A stretch of DNA of 64,000 bases. It comes from Branchiostoma floridae. Lineage: Eukaryota > Chordata > Leptocardii > Amphioxiformes > Branchiostomatidae. Under the pieces are notes generated by a model that searched no databases, was not told where the DNA came from, and saw only the letters and a list, made by a program, of their open reading frames with translations. This document shows positions 1-64,000 of this stretch, in pieces (position 1 is the stretch's first letter; every line of letters begins with the position of its first letter). The stretch spans positions 22,395,249 to 22,459,248 of the forward strand of contig NC_049980.1 of NCBI RefSeq assembly GCF_000003815.2, in the 5' to 3' direction. Position numbers and translations under genes: made by a program.

Positions 1-2
1 GG

Positions 3-95
3 ACCAAAATGTGTTTGATCTTGTTTAATTCAACCCAAAATGTGTTCGATCTTGTGTAATTCGAACCAAAATGTGTTCGATCTTGTGTAATTCGA
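3..95. repeat. Short tandem repeat, about 32-bp unit, cut by window edge
   Basis: Three head-to-tail units share the core AAAATGTGTTCGATCTTGT followed by GTAATTCGA. The first unit has a few substitutions and the other two are almost identical. The array may extend to the left of the window. No coding potential is seen. Confidence 0.85.
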
Positions 96-96
96 C

Positions 97-2914
97 GCCC
101 AACCGTAAAAAAAGCATAAGATGTTACATTTCTCGGTCCAAGCTTCATCTGGCAATACAATGGTACAAACTCCGACAATCCGTACAAAATCGATATGTAA
201 TGATGAAATAATCAAAAGCCAGTAAAGTCATGGTGTGTGTCCTTATGTGACCAGTTATATAACGTTATAGCCAGTATCATTAGATCGTGCATTGCAATCA
301 TTGTATCAAATCATTGCATACTTTGTCCTGTAACGTATTAGAAAGATGATTGCCGCACAGTTAATTGACAGCTGGTGACCATGAAACGTGCTATTTTTGT
401 GCGACCAGACCCCGTTACGATTAGGTGTCAAATGAATAAACCATACTACAGAGACTCATTCTTGTTACGTAAAGCTTGTCTGTGGCGTTACTTTTAACAC
501 CAAAGCGTTCCGTCGATGCAAGTTAGCTCTCGCGAATTTCTCTGTGCCATTCAAATCGTAATCAATCTAGCGGCCAGTAGTCAAATTCTATGTCGTGTTG
601 CAGGCTTGCAGCTACAGCTTGACCAAATTTGACCATTTCCAAACGGATTTTACAATTTAAGGAGCAACCTTTTCCCCACGCCAGTACAAGAACATTCTTT
701 CTTACTCTTCGATCTGGGTTATTTTATTGAGAGTATCTACTTGCCCCATGGCTTGATTTCCTGTGGCATTTATAACTGCGCCGTTGTCCACACGAAAAGA
801 GTGGTTGGTAACAACAGTAGAAATATGTCCTGGCCTTGTACAAGTGTGCGTTTTCTTGTCTGACATGTATGTGGCACCGCCGACGAGCCTTGAAGGTAAC
901 AATCCTCAACTTCCATCATCGGACTCCGGCTTTTTTTATAGAGAGATTTTGATTCATATCATCTCTTAAAGTCGTGCAATGATGGGGAGAACACCTGGCC
1001 TATTACATTTTGTACTGCCGAACATGCCCTTCAGAGCTCGCAGACTCGTCGACCGGCTGGCTCCCTCTGGTGGCCATTACGGACACAATGACCGTGAAAC
1101 GGGAGTAATGAGGGACGGGCACGGACAATGGACAGGGATGGGCGTCCTGGCAGGGCGAGAGGGGGACTGAGAGTCGTTAGCATGCACAGAAATCTTTTTC
1201 GACAGGAGACCTGGGCCCAGCCCCTGTTGGAGAACCTGCCAAGTTTCTAAGCAGATGTGAGGAACTGGCTAAGTTGTGTTTCTGCGTGTTTTCATTTAAT
1301 AAGTCTTGTAATACACCTTTCTAACACTTCGCAGTAGAGGGAAGCGGAACGGGGAGAAGAAAATAAAAGGGAATTCGTAGCTGGAGAGACAAAGACGTAG
1401 ATACGCAGAAAAGGCCACAAAAGACCCATGGAACACACCCGGCCACTACATCTGCGACTCCACGCAGCTTTCTGATAGTGATAGCTACGGAGGCTAGGAA
1501 ACAGTCAGTGCCTACAGGATAGGTGATATTGAGCTGACAACAGGATAGATAGCCTTCAAGCAGATTCATGGCTTCAAGCAGATTGTTTAACTGTTGGCTG
1601 GCGTCCAAGCCTCTAGTCTCATTGTCATAGCACAGTGAGATATAAATGCCTCCAACACACAGAGAACAGAGCTACAAACAACCTGCAACCTTGCATCTGT
1701 TGTCAGATTATGTGAAATGAACATAAGTAGATGAGAACGTGGTGATCGTCCCTGATAGCAAATTTGCCCCCATCCCCCAAAGGAAAATTAACAAAGCTGA
1801 AGACTATAGTGATGTACGACATACGTACGCAAGACCCAGACTACCATATGCATACCGTGTCCTAATCTCCAAGCAGATTCCTCCGTGGCATAAGACAGTA
1901 ACATAAGCTGGGGAAGGAGTTTAGCCGGCAGAGGGGTAAAATCTTGGAGATTAGCTGAATGAACCTTGCAATCAATTTCCAGAACGCCGGGATCGTGGAT
2001 GAGAGTCTAGCTTCACCGTTAAATTTAATGATCAGGTGTTATTATTGTTGGCAGAGTGACTACATTCAGTTTAGAAACATATAATGAGACTATACGGTAC
2101 AATAACTTGTAAAAATTTAGAACTTGTACCCTCTCACCTATTGAACAGCTTATTTTGACGGACATGTTAGCTATTCTGTAGTGAGTGGGTTGGTCTCTCC
2201 TCAGGTCTATTCTAGAGCTCTTCAGCATAGAATGCATTCTTTTATCACATTGCATGAAGAAATGCGAGCTTGTCACCTATGGCAATAATGCGCGACAACC
2301 AATTCAGTGGGTCCCTAAAGCTTCTTTGTACACATGAAGCAGTGCCAATTACCTGTCAGGGTTTCGGCAGTCCCTATGTTACACACCTCGGTAATGACTA
2401 CTGCTGACTGGGACTACTTAGGCCTAGCGAAGATAATGTTGTGTTTACGGTGTTGGTCCTGGGAAGTAAGCTAGGCATTCTCTTATCTTATTACCTTTTC
2501 TCGGTCAAAGTGATCCAACAGATGCAAAAACTGAAATGCATCAGGCACTGGTATTTTCAACATCATATTGTACATATGTAAATGCAAAGAACGGGCATAT
2601 CAAGAAGTACATATTGTACAAGCACAAGTATATCAAGAAACTGAACGGGGGAATGTACTTTAAGTTGACTCCGAAAACGCGTGTGTGCACCAGGCCAGTC
2701 TATCTTTAAGCGAGGCCAAACCTTCAGTCCTTCATGCGAATCCGTGCTACAGCTGTGTTTTGCACGTCCCGTTACAGTGGCGGTTTCACTGACAAAAAGT
2801 TCACCCTTTTTGAAAGTCACAGTCGTGAAATAGCTCATTTTATTGGTTTGAACAAGCTTTCCGACAATTTAGAACTACACATTCTCGGAAAGAATCTCCT
2901 GCGCTACCCTCCTA
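97..2914. other. Intergenic DNA, no gene recognised
   Basis: No open frame here resembles a known protein, and the short frames overlap on both strands as expected by chance. The stretch holds scattered AAGCAGAT words (near 1246, 1558, 1578 and 1871) that recur elsewhere in the window and are probably remnants of one dispersed repeat. I see no RNA gene. Confidence 0.5.
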
Positions 2915-3074
2915 CTACAATTTCAAAACTACGCTTATGACACAAAACTTCATAGATGATTCAGAACGATTTTAAGTACATGCAATGTACATCATATACA
3001 GCATTGCATGTACTTAAAATCGTTCTGAATCGTCTATGAAGTTTTGTGTCATAAGCGTAGTTTTGAAATTGTAG
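2915..3074. repeat. Long foldback hairpin (73-bp arms)
   Basis: The left arm at 2915-2987 and the right arm at 3002-3074 are reverse complements with a single mismatch, separated by a 14-bp loop. Near-identity of the arms suggests a young foldback or MITE-like insertion, or a recent inverted duplication. No clear target-site duplication is visible next to the arms. Confidence 0.9.
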
Positions 3075-3099
3075 ATTATCTTAACCTTCCTTTGTTGAG

Positions 3100-3960
3100 G
3101 GTTGATAGGGGATAGGCTAAGCTCTATCGGTATTCATTTTTGTATTTCTATCAATTTGTATATCAGAATTCCATATTTACATTTCATCGAAAATCATGCA
3201 AATGAACTTCACGTTTGCATAACTTATAGTAATACATGGTGCTGTGCATTTTTTACTTACTTACGTATGTCACGAGTAAGAAATTCCAATCATTTACCAC
3301 CAAGGAATCATTGCACTTTCGCATTGATGATGCCAAATTGGTCCAGTATCTATAAATGTTCCACCTGACATAGATCACATACATTACAAGTTTGTAGATC
3401 CTCTAATGAAAAACGCCTGGATTGTAGATTTTCTTAACGCATTAATCATGCAAAATTTGCATCTCATTGTGTATACCTGTCTGAGCTACCTACCTACAAA
3501 ATATCATTGAAATCTGTAGTTCCTTTATCAGTTATGGACTTTAAAATACTTCAGCACAAATGCCATTTCCAGAGCAAGATGCTTTGGGGCCCAAACCTAC
3601 ACTACTTCTTTGCGTCAACACCTATGATGACCTACCGTACAAAAAAATCAACACCATAGCATGTCCAAGACTAAAGCCAAAGTCGGGAAGCCCTGTTGCA
3701 GTATAGTACCAAGGTCAGCCACCAGGGGGCCCCAAATCTACCTTGATCATCAGGTTGACAACTACCACAACCAACTGTCATTCCAATCGCTCCACATGTT
3801 CTTTAGATATTGCCACGGAACCGCACGCCTGCATACACCGTACGGACCCATGCCGTACTAGTACAGTACTCCATTTTCATAGAGTTGGCAACAGAACTCA
3901 TGCTCAGCAGATGTCCGTGGTCGGAGGCCATCTGTTGATAATTATCCAATTAACCCTTTC
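3100..3960. repeat. Degenerate interspersed repeat-like sequence
   Basis: The stretch repeats loosely related phrases such as TACCTACCTACAAAATATCA, GTAGTTCCTTTATCAGTTATG and CCACCAGGGGGCCC. The same phrases occur at about 13080-13400. It is most likely an old dispersed repeat. The reading frames inside it look incidental. Confidence 0.4.
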
Positions 3961-4979
3961 ACAAACTACCAGTATCAGTTGACGATGCACTCTTTATTTG
4001 CACATTCATGCCCGAAGCTAAATGTAAGTGAATAGGTATCAGTGTAAGATTCATGTAATGCTACACTAACAGATAAAATACAGTAGTCTACTAAACAGTA
4101 GTCTACTATGCGGTTCTACGTTTCGCTATTGTACAATTGGACGTATAGTTTGAAGGCAGTGGATAATTAATGTGTGGGTTACGTTATTTTGGTAGAAACG
4201 TAGCTTTTTAAGGAAATGGCTAAGGGACAAACCGTTGAAACTGTTTAAATAATCTGCTTGGTTCGGCCTCGTACTGGGGACTTCGACAAATAATGTGTAT
4301 TTCATTTTCACTGTGCTCACAATGATGACTAATCTCTCTTCAAAAGCGCCACCCTGTACAAGTGAACACAAAGGTTTCTCTCATCGTATTACGATTCGGC
4401 CTTTCGGGAAAAGTTCTTAGTCTTAGCAAGGACATTGTATTTTCTATAAGGTGTCCTTGGTCTTAACAAGATTAGCGCTAATACCCGCTAATTGGGGTCC
4501 TGCTCTTTAAACTTTATGTTTTAGAAAGGAGAGTTACGATAGAAAAACGGTTCAGTTACAATGGGAAAATATTTTCTTCAATCGTATATAAGATGGCTTC
4601 CCTAGTTTTCGATATTTAGATAAAAAGTTCACATTCCGTATGCAATAACATAAATCATATATCATAAGCTCCATTTGTTCGTACATTTACAGCGAGAAGA
4701 AGTTGAACCTGTACATACTGGTATAACGTTACAATCATAGTACATGTAGTACGATGTTCTCATATCAGTAGTTGTACTTCTATACATGATCACCATAACC
4801 ATTGTCACCATGATCTGCACCTGTAAGAGCATAAAGGCCATTCTTCATTCATAAGAAATCTTTATCAGGTAGCAGAATGAGTTTTGTTAATGCATACTTT
4901 CCGCACAACTATAAACGAGGCTATCACCGATCTGATGCGATATAATTGTAATCGACCAGATATAATTGCAATCGACAAG

Positions 4980-5135
4980 AAAAATGCACACAAACACACT
5001 TATGCGCGCGCATGCACAGACGCGTCCACATAGACATACACACAACGTCACACACAGACACACACGCACACACGCACACACACACACGCACGCACGCACA
5101 CACACACACTCACACATACACGCACATACATCTAC
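4980..5135. repeat. CA-rich microsatellite
   Basis: Imperfect (CA)n with CACG interruptions. It generates apparent open frames of Cys/Val or His/Thr repeats on both strands, which are not genes. Confidence 0.95.
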
Positions 5136-6520
5136 ACACAGAAGACCCGTACTCAGCCTATATTTTAGTTGCTAAATTGAACAAATTATGCTTTCATACC
5201 CAGAGGGTCCCGTCTGTAATGATGGTGATTACCAGTCACTTTGATGATTTTCAATCGGGTTCGAGAATCTTCCTAATCTATATGAATAGCTTATCACTTT
5301 CTTTCTTGCCTGAGGTTAGAGTAGGAAAGAAACATGATTTGTACTTAGATTGAAGAACGCCACGAGGCTAACGTCTTTTAATAGACAACCTTACACAAGA
5401 CATCCTTGACAAAAAATACTACATTGCCAATGCATGTTTAAAACATTTTCAGCACTGTGCTACATGGAAGAAATCGTTGCTCGAACTAATATCAACCAGT
5501 TTTACCTTATAGCGTAACGTTACATTCAGTTAACACTTGCTGGCCAGAATCTGCTCCAAATATTTCAGGGTAGAATGACCGCCCATATTCGTCTTGCGAT
5601 AGCTTTAAGACAACAAATTGAGGGAACGTTCTTGGAGTGGTCAGTATTGCGTCGTGCAAAACGCAGCAGTGTTTGTTGTCTCAGGACAGGAAAGTTGCTG
5701 TCCTTGTCACCGCCTTCTTCTGTCAGTTTGGATGAAAACTCTGCGATAAAAGATAAAGCGTACCTCGAATACAAATTGAGGACACATTCTTTGGGAAGCC
5801 GTGAATATGTCCGCCAAATCGCGGCAGCAAATGCTGGGGAAGAAAATTTGTCTTACAACTTTGCCACTAGCTGATTTTGTCAGTTTCGCTGAAAATCCTA
5901 TAGCTATCGTAAACAAGACTTCGCGATCGGGGACCTCATATCTCCATGAAATATTCTGATTATGCAAATTATTTTCCCATTATCTGCATAATCCATGCTT
6001 GGCTATGTACACCGGTACCTTTGACTAACTTACACACGTCACAATCCAATCATTTACTTCATGTAGAATTATGACAATTTTACATTGATTTTGCAAATGA
6101 GGGACTCATCGGCGTTCTAGATTCGGAAAGGGCAGCCTCTTCCCACGTGATATGATTTACCTCACACACCATTCCCTAAACTATGCTCTAAATTAACCTT
6201 AAATTTATCTATGATTTTTATTCTGTAAGCAAAGTGCAGATGTCCAGTGGGAGTAGGGTCCATTCTGGTAATGGCGAATTCAAAGAGAGTTATTCCCCTC
6301 GGACAAATCATTTATCCACGGGGCATAATCGTTTCTTTTGACACCACAAGTATGATTGTTAGGGAACCAGCTCGTGCCAATGGTATTTCCTTAATCATAT
6401 CATCACGCCCTTCGGGTATATTATCATCATTACCGCTCACGCACAGAATCGCCCCACCCTATTGGACGACAGCCTGTCTTTGTCAGAACTCCCGCCCGCC
6501 CACCTCCCAGCAAACGGTGT
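5136..6520. other. Intergenic DNA upstream of Rx
   Basis: No recognisable gene. Open frames of about 100 codons at 5575-5874 (+) and 6247-6558 (+) show no domain, signal or codon pattern that I recognise. The last few hundred bases before 6520 lie directly upstream of Rx and may contain its proximal control region, but no element can be proved from sequence alone. Confidence 0.4.
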
Positions 6521-6672
6521 GTTTTCATATATACGCGTGTCGGAATCGTCGGTTATAGATTGGCTCGCAGGTTCTGTAAAGTTAGGTTAGCTCTCCGCGA
6601 CGATCCAGTACCGCCAAGGCCTGTTGACACTTGTTTTCTGCTCTCTTAACGTGTTGTATCGAGAGAATCACC
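6521..6672 (+). promoter_or_regulatory. Presumed Rx core promoter and 5' UTR
   Basis: An AT-rich TATA-like run (CATATATACG, about 6524-6533) and a second TATA-like word (GTTATAGATT, about 6550) lie 120-150 bp before the Rx start codon. The start context ATCACCATGA is a good Kozak match. The transcription start cannot be placed from sequence alone, and an additional upstream 5' UTR exon is possible. Confidence 0.3.
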
Positions 6673-6970
6673 ATGAACGGCCAGAGCGACAGCAGCACCG
6701 AGACGAAGACCGCACCGGTCCGTCCGGTCCCCCCGGGCCTATGCACCGGTGGGCCCCGCCACACCATCGACGCCATCCTCGGGCTCCACATGCGGGGGCC
6801 TGGCCGTGACCTGGCGGGAAGACATCCGCCGGAGCCCGACGAAGCTCTGGCGACGTACGGTGACGACGACGGTCAGGACCAGAGCGAAGCCCTGAATCTC
6901 GTGGTGGACATTCTCAACGCCAGCGACGACGAAAACCGCACCGTCAAACCGGTCACACACTCTGCCAACG
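6673..6970 (+). CDS. Rx: Rx exon 1 (octapeptide exon)
   Basis: Codes for residues 1-99 plus the first base of codon 100. The ATG at 6673 is the first in frame after a plausible 5' UTR and has the context ACCATGA. The donor is AACG/GTTAGT at 6970/6971. Next in frame after the donor is a stop (TAG), so the exon must be spliced here. The octapeptide HTIDAILGL (residues 30-38) is an eh1-like motif, which in this family can recruit Groucho/TLE co-repressors. Confidence 0.95.
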
Positions 6971-9900
6971 GTTAGTACCTGACCCTCTCTGGGCGGCTGA
7001 TACGGTAGAATTTAGCCAAAATCTAAATGAACTATTTCCTAGAGGAGTTAGCTGATATGAACTGATCCTCCTTTTTAATTTCTAACTGACTCATCTGGCA
7101 AAGCATTCACCCGATTTTCGACCAATTTCTATCGGTCTATCTGGAGTGGAGACTGTTGATACCGCCCCATCTGTATGTCTAACTACGGCCATTCGTTGAC
7201 ATTTCTATCAGGATATTGCATAGGAAAAATAAAAAACCAAGAGTTTGTACGTGACAAAGCTATGCCTATATATCTGCAGTTTATGTCTAGTAAACATGTT
7301 TTCTATGTACGCCGGTCTTCAGAATATTTTCATGATAAGCGCGGAAGTTTTGGTTGAAGAATCCGCCGGTACTTAAAGTGCTGTGCAGCGGCGCCAACAT
7401 CTAGTCGGTTATATAACAATACCTTCGGTAGTGAAAAATAGATATGAAAGATATGACCGAGGACATTATATAAAGTCCTTGACATGACATATATTCTAAG
7501 GAAACTTTCAACGTTGTTGCCTGAAATAAGTCCAGTGAGAGGTTTATATATAGAGGTGTGACTGGGTTTTCTCGTCTACTTATGCTCAGAGGACGTCATA
7601 GAATGTTCTGCTCCCGACGTCTTGGGGTATAGGGTTTATACAGTAATCTAGTAAGACGGGGTTGAGACATCTTACAGGAAGGCTCAAAATACACAAGTTT
7701 GTTGTTAGCTAGCGCGCGCTTTATGCCAGAAGTATGTATCAATATATGGCTTATCGTGTGCCCAATGTCAACGCTATCACTGTTACTATTAAGTGCTCAA
7801 AATCATTAGTCTTCTATGCCGTTACATTTGAACTTACATTTCAAAGATGAAATCACCTGTCGCCAAATACATATATAGAGACCAACTTTGGTGCCTGCTA
7901 TCTAGACGGCAGTGTTCTGTTTAGAAACTCTAGGGACATATTGCGAATCGTTCTCGTCGGAACGATCGCAATATTCCAGAAATTCCCTTTGCCAAACCGC
8001 CCAAGTTTCTTAGTTTTGTACTAGTCGGAAAGGCTGGTGTAAACAGAACGTTAAGTAGAGTGAAGAATATACATGTAGCTTTTCAGCAACGATCATGGAT
8101 ATGGTTTGCATAGAAAGAATCAGTGATGTCTCAGTGTTAGAGATGTTTGCACCAGTCTCAATTATTACATACTAGTGATGACTTCTCATAACCCCGTTCA
8201 ATGGAAATTTGGGCAAATGCAGTTATGGGTACTTATACTGACATAGGTGTCGGGACTGTCCTTTCAGAATAATCAGAAAAGCCTCGGACTATTTTGTATT
8301 CTTTGCTTCTGGTGTTTTGCCTCTGATGTCTCTTGTTCACCATGATTTGTCGGCAAATACGAAAGGTTATTGCGTTTTGAATTAAACACAACAAAATGAG
8401 ATTTCCCTTGAACCCGTAGTGAAGAGTAAATCAAATTGTGGCATGGAAAAGACGAAGTCACTGACCCACAAGTTTGCGTAACATGTATATATGTCTGCAG
8501 TATAAACGTACTACATTTCGGGGATTGCTGGATCTATTAAATCCACCGTTTATATCTGCTTGAAACAGTGGTTTTGTAGTGACTGCTGTTTGCAACGGAC
8601 ATATCTGTCTGAAAGATAACCAAAGAATACCGGGATGGATTGTTTTGATATTTGGTATGCGGGCTGGTCTTTGTAATAACTTGAAATGGTTTGATTAGGC
8701 CGGCCCCCTAGCGGCGTGTTATGGTGCTGCAGTGAAGAATCCGGTTTTAATATCTCGTGTACTGGACATGCAAAGACCATGATCTTTGAGGGACAGATAG
8801 CTCTTAAAATAGGGAGTAAGGCGTGTAGGTTTTACTACTTAACCATTTTTCAGCGACTGTTGGGGCTAACTTCGTTTCAGATGTGGTTAACAAAAATAAG
8901 AACTCAAGAGTGGATTGTTACTCCGGGACGAAAGGTAAACTCCGCCGTAGTATTGTATACATGTAGTTGGGTGATGTGACAGCTGTATCTCTGTGTCCTC
9001 TTTGCCACATTCATATGTAGTAATGATGCAAGTTGTTTTTTCACGGTAGCTGTTTGCATGAGTAATGTAATATTTTCAAAAACCATCCCTATATTTGCGG
9101 TATTGTGGACCAGGTCAGCAATATCACCATGTGGCTGTGGAGTATCTTTAAGCAGATGTTGGGTTATGTGATTAAACAGCTGTTCCTCCAGATGAAACTC
9201 CAAGCAGATGTTAGGCCCCGACCACCCTTTACTGCATTGCTTAATATACGTATTGTTGTAATAAACAACGTACCTGTACATAAATGGAAACATATCACAG
9301 CCTAATGTAGAAACATGAATACGTCACGAAGCATGTGATCAACGGTCTCTTGTTTCTATTGTGGTGGGCGTAGGGTACCTGACGAGGTTATGAATGGGAG
9401 TTGGCTTTGTACAGTATTATTCTCAAAAGGAGCTGACAATTAGCTTTGTTATTCGACTAAGACTCGGAATAGATGTACATGTAGAGTTATTGGGGTGTAA
9501 ACATAGATAGTTACTAGACATTGCCCCGGCATTTGTTGTCTTCATGTTGACACCTAAATTTAGAATCCTACCGCTTACTTTGGTCTCTTTCTGGGGCTAC
9601 TGCAAAATCGTAGTAATCAGCCAATATATTGGAGGCTTAGCCGACCAAATGCTCCTTGGCCAGCGAACTGCTCAAATCATTCAGTCAATTCGTCCATTTT
9701 TCAAGAGAACACCGCAAGTTTCTCTTCGAGCGGCGACGGGACTCATCAATCATTCATCTAGCCGAAAGTTCTTCAAACTCCTGAGCCTGGTGTGCAGAGG
9801 AACTCCTGTCATTTCTAAGCGATTGCTTTTACCTATTCATATTTTCCTCTAATCTACACAGAATGGAGTTTCTATCATACCACAGACATTTCAGTTATTG

Positions 9901-12900
9901 AGAGGGTTACAAAGCCAAACCGCCGGCTCTGTCCAGTCAACTGTTTTTGTCTGTATCAATCATATATGCCCTCTAGCAAAAACGTCAAATGTCCCTTACA
10001 TAAGGGCTTTACAAATTATGTTTGACACTTTCATCATGAAACCTGTAATTGGTTCTATTTGAGGCGTTCAAAAGCGGATAATTTCATATGAAAGGTAAGC
10101 TATTGAGTTTATTCAGTCGTCAGTCGACTGACGATGTGCCAAGAAAAGTGTACTGTTTCTAACTTAATTGCGCCACCACATTACGGTGGAAGACCCGACG
10201 GCCACTTAAAGGTTCCAGGTTCGGGTTACGTAAAGAAAAGAGAAATGAAACATCGTCTGTTCTCCCTACGTCAGAAATATCACTGCTCCACACACGCTGC
10301 ATGTACGGAGAGACGGAGAACTATGTGAGCCAGTAGGATAAAAAGGGGGCACCGGTTGCGTGGAAACATAAGCTACCCCCGTCTAGACAATTTAGACTAT
10401 TAGATATATAGACTTATATGATATGTACCATATAGTTTTCATAGTGGTCGGTTCTATCAACGTGATTTGTCTAACATGAATATCAAAATGTCCTCTTGAG
10501 TTCCACACAAAATCAAAGATATATCTCAAAACATATTCGCCAAATAAACATTTTTTATCGAAGGTCGTTGTTTCTCAATGATTAATGTATGTAATTATGG
10601 CTATAATGGGCCAGCTAAGCACCAAATACAGCTTAATACGAGATGTTAATATAGCAAAGCTGGATGTAAGGTCTTTAGTTAGGCTAGGTTAGGCTAGGTC
10701 TTTAGTTTTAGATAAGATATCACTCTATAAAATGTACATTGCAGTCTTTTCGTAAAAAAAGAAATAATGAACAAACTTTGAGTGACTGGCCTATGTATTA
10801 GATAATAGGTCATCTAAGGGTTATCTAAGGGTCATACGTAAGGATTTTTACGGCCCTACCTTGGTGAATGTTTGTGTCCATCTCATGAAAATAGTAAGTA
10901 AAGTTTTGCAATCGCGAGTTAAGTCAGAGGTATTTTACACAGTCTACCTGGCTGGCTATCACGCCAGGCTACTCAGATCCCCCCATCCATAGCCCCGCAA
11001 AGACAAAATAGCTGATTGACAGGCATAGTAATTGCTCCAACCCTACCAGTGACCCCAGGTCGGCCTGTCTGCTGGCTGGCTGACCCTCTGGGAGGGTTTC
11101 ATTGCAGGAACACCAGCACCAGTACTGTGTGTTTATGTTATAGGAAAATATATCCACAAATGCTTATACTGTAGAACCAATAGTGTAAAGGACATGCTAT
11201 ACTCAATATGTTGACTTATTCATACCTATAGATATCCATACATGTATATGTCTGTTAAGTAAATGTGTCTTTAGAATGACACATAGAAAAGCGCTGTAAA
11301 AACTTTATAAAACACAGTAATAGCAAAAATACGTGTTCAGAAGACTGTGTCTTTAGAATGACAAAGTTATAGAAAAGCGCAGTAAAACCTTATTAAAACA
11401 GAGCAATGGCAAAAAAACGTGTTCACAAGACTGTGTCATTAAAAATGCCCCTATAGAAAAGCGCTGTAAAACCTTTTTAAAACAGAGTAACAGCGAAATA
11501 TCGTGTTTATTCGATCTCCCAGAGCAAGCCTTTTTGGGCCAGCTGACAAAGGATTTCACAGAACTGAGAGGCCCCGGCGGTTGCTAGGCACATTAACTAA
11601 TTGCTGTCACTCTACCCTAGGATACCAACCTATTTAGTTCTAAGTGATGCTCACTTGCATTAGGAGAACTGTTAACCGCATCAAACCAGGATTGCGTTTT
11701 CTGGATGAGTGCAGAGACTTTCTGAACCCATGCTGAGAGTCATGAATCAGGTGATTTGTGTCCTGTAGCAATAAGTCCCGGAGAAACACCTGGTACCCCT
11801 TACCCAGATAGCTCGTTAGGGAAATGCCCCTGAAATCTTCAAGACCTTTGGGCCTGGTCCCCTTCGGTACTGGCACTCCCAGTTTTTTTGTCCATTGTAA
11901 GGGAATGTTGTAAGCATCCATTGTAGATATTGCACATTACAGGAGCAAGCTCTTCATAGAAGTTGGACAGTAGCCATGGCGGTATATGACACCCCCCCCC
12001 CCCCCCCCCGAGAATTCACCTTCTTCATTTGAAGTTCTGGTATGGCTTGAAGTAATAGATGGTCAGATATTTCTCTGTGTAACTCCTCTCATCTGCTATA
12101 AAACTTGGCCAAGCTCTTAGAACTAGCATGCATCACTCTGGTACCGAGACATTTCTCTATGCGCAAACATAAAATAATCTCTAGATACTCAGAGCCTTTT
12201 TGGAGTATAATGAATGGATCACTGTTATAAGGGTCCAGCAAGCTTCCCGAGTTGATGTCCGGTGTCGACTAATTGACTGACTGACTGTTAGACCTGGGTA
12301 TTTGGACTCTAAAAAAAGTACTAGTGTCATGCTCTTTAAGCTACTAACAACAAATGTGCTACCAATATCATAGCATGGATAATAATGATCAGAATGAAGG
12401 ACTGTTTGATTGCCTATTAACACTGCTAATCTTCCCAGCCTTGACTGAAAATGCCACTTGACCACTGGCTCATATTATAATGTCACCAGAAATATATTTT
12501 GCTCCAAGCAGAAAGACTTCTAATGAGCTTACTTGGTTTGAATATAAACCTCGGAGCCTAAAGACACTTGTTCATGCTTCTCTCCACTGCAAACAATTAA
12601 CAGGTCAATGACATGTGCATCATCAGGCTAATCTGTTAATCACATCTCTGATTAGATTGGTAACAGAAGCAATCCTCTATTTAGTACATAGGAATAAGTT
12701 CCTTACATTTGATTGTCTCAAAGTTATGTCATGCTCACCATTAGCTATTCAAAACTAAATTCTATGAACAGCATTTAGGTTACCAAAGATCCAAACTTGT
12801 AAATTCAAGGCATCTCCAATTACTGGGAACTGACATCCCTGCCACGGTCTGCCATGGCGATTAGTTCTGCTCCACCTTTGATTTGTCTTTGAGTTGAGGG

Positions 12901-15900
12901 GTCATCTCCCTGCTGAGGCCAGGAGGCTGAGGGCAGGGGGTTAATTTGCTGTGACTGGCCCTTTTAGGGGAAGGAGATCAGGCTAGGGTGACACTTTTGT
13001 AAGGGATATTCTTCTCCAGTATAAGTTAAAGTAATTATATTAAGTAGATCGCGGTTTACATAATTAGCATCTCATTATGTTGATAATCACCCTAAGTACC
13101 TACCTACCAAGAGCAAAGAATATCCAGCAATCCCCTCTGCAGTTATCCTTCTTAAAAGTTACGAACTATAAGACCCACTGCAGTTCCAAACAAGCTGCTA
13201 GGGGGCCCAAAATTACACCATTCACTCCTAGTCCCAACAGCTATCCACCACTTAAAAATCATGAACATGGCACTTCTGGAAAATTTAGGCGCAAGCTTTG
13301 ACGCTCACTTGCAGTACCAAAACAAGTCGCCAGGAGGCCCATTATCGAACTTGACCTTCCTTTCTGTGTCCCCTACCTATCAACAAAATATCATTAGCAT
13401 CCATGTAGAACATCTCGAGTTATCGTGTTAACAGACAAACGCAATTACATACAAATCCCGATACAGCACCATAGGTAAAAGCTAGCTAAACCATTCTCGC
13501 ACATGACAATCCTTTACACAACCGCTACACACCTGCCAAATATCGTAGAAATCGCCCAGCTGCATTTTGAGTTATGCTTCTCGAAACAAACCTCGAAAAA
13601 ATACAAAGCTCGCTGCTGTACCGTAGGAAAACGCCAGGTAAACCATTTTCAAACTAGGCATGCCTTTCGACAACCGCTACACACCTACAAAAAATCAAAA
13701 AGTTCCATCCACAATTTCTCGACTTATATGCTGTTGACCTACATACAGACCCAAGTAAGCAATCTCATAATATTCGCTGGCGAATATAACTAAGTAAAAG
13801 CATGTGATAACAACGAGTACACAGAAACTGCTCAAAGAATTTGTGGGGACAGTGCTGCTACTTCTTTGTTATGCTATCATGCCGCCAGTCAAGTACAGTA
13901 GAAGCCAGCGTATTTCGTGCAATTATCCGGATGGTGCAACAAAGCGAAGTTATCCAGCTGGACCACGCCACACGGGATTTTGTGACTGCGTGCAATTAAA
14001 AGAAGTGTGCGGTTATCCGTCGTGCAATTAACTGGCTTATACTGGTATATAAGATATACACCATCTGAGTATCCAGCTATTTCAATCTCTAAGTATAGCC
14101 CCGAACGGCACACAGTTATTCATGCGACAGTGCGTCCTGAGCCGTCGGTGTGGGTCACGGAAAGGGCGATCTGTTGGTTTCGTTCCCATTACTGTTTCGT
14201 TACCCTGATGATAATCTAGGGAGATGGCTGAACTATAGGGCGATGATCGTCCGTCTCCGGGTGCCACTTTGCCGCTGCCGAAGTGGGAATACCTGGTCCC
14301 AGGGCCGCGGCGGGATCACGCGAACCCTGCGAGCCAACACGGGCTGAACTCTGTCTGTACTGCTTCGATTAGACACATTTCAGTCCAAATCTGTTCCTTC
14401 CTTCCTTCGTGCAGACTCGTGTAGTACCAAGCAGCACATACATGTAGGGCAAAACGTTTCTTTGTTGTTTCAGTAGCCGGATATATCTTTACAGGGAGGG
14501 GTTGCTAGTCCTTCCCCTTAAAATGCTCAAAGCACCTTTTTAAACACAGGACTCCAAGTTTGCTTCCCTTCTGAATGACCAAGGAGCTTTTGTAGGGTAA
14601 AAGCTCCTTGGAAAAACAGATACTGTCACAACCGAGATACCTTCCCAGCATTGAACTAGGGTCTCACAGTTACCAACTGTCTGGAACCAGGTCAACTGTG
14701 AGGTCGCTACCAGTTGGGCTACAGGGACATTCCCTTCCAAATTAGCAGAGAACAAATGTGAGACACGTATAGAAAATAAAGTATGAAAAACCTAGAAATT
14801 TATTTTGTCATTGTGCAGCCTGATAGAACACTTGGCCCTATTTTGTTGATGATCCTCTCCCTAGATCCACGGTCAAACGTGCTTTGTCTCCATCTCATAA
14901 TGTTCTGATGGTATAGAAAGAATGTCACTGTAGAAAATCTAGAAACTTGGCCCTATTTTGTTGATGATCCTCTCCCTAGATCCACGGTCAAACGTGCTTT
15001 GTCTCCATCTCATAATGTTCTGATGGTATAGAAAGAATGTCACTGTAGAAAATCTAGAATGTTTTATCGTTGGAACTGAGAGGATACCCACCTTATTTGG
15101 TCCTTGCCTCTTATTCTCTAAATCAGATCACCCTTAAGGTGAATGGACGAGATCAGAAGACAGCCGATACTCCAGAGCAGTGTTAGCGGCGAACTTTGTG
15201 CGCGTACAGGTGGAACATGCCTCCACATAATAAACAAGCAGATAGAAAGTGTCATGTCATTGAACTTGTGGCCCCTATCTCAGAAAATATACAAAAATCC
15301 TCAAGACTGTACGAGTACTTACATGTATCACATCAGAGATTGAGGCAGTCATAATCACCTATGGTTTCCTCTTCGACTACTTAAGGAATTCCAAATTATC
15401 TTCTTCTTGAAAAATCTGCGTTGATCTGATGATCTGTTAATTTTGATATATATCTAATTTTAGTATAAATGAATAATCCTTTCAACATCGCCTGTTGTTA
15501 TTCAATGTTTATCCAAATCATGGGTACCGTCAATGTGAATATTATCAACCATGGCCATTATTACTTAGTTCTCAATCAAATGCCCTGATAAGCAATCAAC
15601 CGTTAAGATGTTAAGCCATTGTTGTCTGGTGCCCGTCCAAAGTTTCAACAGACGATTTACAAATACCGTATACATGGCGACCAAGTGTCCACAGAAGGTT
15701 GGACAAACAATATCTACGAATGCCGTTAACAGGTCGAGACATTGTTATTTGATGCTCGTTCAAATGTTGGAAGAACAATGTACGGATACCGTTTACATGA
15801 CTATTTACTGTGATGTGGTGTTCATGCTGCAAATGATCGACAAAACACCGTTGAAATGACGAGGCCACACAAATTGCCGGTCCGTTGGCACGCTATGGTA

Positions 15901-18900
15901 CTTGCGGAGGACACGCCTTTTGTTTCGCGTCGATAACTGGCGACAAGCAATGCTTTGAACATTTCTCCCTTCTCTGCCTTAGTTAAGTTAAGGGCCCGGT
16001 TACCTTTGCTGTGCGACCGCAAAGTGATGGCATTCTTGGGCTAGTCGTGCATGTGTAGCACACAGTTTAGCTGGCTGTCTCGGATCCTTGTGTGCGGTTT
16101 ATTCTGTCACAGCTAACTAGTTTGACAATCCAAAGTCGTATGAGGACCTACGACGAACGTGACGGCACCGTAATGAACTATTTGGTTTTAATGAGTTAAA
16201 TACAGGACAAAACTGTGGTTGAGAATAATGTAGTGAAAATTCTGTTGGTAGGAAGGTTCATGTTATAGAAAGGGACAATGTCGGTCATGATGTAGAAGCA
16301 TGTAGAGTTTGGCCCACGTATTTGTGCGTTGAAAAGTTATTCTGACTGTTGGATCTTGATTATAAGATTAATTCAAAATTTTAGACCCAGAGCCTACATT
16401 TATTTTTGCCTGTAGACAAACCATCCAATGATTTATCCACCCACTCTGGACTGACACAATATTCAATCTGCATGTATAGCAGGGTGTAGCTGACAAAATC
16501 GTTTGAATCTAAATCGAGGAATATTTTGCACTCTAATAACCGCTTGGAAGACAACAGGGAGGCCAAACTTTTGAGCAAAAATCCACCAAATGTTTCAGGT
16601 TTGCGTTAACTTTTATTTTACCGCGGTATCATTCAACTGCAATTGTCTGGGACATAATTTTTTACCTCTATTGTTAATGTCAACTTACAACTTTTCTTCT
16701 GTAATCTTGCGCTTATTCTCCCACCGTGACCCGAAGCTTTGCCCAACATTTATATAGAACCCCGTTTTACGGAAAGCGCGCGAACCTCCGTGCCGAGCTG
16801 TCGTCTGCGCATCGTCACCATGTCAACGGACAATTGGTGCTGACAGGATAAAACATGGCGGGCGCGCCAATTATTACCTATTAGCCCCCGATCATAGCGG
16901 CCTTTCAATTTTAATGTCTGACCCATTTAGACTGGGAGGAAACTAGTCTCTACTAAACCTTCTTCGGGGACCTTTGCTGATATCGGCCAATTTTCGCTAT
17001 TCAGCCCGGGGAAAATTCTCTGTACATACATGCCTGTCTTAATTGTCCGAAACTCACCAGAGATGCCTACATCTGGTTTACCATTTTTCTTACGGTTCAT
17101 GAGTTGCACTATAGCAATGTATTTGCAATAAGTATCATACATCTCATGTGAGTATGTCACCGAGTCACCTTCTGGTTCCTGGATCAGTTGAATAGACAGC
17201 TCCCGATCATTTGATATCGATATTCCTTATCAGGGTAACATAAAACAAACAGTGGATTACAGTCGCTAGCGGTCTGTCGTAGGGACCGATTGAAACAAGT
17301 TAAAACTTAAAAAAATGACAAACAGAATATTCAACCAAGAAAAATCTTACCCACAACTCCAACACTGTTTGTGATGACAGTTGATGATATCTCGCAGTCT
17401 CCTGCTTACTATGTAGTGTTTTTTTGATAGAAAAACTGGCGAAACTTCTCAAGACTTATCATAGACTTTTACATTCTTGAGAAGAGTTTGTAAAGAAGGC
17501 GTGCATAAAGAGTTCATGATAAACTGTGACTGTGTGTGACGTCTCTTGATTTGCTGGCGCCAGACTCACACAACTCGCTCAGACAAGCCTTTCCGCTTCT
17601 TCCCCAGGTTTCCCGTCCGCTCCGCAGACTCCAAACGGCAACGGCGCTGCTGAGACGGCCGAAGACGCGGACGACCGAGCAGAAGACGAGAAGACGCAGG
17701 TGGGAGAAGACATGAAGAAGAAACACCGGCGGAATCGGACCACGTTCACCACGTTCCAGCTGCACGAGCTGGAGCGCGCCTTTGAGAAGTCTCACTACCC
17801 TGACGTGTACAGCCGCGAGGAGCTGGCCATGAAGATCAACTTGCCGGAAGTGCGCGTACAGGTGGGACATGCCTCCTCATACCATACAAGCTCATAGAAC
17901 TTTACGGATTTCGTTTCGGTTTGTAGTTTATTCGGCGGCTTTCATATTAGCTCTTTCAAGGCTAGAGGCTCACTGAATGAAACGAAACAACTCTACACCC
18001 GAAAAAGACGTACAAAAACAAACTGAAGCCAAATACGTACTTGATGACCAGTGATGCTCTATACATTGTATTTCTGTTCTCTTTTAAATCATAGTTTTGC
18101 ATCGTGCATCATATTCCTATTATAAAACCAAAAGGCACGCAAATCCAATGTCGGTCACTGTATGGTCTCTCAGCGATCTCCGTTCAGTAAAGAGGTGCCT
18201 CAGGAATTCATACTGGACAGGAAGCAGCCAGGTTCTCCCTTTACGGTTCTGAATTAAGTTTGTTGAAACCTCTCCCAGGGCAATGACCCATTAAACTAAA
18301 AAGTGACCAAAGGACCCGAATTACGTCCGCTCCATTTGACTTCTGACCCTGGTCTCGGACACGCCATCAATCAAATGATGAAAGGCCAATTCATTAGTCA
18401 ATCCGCTAATGGTTTGTTAATCGATAAATCGACCGGCCACACAACTGAGGGATTTTTGTATTTAAAAAAAAACGTGCTTGTCCCAATGCTTTGATGCTCC
18501 TGACCAGACGATGTCAAGGCCTCCTTTCAACTGCCGCCGATCGATCAAAACTTGCTTTTTGTGCCTCTTGATTATGTAATAGGAATATGATGCACGATAC
18601 AAAAGCATGGTAAAACACATAACGTAATCATCATTTTTTGTGAAATTCTGTGAGCGATATCTGTGAAATATTTGGTCGCTAAAGCCCCGGTCACAAAGCG
18701 CGTACGATTCCTTACGATGGACTATTCCGCATATCGTACGATGAGCACAGTACATCACAAGAAAATCGTAAGCATCGCAAGCCATCGCAACGCATCGGAT
18801 GGTGTTCAAAATTTTTTCAGCGTCGCACGATTTTTCACTTGTGTCTCTTCTGTATAGCCGTCTGACCGCTTTTGTGCTTCTTTAACCAACAAAATGTGGA

Positions 18901-21900
18901 CATAGCTGTTAAATACCTTCCTATAATATCTTTAACTGTAAAAATAAATTAAAAAAGACCATGACAACAAGAGTATTGCAAGCAAAAGTTCAAATCAAGT
19001 GTGAGTACTGGTATGGTTATCTCGGCCTGCTTGCCGGCTCTACGTGTCAGGCTCTTTCGAAGATCGTATCATGATATGCTATCAACAAAAAGATACCATC
19101 ATACAAAAATCATATGATAAGCATTATATCATATGTATTTCCGACTCATAGAGCCTGCCTTTATGTTCGAGTTGTCCCCATGGTTATTACGATTATGGTA
19201 AACTGACCCAAGACCGACGAGAGCTGAGATTTGATCTAATTATAAACTCACGTGCATGAAGCGATCAAACAATTGTCTGCATCACCTGTGCGGGACGCGC
19301 TGTTCTCTGGTTGCGACTGTGGCAGTTGCGACTGATATATTTCCCCTTTTCGTCAATATCGACAATATCAGGGAAAACTGAAACCATCACAACATGCTAA
19401 AAAATCATAAATCTATAACCTCATCAGTAGACAAAAATTGCCGTAATGAACTCTGCTATGGGGGCAAATAAAATCTTACGACGATGGCGAAATTTTGAAC
19501 ATGTTCAAAATCCATTTCAGCTCTATTTTTCGCCATACGACGCTCCCCGATTTACTATGATTCACTGCGATTGACGCAGGCACGCTCTTTAATATGACCT
19601 CATCGTACGATGCACTACGCGCTTTGTGACCACGGCTTTATATACTTAAACCATTGCTTCCGATTCTCCCCCGACTTACGACGCACTGCGCTTATCCTGC
19701 GCATCGGAAGGAATCGCAAGGAATCGTACGCGCTTTGTGACCGGGGCTTTAGCGGTCGCAACCCCTAGCAAAAAGTGGGTGTTAGATACCAACAAAGTTC
19801 ACTAATCGCTCACATCCTTGTTTACTTCCACTTACCTTGGAGGGCGGGCTACTGATAGTAGAGTTTGTTTATTTGTTTGTTGGCAAAAGTAAGGTGAATA
19901 GTTGTCCAGGAGAGCCAGTCCGAAGGAGGGGTAACGGGCACCTTAACTGCACAGACAAAGTGGACCCTATGGTGGTCAAAATCCCCTGGTACGGTAGATT
20001 ATTACCTGCATGAAAAATGGCTGTATTGTTCTCCCAATTAACCAGCGTAGTTAATCTAGTAGAGACCGCATCCTTGTTGTATCTCTGCCAAGGTCGCACG
20101 TGAAGTTCGCTCCCAGGCGTGGCGCTAAAAGGTGGTGTTTCCTAAATAAGTCCGACCCTGGGGACGAGGTAATTATTAAACGAGGGGTCAGGAAGGTCGC
20201 CTGATGGACGACAGTGGTGGAGACATCAAAGCCTGGGACAGAGAATGCGAAATGAGCGGGAAAGGCAGAGAGTGCGCCGCCGAACAATGGTGTCGCCATC
20301 ACCAAATCCCCCGCTGCCCGTCCGCCGTAAATGGCGATCGCGCCTCTCACGGAAGGAGGTGCTTATCAGGGACGTTAGGCCGTGCGTGTGCGCACTCGGG
20401 CGTGGAAATGGGGTTATAAACCGCCGGGTCCTGATGTTGGTGCTCCCTGGCGTGGAAGGCAATGCGATAGTCTCGGTACCAGGCACAGAGAGAGGACGTG
20501 TTCATCATTCAGTAAATCAACTGATTAAGGCAACCAATTAATAAACAGGGTTGGGTCTGATTAAGTTGTATCTGCCAGAATTAATAGTTATGGCGTTGAG
20601 CGCTTCGATACAGGAGCTCACGATAATATCATTGTTGCCAAAATACCAAATCCCATAAGATATTTTAAAAGCTACGAAGATGAAAACTCAAAACAAGGCG
20701 AGGGTGTAATATTTCTAAACCCTTTGTGATACTGACGCAGACTTAGACAAAGACGTAGAAGATAAGGACATAAACGGCCTCTTGCCGTAGTTTTGCTCTC
20801 TTCAAGAGGGATGGCTGTTAGAAAAGATGAATGTTGACTCTGCGCATCGTCACTTTGGCACGGCCATTGCCCAGAGGTTTTGACCATTTTGTCGAAAAAT
20901 CAATTACCATGAAATGCCCTAGATATGGTATTCTTTCCTATCAGGAAAGGTACTGAAACTATCTACCTCACCTCATATTAGTATTCAATGGTTAGTAAGT
21001 AAAATTCTAAGATTCATTTTGTAGTTAGATTTTGTAGTTCCGTATGGAAGTCACTGTACCTTTTGTTACGTCAGTGAACCTTTGGGTGGCCGCTCGCGTG
21101 CAGCCCGGCGGGTGGGCGGCAGGTCCCTTTAAGTGAGCGGCGCGGCTCGAGTCGGGAAGCATTAGTGGGACAATAATTCCATTTCTCCTGACGCCCCCGC
21201 TCGTACAATGTAATTAACCATCGGGGGACAGGGTGACAGGGAAGACAGGTACATATCGCCGCTGTCAGGCACACGACAGGGCTATGAGAACATGTGTACA
21301 TCGTCTCTTATTGAGACTTAATTGAATCTTAAATTCTAGTAAAATCTAATCAACCATCGGTGGACAGGGAAGACGGTCGTATATGGCCTCCTTCTGTCAA
21401 TATTGACCAATGTAAGACCCTAATTCATATCAATCCTACTACATTGGCTATGGCTTAATCGAGAATGACAATCTAAGCCACGCAAGTCACATCTGAAATG
21501 TGTAGGACAGCAACGACAAGGAGGACGGGGCACATGACAGGGCTATGTCACAGCACCGTCGCTTTTATTTGGACGTAGTCGAATCTTGTCAAATCTAATC
21601 ATTGCCCCTCTGTGGAACAGGGGAGTCAAGTTCATTCTGAAAGTGTCAGACATATGACAAGTATGTGCCAGGTTCAGGTGCACGGCGTCGTCGCTTTTAA
21701 TGTCGGGACTTTATTAGATTTTCATCTGGAAGACAGGGAAGACAGGGTTGTGGCAGGTTCCGATTAACCGTGTCACCTCTTCATCACATTACATGTCACA
21801 CACATGAAAAGGCGACGTCAGCTTCACGTGAACAGCATCAAAACATGGGATTTGATAAATCCGGATACGACAGGTACAAACAAAACAAAATAAGTTTCGT

Positions 21901-24900
21901 CGAACACTCATGGCAAGGCCATATCAGGTTCAGATTCACATCCCACAAACTATCAAAACAGACTCACACGATAAAAATGTACATGTGTTTGTGTGTGAAG
22001 GGGTGTCCCTGTGGCTTAACTGGTAGTATCCTCACAGTTGCGCTCCTTGTTCCAATTAGTTGGTAACTGGGTGACCGCGGTTCAAATCCTGGGAAATGCA
22101 TCTCGGTTGGGACTGCACCCGTTTTTCGGAAGGAACGTAAAATGAAGGTCCTGTGTTGGAGACATGTTCATCACAGTAAGGGATAACGCTTACACACGTT
22201 GATGAGGACAGTAAAGTCAGTTGAGAACAGTGTCCAATGACTGACGTTTTCACGCTTCAATAGCAACGCGGTGTCCAGCCCTTGTCACCTCTCTTTCTAC
22301 GGCCTATTCTCTTGCTAACCATCCGGCAGAGTTTGACCCAAGTTTTCGCTTCATTTTGTAGGTTTTCCTAGTTGTCTAGCTACGTAGGAGTAGGTGAAGA
22401 GCTAAAACGTGGATAACTGATAAGACAGTACAAAATGCAGCAAATACAAAAAAATAATAGACGTTGGCTAGACAGAATAATTTGCCAGAGGAGCTAGCCG
22501 ACAGGGAAGAACAGCTTCCAACCTACGGAGTCTGGCAGAGACTACCTCTCCCCGCCCTCCTCCCGCTTCTGGCGATGACATGACTTCATCTCATTGTAAG
22601 TCATTCCTGTCCCTTTCACAGAGCCTGACAGGCAGAGCGCGTGTTCTCTAAATGGACCGTCTCCGGAGCAGGGACATTAATATTGCATCCCGTACGAAAT
22701 TCAATTTAATTTACACCGAGGGACGGCGGAACGCACTTTTGAAAAATTAATAAACTTTATTAGGGGACGTAAATTCAATTGTTTGCGTCCATCTCGTAAA
22801 TTTTGTTTCCACCCGCGAATTTCCGGGTTTTGATACTGTCAATGTCGTTCTGACGAAACGCTTGAATAGATAAAGATTAGGGAAGGGTGACAGGTGCATG
22901 TTTGGGATGTCCCTGTAGCTCAACTGGTAGCAGCCTCGCGGTTCGTCTCCAGGTTTCATTTACACGTAGTTTATTAGATGGTAACTGGAATACTCCGTGT
23001 CGAAGGGAATCTCCAAAGGGGCGTCCAAAGGGGGTGGGGATGGGGTCTCGTGTTCGGGAAGGTACCTCAGGGGGGGGGGGGGTGCTGGTAACTCCTCCCT
23101 GTAAAAAGATACCATGAAACAGATAGTAAACTTCCGTAAATAGTTTCATCAGGTTGGTTTATCAATTGAACAAAGCCTTCTTCTTCACAAAACCTTCTTT
23201 AATTTGCGTATAGCACCGAGGGCATTTGTTTCATTTTGTACTGATGAATGCGACAGATGGTCGTCGAAATGTTTACTGAAGAAGTGCTGTGTAAGGAAGA
23301 CTTTGTTCGTTTCAGATAGTAAACTTGCTGCCCTATGTGCCAATAGGCACTTCAAAGGTCTGAACAAACGAATTTTTATAACAATATCAAAGACACATAT
23401 TTGTAACTAAGGTTTTCAAGTTTCAGAGGAGAGAATCACCAAGATTGTGGGTATCAAAGCGAAGAAGAGAAGAATTAAAATATAACTTTTGTCGTCTAAA
23501 TGATAGGGCCCGGTACACCCAATTTCCAAATACGGCTCGTCATGAGGGCAACATTCATAAAATGATAAGTTACATTGGTAATCTTACAACTCCATGGACT
23601 TAATTTCCATCATCAATTTGGTTCTTGACGATACAGAGTGAGCATCAGAATATCGTTAGTGTGTCACTGTTAGTGTGTTTCTCGTTCCAGTAGAGGGCGG
23701 TCGTGCTGCTACCTAAATTGGCTTTTTGTAACCATCTATTTCATAATTGGATTATCATGCAAACTGCAAAAATATGACCAAGAAGATAGCAAAGCACAGT
23801 GTATAACGATTTATGTCTTACGTATGGGATTCGTCGGGAGATATGTTAAATGTTAGATCACAGGTAGGTAGATCGCAGCGCGATCGCAGCGAGATCGCCG
23901 CCCTGGTGGACTGGAGGTGTTGGTGGGCTGTGGCGATGTGAGGGTAGTAGCAAGGGCAACCATCGGAGAAAGATGTACTGAAACCGTGCTTCGACAGTTG
24001 TAAACACAAACTAGTACACTCTTCCTGTTTTGTACTATAACTGCTTTTTCAAAAGTAGAAGATGGTTTCCTTTGTGTTATCCCCTTGGTGTTATCCCCTA
24101 AGTGTTTTAGTAAGCTAAGTTGGTTCGAGATACATTCCCATCATAAAACTGCGTTCATGACTTGGTGTGCGTTCCGTCAGACAGTCTTAAGCCTGTTGTC
24201 ATTTTCCTCCCTCATAGCGTGTCTATAGGTGATCATGACCACAAGTTTCATGCATTCGTCATCATCGCACAATATACAATAACAGTTAATACGGCTGGAG
24301 TCGCTAATTAGATTATTATCTGGATATTATTAATATGAGATCAGGAACCATGCAACATGCGTCATTGTCATTGTTACAACACGAACACCCAACAAGAAGA
24401 TAGAGTTGGTCAATAAACAGAATTATTTATTCCAGAAACGAAAAATAGCAACGTGCATCAACTAAACCTTTCTTGGAATGGATCATACGTATTAACCTAC
24501 ATAGTCATTATTTCATTATAAGCTCCGGAGTTAGTGTTATCCCACAATATAGCCATGCAGGGGTAACGATACACAATTGAAAGCAATGATGATGCGATTA
24601 TAAATTTATGAATGCCTGATGAAAATATAAAGGCCAGGTTAAATCATTAAAACTGGATACTCTAAATTATACAACACTCTCATGACGAATTCATGGGGAA
24701 TACAACCCAAACAAGCCCAGGTTCGTTACTGCGAATTAAAAGCCCGAATCATGTCGTGCGATTTATGTAACATAACAATGGATGTTCAGTTTGCTTTTGC
24801 TTCTTTCACGTAAACATGAATTTCCATTTAAAGGCTGTACAGCTATAAAGATGTAATGCCCGAACATGCTCTAAAGCTCCGTTGTTGGAACAAACCGGCG

Positions 24901-27900
24901 GGGACAACCGTCTTCCACAGAGATGCTCTGGTCTCACAATAGAATAGATAGAACAATAATTTGCAGAGTGATCAGAAGATAGGAACAGGACTTCGTGTTC
25001 ACAATTTTATGAAAAGATACTAGCCATCAAAAATATAAACTTACATATATTATGGTGTTCTTCATCAAAGAGATGCTTTAATGTTTAAGTGCCTAAATAC
25101 GCAACTCTGCGCCTTGCGGCGCTGCAATGTATTTAAAGATTGATGAAACAGCAATCAACAAATAACTCTTGTATAGTCAAAGAGTGTTCAAACCTATGCC
25201 CCTCAAGGCAGCATTCTAGGACCCCTTTTTATCCTTTGAATACCAATGATATTCCGTTATTACTAGTTAATGACTGCTGTCATGTTATGTCACTGTATCT
25301 GCTGTGACCTTAGACCCTTTGAATGGCTATAGCTAGTTGAACTTTAATAGAAACCTTTAAAACAACATCTTTTTTTCTACTTTCAAAACACAGCGACAGC
25401 AGCTGTCAATGACTTGATCTTCAGAGATAGAAAAGGTCTTGAATCCCTGTCAAAAAGCCTCTGAAACATAACAAAACATAACAAAGGTATGCTTCGAGAT
25501 CCTTTGGTGAGTGAATCGTGGTCCTCACAAAAGTGGGCCTGGCGAACAATTCCCAGATAGGTCAGGTAAAATGCCAGCGTGACACCAGGTGGAACTAATG
25601 GCCCACCTGACAACACTTTCACACAAACTGTATATTCTCTTTGATTGATGTACGACCAGCCCATTGGCTTATCTATGGTCTTGATTTATGTACAGACGTC
25701 AGTAGATTATTGTGTTGAGTTGTTTTCAGTCAGATACGTTTGTGACCATATGTCTTGTGTAACACTCTGACAGGTGCACTTTTGACGCCATTCTCTTCTT
25801 ATGGTCCTAATGGTCTATCCGTTGAACTAAAGCCTTTAACAATTCAGAACCCCGGCCTTTTCTACATTGTTATTTACGTTTTGATTTTAAAATCCACCTA
25901 ACATATTGGTTTTGTTTCCTACACCCAAACTGTCGAAACATTTTACTGGTTACTAGTACAGCAATATGCTTATCGCGCCTTTAATTGCCAGTAAACGAAT
26001 TGAACCTCTGAAATTTGCACTTTCGAAACGGAATATCTTAAAATGTCTTCATTCCGCAGAAAATGAAACATACATTATTATATAAGGCGACGTATGTCTT
26101 TACAATTGAAGCAAACAATTTGATTTCTATGAGTGTAAGTGTACACTAGTTTCTGCCACATCACACATCCTTTCTTTGTCAATGGTTTGTGCAGTTAACG
26201 GGTCGAATGTGGACACATAACGTTACATTTACTGTGCTAGTAGTGTTAAAACAGTAAATTCATATGTATGTTACCTGTGTGTGTTTGTAATTGTAGATCT
26301 TATAAAAGTCCCTGTAACTTTCAGTGTAAGCAAAGTTGGAATATTGACAATGACAATGATCTTTATTGCATATCCATGCCAAACGTGGGCTAAATACATT
26401 GAGGTTAAAGGCACCCAATGCGATTGAACTAGTAGCACAAGTATGTGTCCGGGGCCTTAAATACCTAAAGTAAAAGTGTTCAGTGGGAATGCTTCATCCA
26501 TCTATACTTACAGAGTCTCTTCCCTCTTCTTAAAACACGAGTAGAGAAATTCAGTCTTTTTTTATTGCGTCACAATTTAGATGACATTTCATCTTTCCTT
26601 TTAAGATAGTGCATATTTCTGGACTAGTTAAAGGGCACCTATAGAGACTTGTGCATGACTGTATAGGTGTGTAGTGAACATGCTGTACTTCATTATTACA
26701 TGTCCATATCACAAATGAAGAAAACGTGTACGGCGTATTGTATTAACAGGTCTTAAAAACTAGTTATATGGAATATGTTGAGTAGAGTATAGAGTATGAA
26801 CACTGCACCTCAGTTCCCATGACAGATAGCACACTCTGCCCCTTACCTGAACCCTACACACCTCCAGGCCTCCGCAGGGGGTTATATTATTGTTCAACAG
26901 ACTTATGACATTTAAACAGAGGTCCATCCAAACAATCAATTCACAGGTCCTAATTTGTAAATAAAGCCCATCGCGACAATAGAATTACCATCTATCACTC
27001 CCCTGTCGGCCAGGAATAATAATCCATGGCTTTTTAATTCCCGTCATTTACGGAGAAAATTGGGCCATTATTAGGTAAAGGTCGCCCGCACTGTCAGTGA
27101 GAACTTCTAATTGTGTTCCCACACATGGTGTGTTTGTGTTCACACAATTGGCGTTGTTTTATCGCTGCACATCTGCTTTCGGGCCGTATCTCTCTTAATC
27201 TCCAAGCAGATGTAGAAAGGCAACATCGGACGTTTCTCCAGGCCTGGAAAGGCCCGCTGTTCCGCGGAGCTCGCGGTTCCACGGAAAGGCCTTGAGAAGT
27301 TCAGTCAGCTGCTCATCCATTAGTATCTTATGTTTAGTAAGCTGAGTACGTGAAGTGCCAGTGCATGTTTTATATGTCGGTTTCAGAGACTCGAATAGAT
27401 GTATAAGAAGAACAAGGAATCCTCTAGCCATACACATAATACACTACCGCGTTTACAGCGTCATTGGCCAAACAAAGGGACCACCTGCATATATAGGTGC
27501 CTATGTAAATGAAGGTAAAAGTGTGTAATACTTAATGTATTTAGTGTTACTGGTTATCTTGTTGTCCTTTATATAAGCGTTAACTTGAAGCTCCCGTATA
27601 TTCCATATGTTCTATATTTTTGTCTGTATTGTTGTAAGTGTCGTTAGTGTAGATGTACGTCAATATGTATCAAATAAAGACATGACACACTAGAGCATGT
27701 ACTAGCTATCAACATACTTCTTAAAAACCAAACCGAAAACGATTGTTTGATGGATTCATCAGAAATATTCGAAGGATCTTTTTACGTCTCGTAACACCAA
27801 TCAACTAGAGTAGGGGGGTTTCATGTTTTTGTCCGTCGAGCACATTCCTATCTACGGAAATCATCATTACATTCATTTCTGCCCCTTTGTAGTCTTCATG

Positions 27901-30811
27901 AATAATGGAAGATGGGAGACAGAGATGATGGCATGGTTCACATACGGGGGATAGTTTCTGCCGTGTCAGCTGGGCTCCTGGCTGTAATTGATCCCCTCCT
28001 GTCAAATGAAGGGTTATTAAAAGGTTTTAGAGTTGATGAGGTTATGATGATATATCACACAAAGGCAATTAATATAATTGTGTTGGGACCACTTTAAGTG
28101 TGTTTTACTCGTAACAGTGAATTTGGAATGTGGATTGAAAATGCAATGATATCGGTACCGGTAAAAAGCGAAAGTATCAATAAAGAAATACAATTATTCC
28201 ACGATGCTGTGCGTTTGTTTATTTGGCAACCAATAAAAAAAATTAAAAATACGCGGCACTGGTGAGCCATACACATTTCAAACATTAGTGGTAAATAAGG
28301 TCCTAAATATTGGTAAGTTCTAAACAAGGACATAAAGACTAAGCCAGTCATTGGTACCAGACGATAAAAATACAGCGTTTGTGTGCACAGAAAAACTGGG
28401 GCTTCGTAAACGTGCCTTATTCTTGCAAACTGTGTTTTTGTCAATGTACAATACCAAGAGAGACTATTTTGCTAAGCTATATCGAAAAACAGCTGTTGGT
28501 AGATGTACTTTTCGCTGACAGCTACATGCGGTGCCGCCAGGGAGAAGTAGGGGCATCTGATCGTCATGTGAGCCCATTCGATCAGTATAATTGGCTTTTC
28601 TAGGAATGCATTCGGAGATGATTATATCATAATTGCACGGGGAGGTTGGAATGGATGGTCTGGGTCTGTCAGGGGGTCAGGTACACCGGCTACATAGATG
28701 ATCACGGTGAAAATGTTAACTTGTTTACAGGGTTCACTGAAAGCCACTCAACTACAGTCAGGTGATATATAAAACAACCCCTTTGTTGAAACTCTGATGA
28801 AACTTTGGCAGAGAGGATTAAAGAGACTTGTCAGTTATAAAAATATAAAAGGTTTGGTACCAGCGTATTGAACGTATGTCCGCTACTCGCTCCGGGTACT
28901 GCCGGAACAATGGAGACGGAGTTGACAGGTGGCAGGGGGGCGGGGGTGCTCTGTCATTTGATCCGTAATTTTCCACAGAACTGACGAATTTTGGGGACAC
29001 TTTCTCTTTGAAACTGCTAATTTTGAGGGATTCTTTTCATAGGGAATGTGACTGGGTGTACCCTCTTTCGCAGGCTTCCGAAGCGGTGGCGTTTATTTTT
29101 GGGGTGAGCGCTGATTTGCGATTTTCAATTAACATGGACTAAGGTTTTCTATGCCGAGAAAAGGAGTTGTACTGCACCCGTGTTGAAACTTCCGAATCAG
29201 TGCTCTCCAAAAAAATAAACGCCACCGCTCTCGAAGTCTGCGAAGGAGGCTAGGTTTAGTGTAAAGGTGCACTCTCACTGCACTTGCGTCAAGCTTGCGT
29301 GTTTGCTTTTGTGTGCTAACTTTTTACTTTATAGGTCCCCTTTCCACTAAATAGAACACTGAGCGACCGCACAGCTAGCAACCAAAACTAGATTTTTGTA
29401 ACTCTCGGTCATAATATGAGTATGATGCAATTAAGATGTAAAGGCATGAGTTAAAATACAACAAACCACACAAAACGTAAATAAAGTAGTTCTTTTCTAT
29501 GAAACTCGTTGAGCAATTTGAGAAGTGTTTGGCGGTCGCAGCACCCAGTGAATACAAAGTGTCATGGATAAGAGTCAATGCCCTCATGTTGTGCACCATG
29601 TTAAGTAGTTGTTACCATAAGTTGTCGTATACTTTAAGATGAAGTTGAATTTTACGGTAGGTCTACCGGTTCAGGGCGTGGACCCTGCAGATGCGAACGC
29701 AGTAACATTTAGGAAGATTTTCTATCCCTATTTACATATTATCATCTAGGTTTCTGTGATGGATTTACAAGAACCTCCCATCCAGGTGCATAGCTAGTGT
29801 ACTAATTAGTGTACTTCATCTTCAACAGCTCCTTTAAATGTTTTCGTTACACAATTACTTTAAAACTCATGAATGCAACAACTTATGTACACTGAGTTAC
29901 AATATAGGCATCTTATACTACATGGCAACAACCATTATATCAGACTTATCTCGTTACACATAGCAACAGAATGCGAGACTCGCATTAACACCTTTAGCAG
30001 AAAATTAACATGTTGATCAATGAATCTACATTGTTTTTGTATTTTGTAATGATGATCTATCTCGCCACAAGCTTCTTGGCTTGAACCCTCTCCCCACCTC
30101 CTGCAAAAAACACCATTATTTCCAGTAATGGGGCGTGGTATTGTTGTGGAGTTTCTTAATTGACAAGCGTGGTTCTTCTACCCATTCACGATGGACCAAA
30201 ACATACGACAAGAAGCGACCTGTCACACTTATCATCAACCTGTGCGCCAAAGGGACCTAATGTCATGGAAGGGAACGAATCAGCATCGCACAAAGGAGCT
30301 GTCAATCACCGTGCTATGGCGCCTTTTAGCATAACTGAAGCCCTGACGTGTTGCTGAAATAATTGGAGATTTCTTTCTCTCTGAAAGACGGTTGGGTTCT
30401 GCGAATTTTGTGGACAACAGAACACTTGAGATAGATAATTGAGTCAGCGTTGTTCACGTTCCCTCTTGTTAACATTGAGTGGAATTCGTTAGTCTTCACA
30501 GCCTCGAATTTTCGTTACGTAAAGCGTAGCGAAGTTAAAAAAAACACTAAAACAGCCGTGTGCAGGTGTTTCCCTATCTTCTGATCAGAAGTTTATTTTC
30601 GAAAGAAAATACGAAAAAACGAACATTATATGTGCATACATTTGTGTAATAAGTATAGGCTTCTAACACACTCAGAAAGAGGGTGAGAGAACACGTACAT
30701 ACACGCAAACACACAAACACGCCCACACACAACCACTCACACACACACACTAACACGCGCGCGCACATACGCACACAAACACAAAATACACAAACACATA
30801 CGTGAGTGCAA

Positions 30812-30885
<74 letters not shown>

Positions 30886-32231
30886 ACCTATGTGCAGCCA
30901 GAACATTAATACGTACACCGGAAGCAATCTTCCACGTCTATCACCCCAGACCTCTGCCCAATTATTAAGTAGATGCTTATCTTAACACGATTACCCTGGT
31001 TCCCGGGTCACACCTTCAGAATGGCGGAGACTGTGCGCATTGTTTCGGTGAAAAGAACGAAATGGCGTAAATTCGCGGAAGTGTGAAATTGTGGAAAACT
31101 AATTCTGATTGACGCTACCTGTTAGCAGACAATGTGACAACAAATAGGAGCATAAAGAAGTACAGAACTGATGGACAGATAACATTTGATTATGAACATG
31201 CTATGTTGCTTACTTAGTGCTTAAGGTTTCAAACTATACACAAAACTTGTTTCCAGCCATACTGCTGTAGTGTGGTAGATATGTACTAAACCGCATTGCC
31301 AACAACCGAAGTTCGTACTTTTGAGAACAGTAGCGTTACAAGCTGAAAATCCCATCAATGCGCCTGTAGGCACAGGAAGACCTAAGGTCTAGGGTCTATG
31401 TACAAACGAATTTCGTTGACAGAAGCAGATTTTGCAGGCTGTGAGTGTTTTGTGTTTGACAGGAATGGTATCAAAACACTTGGGTACACACCATGGTCTA
31501 CAAAAGAATGCCCCTTTGACCTCGCTCTTTCCCCTGCCGTTCTCCATAAATGCACAGAATAGTAAAATCTCAACATACAGCACATTGTCTACGTCTCTTT
31601 CTTGATAAAAAATGTTATGTCCAAACAGTGTCGACTGTGTGGGATTGCATATGATGTACTATTTGTTTGGCTTGACAAGTTGATTTGATTCGGATCTTCA
31701 TTAGTGACTGATACAGGTTCCGGTTATTATGAATATGAGGATATCGATTATAAATCGTAAGTGACTTTTCTCAGATCTAGCCCAGCATGCCCGGCTGACC
31801 GTGTTGTCCCCCTGTTGTCCCCTCAGGTGTGGTTCCAGAACCGCCGTGCGAAGTGGCGCCGTCAGGAGAAGATAGAAGCCCAGACCATGAAGCTGCACGA
31901 CTACCCCATGGCGGCGCTGAACCACGTGCGGAACCCGGAGCGCGCCTCCCTGGCCGCCAACCTGCCCGTGGACCCTTGGATGACGGCTCCCATTGCCAGC
32001 GCCGCCGCCATCTCCGGCTTCCCGCTCTCCCCGACCACCTCCATAGCCTCCAACTCGGTCTTCGCGGCGTCGCTCCTGTCCTCCGCCACCCTGCCGGCTA
32101 TGTTCCCCATAGCCTCGCTCCCGGACCTCACCAAAGTGGCCCCGGACAGCAGGAGCGCCAGCGTGGCCGCCCTCAGGATGCGGGCTAGGGAGCACCTCGA
32201 GTCTATGGGGAAGATGTTTTCGTACTCATGA
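6673..32231 (+). CDS. Rx: Rx (retinal homeobox) transcription factor, three exons, 318 aa
   Basis: Joining 6673-6970, 17608-17861 and 31827-32231 keeps one frame through 319 codons. The protein has the Rx octapeptide HTIDAILGL at residues 30-38 and an acidic stretch at about 118-134. A paired-class Q50 homeodomain lies at 139-198 ([34 protein letters not shown]). An OAR motif lies near 293-307 ([16 protein letters not shown]), four residues short of a typical Rx C-terminus. This combination of octapeptide, homeodomain and OAR is diagnostic of Rx/RAX, a nuclear DNA-binding regulator of eye-field and anterior neural development in bilaterians. Introns are 10,637 bp (phase 1) and 13,965 bp (phase 0). 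The second falls between homeodomain residues 46 and 47, as in many paired-class genes. The Rx-specific Paired-tail spacing looks complete and no break is seen. The only uncertainty is possible extra non-coding 5' exons. Confidence 0.96.
11264..11512. repeat. Three-copy tandem repeat, 82-86-bp unit
   Basis: Units begin at about 11264, 11346 and 11432 with TGTGTC(T/A)TTA. They share TAGAAAAGCGC(T/A)GTAAAA, AAACA(C/G)AG and a CGTGTT(C/T)A ending. The copies differ by substitutions and small gaps, so the duplication is not recent. Confidence 0.85.
11640..11990 (-). mobile_element. Decayed non-LTR retrotransposon (LINE) reverse-transcriptase fragment
   Basis: The minus strand encodes [20 protein letters not shown], followed by [16 protein letters not shown] and SQHGFRK, typical of RT motifs in Jockey/CR1-type LINEs. 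Just upstream, in another frame (about 11985-11890), it reads [19 protein letters not shown]. That is the usual segment before the RT fingers, so at least one frameshift has occurred. No intact ORF, endonuclease or catalytic box is present. It is a dead fragment lying antisense within Rx intron 1. Confidence 0.8.
11992..12009. repeat. Poly-C run of 18
   Basis: A homopolymer of 18 C on the plus strand next to the LINE fragment. Its length is prone to sequencing and replication error. Confidence 0.9.
13080..13760. repeat. Degenerate block of a dispersed, tandem-like repeat
   Basis: Phrases such as CTACACACCTGCCAAATATC, CTACACACCTACAAAAAATC, TCGAGTTAT and CAAACAAGCTGCTAGGGGGC return at intervals of about 65-200 bp. 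Counterparts occur at about 3470-3790. The style matches the low-complexity dispersed repeats common in marine invertebrate genomes. The overlapping open frames are incidental. Confidence 0.45.
13896..14044. mobile_element. Small TIR element (MITE), about 150 bp
   Basis: The left end CAGTAGAAGCCAGCGTATTT and the inverted right end (CCAGTATAAGCCAGTTAATT) match imperfectly. Inside, GTGCAATTATCCGG and GGTTATCCGTCGTGCAATTA continue the symmetry. TA dinucleotides lie beside both ends, one base offset on the right. The CAGT-type ends and TA flanks suggest a Tc1/mariner-pogo-type non-autonomous element. It is too short for a transposase. Confidence 0.55.
14620..14732 (-). mobile_element. tRNA-derived SINE copy
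   Basis: Read on the minus strand it starts GTCCCTGTAGCCCAACTGGT, with an A-box-like TAGCCCAACTGG and a B-box-like GTTCAATGCTGGG about 60-70 bp on, then TATCTCGGTTG. The same head and tail occur at 22003-22125. The B box is degenerate, so this is a SINE and not a working tRNA gene. Confidence 0.65.
14830..15059. repeat. Perfect 2 x 115-bp tandem duplication
   Basis: Positions 14830-14944 and 14945-15059 are identical base for base, beginning ACTTGGCCCTATTTTGTTG. Such identity implies either a very recent duplication or an assembly artefact. No flanking partial copies are visible. Confidence 0.93.
15603..15858. repeat. Decayed tandem array of about four 62-65-bp units
   Basis: Units share ACCGT(A/T)(T/A)ACATG, then TGTTAT-TGATGCTCGTTCAAA-like and AACAAT(A/G)T(A/C)CG(A/G)AT segments. 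In minus-strand translation the period shows as a 21-residue pattern (VNGIR...[10 protein letters not shown]). The divergence indicates an old array. I do not treat the frames as coding. Confidence 0.6.
17608..17861 (+). CDS. Rx: Rx exon 2 (first three quarters of the homeodomain)
   Basis: The acceptor TTCTTCCCCAG ends at 17607 after a pyrimidine tract. The exon's first two bases complete codon 100 (Gly), matching the phase-1 donor of exon 1. It encodes an acidic linker and homeodomain residues 1-46 (HRRNRTTF to EVRVQ). It stops at CAG/GTGGGA at 17861/17862. A second AG at 17626-17627 would give the wrong phase and is rejected. Confidence 0.96.
18086..18606. repeat. Inverted repeat pair around a 390-bp spacer
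   Basis: The segment at 18086-18145, containing ATCGTGCATCATATTCCTAT, is mirrored as the reverse complement at about 18540-18606 (ATAGGAATATGATGCACGAT). A related word, GGAATA(T/C)(C/G)ATGCAAAAT, also occurs near 38512 and 55559. This is either one TIR element or two copies of one small repeat in opposite orientation. Confidence 0.7.
18677..19753. mobile_element. Non-autonomous DNA transposon, perfect 36-bp TIRs
   Basis: The first 36 bases (beginning GCTAAAGCCCCGGTCACAAA) are exactly repeated, inverted, at 19718-19753. Both ends are flanked by GGTC (18673-18676 and 19754-19757), a possible 4-bp target-site duplication. A third, imperfect copy of the terminal motif (GCGCTTTGTGACCACGGCTT) lies near 19619, and internal (C/T)CGTACGATG words repeat. 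No transposase frame is present, so it must be mobilised in trans. I cannot assign the superfamily with confidence. Confidence 0.85.
20070..20560. promoter_or_regulatory. GC-rich unique stretch, candidate Rx enhancer
   Basis: Unlike its AT-rich surroundings, this part of intron 2 is GC-rich and non-repetitive. It carries homeodomain/Otx-like words (GGTAATTATTAAAC, CTGATTAAGG, CCAATTAATAAAC, TCTGATTAAG). Open frames occur on both strands, none recognisable. The regulatory role is inference only. Confidence 0.25.
21190..21760. repeat. Degenerate internal repeats rich in GACAGGG and TGTCA words
   Basis: Three to four loosely related units recur. They contain TCTAATCA or TAATTAACCATCGG, GGACAGGG(A/T)(A/G)AC, CTGTCA, CACGACAGGGCTATG and CGTCGCTTTTA. 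The copies are too divergent for a recent duplication. It may be an old repeat or a control region with repeated sites. Confidence 0.4.
22003..22125 (+). mobile_element. tRNA-derived SINE copy
   Basis: It begins GTGTCCCTGTGGCTTAACTGG (A-box-like) and has GTTCAAATCCTGGGA (B-box-like) about 70 bases later. The 5' TCCC can pair with the 3' GGGA as in a tRNA acceptor stem. An interrupted middle part and a non-tRNA tail (CATCTCGGTTGGGACTGCAC) mark it as a SINE and not a tRNA gene. The same family lies at 14620-14732 and 22905-23080. Confidence 0.7.
22905..23080 (+). mobile_element. tRNA-derived SINE copy, diverged
   Basis: It opens with GATGTCCCTGTAGCTCAACT, GGTAGCAGCCTCGCGGTT and later GATGGTAACTGGAATACTCC, the same order as the other two SINE copies. 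The B-box area is replaced by GTCTCGTGTTCGGGAAGGTACC and ends at a G run near 23070-23081. It is an older or rearranged copy. Confidence 0.6.
23090..26780. other. Intronic sequence, no gene or clear repeat recognised
   Basis: Within Rx intron 2. AT-rich, without a coding region that I can support on either strand. A LINE-like tail is possible on the minus strand near 26343-26365 (AATAAAGATCATTGTCATTG when reversed). That is too little to call an element. Confidence 0.4.
26800..27070. promoter_or_regulatory. Candidate conserved non-coding element in Rx intron 2
   Basis: Non-repetitive and not coding. It is dense in AT-rich homeodomain-type words (TTTTTAATTCCC, CAATCAATTC, CTAATTTG, AATAATAATCC, GGCCATTATTAGG). 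The composition resembles vertebrate and amphioxus non-coding elements near developmental genes, but there is no alignment to prove it. Confidence 0.2.
29061..29250. mobile_element. MITE, 190 bp, imperfect long TIRs
   Basis: The left arm (CTTTCGCAGGCTTCCGAAGC, then GGTGGCGTTTATTTTT) pairs with the right arm (AAAAATAAACGCCACCGCTC, then TCGAAGTCTGCGAAGG). Arms are about 50 bp with a few mismatches and a 75-bp spacer. No coding capacity. Confidence 0.8.
29350..29552. mobile_element. MITE-like element, about 200 bp
   Basis: GAGCGACCGCACAGC near 29362 is answered by GGCGGTCGCAGCACCCAGTG near 29533. The core holds ACAACAAACCACACAAAACG and GAAACTCGTTGAGCAATTTG, the internal module shared with elements near 35550, 36050, 38525, 42225 and 42830. 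Confidence 0.5.
30690..30888. repeat. AC microsatellite, long pure core
   Basis: Imperfect ACAC/GCAC sequence from about 30690, becoming an essentially pure (CA)n tract from 30814 to about 30888. Apparent Cys-Val frames on the minus strand are produced by the repeat. Confidence 0.97.
31827..32231 (+). CDS. Rx: Rx exon 3 (homeodomain end, C-terminal domain, OAR)
   Basis: The acceptor CCCCTCAG ends at 31826 and the exon opens with GTG TGG TTC CAG (V47-W48-F49-Q50). It encodes [19 protein letters not shown], a Ser/Ala/Pro-rich middle ([19 protein letters not shown]) and the OAR, and ends at TGA 32229-32231. GC content is much higher than in the flanking intron, as expected for coding sequence here. 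Confidence 0.96.
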   Translation: MWFQNRRAKWRRQEKIEAQTMKLHDYPMAALNHVRNPERASLAANLPVDPWMTAPIASAAAISGFPLSPTTSIASNSVFAASLLSSATLPAMFPIASLPDLTKVAPDSRSASVAALRMRAREHLESMGKMFSYS

Positions 32232-32590
32232 GTTAGTTTGCAACTCAGGGGAGAGACAGGTAGACCCAAGAAAGGTTTCAACTACAGGAGGCAGGAACGA
32301 TTCAGAGGTAGCACATGTTCGAAAGTAAAGTGGGCTGTGCCATTTTGTGTTGTCCTTGCACGGACTCGGACAGGATATGTTACTCAGTACTATGTATTTG
32401 GTGTTTCTATCCCCGTGCAATCCTGTGAACAAGTGGCCTTGTGTGCTCTGTGTAAACTTAACTTAACGGTAGTCTCACTACTTTCTTTCCCTACCGCACT
32501 CTTTACTTTCCTGCCGATCATAATCTTTCTTCACTCTTTCCTTCTTTTCCTCCACCTTTTCTGCAATTTTTATCTTTCTTTCTTTCTTTT

Positions 32591-32625
<35 letters not shown>

Positions 32626-33490
32626 GTGAAGAGAATTGTACATTGTGACTAAATTATCTTAATCAGAATCATGTATATTGTAATAGGAAGTATTCCTCCT
32701 GGAACTGCTGTGTAAGATATCGTGCCTTGGTGATGTCGTTATGACGTCAGTACTTGGTTGGGTCGTCTTCTCCAAGTCGTTTTTATGTAGTTCATATGAA
32801 AGCATGAAGTGCAATATATTGTGAAAGACTTTTTGTTTGTTTGTTTGCTTGTTTGTTTGAATATTGCTTTATCCTACAATCAATACGACATATAAGTGAG
32901 AATCTTTGACAGAAATACTGATGTAACTGGTGTTTTGGACTTCTTCCTTCGATTACGATTCCAGTAGGTCCAAACACCTGACGATAACGAAAGACACATC
33001 GTTCCTGAAGTTGTTAAGGACAGTTTGTCTTTCCTTACAAGAGAGAATTGATGATCTTAGAGACCAGTCCAAACTGCATTACTTTACAACCATCTGATTT
33101 AACATCACCCCGTTGATCAAGGATACTAGAGTTGAGGCCGGACCTCTGTAAAATGTTTATAAGCAGGCTTGATGTCTTGCCATTGGACGTAAAGAAAGAA
33201 CTTACGACTTATATTGTCACTCAACCCGACACGCAGTTGATGCTCAGCATGCCCGCACGGACACATTCGTCTGTTTCATATTTGGTGTTTATCTCCTTTG
33301 TCCAACTGACTTATTCGAAATGTTGATATTTTGTGGTAGACTGTACCTCGTTTGTGAAAATAGAATGCATGCACTATCTATTGATTGTTAAAAGAAATAT
33401 ATATGGTTGGTTATCTGTTTGTTTCTTTGTATGTATTTGCATGGTTTGACCACTTTTGAGTAATAAAGATTTGACTTTATCCTTTTGGAG
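32232..33490 (+). other. Presumed Rx 3' UTR with poly(A) signal
   Basis: No coding sequence follows the Rx stop. AATAAA at 33462-33467 with a TTATCC/TTTTGGAG context downstream is a plausible poly(A) site, giving a 3' UTR of about 1.25 kb. The stretch holds a (TTTC)n run at about 32576-32624 and a (TTGT)n run at about 32832-32858. Confidence 0.45.
32576..32624. repeat. (TTTC)n microsatellite
   Basis: About 12 TTTC/TTCT units within the presumed Rx 3' UTR, preceded by a broader pyrimidine-rich region from about 32480. Confidence 0.95.
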
Positions 33491-35011
33491 TTGTTATGTA
33501 CGTATCAGAGAGATATAACATTACTTGTGTCTTCCAAAATTAAATTGACGATATCAGGCTCGTTCTCATTACCATTGTAAAATGCTGTCGCCAGTCTTCA
33601 CCACTGGATGGGAGTCAAATTATGGGCACCATTTCCCACAACACTTATCATGTCCCACAAAAAATATACATCACAACATTAGTATTGGTGAAGGCTTGGA
33701 AGCATATAACACTTAGAGTCTATAGGGATGACATTTCTGCTCTTTCTGATGATTTGCTACACATACGCTTCCCTGACTGTTCACCAGTCTCTTAGAAACA
33801 GTTTAAACTGTGACGTAATGCAGCCTGACAGATCAGACAAGACCACAATCCCTATTCTGTACAAAGGAACCACACAGGTAGCAAAGACATGGCTGGCGCC
33901 AACCCCCGCGCACACATTAAGCACCAATTGGACAGAAGATGTCATTAGCTGTTAGACAGGGCCTTACCTACCGGCGGATTCATCTGGTAGGGGAGGGGGG
34001 GGGCACTGATTAACAGCTGTATAACTAACTCTATGGGCAACAACTCCTAGTATATTATTCACACATTTGCCTAGAAACTACCTACTTTTTCTCCAAAAAA
34101 GGAAGCCTGTCATTGGGGCTGTCCTTAAACGCCCCCACCCACAGGATACAACACATAGCCTTACACAGGATATGTCATGTGGGCAGGGGCGTCAAGAATA
34201 GTTCCTGTACCAGGCTCCCTTTCTTTGCGAATGAGAAGTAGAGTTCTCTACACAGGATGTGTAATCTTACCTTAAGAGCCGCTTAAGGAGGATGAAATCC
34301 AGCTCGATCCAATGCGTGTACGTCCGGACAGAAGAGAATCAGGAAGAAGTGTTTAAATTAAGGGAATTGAAGGACAGGGTGGAGAAGAAGGTGAAGAAGT
34401 TAACGGGCACGGTACGGCACACACATCTTGAATCAAACTTAAGAGCCGATTGCCGATCATGAAAACCTCTTAATTACTTGTACGAATTTCGTAGCATGAA
34501 TTACGTCAAGAGAGACGAACATTTCCTTCGTACTGAACAGAACAGAGGAAATGCTTCGAGAGTGTTCTTTGATAAGTATGTGAAGAAATGAGCACGAAAT
34601 GGGCGCAGAATGAAGATCACTGTCTATTCTAGATGTGAGTATCATGTTTACCTGTACAGCGTAGTGAAACCCTCTCTAAATTAAGTCCTCTTATCGTTTT
34701 GGCCAAGTGAACTGAGCCGAACTAGCGAGTTGAAAAGCGATCAGTAGCCTCATTTCTATGATATCTAAGTTCTAGATTCCACCAGGGCGGCGACCTCGCT
34801 GTGGCCGAGCGATTTGACAGCTACAGACCGCTCAACAGATTTCAGAGATTCACATATTTTTACGCTTTGTGTTTTGTTGTCTTGTCAGTCCTGCTTTCAC
34901 ACTTTTCACGACGTTTCTCATTATGAAGTCTAAGGTTTATACAAATCTTATTGAAGTTGCAGCCAAGTCGCAGCCTGATCACCGTCTGGGGAACTGGGGT
35001 GGGGGAGCAGT
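33491..35011. other. Intergenic, no gene recognised
   Basis: Between the Rx 3' end and the first MITE. No frame resembles a protein. A block near 34680-34830 has CTCGCTGTGGCCGAGCGATT-type words like those in nearby small elements and may be a decayed MITE. Confidence 0.4.
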
Positions 35012-35217
35012 AGTCTCTATCAGACTCCCGCCTGGCCGAACAGGCCTAGGGGACTTTGGTCAAGTAAGGAATAAAAGCCTAGAAGGAGTTAATTGGCCTA
35101 GAAGTGTTGACCGGCATGGCATCGCAAACTACTCCTTGGCCATCTTACTCGTGTTTTCTGTCTTATTTGGCAAATTTCTACTATTTTTCCAGCGACCTGT
35201 GGAGCCTGGTAGAGGCT
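35012..35217. mobile_element. MITE-like element, about 205 bp
   Basis: The left end TAGTCTCTATCAGACTCCCG and the inverted right end TAGCCTCTACCAGGCTCCAC are similar. The right part has GGCAAATTTCTACTATTTTT next to the end. Another left end of the same type (TAGTCTCTACCAGACTCTAT) lies at about 51927, and AGTAGAAATTGGGCAAA occurs near 52121. Confidence 0.55.
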
Positions 35218-35915
35218 AAGGAAGGAGACCGTTGAGCAAAACTCCCTGGCAATTGATACGAACTTGTCAAGTGTGTTTTGTACGGTTTGTATGTTGTGTT
35301 GTGTTTCAAATTATACTCTTGCATCATGGATCATATTCAAGTTTTGAAGTTCTGAGTCATACAAACCCTACTTTGGGGGCTTCCCTCATTCAGTGGAAAT
35401 GGGACTTAAAGTAAGCAGATGTTGGGAGGGATTATACAGAACACAATCGAAATTTATCAGCTTCTCTTTGGGGAGCGTTCACGTGTACGAAAAGTGTTGA
35501 CTTCTGAATAGGAATAGCGAGCAAAAGGTAAAATGTTCGTTTTCATACTTTATGAAACTCGTTGAGCGATCTGTAAATTTTCATGTCTCATCGTAGTGGA
35601 GAATTTTTCCTTCTCCACTCCCACAAATTGCTTGGAGGTCAATATTTCTGGCCAGCACTTTGTGACCATATCTGGCTGATAGCTTAGATTAACCTCCATC
35701 ATCATTACTTGAGTCGCTGAACACAACAAGGTGAAAACGCACAGGATATTCCACTCGCGACAGTTGTCTCGGGACTGATGACAGGGTGCCAGCCTGGTTA
35801 GTTTACGTCCACTCCGATAGTTACAAGAAACGTTAACCTGGCCGCTAGTCTCTCTCAGGGCTGTATGCTAGGATTACTCGGAAACTCTAGCCAGCTATCC
35901 AACCCCAGGGATTTA

Positions 35916-36162
35916 AGGCCCCCTCTCACTTGACGTGCGGCACGCTTGCGGCATTGCTGCGTTCGTTCACTGCGGTACTGTTTTGTTATTTTCTCCGATT
36001 TGTATACTATTCAGCTTTTGAACTATAGGTAAAAGTCTGACATAGAAGACCACAAAATACACAACAAGTAAGAAAATTCGTTCTTTATCTCTGAAATTCG
36101 TTGAGCATCTTCCGAACGCAGCAATGCCGCAAGCGTGCCGCACGTCAAGTGAGAGGGGGCCT
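35916..36162. mobile_element. MITE, 247 bp, perfect 50-bp TIRs, TTA target duplication
   Basis: The 50 bases from 35916 (AGGCCCCCTCTCACTTGACG...) are exactly mirrored at 36113-36162. TTA lies at both borders (35913-35915 and 36163-36165). A 3-bp TTA duplication fits the PIF/Harbinger preference for TWA targets. The 147-bp core includes ACCACAAAATACACAACAAG and GAAATTCGTTGAGCATCTTC. Perfect arms imply recent activity. Confidence 0.92.
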
Positions 36163-36172
36163 TTAGTCCTAA

Positions 36173-36357
36173 CGCTGGGGTCACATTTACCCGGCCAGGT
36201 AGTTTTAGGGAATTCGAGGAAAAGTATGATAGAAAAGACAACAAAGCAAAACAAAATCTAAAATGAAAAAAAAGATAGTCCTTAACATGATTTTGGTATA
36301 TTTCTTGACATAAAAATGCACTTTTATTTTTCGTTCCGGCCAAGCCCCGGTTTGGAA
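36173..36357. mobile_element. Diverged relative of the 42770-42963 MITE
   Basis: The left part GGGGTCACATTTACCCGGCC, then AGGTAGTTTTAGGGAA, and the right part TTTTTCGTTCCGGCCAAGCC, then CCGGTTTGG, repeat the layout of the elements at 42539 and 42770 with many changes. It abuts the preceding MITE within 10 bp, a nested or hot-spot insertion pattern. Confidence 0.5.
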
Positions 36358-38854
36358 TAAAATCGAACCTAGCATATTACAAGTATAAGTAAACGGTCTT
36401 CCTGAAAGTTTCCTCGGGGCAGGTTGTCCCTGAAGCCGAGGAGCTTGCCTATGTAGTCCCCGGCAACAGTCTGGGTTCATTGCTAAAGGTCGGTGGTAGC
36501 GACCACTGGAGCGGAGGTAAACTAAGCAGGACGGTACCCAGGATCCGTGGGTGCACCCAATCAGCGGGAGCGGATGCGTTTGACAATGTCCATTTTCCGC
36601 CTCAGTTGCCATGGACACCAGACTCACCTGGGCACTGTCGCGCCAATGCTGTGATCTCGGTGCTCTTAGCTTGCGGTGTTCCGTGCTTACAGTGATCATG
36701 GTGTTATTCTGCTTTTTACGATGTGGTCGCATTCATATATATGTATATGTATTTATTTGCAAAATCATGCCAGAAGCCTGATTGCATGAACATTCTCAAG
36801 AGAAAAGTAAATGAATACACAGCACACACTTTGTTTAATCCTTTACAAGTACAACCGGCATTAGAACGTGAAGATGCAGAGAGCACATATATCACGACTT
36901 ATGTGGTTACTAATTCTCGGAAATAGCGACACGAGAATCGGCAAGTTGACACCATCAGCGATCAAAGACAAGTAAGTATTCCCTGTTTGAATATTTCACT
37001 TGTTCTTAGGCAAAATGTCTTCAAATATTGAGTGAAGTTTTCCGTTTACCATCATTTGCAATTTTGTCCATGAAGTTTAACTTAAAAAATACATATCATA
37101 AAGGAGTCAGAAGAACAAAAAATATCGGCTAAAACAGAAGATGAATCCCGGAGGGAAAAACAGTTCACAGAAACGGTAACCTTGCATATTAGGAAGACCT
37201 ACGAGTCGGGTCGAATGAAAGATGTGATTCGAAATGTTGCCTGTATTATCTGATGATATTTGAAAGAAATCTGTGAACAAAGTAAGAATCAATTGTGTTC
37301 CTGTATTCCCGACTACCTTTACATGGATGTATTTAATTAAGTAGAATGTGTAGTCATTATTAACGGTTGTGTGTGGGAAAAGGCTTCCGTGACCCTGTCA
37401 GACAGCTGGACTTCATCAGGACAGGGCACAGACAGAAAAGAACAACCTTCTTCTGTAATAGTCTTCAATTTGTGTCCCACGAAATTTCACAAAATAAACG
37501 AATTGTGACAGCTGAATGGGCCTGTATGGCCTGATTGACAGGCCGATAGGACGGCGACCTGTCCGTCTCCAGAGACGGAGCCTTATCTGTCCGACCATCG
37601 ACATTTCGCCAATTTGTTTGCGAACGCAGCAAATAATTGAGCTGTCAGAGAAGAATTAGAGTTACTGCCGCTCGCCGCGCCCGCTCAAAAGCGGCGGCAG
37701 CTCCAGCCACTGTCGCAAGTTCCTGTCCAACAAGATGGCCGGTCGGTAAATCCGCCAGACTCCTTTTCTCGCTGAAAACATATACTAGTAGAATTGAACT
37801 CTGACTCAGTGCATCTAACTCAGTGCAAGCAGTGAGTAACTCTGTGGTTTGCTGAACTGCTGGCAAATCATCCTATCCCATTTGGTCAAACTCTACTATT
37901 GTTGTTACAAAGCAAAGTAGTTTGGCAACGGCTAGGTCGGCAGGTCGCCAGAAAATTATCGGTCTCGTCTAGCTCGTCCTGCCAATTACGGAAAAATGCC
38001 GTGAGCCGCTTCACGAACATCCCTCGTGCCACACCTGCACAGAGACGCGATTTTCCCCATCACCGCGCTGCGCTGAAGAATCTGTTGACTATTGTATGAG
38101 GACGAGAACGAAAAACACTCAGAGAGGAGCTTTATTGTGTCTTTGTTGTATGTTGACAACAGTGTGGGCTTGAGGTAGAATGTTCCTCGCCAATTAGGGA
38201 AAGGTATCCTCGCCAATTATTCATAATGGGCATGAGACCATACATGTCAGAGTTTGACGTTTGAAAGACAGTTGGAACACTTGCAACTTCTTGCAAACTA
38301 CGCGACGCGCTGCGAAGCATCGCAGTATAAAAATTCACCTTTCCAGGCCACCATTTTCAGGCGGCGACCGCGCTGAACTTAGATAAGAAGGACGTGCCTT
38401 GTCGAAGACAGACCAGACAACGAACAATAAGCCACATGCCACAAGACGTCCATCGCGCGACGACCTAAATCGGAATTGTGTAACACTGGATTTCATAGTT
38501 GGAATACGATGCAAAATTCCTAAAAGGCAACAAAACACATACAGTGTAAAAGGTGAAATTAGCTGAGCGATCTGTCAAGCTGTAGGTCGCAACGAGACCG
38601 TAGCCCTACTAGAAAGGGGGGATACGTTTTTCTAAACGATCATATGTTTCCGACAGTGTTTTTTTTAGATAGTCACTGAGGAAAGAAAGTGGGGGCTGTC
38701 TGAAACGGCTGATGGTTTAAAAACGAGTTTCCTGGGTGACGTTTATGCTGATTATCTCATTAACTTAACGTATAACCTTCATCGACTTAATGACAATAAA
38801 TACCCCAAAGTAATAATAAACTTTACATTTATACACGTACGACTAGTAACAACT

Positions 38855-39500
38855 TTTTGTTACAAATCTTTATTTCAATAAACAATAGAAACAAGAGGTA
38901 TAAAGATAACAAACAATTGCAAGATAAGAAAAAGACAGTAGCACGCGGACGGTTACAATGGGTAGATGGTCTAAGACAGGTGTGTCAAGACTCTATGCGT
39001 GTTTTGAGTAAAGGCCTTGACCAAGAAACAATTTGCGACAATTTTAACCTCTCTTACGAAGATTCTGATTAGAGTGTCCTTATCGACGCTTAATTACGTA
39101 TCAAAAACGACAGATTTTGCTTTGGTCGCCAATAAAATGATTACCCTGTTCAGGTTATTAGCCTTGGGCGTCCCAAAACCAACACAATTTCCTTAATGTC
39201 ATTAACAGATCTGTAGATCATGTCAACAAATGCTTTCCAGAAAGTCAACAGTCTATTACATAATAAAACATATGTTTGTAGCCTTTTGAGCATTTACAAA
39301 AAATACAGATATTGTTAGGTCGAATTGTCCAAGTATACATTAAGTATCCACATGGATGAATACAGTGTAATAGCTTACAATTCAAATGCGCTAATTGCTT
39401 ACCAATAGGATAATATGTTTGATTTTGCCAGTTACAATTAAATTGAGCTTCCCATTTAATTTGGGCATATAGGGGTACAATTTTTGGCAACATTTCGGTA
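38855..39500 (-). mobile_element. 5'-truncated, decayed LINE 3' end
   Basis: On the minus strand, 39493-39245 encodes a peptide ending in a Cys/His cluster (CIFCKCSKGYKHMFYYVIDC). After a stop comes FWKAFVDMIYRSVND and an IVLVLG stretch. This is the usual C-terminal order after the RT domain of many LINEs (C-x-x-C, H, C, then FW...W/I...LG). Downstream, AATAAAGATTTGTAACAA (38880-38863 reversed) looks like a LINE poly(A) tail signal. Several stops show it is dead. The family is not assigned. Confidence 0.5.
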
Positions 39501-40316
39501 CAGGTTAGAAGTTTTTCGAAAACATAAGGTAGTTATTTCAGACGTTTGTCTTCTGTGATGCATGTATTTTCTACTTTTTCATAATATATTTTTTGTGTAA
39601 CAAGGACCAAAAAGCCTATGATAATTTATAAAACTTATATTAAAAAGTGGAAACGTCTGGGGGATGTTTGCTAACTTAACCTGCTTGCCAAATTTCAGCT
39701 CATTTGGCTCAAAAATGAAAAAGCAGAATCCATTTGAAGATTTGAAGATTAGAAAAGGGAGGAGAAGAAGAAAGAGAAGAGGAAGGAGAAGAAACGTGAC
39801 AAAATACAAAACATGGATTGAAATATAACAACGGTTACATCACAACGACCTTGGGTTGGTGGTCCGACTTTCCGGACAAGGAAATATGTCAGAACTGCCG
39901 TAATGTTGCCATGGCAACCGCAGAAACTACGTGTTCATTACGTAGGTAATCTGACGTAGACATTTGACGTCTCTGATTCAGCCCGTAATAAAGCGTCCTA
40001 AAAGAAGAGATGGGATGGTAGGAATTTGGTCCTTACCTTCTTTCACTGCACAGGATGTGGGGGCGAGACTTGTCCACTTTACAGTGTCAAGAGGATAACT
40101 GTGACACCCACACATCCATCAATGTGAAGGTGTCACAGTTTCACTCCTCAGTTAGCTTCCTCTGGATCTGGGAATATCTTTTGTCTGTCTTTCTTTTGTC
40201 GCCTTTTGTGTGGCTTCTTCTTTTCTATGGCTTTTTTTTTGCTGATTCGCGCTGTTTTCTGATCGCTCCCATGTTCTTATATGGCCAGGCTTTGTCATAG
40301 TCTGGAAAAGACTGAC

Positions 40317-40320
<4 letters not shown>

Positions 40321-40361
<41 letters not shown>
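40321..40361. repeat. (AG)n microsatellite
   Basis: Twenty pure AG units. The Ser/Leu frame on the minus strand is a by-product. Confidence 0.98.
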
Positions 40362-40363
<2 letters not shown>

Positions 40364-40831
40364 CGGTATACCAGCCAAGTGTGCGGCTCCCAGAACCTGG
40401 ACCATATTATACCAAAGAGATTGATACAGTGGTTGAACATTTAGGAAACAGTGCCAAAAATAAAGCAGCCTAACCTAGAAGGTCTGCGAAAAACCTCCCA
40501 CCTGTCTAGGAACCTTCGCGAAAATGTAGCCCTCAGCGTCAACAACAATTTCCACTCCGTGTCTCAAACATTGAATACCGCTCGACAAAGAATACCTCTT
40601 CCACAGCGGCGAAAACACTTAAAGATGAATTAGATGAGGTAACAGATTAATAGAAGATACTTTGAAAAGTTGATGGAGAACGCTTTCGCCATTGTCATGC
40701 TGATTCTATGACGTCATCCACCTAGTCCTAATCACCAGAGAAGATCCTACTCGTGTAATCGGCAATCCGAAGTGTTGCCGTCAAGTGGGTCTTCCTGTGC
40801 GTAAAAGCGTACAGAGCGGTTCATTCAAATA

Positions 40832-42115
40832 CAGTAGAAGTCGGCTATTGGCATCATCGATTTGTCAGCGAATTTTACCCGTTTACCCGACTTAGTCCAA
40901 TAACCCTAGGAGAGTCCAAACGATCGGCGGGGGAGGGGGGTGCTGGTTACGGACTAAGGGTTGAAATAACCATACACACACGTCAAAACTGGTATTATAT
41001 ACTAAATTTTATTCATGAACATGCATGTTTCATATGCAGAAGTAACATTGTAGTTAATATTTATCCAAGTTTCTTTTTTTTTCCTTTACAGGCACGTGTC
41101 CGTCATACGTAACGTTTAAGTCCGTAACGAGAAGAAATAAATATAAAACAAAATACAACATCCGCTGCGTCTCGATTCAATCACATTTCAGTGCAGAATG
41201 ATATCACACACACGTTTATACATATCCGACACATCATCAACATTTTAATGTAACGTTAACATCATGTGGTAACGTTGAACTGTAAAAAAAAAATTATGCT
41301 CCGATCCACAGAAATTGTAGTTTTAGCGTGACTCTCAGCTTTAGATACCGCTGTACAGACTACATTTATCGACGTGTAATCGCTCAGACCGATCATCGTA
41401 TGGTTAAACATAACATATTTACCGATAAGCATTAGTTTGATTACAACTTTTAAGCGGAAGGTACCGAAACTTTGCTGAAAATTGACGATTTTGTGAGCAA
41501 TGTAGTGTAGCGCTAAACAAACAAGCATGCCGATGCCGTGGTGAATGACGCCAAAACTGTCGCTCGTCTTCCAGCCATATTTACAAACTCGGAACAAACT
41601 GGGCTAAATGCCCGAATTTATCTAACTTACAAACATTTCAGCTTCATAATGGCTGGTTTTGGGTAGACGATATTCACAAAATCAGTGGGAATTTTAGCTC
41701 GAAAATTCACAAACATCAGCGCGTATTAGACAAAAGAAAAATGGCGCCGATGCTATCCCGTCACCCTTTGCGCTTTTGTATTGCGTAACTCTCGGGTGCC
41801 GCCGGCGCGGCGTACCAGCGTTGTTTGTCCATTTCAGCGGCAATTTTGACGGTTTTGCCGATCGAATGCATTTGTAAAGGCCGCTGATAGTTCATTTTCG
41901 ACTTTTTTTCTTGTTTTCTATCACATATTTACGGGCCAGTATGCGATTGACCTGACGATATTTTACCCGAATGTCCGATTTATGCCATAATAGATGATGC
42001 GATTATACCATTGTATTTACAATGGAGTGAATGGCAAATGGTTTGGGTTTTCAGAATTCTATGCAAATCCCAGACTTATGCCAATAGCAGTGATGCAATT
42101 AGTTGGTGTCCACTG
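40832..42115. mobile_element. TA-flanked TIR element, about 1.28 kb, non-autonomous
   Basis: The left end is CAGTAGAAGTCGGCTATTGG and the inverted right end starts CAGTGGACACCAACTAATTG. Both are bordered by TA (40830-40831 and 42116-42117). CTATTGGCAT and GATGC(A/G)ATTA words recur inside both ends. The CAGT(A/G)GA ends and TA duplication fit pogo/Tigger-type Tc1/mariner elements. No DDE transposase frame survives; the longest frame (41262-41597, minus) is unrecognised. Confidence 0.65.
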
Positions 42116-42538
42116 TAGTGTTTTCTTTTTTTTTAAAACACAAGCTAGTCCGCAATAGTCTGGTATCCAAACCTATCATAGCATGCATCGTGCGCAAAGT
42201 AAAGGTGTGGCAGAAAGGACAACAAAACACACAAAGTGTAAAACGATTAGTTTTTATCTAGAAGATTTCTTGAACTGTCTACCAAAACGCTGAATCGTAG
42301 CGCGGGCACAGCTAGTGTTATGGCCCAGTGGGTCGGGGTGTAACCCAAATGTCGAATTTATGGGCACGCTCTAAAACAAATACCTTGGTATACTACATTT
42401 GTATCTCAGTTGTGAGCGTGTGTGAGGGCACAGACTGTAGTTTAACAGCCTATTTCCTTTGGCAAGAGAGGGGAACCAATTTAATACGAAGAATTAAGGT
42501 TAGGTTGATACAGCCAGCCATGCTGTAGCCCTGACTAA

Positions 42539-42715
42539 GGCTTAGGTCACATTTCCAAAGCGGGGCCCGGCCGGGCAGCTTTCGGGAGCGAAAAGAATGA
42601 TATAAAATGCATCAAAATACACAAAATGTCAAATACGATTCATGGGCATAATTTCTGTATACTTCTAGGTATACATTATAATTTTTCGTTTCTTAAAACA
42701 TCCCGGCCGGGCCCC
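42539..42715. mobile_element. MITE copy, right end incomplete
   Basis: It begins GGCTTAGGTCACATTTCCAA after TAA and runs through GGGGCCCGGCCGGGCAGCTT and the AT-rich core to AAAACATCCCGGCCGGGCCC. It lacks the expected mirrored tail. It is the same family as the element at 42770. Confidence 0.75.
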
Positions 42716-42769
42716 ACCTCCACCAAACTCCATAGCCCGCTTGAAAAATGGTAGAAATTGGCCCGATAA

Positions 42770-42963
42770 GGCTTAGGTCCCAATTTCCAAACCCGGGGCC
42801 CGGCCGAGTAGCTTTAGGAAACGAAAAATATGATATGAAAGGCAACAAAACACACAGAACGTATTCATAAATATAATGTGTGCATATTCCTTGATAAACA
42901 CTTTTGTTTTTCGTTTCCGCAAACATCCCGGCCGGGACCCGGTTTGGGAATGGGACCTAAGCC
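42770..42963. mobile_element. MITE, 194 bp, TIRs and TAA target duplication
   Basis: The left end GGCTTAGGTCCCAATTTCCA, then AACCCGGGGCCCGGCCG, is mirrored at the right (CCCGGCCGGGACCCGGTTTG, then GGAATGGGACCTAAGCC). TAA flanks both sides (42767-42769 and 42964-42966), a 3-bp TWA duplication as in PIF/Harbinger. The core has GCAACAAAACACACAGAACG. Confidence 0.9.
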
Positions 42964-42966
42964 TAA

Positions 42967-43680
42967 AACAGATTACATATCAATGAAGTTAGCCAGGTCC
43001 CATGCTGTACTGCCAAGCCGGTGTACACCACTGGCACGCTCTCTGTCTACTCGGCTGATTTCTAGTGTTCCTCTGCCGACCTTTAGAGTCCGTTAGAGAC
43101 TATAGCACCAGGCCCAAGTGCTACCCAGGTACTCTCATTTTGAGCTACAGCTGGCTGGCGACGCTACCGTCTCGCCGCCTCCCATTTCCTAGGCTACACC
43201 TGTCGATCGGTCCGTGGGGAACTTGGGTGTCTGATTCGGCTTTGTTTTGTACAAGTCTTAACAAGAAGACGTTCTAATATGAGAAGGAAACAACGATAGT
43301 CTCGAGAACTAGTGAACTTTGTTGTGTGTAAGAGTTTTGTCAGCTATGTTCTCATCATGTGCACGGATATCTGCTTCTGAATGTTACTACAATGTTCTAC
43401 AAAAATTTTAGTCTTAGGTACTACTACTAGAATTAAAAATTCTAGTCTTAGGTACTAGAATTGAATATTTCTATACCACAATGATTTAATACTTTAGGGA
43501 TAAACGCTTTGAGTTCAATGTCGACTAGCAGTACATGGTCTCTTGTTAGTTGAGTAGGTTCCAGTATCTGTATGTTATACTGTACCGAACCACTATTAGA
43601 AATATAGACACAGTCTGCTTAAAGTATAACATTATTGTGTAACAATTCATTAGACAACTCAAGCGATGTTATAAGTGCAG
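42967..43680. other. Intergenic, no gene recognised
   Basis: Short frames only. A small direct duplication (TAGTCTTAGGTACTA at about 43410 and 43443) is the sole structure seen. Confidence 0.4.
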
Positions 43681-43689
43681 TACACGTGG

Positions 43690-43695
43690 TTTATT
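43690..43695 (-). terminator. Candidate poly(A) signal of the paired-class homeobox gene
   Basis: TTTATT on the plus strand reads AATAAA on the minus strand, 370 bp past the stop codon. It is the nearest canonical signal found downstream of the gene. Confidence 0.4.
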
Positions 43696-44064
43696 CTTTT
43701 TTCCAGTGCAGAAATATAGACTAATGTGTCGTGTTTCATAATATAGCAAAAAGAAGCTAGCCACAAAGTGTATAAACATTCAAATGGAATAAATATGTAG
43801 CAATTCTCTTCAAAATTGATTGTCCAGCAATTCTCTTTCATTGACATTACCAGAAGGACTAATTAATAGATGATTGTCCAGTATGATATAAGCTTTCCCA
43901 AACTATGATTGTCGGTTGTCCTCTCACAAATAATACCATAAATACAAAGAGAAGCTCATCAACAAACTTTAAAGAACGTTCACAAACATTTAACAAAATA
44001 GCATTTGACACGATCTGTTATATTTACAAGAATATTTTTCAATCTCTCCTGTTCTATAAGGTCT

Positions 44065-44454
44065 TTACGATGAGAAGATCTGTCTACCCTTTGCGTCTAT
44101 AGCGACCGGGAAGGGGAAGGGGAGGTAGGCGTAGTTTGTGGGGTAAGCCAAAGCTTTGTGGTTCCGTGGCAAGGCAAATAAGGGAAGGGACGGGTGGGGG
44201 GTGCCGGGTGCGCCTCTGTGCCGTGTGGTGGGGATACAAAGACCGGGGTGGGGGTAGGCTGGCTCGCGGAGGAAGGCTTCCCGTGGATCCGGGGCGGATA
44301 TCGGGTCGTGCGGCGGGGAGAGGGAGCCGGCGGACGGGCGGTGGTCGGGAGACAGGCCGCCGAAGTAGTCGGGCGGGGGGCTGATGGAGTCGGCCGGGTA
44401 GCCGGCGGATTTCTCCTGACGACGGGTCTTGGCACGGCGGTTCTGGAACCAAAC
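44065..44454 (-). CDS. Paired-class homeobox gene, exon 3
   Basis: The acceptor reads CTGTAG on the minus strand, ending at 44455. The exon starts GTT TGG TTC CAG (V47-W48-F49-Q50), codes for 129 residues and ends in TAA at 44067-44065. It is GC-rich, Pro/Ser/His-rich, and without OAR. The long open frames in the two other minus-strand phases are shadows produced by the GC bias; only this phase continues the homeodomain. Confidence 0.92.
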   Translation of the reverse strand, partial: VWFQNRRAKTRRQEKSAGYPADSISPPPDYFGGLSPDHRPSAGSLSPPHDPISAPDPREAFLREPAYPHPGLCIPTTRHRGAPGTPHPSLPLFALPRNHKALAYPTNYAYLPFPFPVAIDAKGRQIFSS

Positions 44455-46118
44455 CTACAGGACGAGCAAAAATTGTGGGTAAACGTTAGTTTTCAATATT
44501 CAGTTCAAATACAACACGATGTGGTGACACATTAGAGTACTTTTTTTGCAATGACACCACGACCATAAGAGAACAAGCGATAATCAAAGGTACAGACAGG
44601 TCTGATGTCGAGGACTAAATGCACATCGATTTAGATACGGTTTGTCAAACGCAACTTCTTGTGTTTCATTCGGAAAACCAATATGAAGTCTTCAGTTTCA
44701 AGGAAAGTTCCATACGCAAGATTTTTCACAAACAAACCTTAATACATCCTGTTTGTAATTTGAAGATAATTTTCCGCCTAACCATGAAATTACTATAGTT
44801 GGGTAAAAATATACCGGATGACTAATAATCATGCATCAAAAACGGCCACCCAAATGGACGGGAGGAAATTTGACCACTGCACAAATAACAAAGGTTGCTA
44901 TGTCTAATACACGGAGAAAATGTTACTTTCTTTGTTAGTCGACGTTTTAACTGGTGCAACCATTAAAACTGGCCGTATTTAATTATTCCACCATACAATT
45001 ACCAATTTCTGTTAAAAGCATTAGCCAAGCAATTTCATCGCACAACAGATCTAGAGGGGTACTAATGAGACAGAGTAGAATATGTACACTTGTTAAAGTC
45101 ATTCGAGCTTTCCTTACCTGAATTCTGGCCTCCGTCAGCTCCAGTTTGTTGGCGAGTTCCTCACGCATGCTGAGATCGGGGTATGGCGTCCTGTCGTAGG
45201 CCAGCTCCAGTTCGTGGATCTGGAACGTGGTGAAGGTGGTCCTGTTACGGCGGGGCCGGCACATCTTGCCCGACGACACCGCTGCCTCGGCCCGGTCCTC
45301 GGACGTCGGGCTCGACAGGTTCACTGGCGAGGGTGAGCGCGTGGTTTCCCGACGATCTTCCCTCCTCTGTCCTGCTGGTTTGACCGGATCGTCCTTGGGG
45401 ACGGGTCGGCGGGGGGACGAGCAGGTGGCTGTCGGCGGCGCCCTGCTGTTTCCCCCTGAGGAAGGGGCGAGAAGACCCCGCTCTCTCGGCCCTGGAGAAG
45501 CCCGGCCACTCGTGGACAAGCAAATAGGACTATCCGAAACTGCAAGTCAGAGGGAGAACAGCGGTTAAGATTGTTTCTCTAACTTAAATCAAACTCAGAG
45601 AGAAGACTGGTGCTGTTCAGTCTAAAACTTGGTTTCTCATTGTGTTGGAAATCGCAGTACAGCTTTGCTTCAGAATTAGTGATATGATCGCCGACTGCCT
45701 CAAATTTTCTACGTGGCGAAAATCTGTGCAGTTGTAAGGTGTTTTCACTGCCTAACCAGAACTTTGAGAATGATCACCACATTTTCTCCAGACGCAAAAA
45801 AAAGTAGAGAAACATATCAGTCTAACCAGTGGATCGAAACATAGAAAACCTGGCCCGATTTTCCTAATGAATAACCACCGGTCATCAAACCAGCGTAAAT
45901 TTGCTATCAAGGATTAGAAAAACATGAAAGGAAAGTCATTTGAGGTAGATGGAACCCGTCAGCTCACCTGTTTCTTGTGCGTCGGTGTGGGGAGTTTTCC
46001 CCTGGACGGAGTGTGCCAGGATCCAGTCTATGGTGAAGGTGTTGGGTCTCTGGGCGGTGACGTCCCGATCCAAGCGGGGGCTGGGCAGGTGGGTACTTCC
46101 CTCGGGCACGGTCTTCAT
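44065..46118 (-). CDS. Paired-class (Q50) homeobox protein, Rx/homeobrain-like, three exons, 320 aa
   Basis: Joining 46118-45968, 45539-45118 and 44454-44065 gives 321 codons in one frame with canonical GT/AG at each join. Residues 28-35 (FTIDWILA) form an eh1/octapeptide-like motif. A Ser/Pro/Arg-rich linker follows. The homeodomain at 146-205 begins [20 protein letters not shown] and ends [14 protein letters not shown]. The tail is Pro-rich and ends in an aromatic stretch ([20 protein letters not shown]). There is no [10 protein letters not shown]-x-HELE is shared with Rx and nearly with homeobrain, and the intron phases equal those of Rx. Oddities are Thr at position 56 where nearly all paired-class proteins have Trp, Tyr at core position 20, and Leu at 18. 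Family is uncertain: a divergent homeobrain-type or Rx-derived paralogue is favoured; Prop-like is possible (Prop also lacks W56). Presumed nuclear transcription factor. Confidence 0.9.
45118..45539 (-). CDS. Paired-class homeobox gene, exon 2
   Basis: The acceptor CTCTGACTTGCAG ends at 45540 after a pyrimidine tract. The first two bases of the exon complete the split Val codon 51. An in-frame stop lies just upstream (45549-45547), so the exon cannot start earlier. It ends at ATTCAG/GTAAGG (45118/45117), after homeodomain residue Q46. It encodes a low-complexity Ser/Pro/Arg linker and homeodomain residues 1-46. Confidence 0.93.
45968..46118 (-). CDS. Paired-class homeobox gene, exon 1 (eh1 motif)
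   Basis: The ATG at 46118-46116 has the context AAACCATGA. Fifty full codons are followed by one base, with donor ACAG/GTGAGC at 45968/45967 (phase 1). The exon carries [10 protein letters not shown], close in form to the Rx motif (HTIDAILGL) and to eh1 motifs that bind Groucho-type co-repressors. The phase matches exon 2 exactly, which supports this join. Confidence 0.85.
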
Positions 46119-46254
46119 GGTTTACACAGCACACGTGAAGAAAACGACGAAGATAAAAACTGCGGCGCGCCGTACAGCGTTTTTACGACCGAATGGATTG
46201 TTCTCTCCGGTGTTCGGGTGGTGGCACTGGTGTTCTCTGTTGGACGGGGCTGGA

Positions 46255-46263
46255 TTATAAAGG
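46255..46263 (-). promoter_or_regulatory. TATA box of the paired-class homeobox gene
   Basis: The minus strand reads CCTTTATAATCC 137-145 bp upstream of the start codon. With the usual 25-30-bp spacing, transcription would begin near 46225-46230 and give a 5' UTR of about 110 bases. The surrounding sequence is GC-rich and non-repetitive. Confidence 0.5.
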
Positions 46264-49200
46264 CTGGAAAACAATGAAAGGTGGGAGGAGTTTGGGAGAG
46301 AGGATTTTGGAACTACCTGCCTGTCAATCACACTGCCTAACCAGCAGGGCGGGATTTCACCGCAGGCGCTCATTATCCCGCCATTGTCCTCCTGATTACC
46401 CAGATTAGCGAGACAACCTCACGGAGAGAGTCCTAATAAACTGGTGCGAACTGCACGTACCGTACTGTAGCAGGCATCGGGCAGTGTAAGCCGACAGGGG
46501 GAGGGAGAAGGGGGTGTTTGATGATTTGGGGCAGAACAGCTGGTGTGCTACGTCAAAAAACTCAAATGGCGGTTATACCGGCTGACGAATTCAGATTAAG
46601 TGCTTCTGATCTATCCTATGAGTAACTACCTTTTGGCGTATCTTATTACCTGGATGTCTAACCTACATCGACGTATCCTTGTAGATGTTACTTTTATCTG
46701 AGACAAAAACAGACTTACAAATCCTTCCGGTGCACTGTCTGGTTTATAGTTCTTTTGGAGAGCATGGAGTTCCAATCTGTTTAATGATTTAATGTTCACA
46801 CACCAGGGCCTTCCGACGACTGCACTCGTACTCCCGACCACGAACCAACCATTTCGGCGCTTAGTTTGAAATCCATCACATTCTATTTCCAGTTATGACT
46901 TTTTCGAGTTTGATTTGCTAAAGTTTATAGTAGATGATAGTAGGCTGGTGCAGACGACTTTGAAAGACAAGTATATAGGCATCCTCGCCGACCAACTCCC
47001 AACCACAGACTATCTCCCAAATGTGGTCTGGAGAAGTTCGGCAGGCCACGGTCGGCTATGTGTGATGGGGGCTTTACAGCATGTGCAATATGTTATCTAT
47101 TCATTTATAACATATATATTGAGAGGTGTGGTGATAACTTAATAACTCTATATAAGAATTTGCGACATCTTTACAGTTCATTGTCTCGAAAATTGTTGCT
47201 TTTTTTTCTTCTTAGCATCTTCTGGCACAATTCTCTCTCCCGCTTCGCCAAGAGCATTTTCTGCTCATTTCTGAAATCACTTCTTTTCAGCTCATGCACT
47301 ACACAAACGGATGGCTTTTGTGCCATTCCAAGTATCAGAAGATAAACACAACACAGTGTATTGTCTCTAACTTTACAACGATCGATAGGAAAATGTCCTG
47401 ACATACTCTAAAATTGTTTGGAACAATGTCTTTTCTTCTGTCGTTACTGAACCAACTGGGTTCTAAGGAATTCCAAAAGGTTGCCAAAAACTTTGTCTGA
47501 AGTCATGCTTGAGTTTACTCGTTCCACGCCTTTTCTCCGACTGTCACAATCGTTCAAGGAGGAAGCCGGGTTAAGAGTTTCCAGATTCTAGAGCGCCCTC
47601 ATGACGGCTCGGGACATCAGTGCACCATGGAAGGCGTTCAAAGACTCTAAAAATATGAGAAAATAACACAAGATATGACTCGGAAACGAGGGGAAAATAG
47701 TGAATTAATGTCGCAGAGATGGAAGAAGACACAGCGGAAAAGCGAGAACAATGAAGTTATGTATATATGCCTGAAACTACACAGGAAATATATTAGGGTG
47801 TGCTTGTTTCGCACTGTGTACGCATCCTACAAAGAAGAATGGACTAGTCCCCGTTCGCGTGCGTGCAGCGTTCTGGTGTCGCCGTCCAGACCGACGCGAC
47901 TAAAGTTTAATTGTGTGGAAGTGAGCCGGGCTCAACAGGTCTCATCTGTCAACAACAGGCGACATCGTCATCACAACTTCCACACAACATTCGGGCTGGG
48001 TTTGCCTGGATCCGGCTCTGACGCCAAGGTTTCAAAACGGTTCGAAAGCACGCGTTATTGCTGTGAGAGTAGAAAGTCGGTATGAGACCACGTTTATGTG
48101 TTCTTATCACACATAGTCGATTGACGATACGAAGTGAACACGCAGACAAAAGATTCATTTAGTGGCGCCTGAAAAGCCGAAGGACAGTCGCATGAAAACG
48201 TGTCAGTCCTAACTGTTATCAAGAAGAAAGCCAAGCTTTTGCGATTTCAAAGACAGTCAAGATATGTGCTAGCTAAAAAGAATACATGCAAGGATTGGAT
48301 TTTTCTGAGTTGTAACATTGGTAAAAATAAGCAAATTACAGTGTACTGACAGTGTCTATGGTTTCACTATAACCAGTAAAGATATGAGAGTATGAAATCG
48401 TTACTAAGGCTTAGTGATAACTGTGGATCCTTTTCCGTACGCACATCCTCGTCCATTACTGGATTTACCTGACAAGGATTATGAAGACAACTTCCTCACA
48501 GCATGGACGTTATATTGAAGAAAACGTTCAGAATTCGAACAAAACAGGAACTGATTGACCCGTAATTTGCCAATAAAAGCGCGCGAAAAACTCTCATTGA
48601 CGACATAAACACCGGTGAATACGTCCTTTCAGCGGGCATTACGCCTGAATCCCTCGCCTCGAGAGCTCCTTTCCACAAGAATCAGTTAATAAACTACTTC
48701 CCCACCCTAATTGTGTAATCCTCTGGTCGTAATCCATTGCGACCAAATCTATTAGTCTGTTGGCCATTGTTCTGTTATTTAATGACGCCATTGTTCGGTT
48801 CTATTAACAGAACGATTATCACGGACTTGTGTTAATGGAAGTATTTGTACTTCCCACCCACCCATTTTGGTTCTGCGTCCAAATCTCATAACGCACAAAG
48901 ATTATGGGTTTTGCCGTTCATGTCGAGTATTTGTTCGCCAGTCCTCTAAAAGACACTCATAAAAGAAGCAGATTTCCCAGAAGTACCTTGAGCCATCCAC
49001 ACACCTTACGGTTATACCGAACAGGGGAATCTGAACATGATTCTATCTTACGTAGTTTTATATCACTAGAACAGATACAATCTGTCGGCATAATTCACAG
49101 CTAACCTACAATGGTTGAGGATCTGTCTTTTGGGCTAATTTCTAGTAGTAGTATCCTAGCTACCTCTGCTGGGAACAAGTTAAGAATTACAAAATGAAGT

Positions 49201-52200
49201 AAAAGGAAGCACGAAACTGAAGTTTTCATCTGAAACGTGCTACTGATATGTGCATAGTATTTACGATATCTGGCCTTTTCTACTCATACAAGAGTTGAAT
49301 AGTTTGTGCACGTGTTAATAAACACTCATGCAAGAGTTGAAGAACTTGTGTACGTCTTCATGAATTTAACAATGCAAGTCGTCATCATTTTCGGACGCAC
49401 AAGATACTAGTTTGCGTCACACATAGGTGGTGCTTACGATAGAACTACAAAGTACATTTCTATCTTTACATTTCCACCCCACGATGACCAAATGCAGTGT
49501 TAGATTCAGACATGTGCAATAACATGTAGTAAGGTGCAGTATCTTTTTGTCGAACAATATTGTTGATAAGTCTTTGATTAGACATCGACTGTTGAAACGC
49601 TAGAAAGAGAGAGTCGACACTTCATATAATATGATGACGCAAGTTGTATGACGCCAACGTCTACCTTTGCTTACATAGAAACTAATGTAGAATTTCAATA
49701 TTGTTTGGTGCACTTTCTTCTTAGCACAAGAGTCCAATTAACAAGCAAAAACAGAGGAATCTATCTTCTAACTAATGAGTAATGTCTACAGATAGATAAA
49801 TCTCTTGGTAATGTATTTTCATCGGTGTGACAAGTGATCTCAACGCAGACGATCATTCCAAACTTCTTTTAGGCGAGTATAGATTTTCTCAGTAGTGTCC
49901 ATGTAGCGTTAACTCCCCGGACAAACGGAGTATCTGACTCTACTAATGCAGCTTTAGTAATCCTGGGATATGCGCACTTCAGATATCCTAGGAACATCGT
50001 TTTAGTTTACGGTGGCAGTCTTAGGGCACTTGGTGGAGTTCTGAAAGTTGACCTTACGCTTTCTCCTATTCCTATCAATACTAGGAAGACGTGGCCTCCA
50101 CCAGGACTCCCTAGGGATGTATGTAGGGTAGAATTAGGCAAAGATATATGATGAATAGTTGGCCAGAACAGTCAGTACGCGGGAAGGCATCATTTCCCCT
50201 TTGCGCAGGCAAATGTTATAGTGGCTAACCGTGGCAAATCTTCTCCCTATAGCCAACTTAGTTGGTCTGTTGGAGACCGAAACAGACGCACAAAACAAAC
50301 CGGTGCCCTACATCTGCTTGGAGCTTGCTAACAAGGTGGTCCTAGTGTGTGTCACAGCCTGCCCGTCTCCTGTCTAACAATAGTTGTCCTCCTCCCCGCC
50401 AGTCCGGAGCCGGGCTGCGGAAACAGAGAAAATAAGCCGGTGTACCCCCTGCCCTCCCCCCGCGTAATCCCCACCGACCAAATCCTCGCCACGCAAGCCT
50501 ATTACTGTGTTTCAATTATTCCAGGGTGTAATCTGTGTATTGTGCGCATTGTTGACGCATGGATTAGACTTGTACTCGTGGTAATGGGAACTTGTTCCCC
50601 CCGCCCACCCATTCTGAGTTGTGTACACATGTCTCGATCCAGAGCAATTCTTCTACATGCTGAATATGTAAAAGATAGATTCCATATGAATTTGTATAGT
50701 GCATGTAGCTGAATTGATTGATGGCGATATGGGGTATTTTCGATAAATCTTTCAGATTTCGCAAAAAAAAAACACGGAAAAATGTACTAAATTTCCGCTG
50801 TGGTAGTTAAGTTGATACGCAGTCCCAGTAAATACGAAATACATATTGACAGACAAAGTGTTTATTTTGTCTTCAGTGCTTCCAGTATTTGTTCATTAGA
50901 CGTTTGACAAAAGATTAGATAAGATGAAATGCAGAGTGTAGAATAAAGCAGCAATCCTTGCGTCACTTTCTGACAATGTAAACAGTGTCCTGTTATCAAG
51001 AAAAACAGTTCCGAGTAAGGGCAAAACTTACCACGCACGTCTACATGGGCAAACAGCGAGGATCTTCTATTTGTTTCAGATCGGCACGAACACGCGATAC
51101 AAAATCTTTTCTCCAAACTTTTCCTTAGTAAATCCCGTTATACGTATTACCAACTACGTGTATATGCCTGTTTGTGAATGAATTCAGTCAGTCTCCACTA
51201 ATAATATTCTTCACTTATAACATTCTCCACTGATAGTATTGCTACTAGGATGGCGATTGTAAAACAGCGGACAAACACACAAGGCTGATGCGAGGGACAG
51301 AAACAGCGAAGTATTCTAAGATTGTTGTTAGAATCATTAATGATAAAAACGCATAGCTATAGATTACGGAAGGCTTCAACATAATGTGTCATAGAAATGC
51401 GTCATGAAGTAATAAGAGAAAATCTACAAGTCAGACAAAACAAACATCCTTCTCGTTTCATAAGTGAATGATGACGTAAATCATCAATAAATTTCATTGC
51501 TTGACACTAGAAAATACAAACATCTTGCTTTTACCGAACATTCGTCGGTGGTCAACAACTCTTCACTTGTGATTGTCTGATATATACTCTTCAAGCAGTG
51601 GCTCGACTGCGGTCGGATATTAACGTGTTTATATGCGTTTTTGTCGCGATGTCTATCAGTCAGTCAGTCAGTCAGTCAGTCAGATGTCTATTTCGTCCCC
51701 TTTTCTTTATGTCCTCCACCGAAATACTTGCAACAAAATAGTAAGCTTAAGCTTAGACCCAACAAAAAAGCATAAAAACTTTCAAAACGTCAAAAATCAA
51801 CCCTAGCCGAACCTATACTTGGAGAGTGTCTGAGATCAGTCTTAAAGTTCTATCAGGATAAAGAAGATTGACGTCAACGAGCAAGATTTCTGTGATTAAC
51901 AGTCGCACCAGACGGAGGTCCTTTCTAGTCTCTACCAGACTCTATAGTCCACTGGAACAATAATAGAAATGGGCCGAACTGACAGATAACCTGACAGAAG
52001 AGTAGCGTATGATCTACTCCTATGCCGGCCGGCCAACTTGCCTGGCATATTATTTTCCTGTTTGGTCGATTTCTACTGTTTTCCAACAACCATGTCTTTC
52101 CTGTGTGGTTGCAAAAAGAATAGTAGAAATTGGGCAAACATTCTGACTAATTTCCCAGAGGAATTAATAAACCTATTATGTCCTTTCTTTGACCGGCTCT

Positions 52201-53214
52201 TTAAGCAAATAAATTCCGAAATCATATCCAGTGGCTTGAGTAACTACCATTTGGCGTAATTACATGGATGTCCAACCTTCATAGACGTAAATTACTCCAT
52301 TATAGGCTGATTTCTGCTATGTTTTTGTAATGCCGAAGACTTGAACCAGGAAGAAGAGTGGTTGGTGGCTGCGCAAAAGTGAAGATACGTTTTGGTTCGA
52401 TGTAACCATTTCACTTCTGATGATCGTTCATTTTTCATAGCATCATTTTTCAGACGGTCGTGGGATTCTTTTTTTCCTTATTTTTACAACACCTTATCAT
52501 ACCTGTTCCTAGTTTTTTTTTTACAAATTTAAATCGAAGGATTCTGAGACACAGAAGAACACATATGGTAGTGTAGGAGTGGCCAAATCTTATAGACAAC
52601 GGAAAAATGCCAATTTAGTCCTAATCAAACAGTTGAATCACTCTGTTTGTGTCACTCCTGTCCTATCAGAGAGGGGACAATGTCAGGCAACGACCTGGAT
52701 CATTTGATAATTACTTATCTAATTAGCGCTGATTGGGTGGGAGGGGTAGCTATGGGGGCTCCTGCTGTAGGTGTTAACAGGGGGAATTAGGGTCACCTCT
52801 GGGGGCTTGTGCAGATTAGGAGCCACCCTTCTGAGGTGGACGTCAGGCAAATGTTCAACTGGGCGTTTCGGTCTGAATCTTCAAACTCTTTCCCATCTTG
52901 TGATTCACTTTGTCTGTTCTTAGAAAATGGAAATCTTTGTCCCAACCAGTTCGTCCTATTTCATCACAATAAGAACGCTCTCAGACTCTTTCTGCAGTCC
53001 ACCGGAGCTTGTTGTCTCCACCTGCCTGTACCCAAGCCGAGGACGGCCCTTGTTTACGGAGCTGACAGGGTTCCGTATGTTAGCCAATTTGAGGGTCATT
53101 CAGAGCGGGCTTAGTGGATTAACGGTAGTAATGGGTAATCCCATTGTGGAGTAATTGGGAGGGCGGAGAAGCGGGGAGGGAGGCCCGCAGCGATAATCCT
53201 GGCCATTCTGCACG
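46264..53214. other. Intergenic, no gene recognised
   Basis: No supported gene. Related short segments occur at about 46616-46690 and 52234-52305 (GAGTAACTACC(T/A)TTTGGCGTA), probably one dispersed element. A MITE-type end lies near 51927 and a CAGT microsatellite at 51657-51682. Unique stretches near 48530-48850 and 52680-52830 are rich in TAAT/ATTA words and could be distal control elements. A 136-codon frame at 47675-48085 (+) has no recognisable feature and is probably chance. Confidence 0.45.
51657..51682. repeat. (CAGT)n microsatellite
   Basis: Six to seven CAGT units in a row. Confidence 0.95.
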
Positions 53215-53845
53215 GTGCTCGGGGACATCCGGGCAGTGAACACAACCTTACACTTGTCCCAGGACACCCGGGCGGTGAACACAACCTTACACTTGTCCCA
53301 GGACATCCGGGCCGTGAACACAACCTTACACTTGTCCCAGGACATCCGGGCCGTGAACACAACCTTACACTTGTCCCAGGACATCCGGGCCGTGAACACA
53401 ACCTTACACTTGTCCCAGGACATCCGGGCAGTGAACACAACCTTACACTTGTCCGAGGACATCCGGGCCGTGAACACAACCTTACACTTGTCCCAGGACA
53501 TCCGGGCCGTGAACACAACCTTACACTTGTCCCAGGACATCCGGGCCGTGAACACAACCTTACACTTGTCCCAGGACATCCGGGCCGTGAACACAACCTT
53601 ACACTTGTCCCGGGACATCCGGGCCGTGAAAACAACCTTACACTTGTCCCGGGACATCCGGGCCGTGAACACAACCTTACACTTGTCCCAGGACACCCGG
53701 GCCGTGAACACAACCTTACACTTGTCCCAGGACACCCGGGCCGTGAACACAACCTTACACTTGTCCCAGGACATCCGGGCGGTGAACACAACCTTACACT
53801 TGTCCCAGGACATCCGGGCGGTGAACACAAACTTACACTTGTCTA
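53215..53845. repeat. Minisatellite, 39-bp unit, about 16 copies
   Basis: The unit contains GTGAACACAACCTTACACTT and GTCCCAGGACATCCGGGCC. It repeats about 16 times with one to three changes per copy, mainly ATC/ACC and GCC/GCG/GCA. Because 39 is a multiple of 3, frames of about 240 codons stay open on both strands. I regard these as by-products: no start context, splice site or flanking homology supports a gene. Confidence 0.97.
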
Positions 53846-56065
53846 GCCTTCGGGACAAACCTCGTAGGGCTTCTAATAGCTATTTTTACCTACTCTCCAA
53901 GCAAAGATTAGGCTCCGGCTGTCTTAAGGCGTGTTTATAGGCGTTTTTGTTCGGCTTTCTATTTTGTACCGTTTCTACCTGTCCGCCGAACTCTAGTTGT
54001 TTGTAAATGGAGCAGGCTCTGATAGGTATCAGAAAACTGCGCGTAGTAGATGCAATCAAATCGTGTGGTGGCGTACACGTCTGCAACAGAGGTTCGAACT
54101 TGTCTAATCACAAGGGCAGAGAATTTCCCAGCAGATGTAGTTGTTCGGATGGGTTTGAACAGCTTTCTTCTTCTTTTTATATACTTGTACAAATTGAGTG
54201 TGCAAGCAAGGTTCATAAAACAGTCATAAGACATTCCAGAATCATAAAACGTTCCCCACTTACCTTACTGCAACTCTCTAGGAAATTTGTTATCAATTCG
54301 AATTTTATCGACGCGATATTTTCTTAGACTGGACATTTACCAGTCCGAAGAAAGACATACTTAGTATCGCATTCATGAAATGAGTATAGTGAACACAGCG
54401 AATAGGATGTGCTTTTCTGTGACTTTTCCCCGGGCCCAGCTAGAGGATCCCCCTCCCCCGGGAGCACATGTGCGGAAACCCGTAGGTTGGTCCTCTGTGT
54501 TCTGCCCCTCCTCCACAATTACCGACCATACAACATGCAATTATCAATTAGCAGACGTCCCACGGAGACTTTTCTTCAAGATAAGGAATAACAGAAAACT
54601 GATAATATTGTGATTTAACAATTTCAGCCGCCACAGCTGCCCAGTCATCAACGTGCGGAAGTTTGGCGTTTAGTCTGCAACCTCCATGTGACAGTAGCTG
54701 GGGACATATTGTCATTTCACGCCGCAAGAAGTAGTTTGGAACGGCATCGTTTACACAACAAAATAGTTAAAAAGACCTATGGCATACGCTTGTGGTAAGT
54801 TTCTCTCAATAAATGACATTTTCAGCCATCCAATATGCATAGTCTTCTCACTCATGTTGACACTGAAATAATTTGGATCAATGATTTGCCAGAGGAGTAA
54901 GCTGGTCAAACAAGCTCTGCACTTTTCTTATAATAGTTCAATCACTTCCCGCTTTTGGACAACATCTATCATTCACTAAACAATTTTGGTACTGTTCCAT
55001 CAGCGCCTTGGAAACGAGTGTTATCGTAGCCTGCAGTACGTTCATTTTCCGCACGATGTCAGAATAGAGTGGTCGAGGTATGATGTGACGCTTACGTAAC
55101 GTAATGAAGCTTGGAAGGATGATGTTTGCGGTGCCATTTAAAAATACCCTGATGTGAATATCATTACTGCCATTAGTAATATAACAATAAAATGGCACTT
55201 ACTCAGTTGATATTCACAGTATCATCCGATGATGGACAACACCGAAAGCTTCAATACAGCGACTGGTAACTCCCACAGTTATAAATATACCTCGTGTATA
55301 GATCATGGCATCAACTGAATACCTTCGACATCAAAAGCGAAGCTTTCTACACAAAGGTTGTTAATAACAACATTTTCTCGGTGCCACGTTTCAGCCCCTG
55401 AATAAAGTGGTTGCCGTAAGTCAGTACTTTTCATTGGGTAATCCGCTGCCTCATTGGTCTGTTAAACTAAGGAAGCAGAAAGGAGTTCACTATTCCTGAC
55501 TCATTCCGCCAGTCCACCAGAAGGCGATCGAATTTGTGAAACCCTTGACTTCATAGTTGGAATATCATGCAAAATCTAAAAGTTTAACTGAAAAGACACG
55601 GCTTAGTTCGTTAAACAGTGATTTGATGAGCATATGTGTCTGTGAATAAGCTTCATTAGAACGTCCACGTCTCCCGTGGATGAATGAAACGAGTCCATTC
55701 TGTGCCTTCTGCATTCAGATACGTTTCTGAAGACATGAAGCTCTTTTAGGATCATTTCACTACTAGATTAATTGATTGAGTCCTTCTATTGTTAAACGTA
55801 CTTATTTATGGCATAACATTTCAATAACATGTACCAGAGACATATCTTCAATTGATGGTTGTCAGGGCAGCGTTAGCGACGTGAAACGGTGGCAACACAG
55901 ACGTACCTTAGGGCTGACATTTTCTGTGCGCAATCAGTAGGTGCGGTCGATAGATTATCGTAGGTAGTACATGTATCTTGTTATCTACGGAAAAAGTACA
56001 AACCTCTACCAACTGGCCTTCAAAACGAGAAGCAACAGGCTTGTCTTGAGTGAGAACATCGCAAG
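53846..56065. other. Intergenic upstream of the GPCR
   Basis: Short overlapping frames without recognisable domains. Near 55549-55575 TTCATAGTTGGAATATCATG matches a segment near 38499, so a dispersed repeat is present. The GPCR promoter is presumably within the last part; no clear TATA box is seen. Confidence 0.4.
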
Positions 56066-56560
56066 ATGAACGGTACCACCGCGAGCCTGACCGGAGGAAA
56101 CTCCACGGTGTACGAGACTTTGTGGCCGTGTTTGCGCTGGTATCTGAATAACAAGGTGGACTACGACCTGGCAGTAGCTGCGTGCTCTCATCTCCCAGCT
56201 CCTATCCTGGAGGAGAACAGGAAAGTCGGGATCGCCTCCGCCGTGGTCGGGACTGTCGCCCTCCTCATGAACGGCGCGGTTCTGTCCGGGGTGCTGATAA
56301 ACCGTCACCTGTCCAAACCCATGTATCTGCTCGTGGCAAACCTGGCCACGGCGGACTGTCTGGCAGGTTTCTTCTCGTTCTTCTTCTGCGCGAGTTTGCA
56401 GTCGGGACTGTCGCGACCATTCACAATGTTGGGCTTATTCTGTATCTTCTTCTTAGCGTTGGTCTTATCAGCAGTTGGCGTGGTTTTCCTGTCCGTGGAC
56501 CGTTATCTGGCCATCCTCCACCCGATATTCTATCAGGCCCGCATGTCTGGGTGGCACTAG
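56066..56560 (+). pseudogene. Rhodopsin-class GPCR, 5' half (TM1 to intracellular loop 2), interrupted
   Basis: The ATG at 56066 (context CAAGATGAAC) opens 164 codons. N-glycosylation sequons lie at residues 2 (NGT) and 12 (NST). TM1 is at about 56-77 (VGIASAVVGTVALLMNGAVL), TM2 at about 88-112 with NLATADCLAGF, TM3 at about 123-146, and SVDRYLAILHP contains the DRY motif. The frame then runs into an inserted element and stops at once (TAG 56558-56560). TM1/TM2 and the second half resemble MECA/lysophospholipid-type receptors (LPA, S1P and cannabinoid relatives); the ligand is unknown. It is likely non-functional on this allele unless the element is removed from the transcript. Confidence 0.85.
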
Positions 56561-56891
56561 AGGAGGGTTCCGGCCTATCCCACAATACATTGCGGTTTCC
56601 GGTCTACGCCAGATATATACGTTGGACCGGAAGTTCTAGTTCATTCGAAACTATGTCGGCGCCTCAGACGGATGGGAAAGCGGTGTCTCCCGGCTTTTCG
56701 TCCTGTAAGCATAATAATATAAATAATAAAGACAGCTAATGTTCTATGAGGCACATAATGTGTATGAAACATATGGAATTCCAGATAAGGATAGAGACAT
56801 AGTAACCTTAGCGGGAATGAGGGAAAATCATAAAGAGCGGATTAACTCAGCATTGTACCAGACAATTTCTAGGTACATCGAGCGGACAAAC

Positions 56892-56994
56892 TAGCCTGAG
56901 TATCATCCTCCGTAGTAACCGCTGGCTCACGACTTTCGCTTGCTAACCACGGACTTCCAGCCAGCGGTTACTACGGAGGATGATACTCAGGCTA
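56892..56994. repeat. Perfect hairpin, 34-bp arms, 35-bp loop
   Basis: TAGCCTGAGTATCATCCTCC... at 56892-56925 is exactly mirrored at 56961-56994. It lies 334 bp inside the transposon. It may be a transposase-binding subterminal structure or a smaller foldback element nested within the larger one. Confidence 0.95.
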
Positions 56995-57942
56995 CGGACA
57001 AACAGGTTCAGTCAATCATTCTCTTGCTGATATCATGCACGAGTAAGCACCCTGGGAATAAAACCACGTGAAACCAGATCACAAGCACCTTGAACCGGAA
57101 GCAGAATGAACCGGAAGTATACAGCACCTTGAGTCTACGTCTAGCGCAACACAGTAGACGGAACCAGCCTCACGGAAAACAGGGATATCAAATAATTTGT
57201 CAGTTTGTACCGTATCGATAAGTCGCTATTCCTGACAAGGGAATGCTTACAAGCTGATATTGTGTCTGCCAACCTGCGGTGCAGCCGATTTTCTCTGGTA
57301 GCTTCAAATTGACAGCGATAATCCCGGGGCTGCCGACAAACAACAGAAGTGCCAGCGCAAGGTCACCAAAAATTCCCCGCACCAAAGCTGCTTGGAGTGG
57401 CCAGACGTTGTGTGGCAAAGGTGAGTCTCTACCATCTATCCTTGCACAATTTTGTGTCTCTGGCATCCTTTGTAAACTCAACCTCCTTGGTAAACTATTT
57501 TCTCCGTATTTTCTTACAAACAGTTGCCGTATCGGGCGAATGTAAGTTGTTGGGGGGAGGGGGGCAAAGCTTATTTTGTGCGGAGGAGACATGAACCGCA
57601 AATACCATGACGTTTTTAACAAAACCAACGTAGAATTTCAATATTAAAAGATATGTTTCAATTTTGATTGGATTAAAAATCTGGGAGGGGCGACAAAATT
57701 GTGCTACAAATCTGTTTCAGGGCTCAAAATACCACCTACATATGCATGTTAGTGCAGGTAAAATTGGAGTTTTTTCAGGTATTTCTGGTGTCTACCTGCA
57801 CCTATATTAAAATTGCACTGGTCCATAAACTAGGTTTTATACATAAATGTCCTGGAGATGTAGGTGGATTTGATTGTTATTAGCTCAGCATTGACTGTGA
57901 TATAGTAGTAATTGTGGTACAACATGTTGTATCTGTCATAAT

Positions 57943-58605
57943 TTACAGAGAAGACAAATCACTATTATACACATCGTTTTTGTCATCTGCTCCCCACTTG
58001 CCTTTCTTCACAACTGCTATTGAAGCTCCAAACCCATTCTGTACAGGGTGTAGTTCAAACTTGGGTGTAGATGGTAATGTAACAGATCCAATTTCTTCTC
58101 TCTTCATTGCTTTTGTAACTTTCAGAATCATCTCAACAGGCATGTAACCAATAACTTTCCAGTGGTTTACCAAGGCATCGATTTTAATAGCATTTCTGTC
58201 CTAATGGTTGTCCGGTTCAAAGTCCAATCTAACTGGAACAGGCCTCATGTTGACTAACATTTTGTCTTTTACAGCTGCAAGAGTGTCTTGGTATTTCCTT
58301 TCTCGTGTCAAGCCGCGCTGTTCAATGGTGGCTGCCTCCAATTCTTCATCATCATCACTGTCTTCACTCTCTACTGGAGATGGATGGGAAGTGGCTGATG
58401 CAGGAGTGAGGGAGCCACTAGCTGGGCAGCAATATGGACAGTCTCCATAATCCAGCACCGGCATGTTCTCAGGGGTATGGATGCCAGACTCACTAAGAGT
58501 TGGCACAGTCAGTGGGACTTTTGTGATGTGCTCCCATTCCCATATGCATATTGCAGTTGTTACGGCACTGCAGGAGAACTTCCGTGTTTGATATCTTAAC
58601 TTCTG
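57943..58605 (-). pseudogene. HIRAN-like domain open region with one in-frame stop, inside the transposon
   Basis: The minus strand is open for about 221 codons except for one TAG (58203-58201). Before the stop come an acidic Ser/Asp/Glu stretch (SEDSDDDEELEAATIEQRG) and RPVPVRLDFEPDNH. After it come DRNAIKIDALVNHWKVIGYM and VAVVKKGKW-like residues. The pattern EP-x-N/H...D-x-NAI-x-(I/V)...VIGY-(M/L)P is the signature of HIRAN domains, which bind DNA ends in SWI/SNF-type helicases and also occur in stand-alone transposon-linked proteins. No ATG start is found, so it may be a last exon. HIRAN is my best guess from motif alone. Confidence 0.45.
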
Positions 58606-60114
58606 GACATGCTATATGGCTATCCTTTTCAAATAGTGTATTTGGTATATCTTATAAGTAATTGGTGAAGTGTTGATCCCCTAGTGGCTTCTTTTGGAAC
58701 TACAGGGGCCAATTTAGTGTTGATAGCTTACATTATATATGTTATATCAGGAAAATGTGACTTGCTCAATATTACTGTCCCATTGAGGTAGCCAGAGAAA
58801 TATGGATTTCTTTTGTCAGGAATAGCCTTCTTGACACAGTACAAACTGACAATGTTGCAGCACAAAAATTAACATTCCTGTGCAAGTGGGTCAAGTCTGT
58901 ATGTATATTTTGCATACTGAAACATAGAGGGTTTGTCTTGTAAATATGTTTCTTGTACATTGCAACATACAGTATTACAGGTGTAACATCTTACTTGAGC
59001 TTTCCGTACAGTATATAGATTTTGATACAAGTTGAAAGCAACCAATTCATATTGTACTGTTGAACAACCGTTAAACATATACTGTGTTACCGTCAATCAC
59101 AATATTTACATAAAATCTCAAGAATATCAAGCAACAGAGAAAACTGTACTGAATGATTGCAACCCCTACATAGCATAGTGTGGCATAGCTTTAAATATAC
59201 TACTGTGTTGTACCAATAAACGAAGAACATGAGATGTAAAAGCCTCTGTAAATACAACATGTCTATCTTAACTAGAACCACTGATACACATACACTTGTC
59301 AGTCTCCAACTGTTGTTGGGTATAAGTGTATGGAAACAACCTACATTGAAAAAGTGCACTTGATTGTATTACGGCAATGAATAATTGAAGTCATTCTGTG
59401 AAATTGTCTTCATTTTATTATTTATTTGTCAAAAAACAGAACTTGTTACACAACACTGCTTAAAGTCTTCACACCACCCAATGTAGAAAGAAGGTTGAAA
59501 ACAATGTGCATAGTTTTGCGTATATTATTCAAGAAAACAAGGGGTACTTGTATGTTTGTGTATATATCAAAATATGTACACACGTGTCGAGTTCAAAATA
59601 TAAGAATTGTTCAGTAGACGTGAATGTGCGCCTGTATCTTCATTCACTGGTGGCACACCCACTGCAAATTTGTGGAATCTCTGCTCTATCCATATATTCC
59701 ATAATTAAAATCTGCATACATAAACATTGGTATATCCATACATTAGTCACTATATAGATACTATGGGATCTCTGAGTTAGAACTAGTGGCATCTGTACAG
59801 CTGTCTTCTGGCTGTGTGGACGTGGACATCTCAACAAGGGGATATCATTTACGTGTTGTTCTCCTATATGGGCCCGGGTTGAAAAGAGCACAAAAATACG
59901 GAAGACCGTGTTGTCTATGGCTAAGCTGTCACAAAACCGGCCAGACATAACCTAAAATGTGCAACATGTAACTGAAAATCACAAAAAAAATAGTAATCTA
60001 TTAAAGCTACGTGCCAGGGAGACATCAACGCCGACAGTGAACAACCGTGTAGATATCGTTTACACAACGCAGCCATAGCCCCCCTCCCCCAAATCTCAAA
60101 TTTCTCAGCAAAAT

Positions 60115-60201
60115 GTGGGGACCTTAGATTATCACGGCACCCAACGCAAGCTAAGACATCATATTACATGTTGAACATACTGAAAACCTAAGGTCCCCAC
60201 G
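60115..60201. repeat. Subterminal inverted repeat in the transposon
   Basis: GTGGGGACCTTAG near 60115 is mirrored by CTAAGGTCCCCAC ending near 60201, with about 58 bp between. Located about 330 bp from the right end, roughly the same distance as the left hairpin from the left end. Confidence 0.8.
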
Positions 60202-60538
60202 ATTTTTAGTAACCGAGGCGAAGATTCCGTCCGGGAGCGTCATGAAATGAGCAAATATCTTGATGTTTAAGTAACGCTGTTCGAAGATAAAATGCCCAAT
60301 TCTAACGTATAAAATACATGTTGCCTCCAAAGGAATACATAAATAGAATATGTATTGCCTCTACGAAGACACTAAAAAACAATAGGTCCCTAAAACTGCA
60401 CAGCCACGGAGCAGAAAGCCCTAAAAGTGGGCAAGACTGGAAATCACCTTCAGCCACACATGACACACAACCGGAAGTCAGGGGTCAAAGGTTAAATTGC
60501 ATTCTGGGTAACCCCGGATGCCTCCTCTGGGGTGGCAC

Positions 60539-61282
60539 GTTGCTGTGAGCTTGGCGATCGCGTGGCCGGCCTGTGTGACTGTGTGCTTGTCTCCTGTCAT
60601 GGGCTGGAACTGCATCGATTCGGGCACAGAGTCCTGCATTGCGTACTTGCCCGTAAGTTACGTCATCTTGATCGCCATTATCTTCGCCATGGCCGTGGTG
60701 ATAGTGATCTTCGCCAATGTCAGAATCTTCATAGTACTAAAGCGACTTTTCTCCAATGCCAAAACCCCCGAGAACCCCGAAGAAAACCTGCCCATGGCAA
60801 GGCGCAGAGAACTGGAAGAACAATACAGGCAACTCCAAAAGAGTTTGAAGATGCAGGTGACAGTCGCCATCGTTGCAGCAATGTTCGTCATCGTCTGGCT
60901 ACCGATCTGTATCGGGAGTGTGCAACAAGTTTTGTGCATTGCTAGAGAAGACTGTGAGATAGAGGCGAGGCCATACTGGGGGATGTTCATCGCACTCTGC
61001 AGTTCGGTGATAAACCCAGTGATCTACGCATTCAGGATCAAGAAGATTCGGGAGGCCGTGCATCACAGGGCGCGACGACTTGCCAGCGCGGTTCGTGAAA
61101 AGTTGGGATGGTCATCGAATCAAATGGTTATCATTCAGGTCGTTGGAGATTCGCGGACAATGGAACCGAGTTCAAATTCGGACAATCCGACTGACCAGCC
61201 GACTAAATGGGCAGTCAGTCGAAGAGCGGCAGAGAATCCCACAAACGCACAGAGCTCGCGTCGTCTAGATGACTCTACGTAG
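60539..61282 (+). pseudogene. Rhodopsin-class GPCR, 3' half (TM4 to C-terminus)
   Basis: In frame with the 5' half once the insertion and one duplicate are discounted; together they total 411 residues, a normal class A length. TM4 (VAVSLAIAWPACVTVCLSPV) is followed by MGWNCI and a Cys-containing loop 2, as in lysophospholipid receptors. TM5 runs through ILIAIIFAMAVVIVIFANVR, and loop 3 is charged (ARRRELEEQYRQLQKSLKMQ). TM6 has VWLP where CWxP is usual, and TM7 has NPVIYAFR. The tail is rich in Ser, Asn and Arg and ends at TAG 61280-61282. No frameshift or stop lies inside. An ATG at 60518 within the element end could start a truncated product, but one without TM1-3. Confidence 0.85.
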
Positions 61283-63610
61283 CTTCTCAGTGTCAGTAAA
61301 GATGCCCTGTGCTCTTGGGTCCTTCTGCAGTGGAAATGAGTGAGTGAGGAAGGTAAAGTGATCTTTAAGAAGTATTTTTGTGTGCAAAGACTGCTGTGAA
61401 ACTAACGTATGTGTACATGTGGGGCCATTGTGTTGACTTCTTTGTTGATCAAAATATTGTTTATACAAAATGTAAAAATGAAGTTTTATTAATTCCTGTA
61501 GGAGAGATGTAGTCATTGACGGCTATGCAGTTTTGTTGTGCTGCATTGTTACAAATTTGATGAGTGAAAAATGTAGTTTGAGGTTTTCTTCATTGTAGTT
61601 ATGCAGTTTTGTTTTGTTATTATAACTTCGAACGTAGATTGCATGGAGTTATATGTATAAACTTTAAGTAATTCTCATTGTCATGTATATATGTAATTTG
61701 ATATAAAAGTACAGTAACTATGTACCCAGTGTGAATTGGAAAAATAAGTGGCACATAGCTCTGTGATGTTTGAATAGCTGTGGTCAGGTCTTTTTATTGT
61801 AGATACTTGAATACTGTGTTGAAATTGAATAAAAAGTTTGCTTGTAGCCCCTGAGACTTCGTGCACCTGAGGTATGATTCACAAAGACAAAGTAATTAGT
61901 TACATGACATGCTACTTGCAGAAAACGGTCACAAATATACATGGGGTTACATTTACCATAGTGGACTATGATGTGGTTTGAGGGATGTGTTGGGTTGGGT
62001 TTGACGATGGGAGAGTTGGGGTTGTCTCAGCAATGGGGCAACTTAGTAACTAAAAAAGTGGCCTTGTTTTGATGTTGATATATTTTATTGAGATGGCAAA
62101 TACCATAAATCAGTATTGACTTGGGAGTGTAAAAATGGCTCATCTTAGCATATACTGTCTCCATTTCCTTATACATATATAGTCTTTTATCCTATAATTC
62201 TTGTGAGCATTTTATAGGCAACTTTCCAGAGTCATGCCTTACTTCTTAAACTGAGCCAGAATATCTCATATAATATTCCAAGCATAGTGGCAATAGCAGC
62301 AAACTGCTTCACACTGCATAGGTTTCAAAAGGTACAGATCAACTGATTCTTAGCAAGGCCACACAGTCTGGATTTTATGGATGACACACTGTGTCTCTAA
62401 ATCTGGTGGGGAATCCCACCGTTTGATTTACACAATGCATGGTTTGCAAATGAACTATGTATAAAAGTATTTTGCTTTGAAATAAACATGTAACTGTTTT
62501 ATGACAGTTCTTATAAATTGCTTCCTAACAATTATGTCTTAAAGCTTTTAGAAATCACCTATGATAGATAATGATTCAATTAACACTCCTTGCAAAAGAA
62601 GCTTTTCAATTGTGCAGCTAGTCTACTAAAACCTTTTCAATTGTGCAGCTAGTCTACTCCAACCTGAATTCTACAACACTTGAGGACTGCCTTTGTCTAT
62701 GAGTAGTGGCTATTTTCAAATCTTGACTTCTAACATTGACCTCATTCTGGTTTGTGACACTTTCTAAGTCTGAGACCTGGTGAGGAGTAAAGACATGGCC
62801 TACATTTCTCTACAAAGGTGCTGAGCATCAAAACTATACTGTCAATCTTGAAAACCTGACACACATAACAAGTCCCGTGCATGTCAACTGAGGGACTAGC
62901 TGACGTTACAAACCAGGACAATGTCAACTTCCTTTGATGTTTCATTGTTTGAGTTAAACAGTGACTTAACTTGCAACTTCTAGACACAACTTTACTCGCT
63001 CTTTTAACAGGCACTTTGTCAAAGGCAATTGCTGCTTATGCTGTTGCTCATTAGGTTGTTTGGAGTTCAAGTATTTGGAGCCAGAGTTCATTGTAATACA
63101 TACAACTTGAAATATATCAGTACAAAAATTATCCATCTTCTGCCCGTCCGGCCGTCACTATTCTTAATCAATGTCATTGTGATTGCCAGTTCTTCAAAAC
63201 ACGTCCGTCCATTTCCGGTATCTTGTTTGTCTTCTAATTACTTGCCTTGTCCTGGGTCAACGTGTCGCTGGTGTTCTTCCAGACTTCTGTTTGTCAGTTT
63301 CATCAATCCACACAGTTCAGACTTCAAAATCCTTCCCAAGGTTCAAACAAACAAGTCCTTGCAAGGAGCTCCCTTAGTGCATAGTGAGGCAGGGTCAGGA
63401 GCACAGCAGTCAAACAACACATCAAAATTAAACTCTTACACCGTACCAAAAGGGCACATAGGGTGTTTTATCTTGCTAGCAGAAAAATAGCACAACCTTA
63501 CATACTGTTTGCAGTCCTACAACACATTTAAATATAAAACACAGTTACAGTATGTGCTATTTGTGTGCTATCTTCAATATAGTTACTTTGGACATTTTCA
63601 TGTTTTAGTG
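61283..63610. other. GPCR 3' UTR and intergenic DNA
   Basis: AATAAA at 61828-61833 is a plausible receptor poly(A) signal, giving a 3' UTR of about 550 bases. The rest has no recognisable gene. A short direct duplication, TTTTCAATTGTGCAGCTAGT, lies at about 62604 and 62634. A 153-codon frame at 63029-63490 (+) lacks any feature I recognise. Confidence 0.45.
61828..61833 (+). terminator. Candidate poly(A) signal of the GPCR
   Basis: AATAAA followed by a T/G-rich stretch (AAGTTTGCTTG), 546 bp past the receptor stop. The sequence between is AT-rich with no other canonical hexamer closer. Confidence 0.45.
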
Positions 63611-63616
63611 TTTATT
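63611..63616 (-). terminator. Candidate poly(A) signal of the gene entering from the right
   Basis: TTTATT on the plus strand is AATAAA on the minus strand, 180 bp past the stop codon of the partial gene at 63796-64000. Confidence 0.35.
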
Positions 63617-63795
63617 CTGGCCCTGCTTGTACCAGAGGGTTTTGATAAAACAAATGAGCAAACAAATGACACTAAATGCTTCTCTGAAGAAATGCCACTG
63701 AAGACCATCAATGGTGCGTCTGTATAGTACATGGGTTTGTGCTATCTTCCTCCTGTGGCTGGTGCTCGGTCCATGTTTTTTACCCAGAAAAACAT

Positions 63796-64000
63796 CTAGA
63801 AGCCACCAGCATCCCCTCCCCCGGCATCCCCTGCATCTGCTCCTGCATCCCCCCCGCCGAACCCCGCCACACTGGTGTAGCCCTGGCCCGGCTTCTGCGC
63901 CATCAGTTCTGCCGTCTCCGTACCCATGCTGGTGGAGGGGGTCATGTTCCCACGCGTCTCCACCTCGTGCTTCCCCAGGATCATGCAGCACCCACAGCAG
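63796..64000 (-). CDS. C-terminal part of an unidentified protein, cut by window edge
   Basis: In one minus-strand phase the window edge reads CCGCCMILGKHEVETRGNMT, then PSTSMGTETAELMAQKPGQG, a Gly/Asp/Ala-rich tail (GGGDAGADAGDAGGGDAGGF) and a TAG at 63798-63796. High GC with third-base G/C, in a sharp step from AT-rich flanking DNA, suggests a real last exon. The clustered cysteines followed by a polar tail would suit the cytoplasmic end of a membrane protein, but I cannot name the family. Another phase is also open into the flank but gives low-complexity Arg/Gly sequence and is less likely. Confidence 0.5.
   Translation of the reverse strand, partial: CCGCCMILGKHEVETRGNMTPSTSMGTETAELMAQKPGQGYTSVAGFGGGDAGADAGDAGGGDAGGF

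Follow-up and report, generated by a model that had tools for sequence, protein, structure and literature searches.

An open reading frame (ORF) for a rhodopsin-family receptor of Branchiostoma floridae breaks off after 164 residues and resumes about 4 kb downstream, raising the question of what separates the two halves and whether this allele could still give a receptor. The locus lies in a stretch of 64,000 nucleotides (the window, C2:22395249-22459248), and relatives of its parts were sought in the 513.4-Mb assembly of 431 contigs. We are confident that a non-autonomous DNA transposon bounded by terminal inverted repeats (TIRs), presumably moved by a transposase from elsewhere, inserted by a 9-bp staggered cut into the receptor gene and left an allele that would lack the receptor. 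The features on which the argument draws are as follows.

56066 to 56557, plus strand: receptor gene 5' part, 164 codons running from the ATG at 56066 through the first duplication copy (7tm_1, E 6.3e-14)
56549 to 56557, plus strand: first target duplication copy, GGGTGGCAC
56558 to 60529, no strand assigned: non-autonomous DNA transposon, 3972 bp, identified by inverted ends and related copies
56558 to 56573, plus strand: 5' TIR, TAGAGGAGGGTTCCGG, its first three bases being the in-frame stop TAG
56883 to 57003, no strand assigned: nested palindromic MITE of 103 bp (56892-56994) flanked by a separate 9-bp duplication, CGGACAAAC, at 56883-56891 and 56995-57003
57896 to 57897, no strand assigned: junction of an internal deletion of ~1.06 kb, in the window copy only among the long copies aligned
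57946 to 58611, minus strand: remnant of an ORF with a weak likeness to HIRAN, holding a single in-frame TAG at 58201-58203 (HIRAN, E 0.0016, 18.7 bits, under the curated 24.7)
60514 to 60529, minus strand: 3' TIR, read on the minus strand as CAGAGGAGGCATCCGG
60530 to 60538, plus strand: second target duplication copy, GGGTGGCAC
60539 to 61282, plus strand: receptor gene 3' part (7tm_1, E 1.9e-12)
61271 to 61287, plus strand: one base missing at each of two places in comparison with five paralogs (after 61271 and after 61286); the first loss shifts the frame

Elsewhere in the window there are pieces of two homeobox genes, one at 31761-32228 (plus strand) containing an OAR motif plus a homeodomain end that scores below the cut-off, and one at 44986-45546 (minus strand) in which the homeodomain is mostly present (E 1.3e-13). 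A tandem array at 53223-53843 consists of 15.9 copies of a 39-bp unit (97%); the unit length is divisible by 3, and long open frames run through the array on both strands.

The receptor gene and its insertion site

The Pfam 7tm_1 profile (length 260) is covered throughout, as expected of a rhodopsin-family receptor: the 5' half matches positions 2-99 and the 3' half matches positions 101-260. The host appears to be an intronless, S1P/MECA-like gene of this family: its 3' half resembles receptors of the S1P/MECA group, the best solved-structure match being S1P receptor 1 (E 4.7e-14), whereas its 5' half is closest to GPR12 and GPR6, the top solved-structure matches there. Two large amphioxus expansions, of 21 and 24, in the S1P/MECA cluster are described in a passage of PMC2246102.

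The initial annotation had read the same nine bases at the end of the 5' half and the start of the 3' half, and GGGTGGCAC is indeed found at both places, with exact identity over 9 bp and not beyond; at equal base frequencies, a particular 9-mer would occur at a specified position with a probability of ~4e-6. The insertion point corresponds to receptor codons 162-164. When the element and one 9-base copy are taken out, a single ORF of 411 residues results, with the 7tm_1 profile complete across the join, which agrees with the continuous receptor proposed in that annotation. In the allele as it stands, in-frame codon 1 of the element is the TAG at 56558, and the 5' ORF stops after 164 residues.

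A genome search with each half returned seven paralogous receptor loci. The halves abut with 0 bases between them at four of these (C5:20180874|20180875, C6:10395653|10395654, C4:26320824|26320825, and C2:32466322|32466323). For the remaining three (C16, C6:21.4 Mb, and C6:18.39 Mb), the first match ends 7-13 bases early and the spacing leaves no room for extra bases. Five paralogs (L025, L026, L027, L028, and L031) have their full length, contain no intron, and run unbroken through the insertion site, L030 is interrupted farther along, and L029 is partial. No second copy of the locus at allelic identity was found in the assembly, the next best match having 85% identity in the 5' part and 77% in the 3' half. 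At C9:22934510-22935791, a receptor paralog has its 3' segment apparently repeated as four short adjacent pieces.

The element and its family in the genome

That a transposon of ~4 kb cuts the gene, as had been claimed, is upheld by its inverted ends, the 9-bp target duplication, and related copies with the same ends elsewhere. The element runs from TAGAGGAGG to CCTCCTCTG (TAGAGGAGG...CCTCCTCTG), and its inverted terminal repeats are TAGAGGAGG at the 5' end and CAGAGGAGG at the 3' end on the opposite strand. Close to the ends (60480-60529 and 56600-56640), CCCAGAATGCA, CCGGAAGT, and GGGGTCAAAGG are putative likenesses of the binding motifs for ZNF143, ETS, and HNF4.

A search with the 5' end yielded 25 matches: seven to the receptor paralogs, one to the window, three short end matches, and 14 to relatives matched over at least 155 bp. 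At least 14 relatives of the element therefore lie at other sites in the same genome. The 3'-end search gave 15 matches, two of them new (C12:16880824 and C334:6582), and the match at C334:6582 may supply what is missing from the C17:4723449 copy. L016 (C17:4716000-4725000, beside an assembly gap) and L048 (C334:1-8000, on a small contig) have 8 of 9 flanking bases in common; the small contig may therefore hold the missing part of L016 or another haplotype. The end pattern of the element occurs at 51 sites in the genome, versus 17 for a reversed control.

Among 13 copies with both ends read, eight have an exact 9-bp duplication (the window copy, L009, L012, L013, L015, L017, L018, and L019); of the remaining five, L022 agrees at 8 of 9 bases and L020 at 7 of 9, L011 has 8 bp, and L014 and L021 have no duplication. 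A target duplication of constant length, exact at 9 bp in these eight copies, and the presence of several copies at unrelated sites are both as expected of a TIR DNA transposon.

The other copies measure 4.5-5.4 kb or ~1.2 kb, compared with 3972 bp in the window, and the ~1.06 kb missing at 57896/57897 is retained by eight other long copies aligned. The nested MITE is in the window copy alone among eight young copies, the other seven having a single, unfilled CGGACAAAC site. This 103-bp MITE is abundant, with 624 first-look candidates in the genome, 40 of which were scored.

Age and segregation of the insertion

Compared with seven young relatives, the window copy differs by private substitutions at 23 of 3859 positions (0.60%), the others having 0.43-0.86%, and the tree of copies is star-like, with an end branch of 0.0066 for the window copy; the suggestion that the insertion is young thus holds. 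With the B. floridae mutation rate (5.89e-9 per base per generation) and effective population size (Ne ~1.7 million) given in PMC12862219, the age of the insertion comes to 1.0 million generations (0.64-1.5). The end branch includes time before the jump into the receptor, which makes this figure an upper bound. This age is far below 4Ne, and the insertion is therefore probably polymorphic among individuals. The abstract of the same paper gives an amphioxus heterozygosity of 3.2-4.2%, in line with the estimates of age and fixation (PMC12862219).

Alternative explanations

The evidence is assembly sequence, and an artefactual join has to be considered; it is scarcely credible for a window without N in which exact element ends and an exact duplication fit transposition and the inserted copy carries private substitutions and a private nested MITE. 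The segment could also be an ordinary intron, or be removed like one, with the receptor still made, and a passage of PMC5802833 mentions a gained intron bearing a MITE in amphioxus PRHOXNB. Against this stand five receptor paralogs that are intronless at the insertion site and the splice sites themselves: among the pairings of 24 GT (56400-56700) with 24 AG (60200-60640), 13 are in frame and free of stops and none restores the 411 residues. The best pair scores -2.9 at the donor (window mean, -5.0) and -7.0 at the acceptor (window mean, -5.3), using splice-site frequencies, and splicing of this kind appears very improbable. Fixation of the insertion in the species, rather than segregation, would account for the single assembly examined having only the filled site, but the age bound of 0.64-1.5 million generations is to be set against an Ne of ~1.7 million, and the chance that an insertion this young is fixed is <0.1% under a neutral, panmictic model with the rate and Ne from a passage of PMC12862219. 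Although somewhat less remote than splicing, fixation is improbable.

More weight attaches to the possibility that the receptor gene had lost its function before the insertion, which would then have made no difference. In an alignment of the 3' half with five paralogs (L030 was left out), two single-base gaps lie near the 3' end; the last receptor residues are shifted and the frame ends early, at the TAG at 61280-61282. Consequently, the statement in the initial annotation that neither half has another stop or frameshift stands for the interior of the 3' half, which has no internal stop, but not for its extreme 3' end. The duplication contains the codon TGG in both copies, where six of six paralogs have CGN, suggesting that this Arg-to-Trp change probably predates the insertion. 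Furthermore, where the other six rows of the alignment all agree, the window gene has an excess of unique departures (23/161, versus 4/142 in L025; P = 0.0004), with corresponding counts of 5/143 in L026, 12/150 in L027, 8/146 in L028, 17/155 in L030, and 35/173 in L031; measured against five others with gaps counted, departures are 36/191 in the window gene and 7/162 in L025. The gene may thus have been drifting or decaying already when it was hit. On the other side, pairwise dN/dS between the window gene and its paralogs (0.375-0.498) is near that among the other paralogs (0.332-0.485), the gene is free of other stops, the gaps affect only its last residues, and L031 departs more often still. 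Prior loss of function is accordingly judged unlikely, although it is the most serious of these alternatives.

The preferred reading remains insertion of a TIR transposon into the receptor gene. Cut-and-paste steps of the following kind are established behavior of DNA transposons. A transposase acting in trans would have moved the element, integration would have proceeded through a 9-bp staggered cut at receptor codons 162-164, and repair of the stagger would have produced the 9-bp duplication. Because the first in-frame codon of the element is a stop, the allele should yield a fragment of at most 164 residues and no receptor, and, judged from sequence, the insertion is likely a knockout allele.

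Source of the transposase and affinities of the element

No transposase domain was found in the ORFs of ≥100 amino acids scanned in the window and its copies, as expected of an element without a transposase of its own. Ten ORFs of the copies had Pfam matches only under the curated scores, and inspection by eye of the ORFs listed for L023, L024, and L010, which have only the 5' end in common with the element, gave no recognizable transposase. The in-frame TAG of the HIRAN-like ORF is in most young copies that cover the position (L018 has Lys there), which suggests that the family spread without an intact ORF.

The HIRAN-like ORF has 33 matches in the genome, and 14 matching loci lie outside the element family. 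A relative of a 261-amino-acid partner ORF lies ≤5 kb away at 10 of these 14, the exceptions being C6:27791479, C6:21952812, C6:21433098, and C12:14117576; capture of a HIRAN fragment from a host gene was set aside because of this association. Six of the 10 partnered loci are flanked by complementary ends 11.9-12.5 kb apart. The end pattern of these ~12-kb elements occurs at 23 sites (reversed control, 0), and such elements, with the HIRAN-like ORF and the partner gene, are seen in L051, L052, and L053 and at C7:12790701-12803153 and five similar places. Two ~12-kb copies are 99% identical across 7.1 kb, indicating recent activity. Seven ORFs of one ~12-kb element, among them the 261-amino-acid ORF, had no Pfam match better than E 0.1, its HIRAN-like ORF scoring just 13.3 bits to HIRAN, and two ORFs of the ~12-kb elements had no solved-structure match up to E 1. 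At C1:31739017, where the closest relative of substantial length to the HIRAN-like ORF lies (47%), no convincing element end was found within the 4 kb examined.

Target duplications of 9 bp are typical of MuDR/Mutator-like transposons, which the element also resembles in having non-autonomous copies with inverted ends, and MULE transposases are present in this genome (27 matches). However, a MULE transposase was found in none of the family copies read, and, compared by eye, all 27 matches are more than 10 kb away from the 51 end-pattern sites. The ends of hAT elements begin YAG.G, as do those of this element, but its duplications differ from those of hAT in being exactly 9 bp in eight of 13 copies and 8 bp in one. 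In a passage of PMC3706591, hAT duplications are given as ~8 bp and MuDR is placed with groups that make duplications of 4-10 bp.

The ~12-kb elements (L051/L052) carry a relative of the HIRAN-like ORF, on the strand that corresponds with respect to the right end (32.6% over 95 amino acids), and an end that begins CAG.GG and contains CCCA..ATGCA, but 6 of their first 11 bases, counted by eye, are unlike those of the element. The Repbase rule for a family, as worded in a passage of PMC4455052, allows one mismatch in the ends, and over these 11 bases the two would not be placed in the same family, for which an equal duplication length would also be expected. It is conceivable, though on balance doubtful, that the element represents the short version of a DNA transposon group so far undescribed, with ~12-kb autonomous members that encode the HIRAN-like ORF and a multiexon partner gene without a Pfam or solved-structure match, 9-bp duplications, and recent activity in the species. 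A literature search (listings and passages of a few papers) returned no published description of the element.

The insertion is clear and young, and the event is of an ordinary kind; most unusual about it is that it stems from a little-known transposon family, a group worth following. The locus provides a dated transposon disruption of a gene for which paralogs supply the ancestral sequence. It points to a recently amplified transposon group unnamed in the libraries searched and predicts that the presence of this receptor would vary between individuals of a very diverse species.
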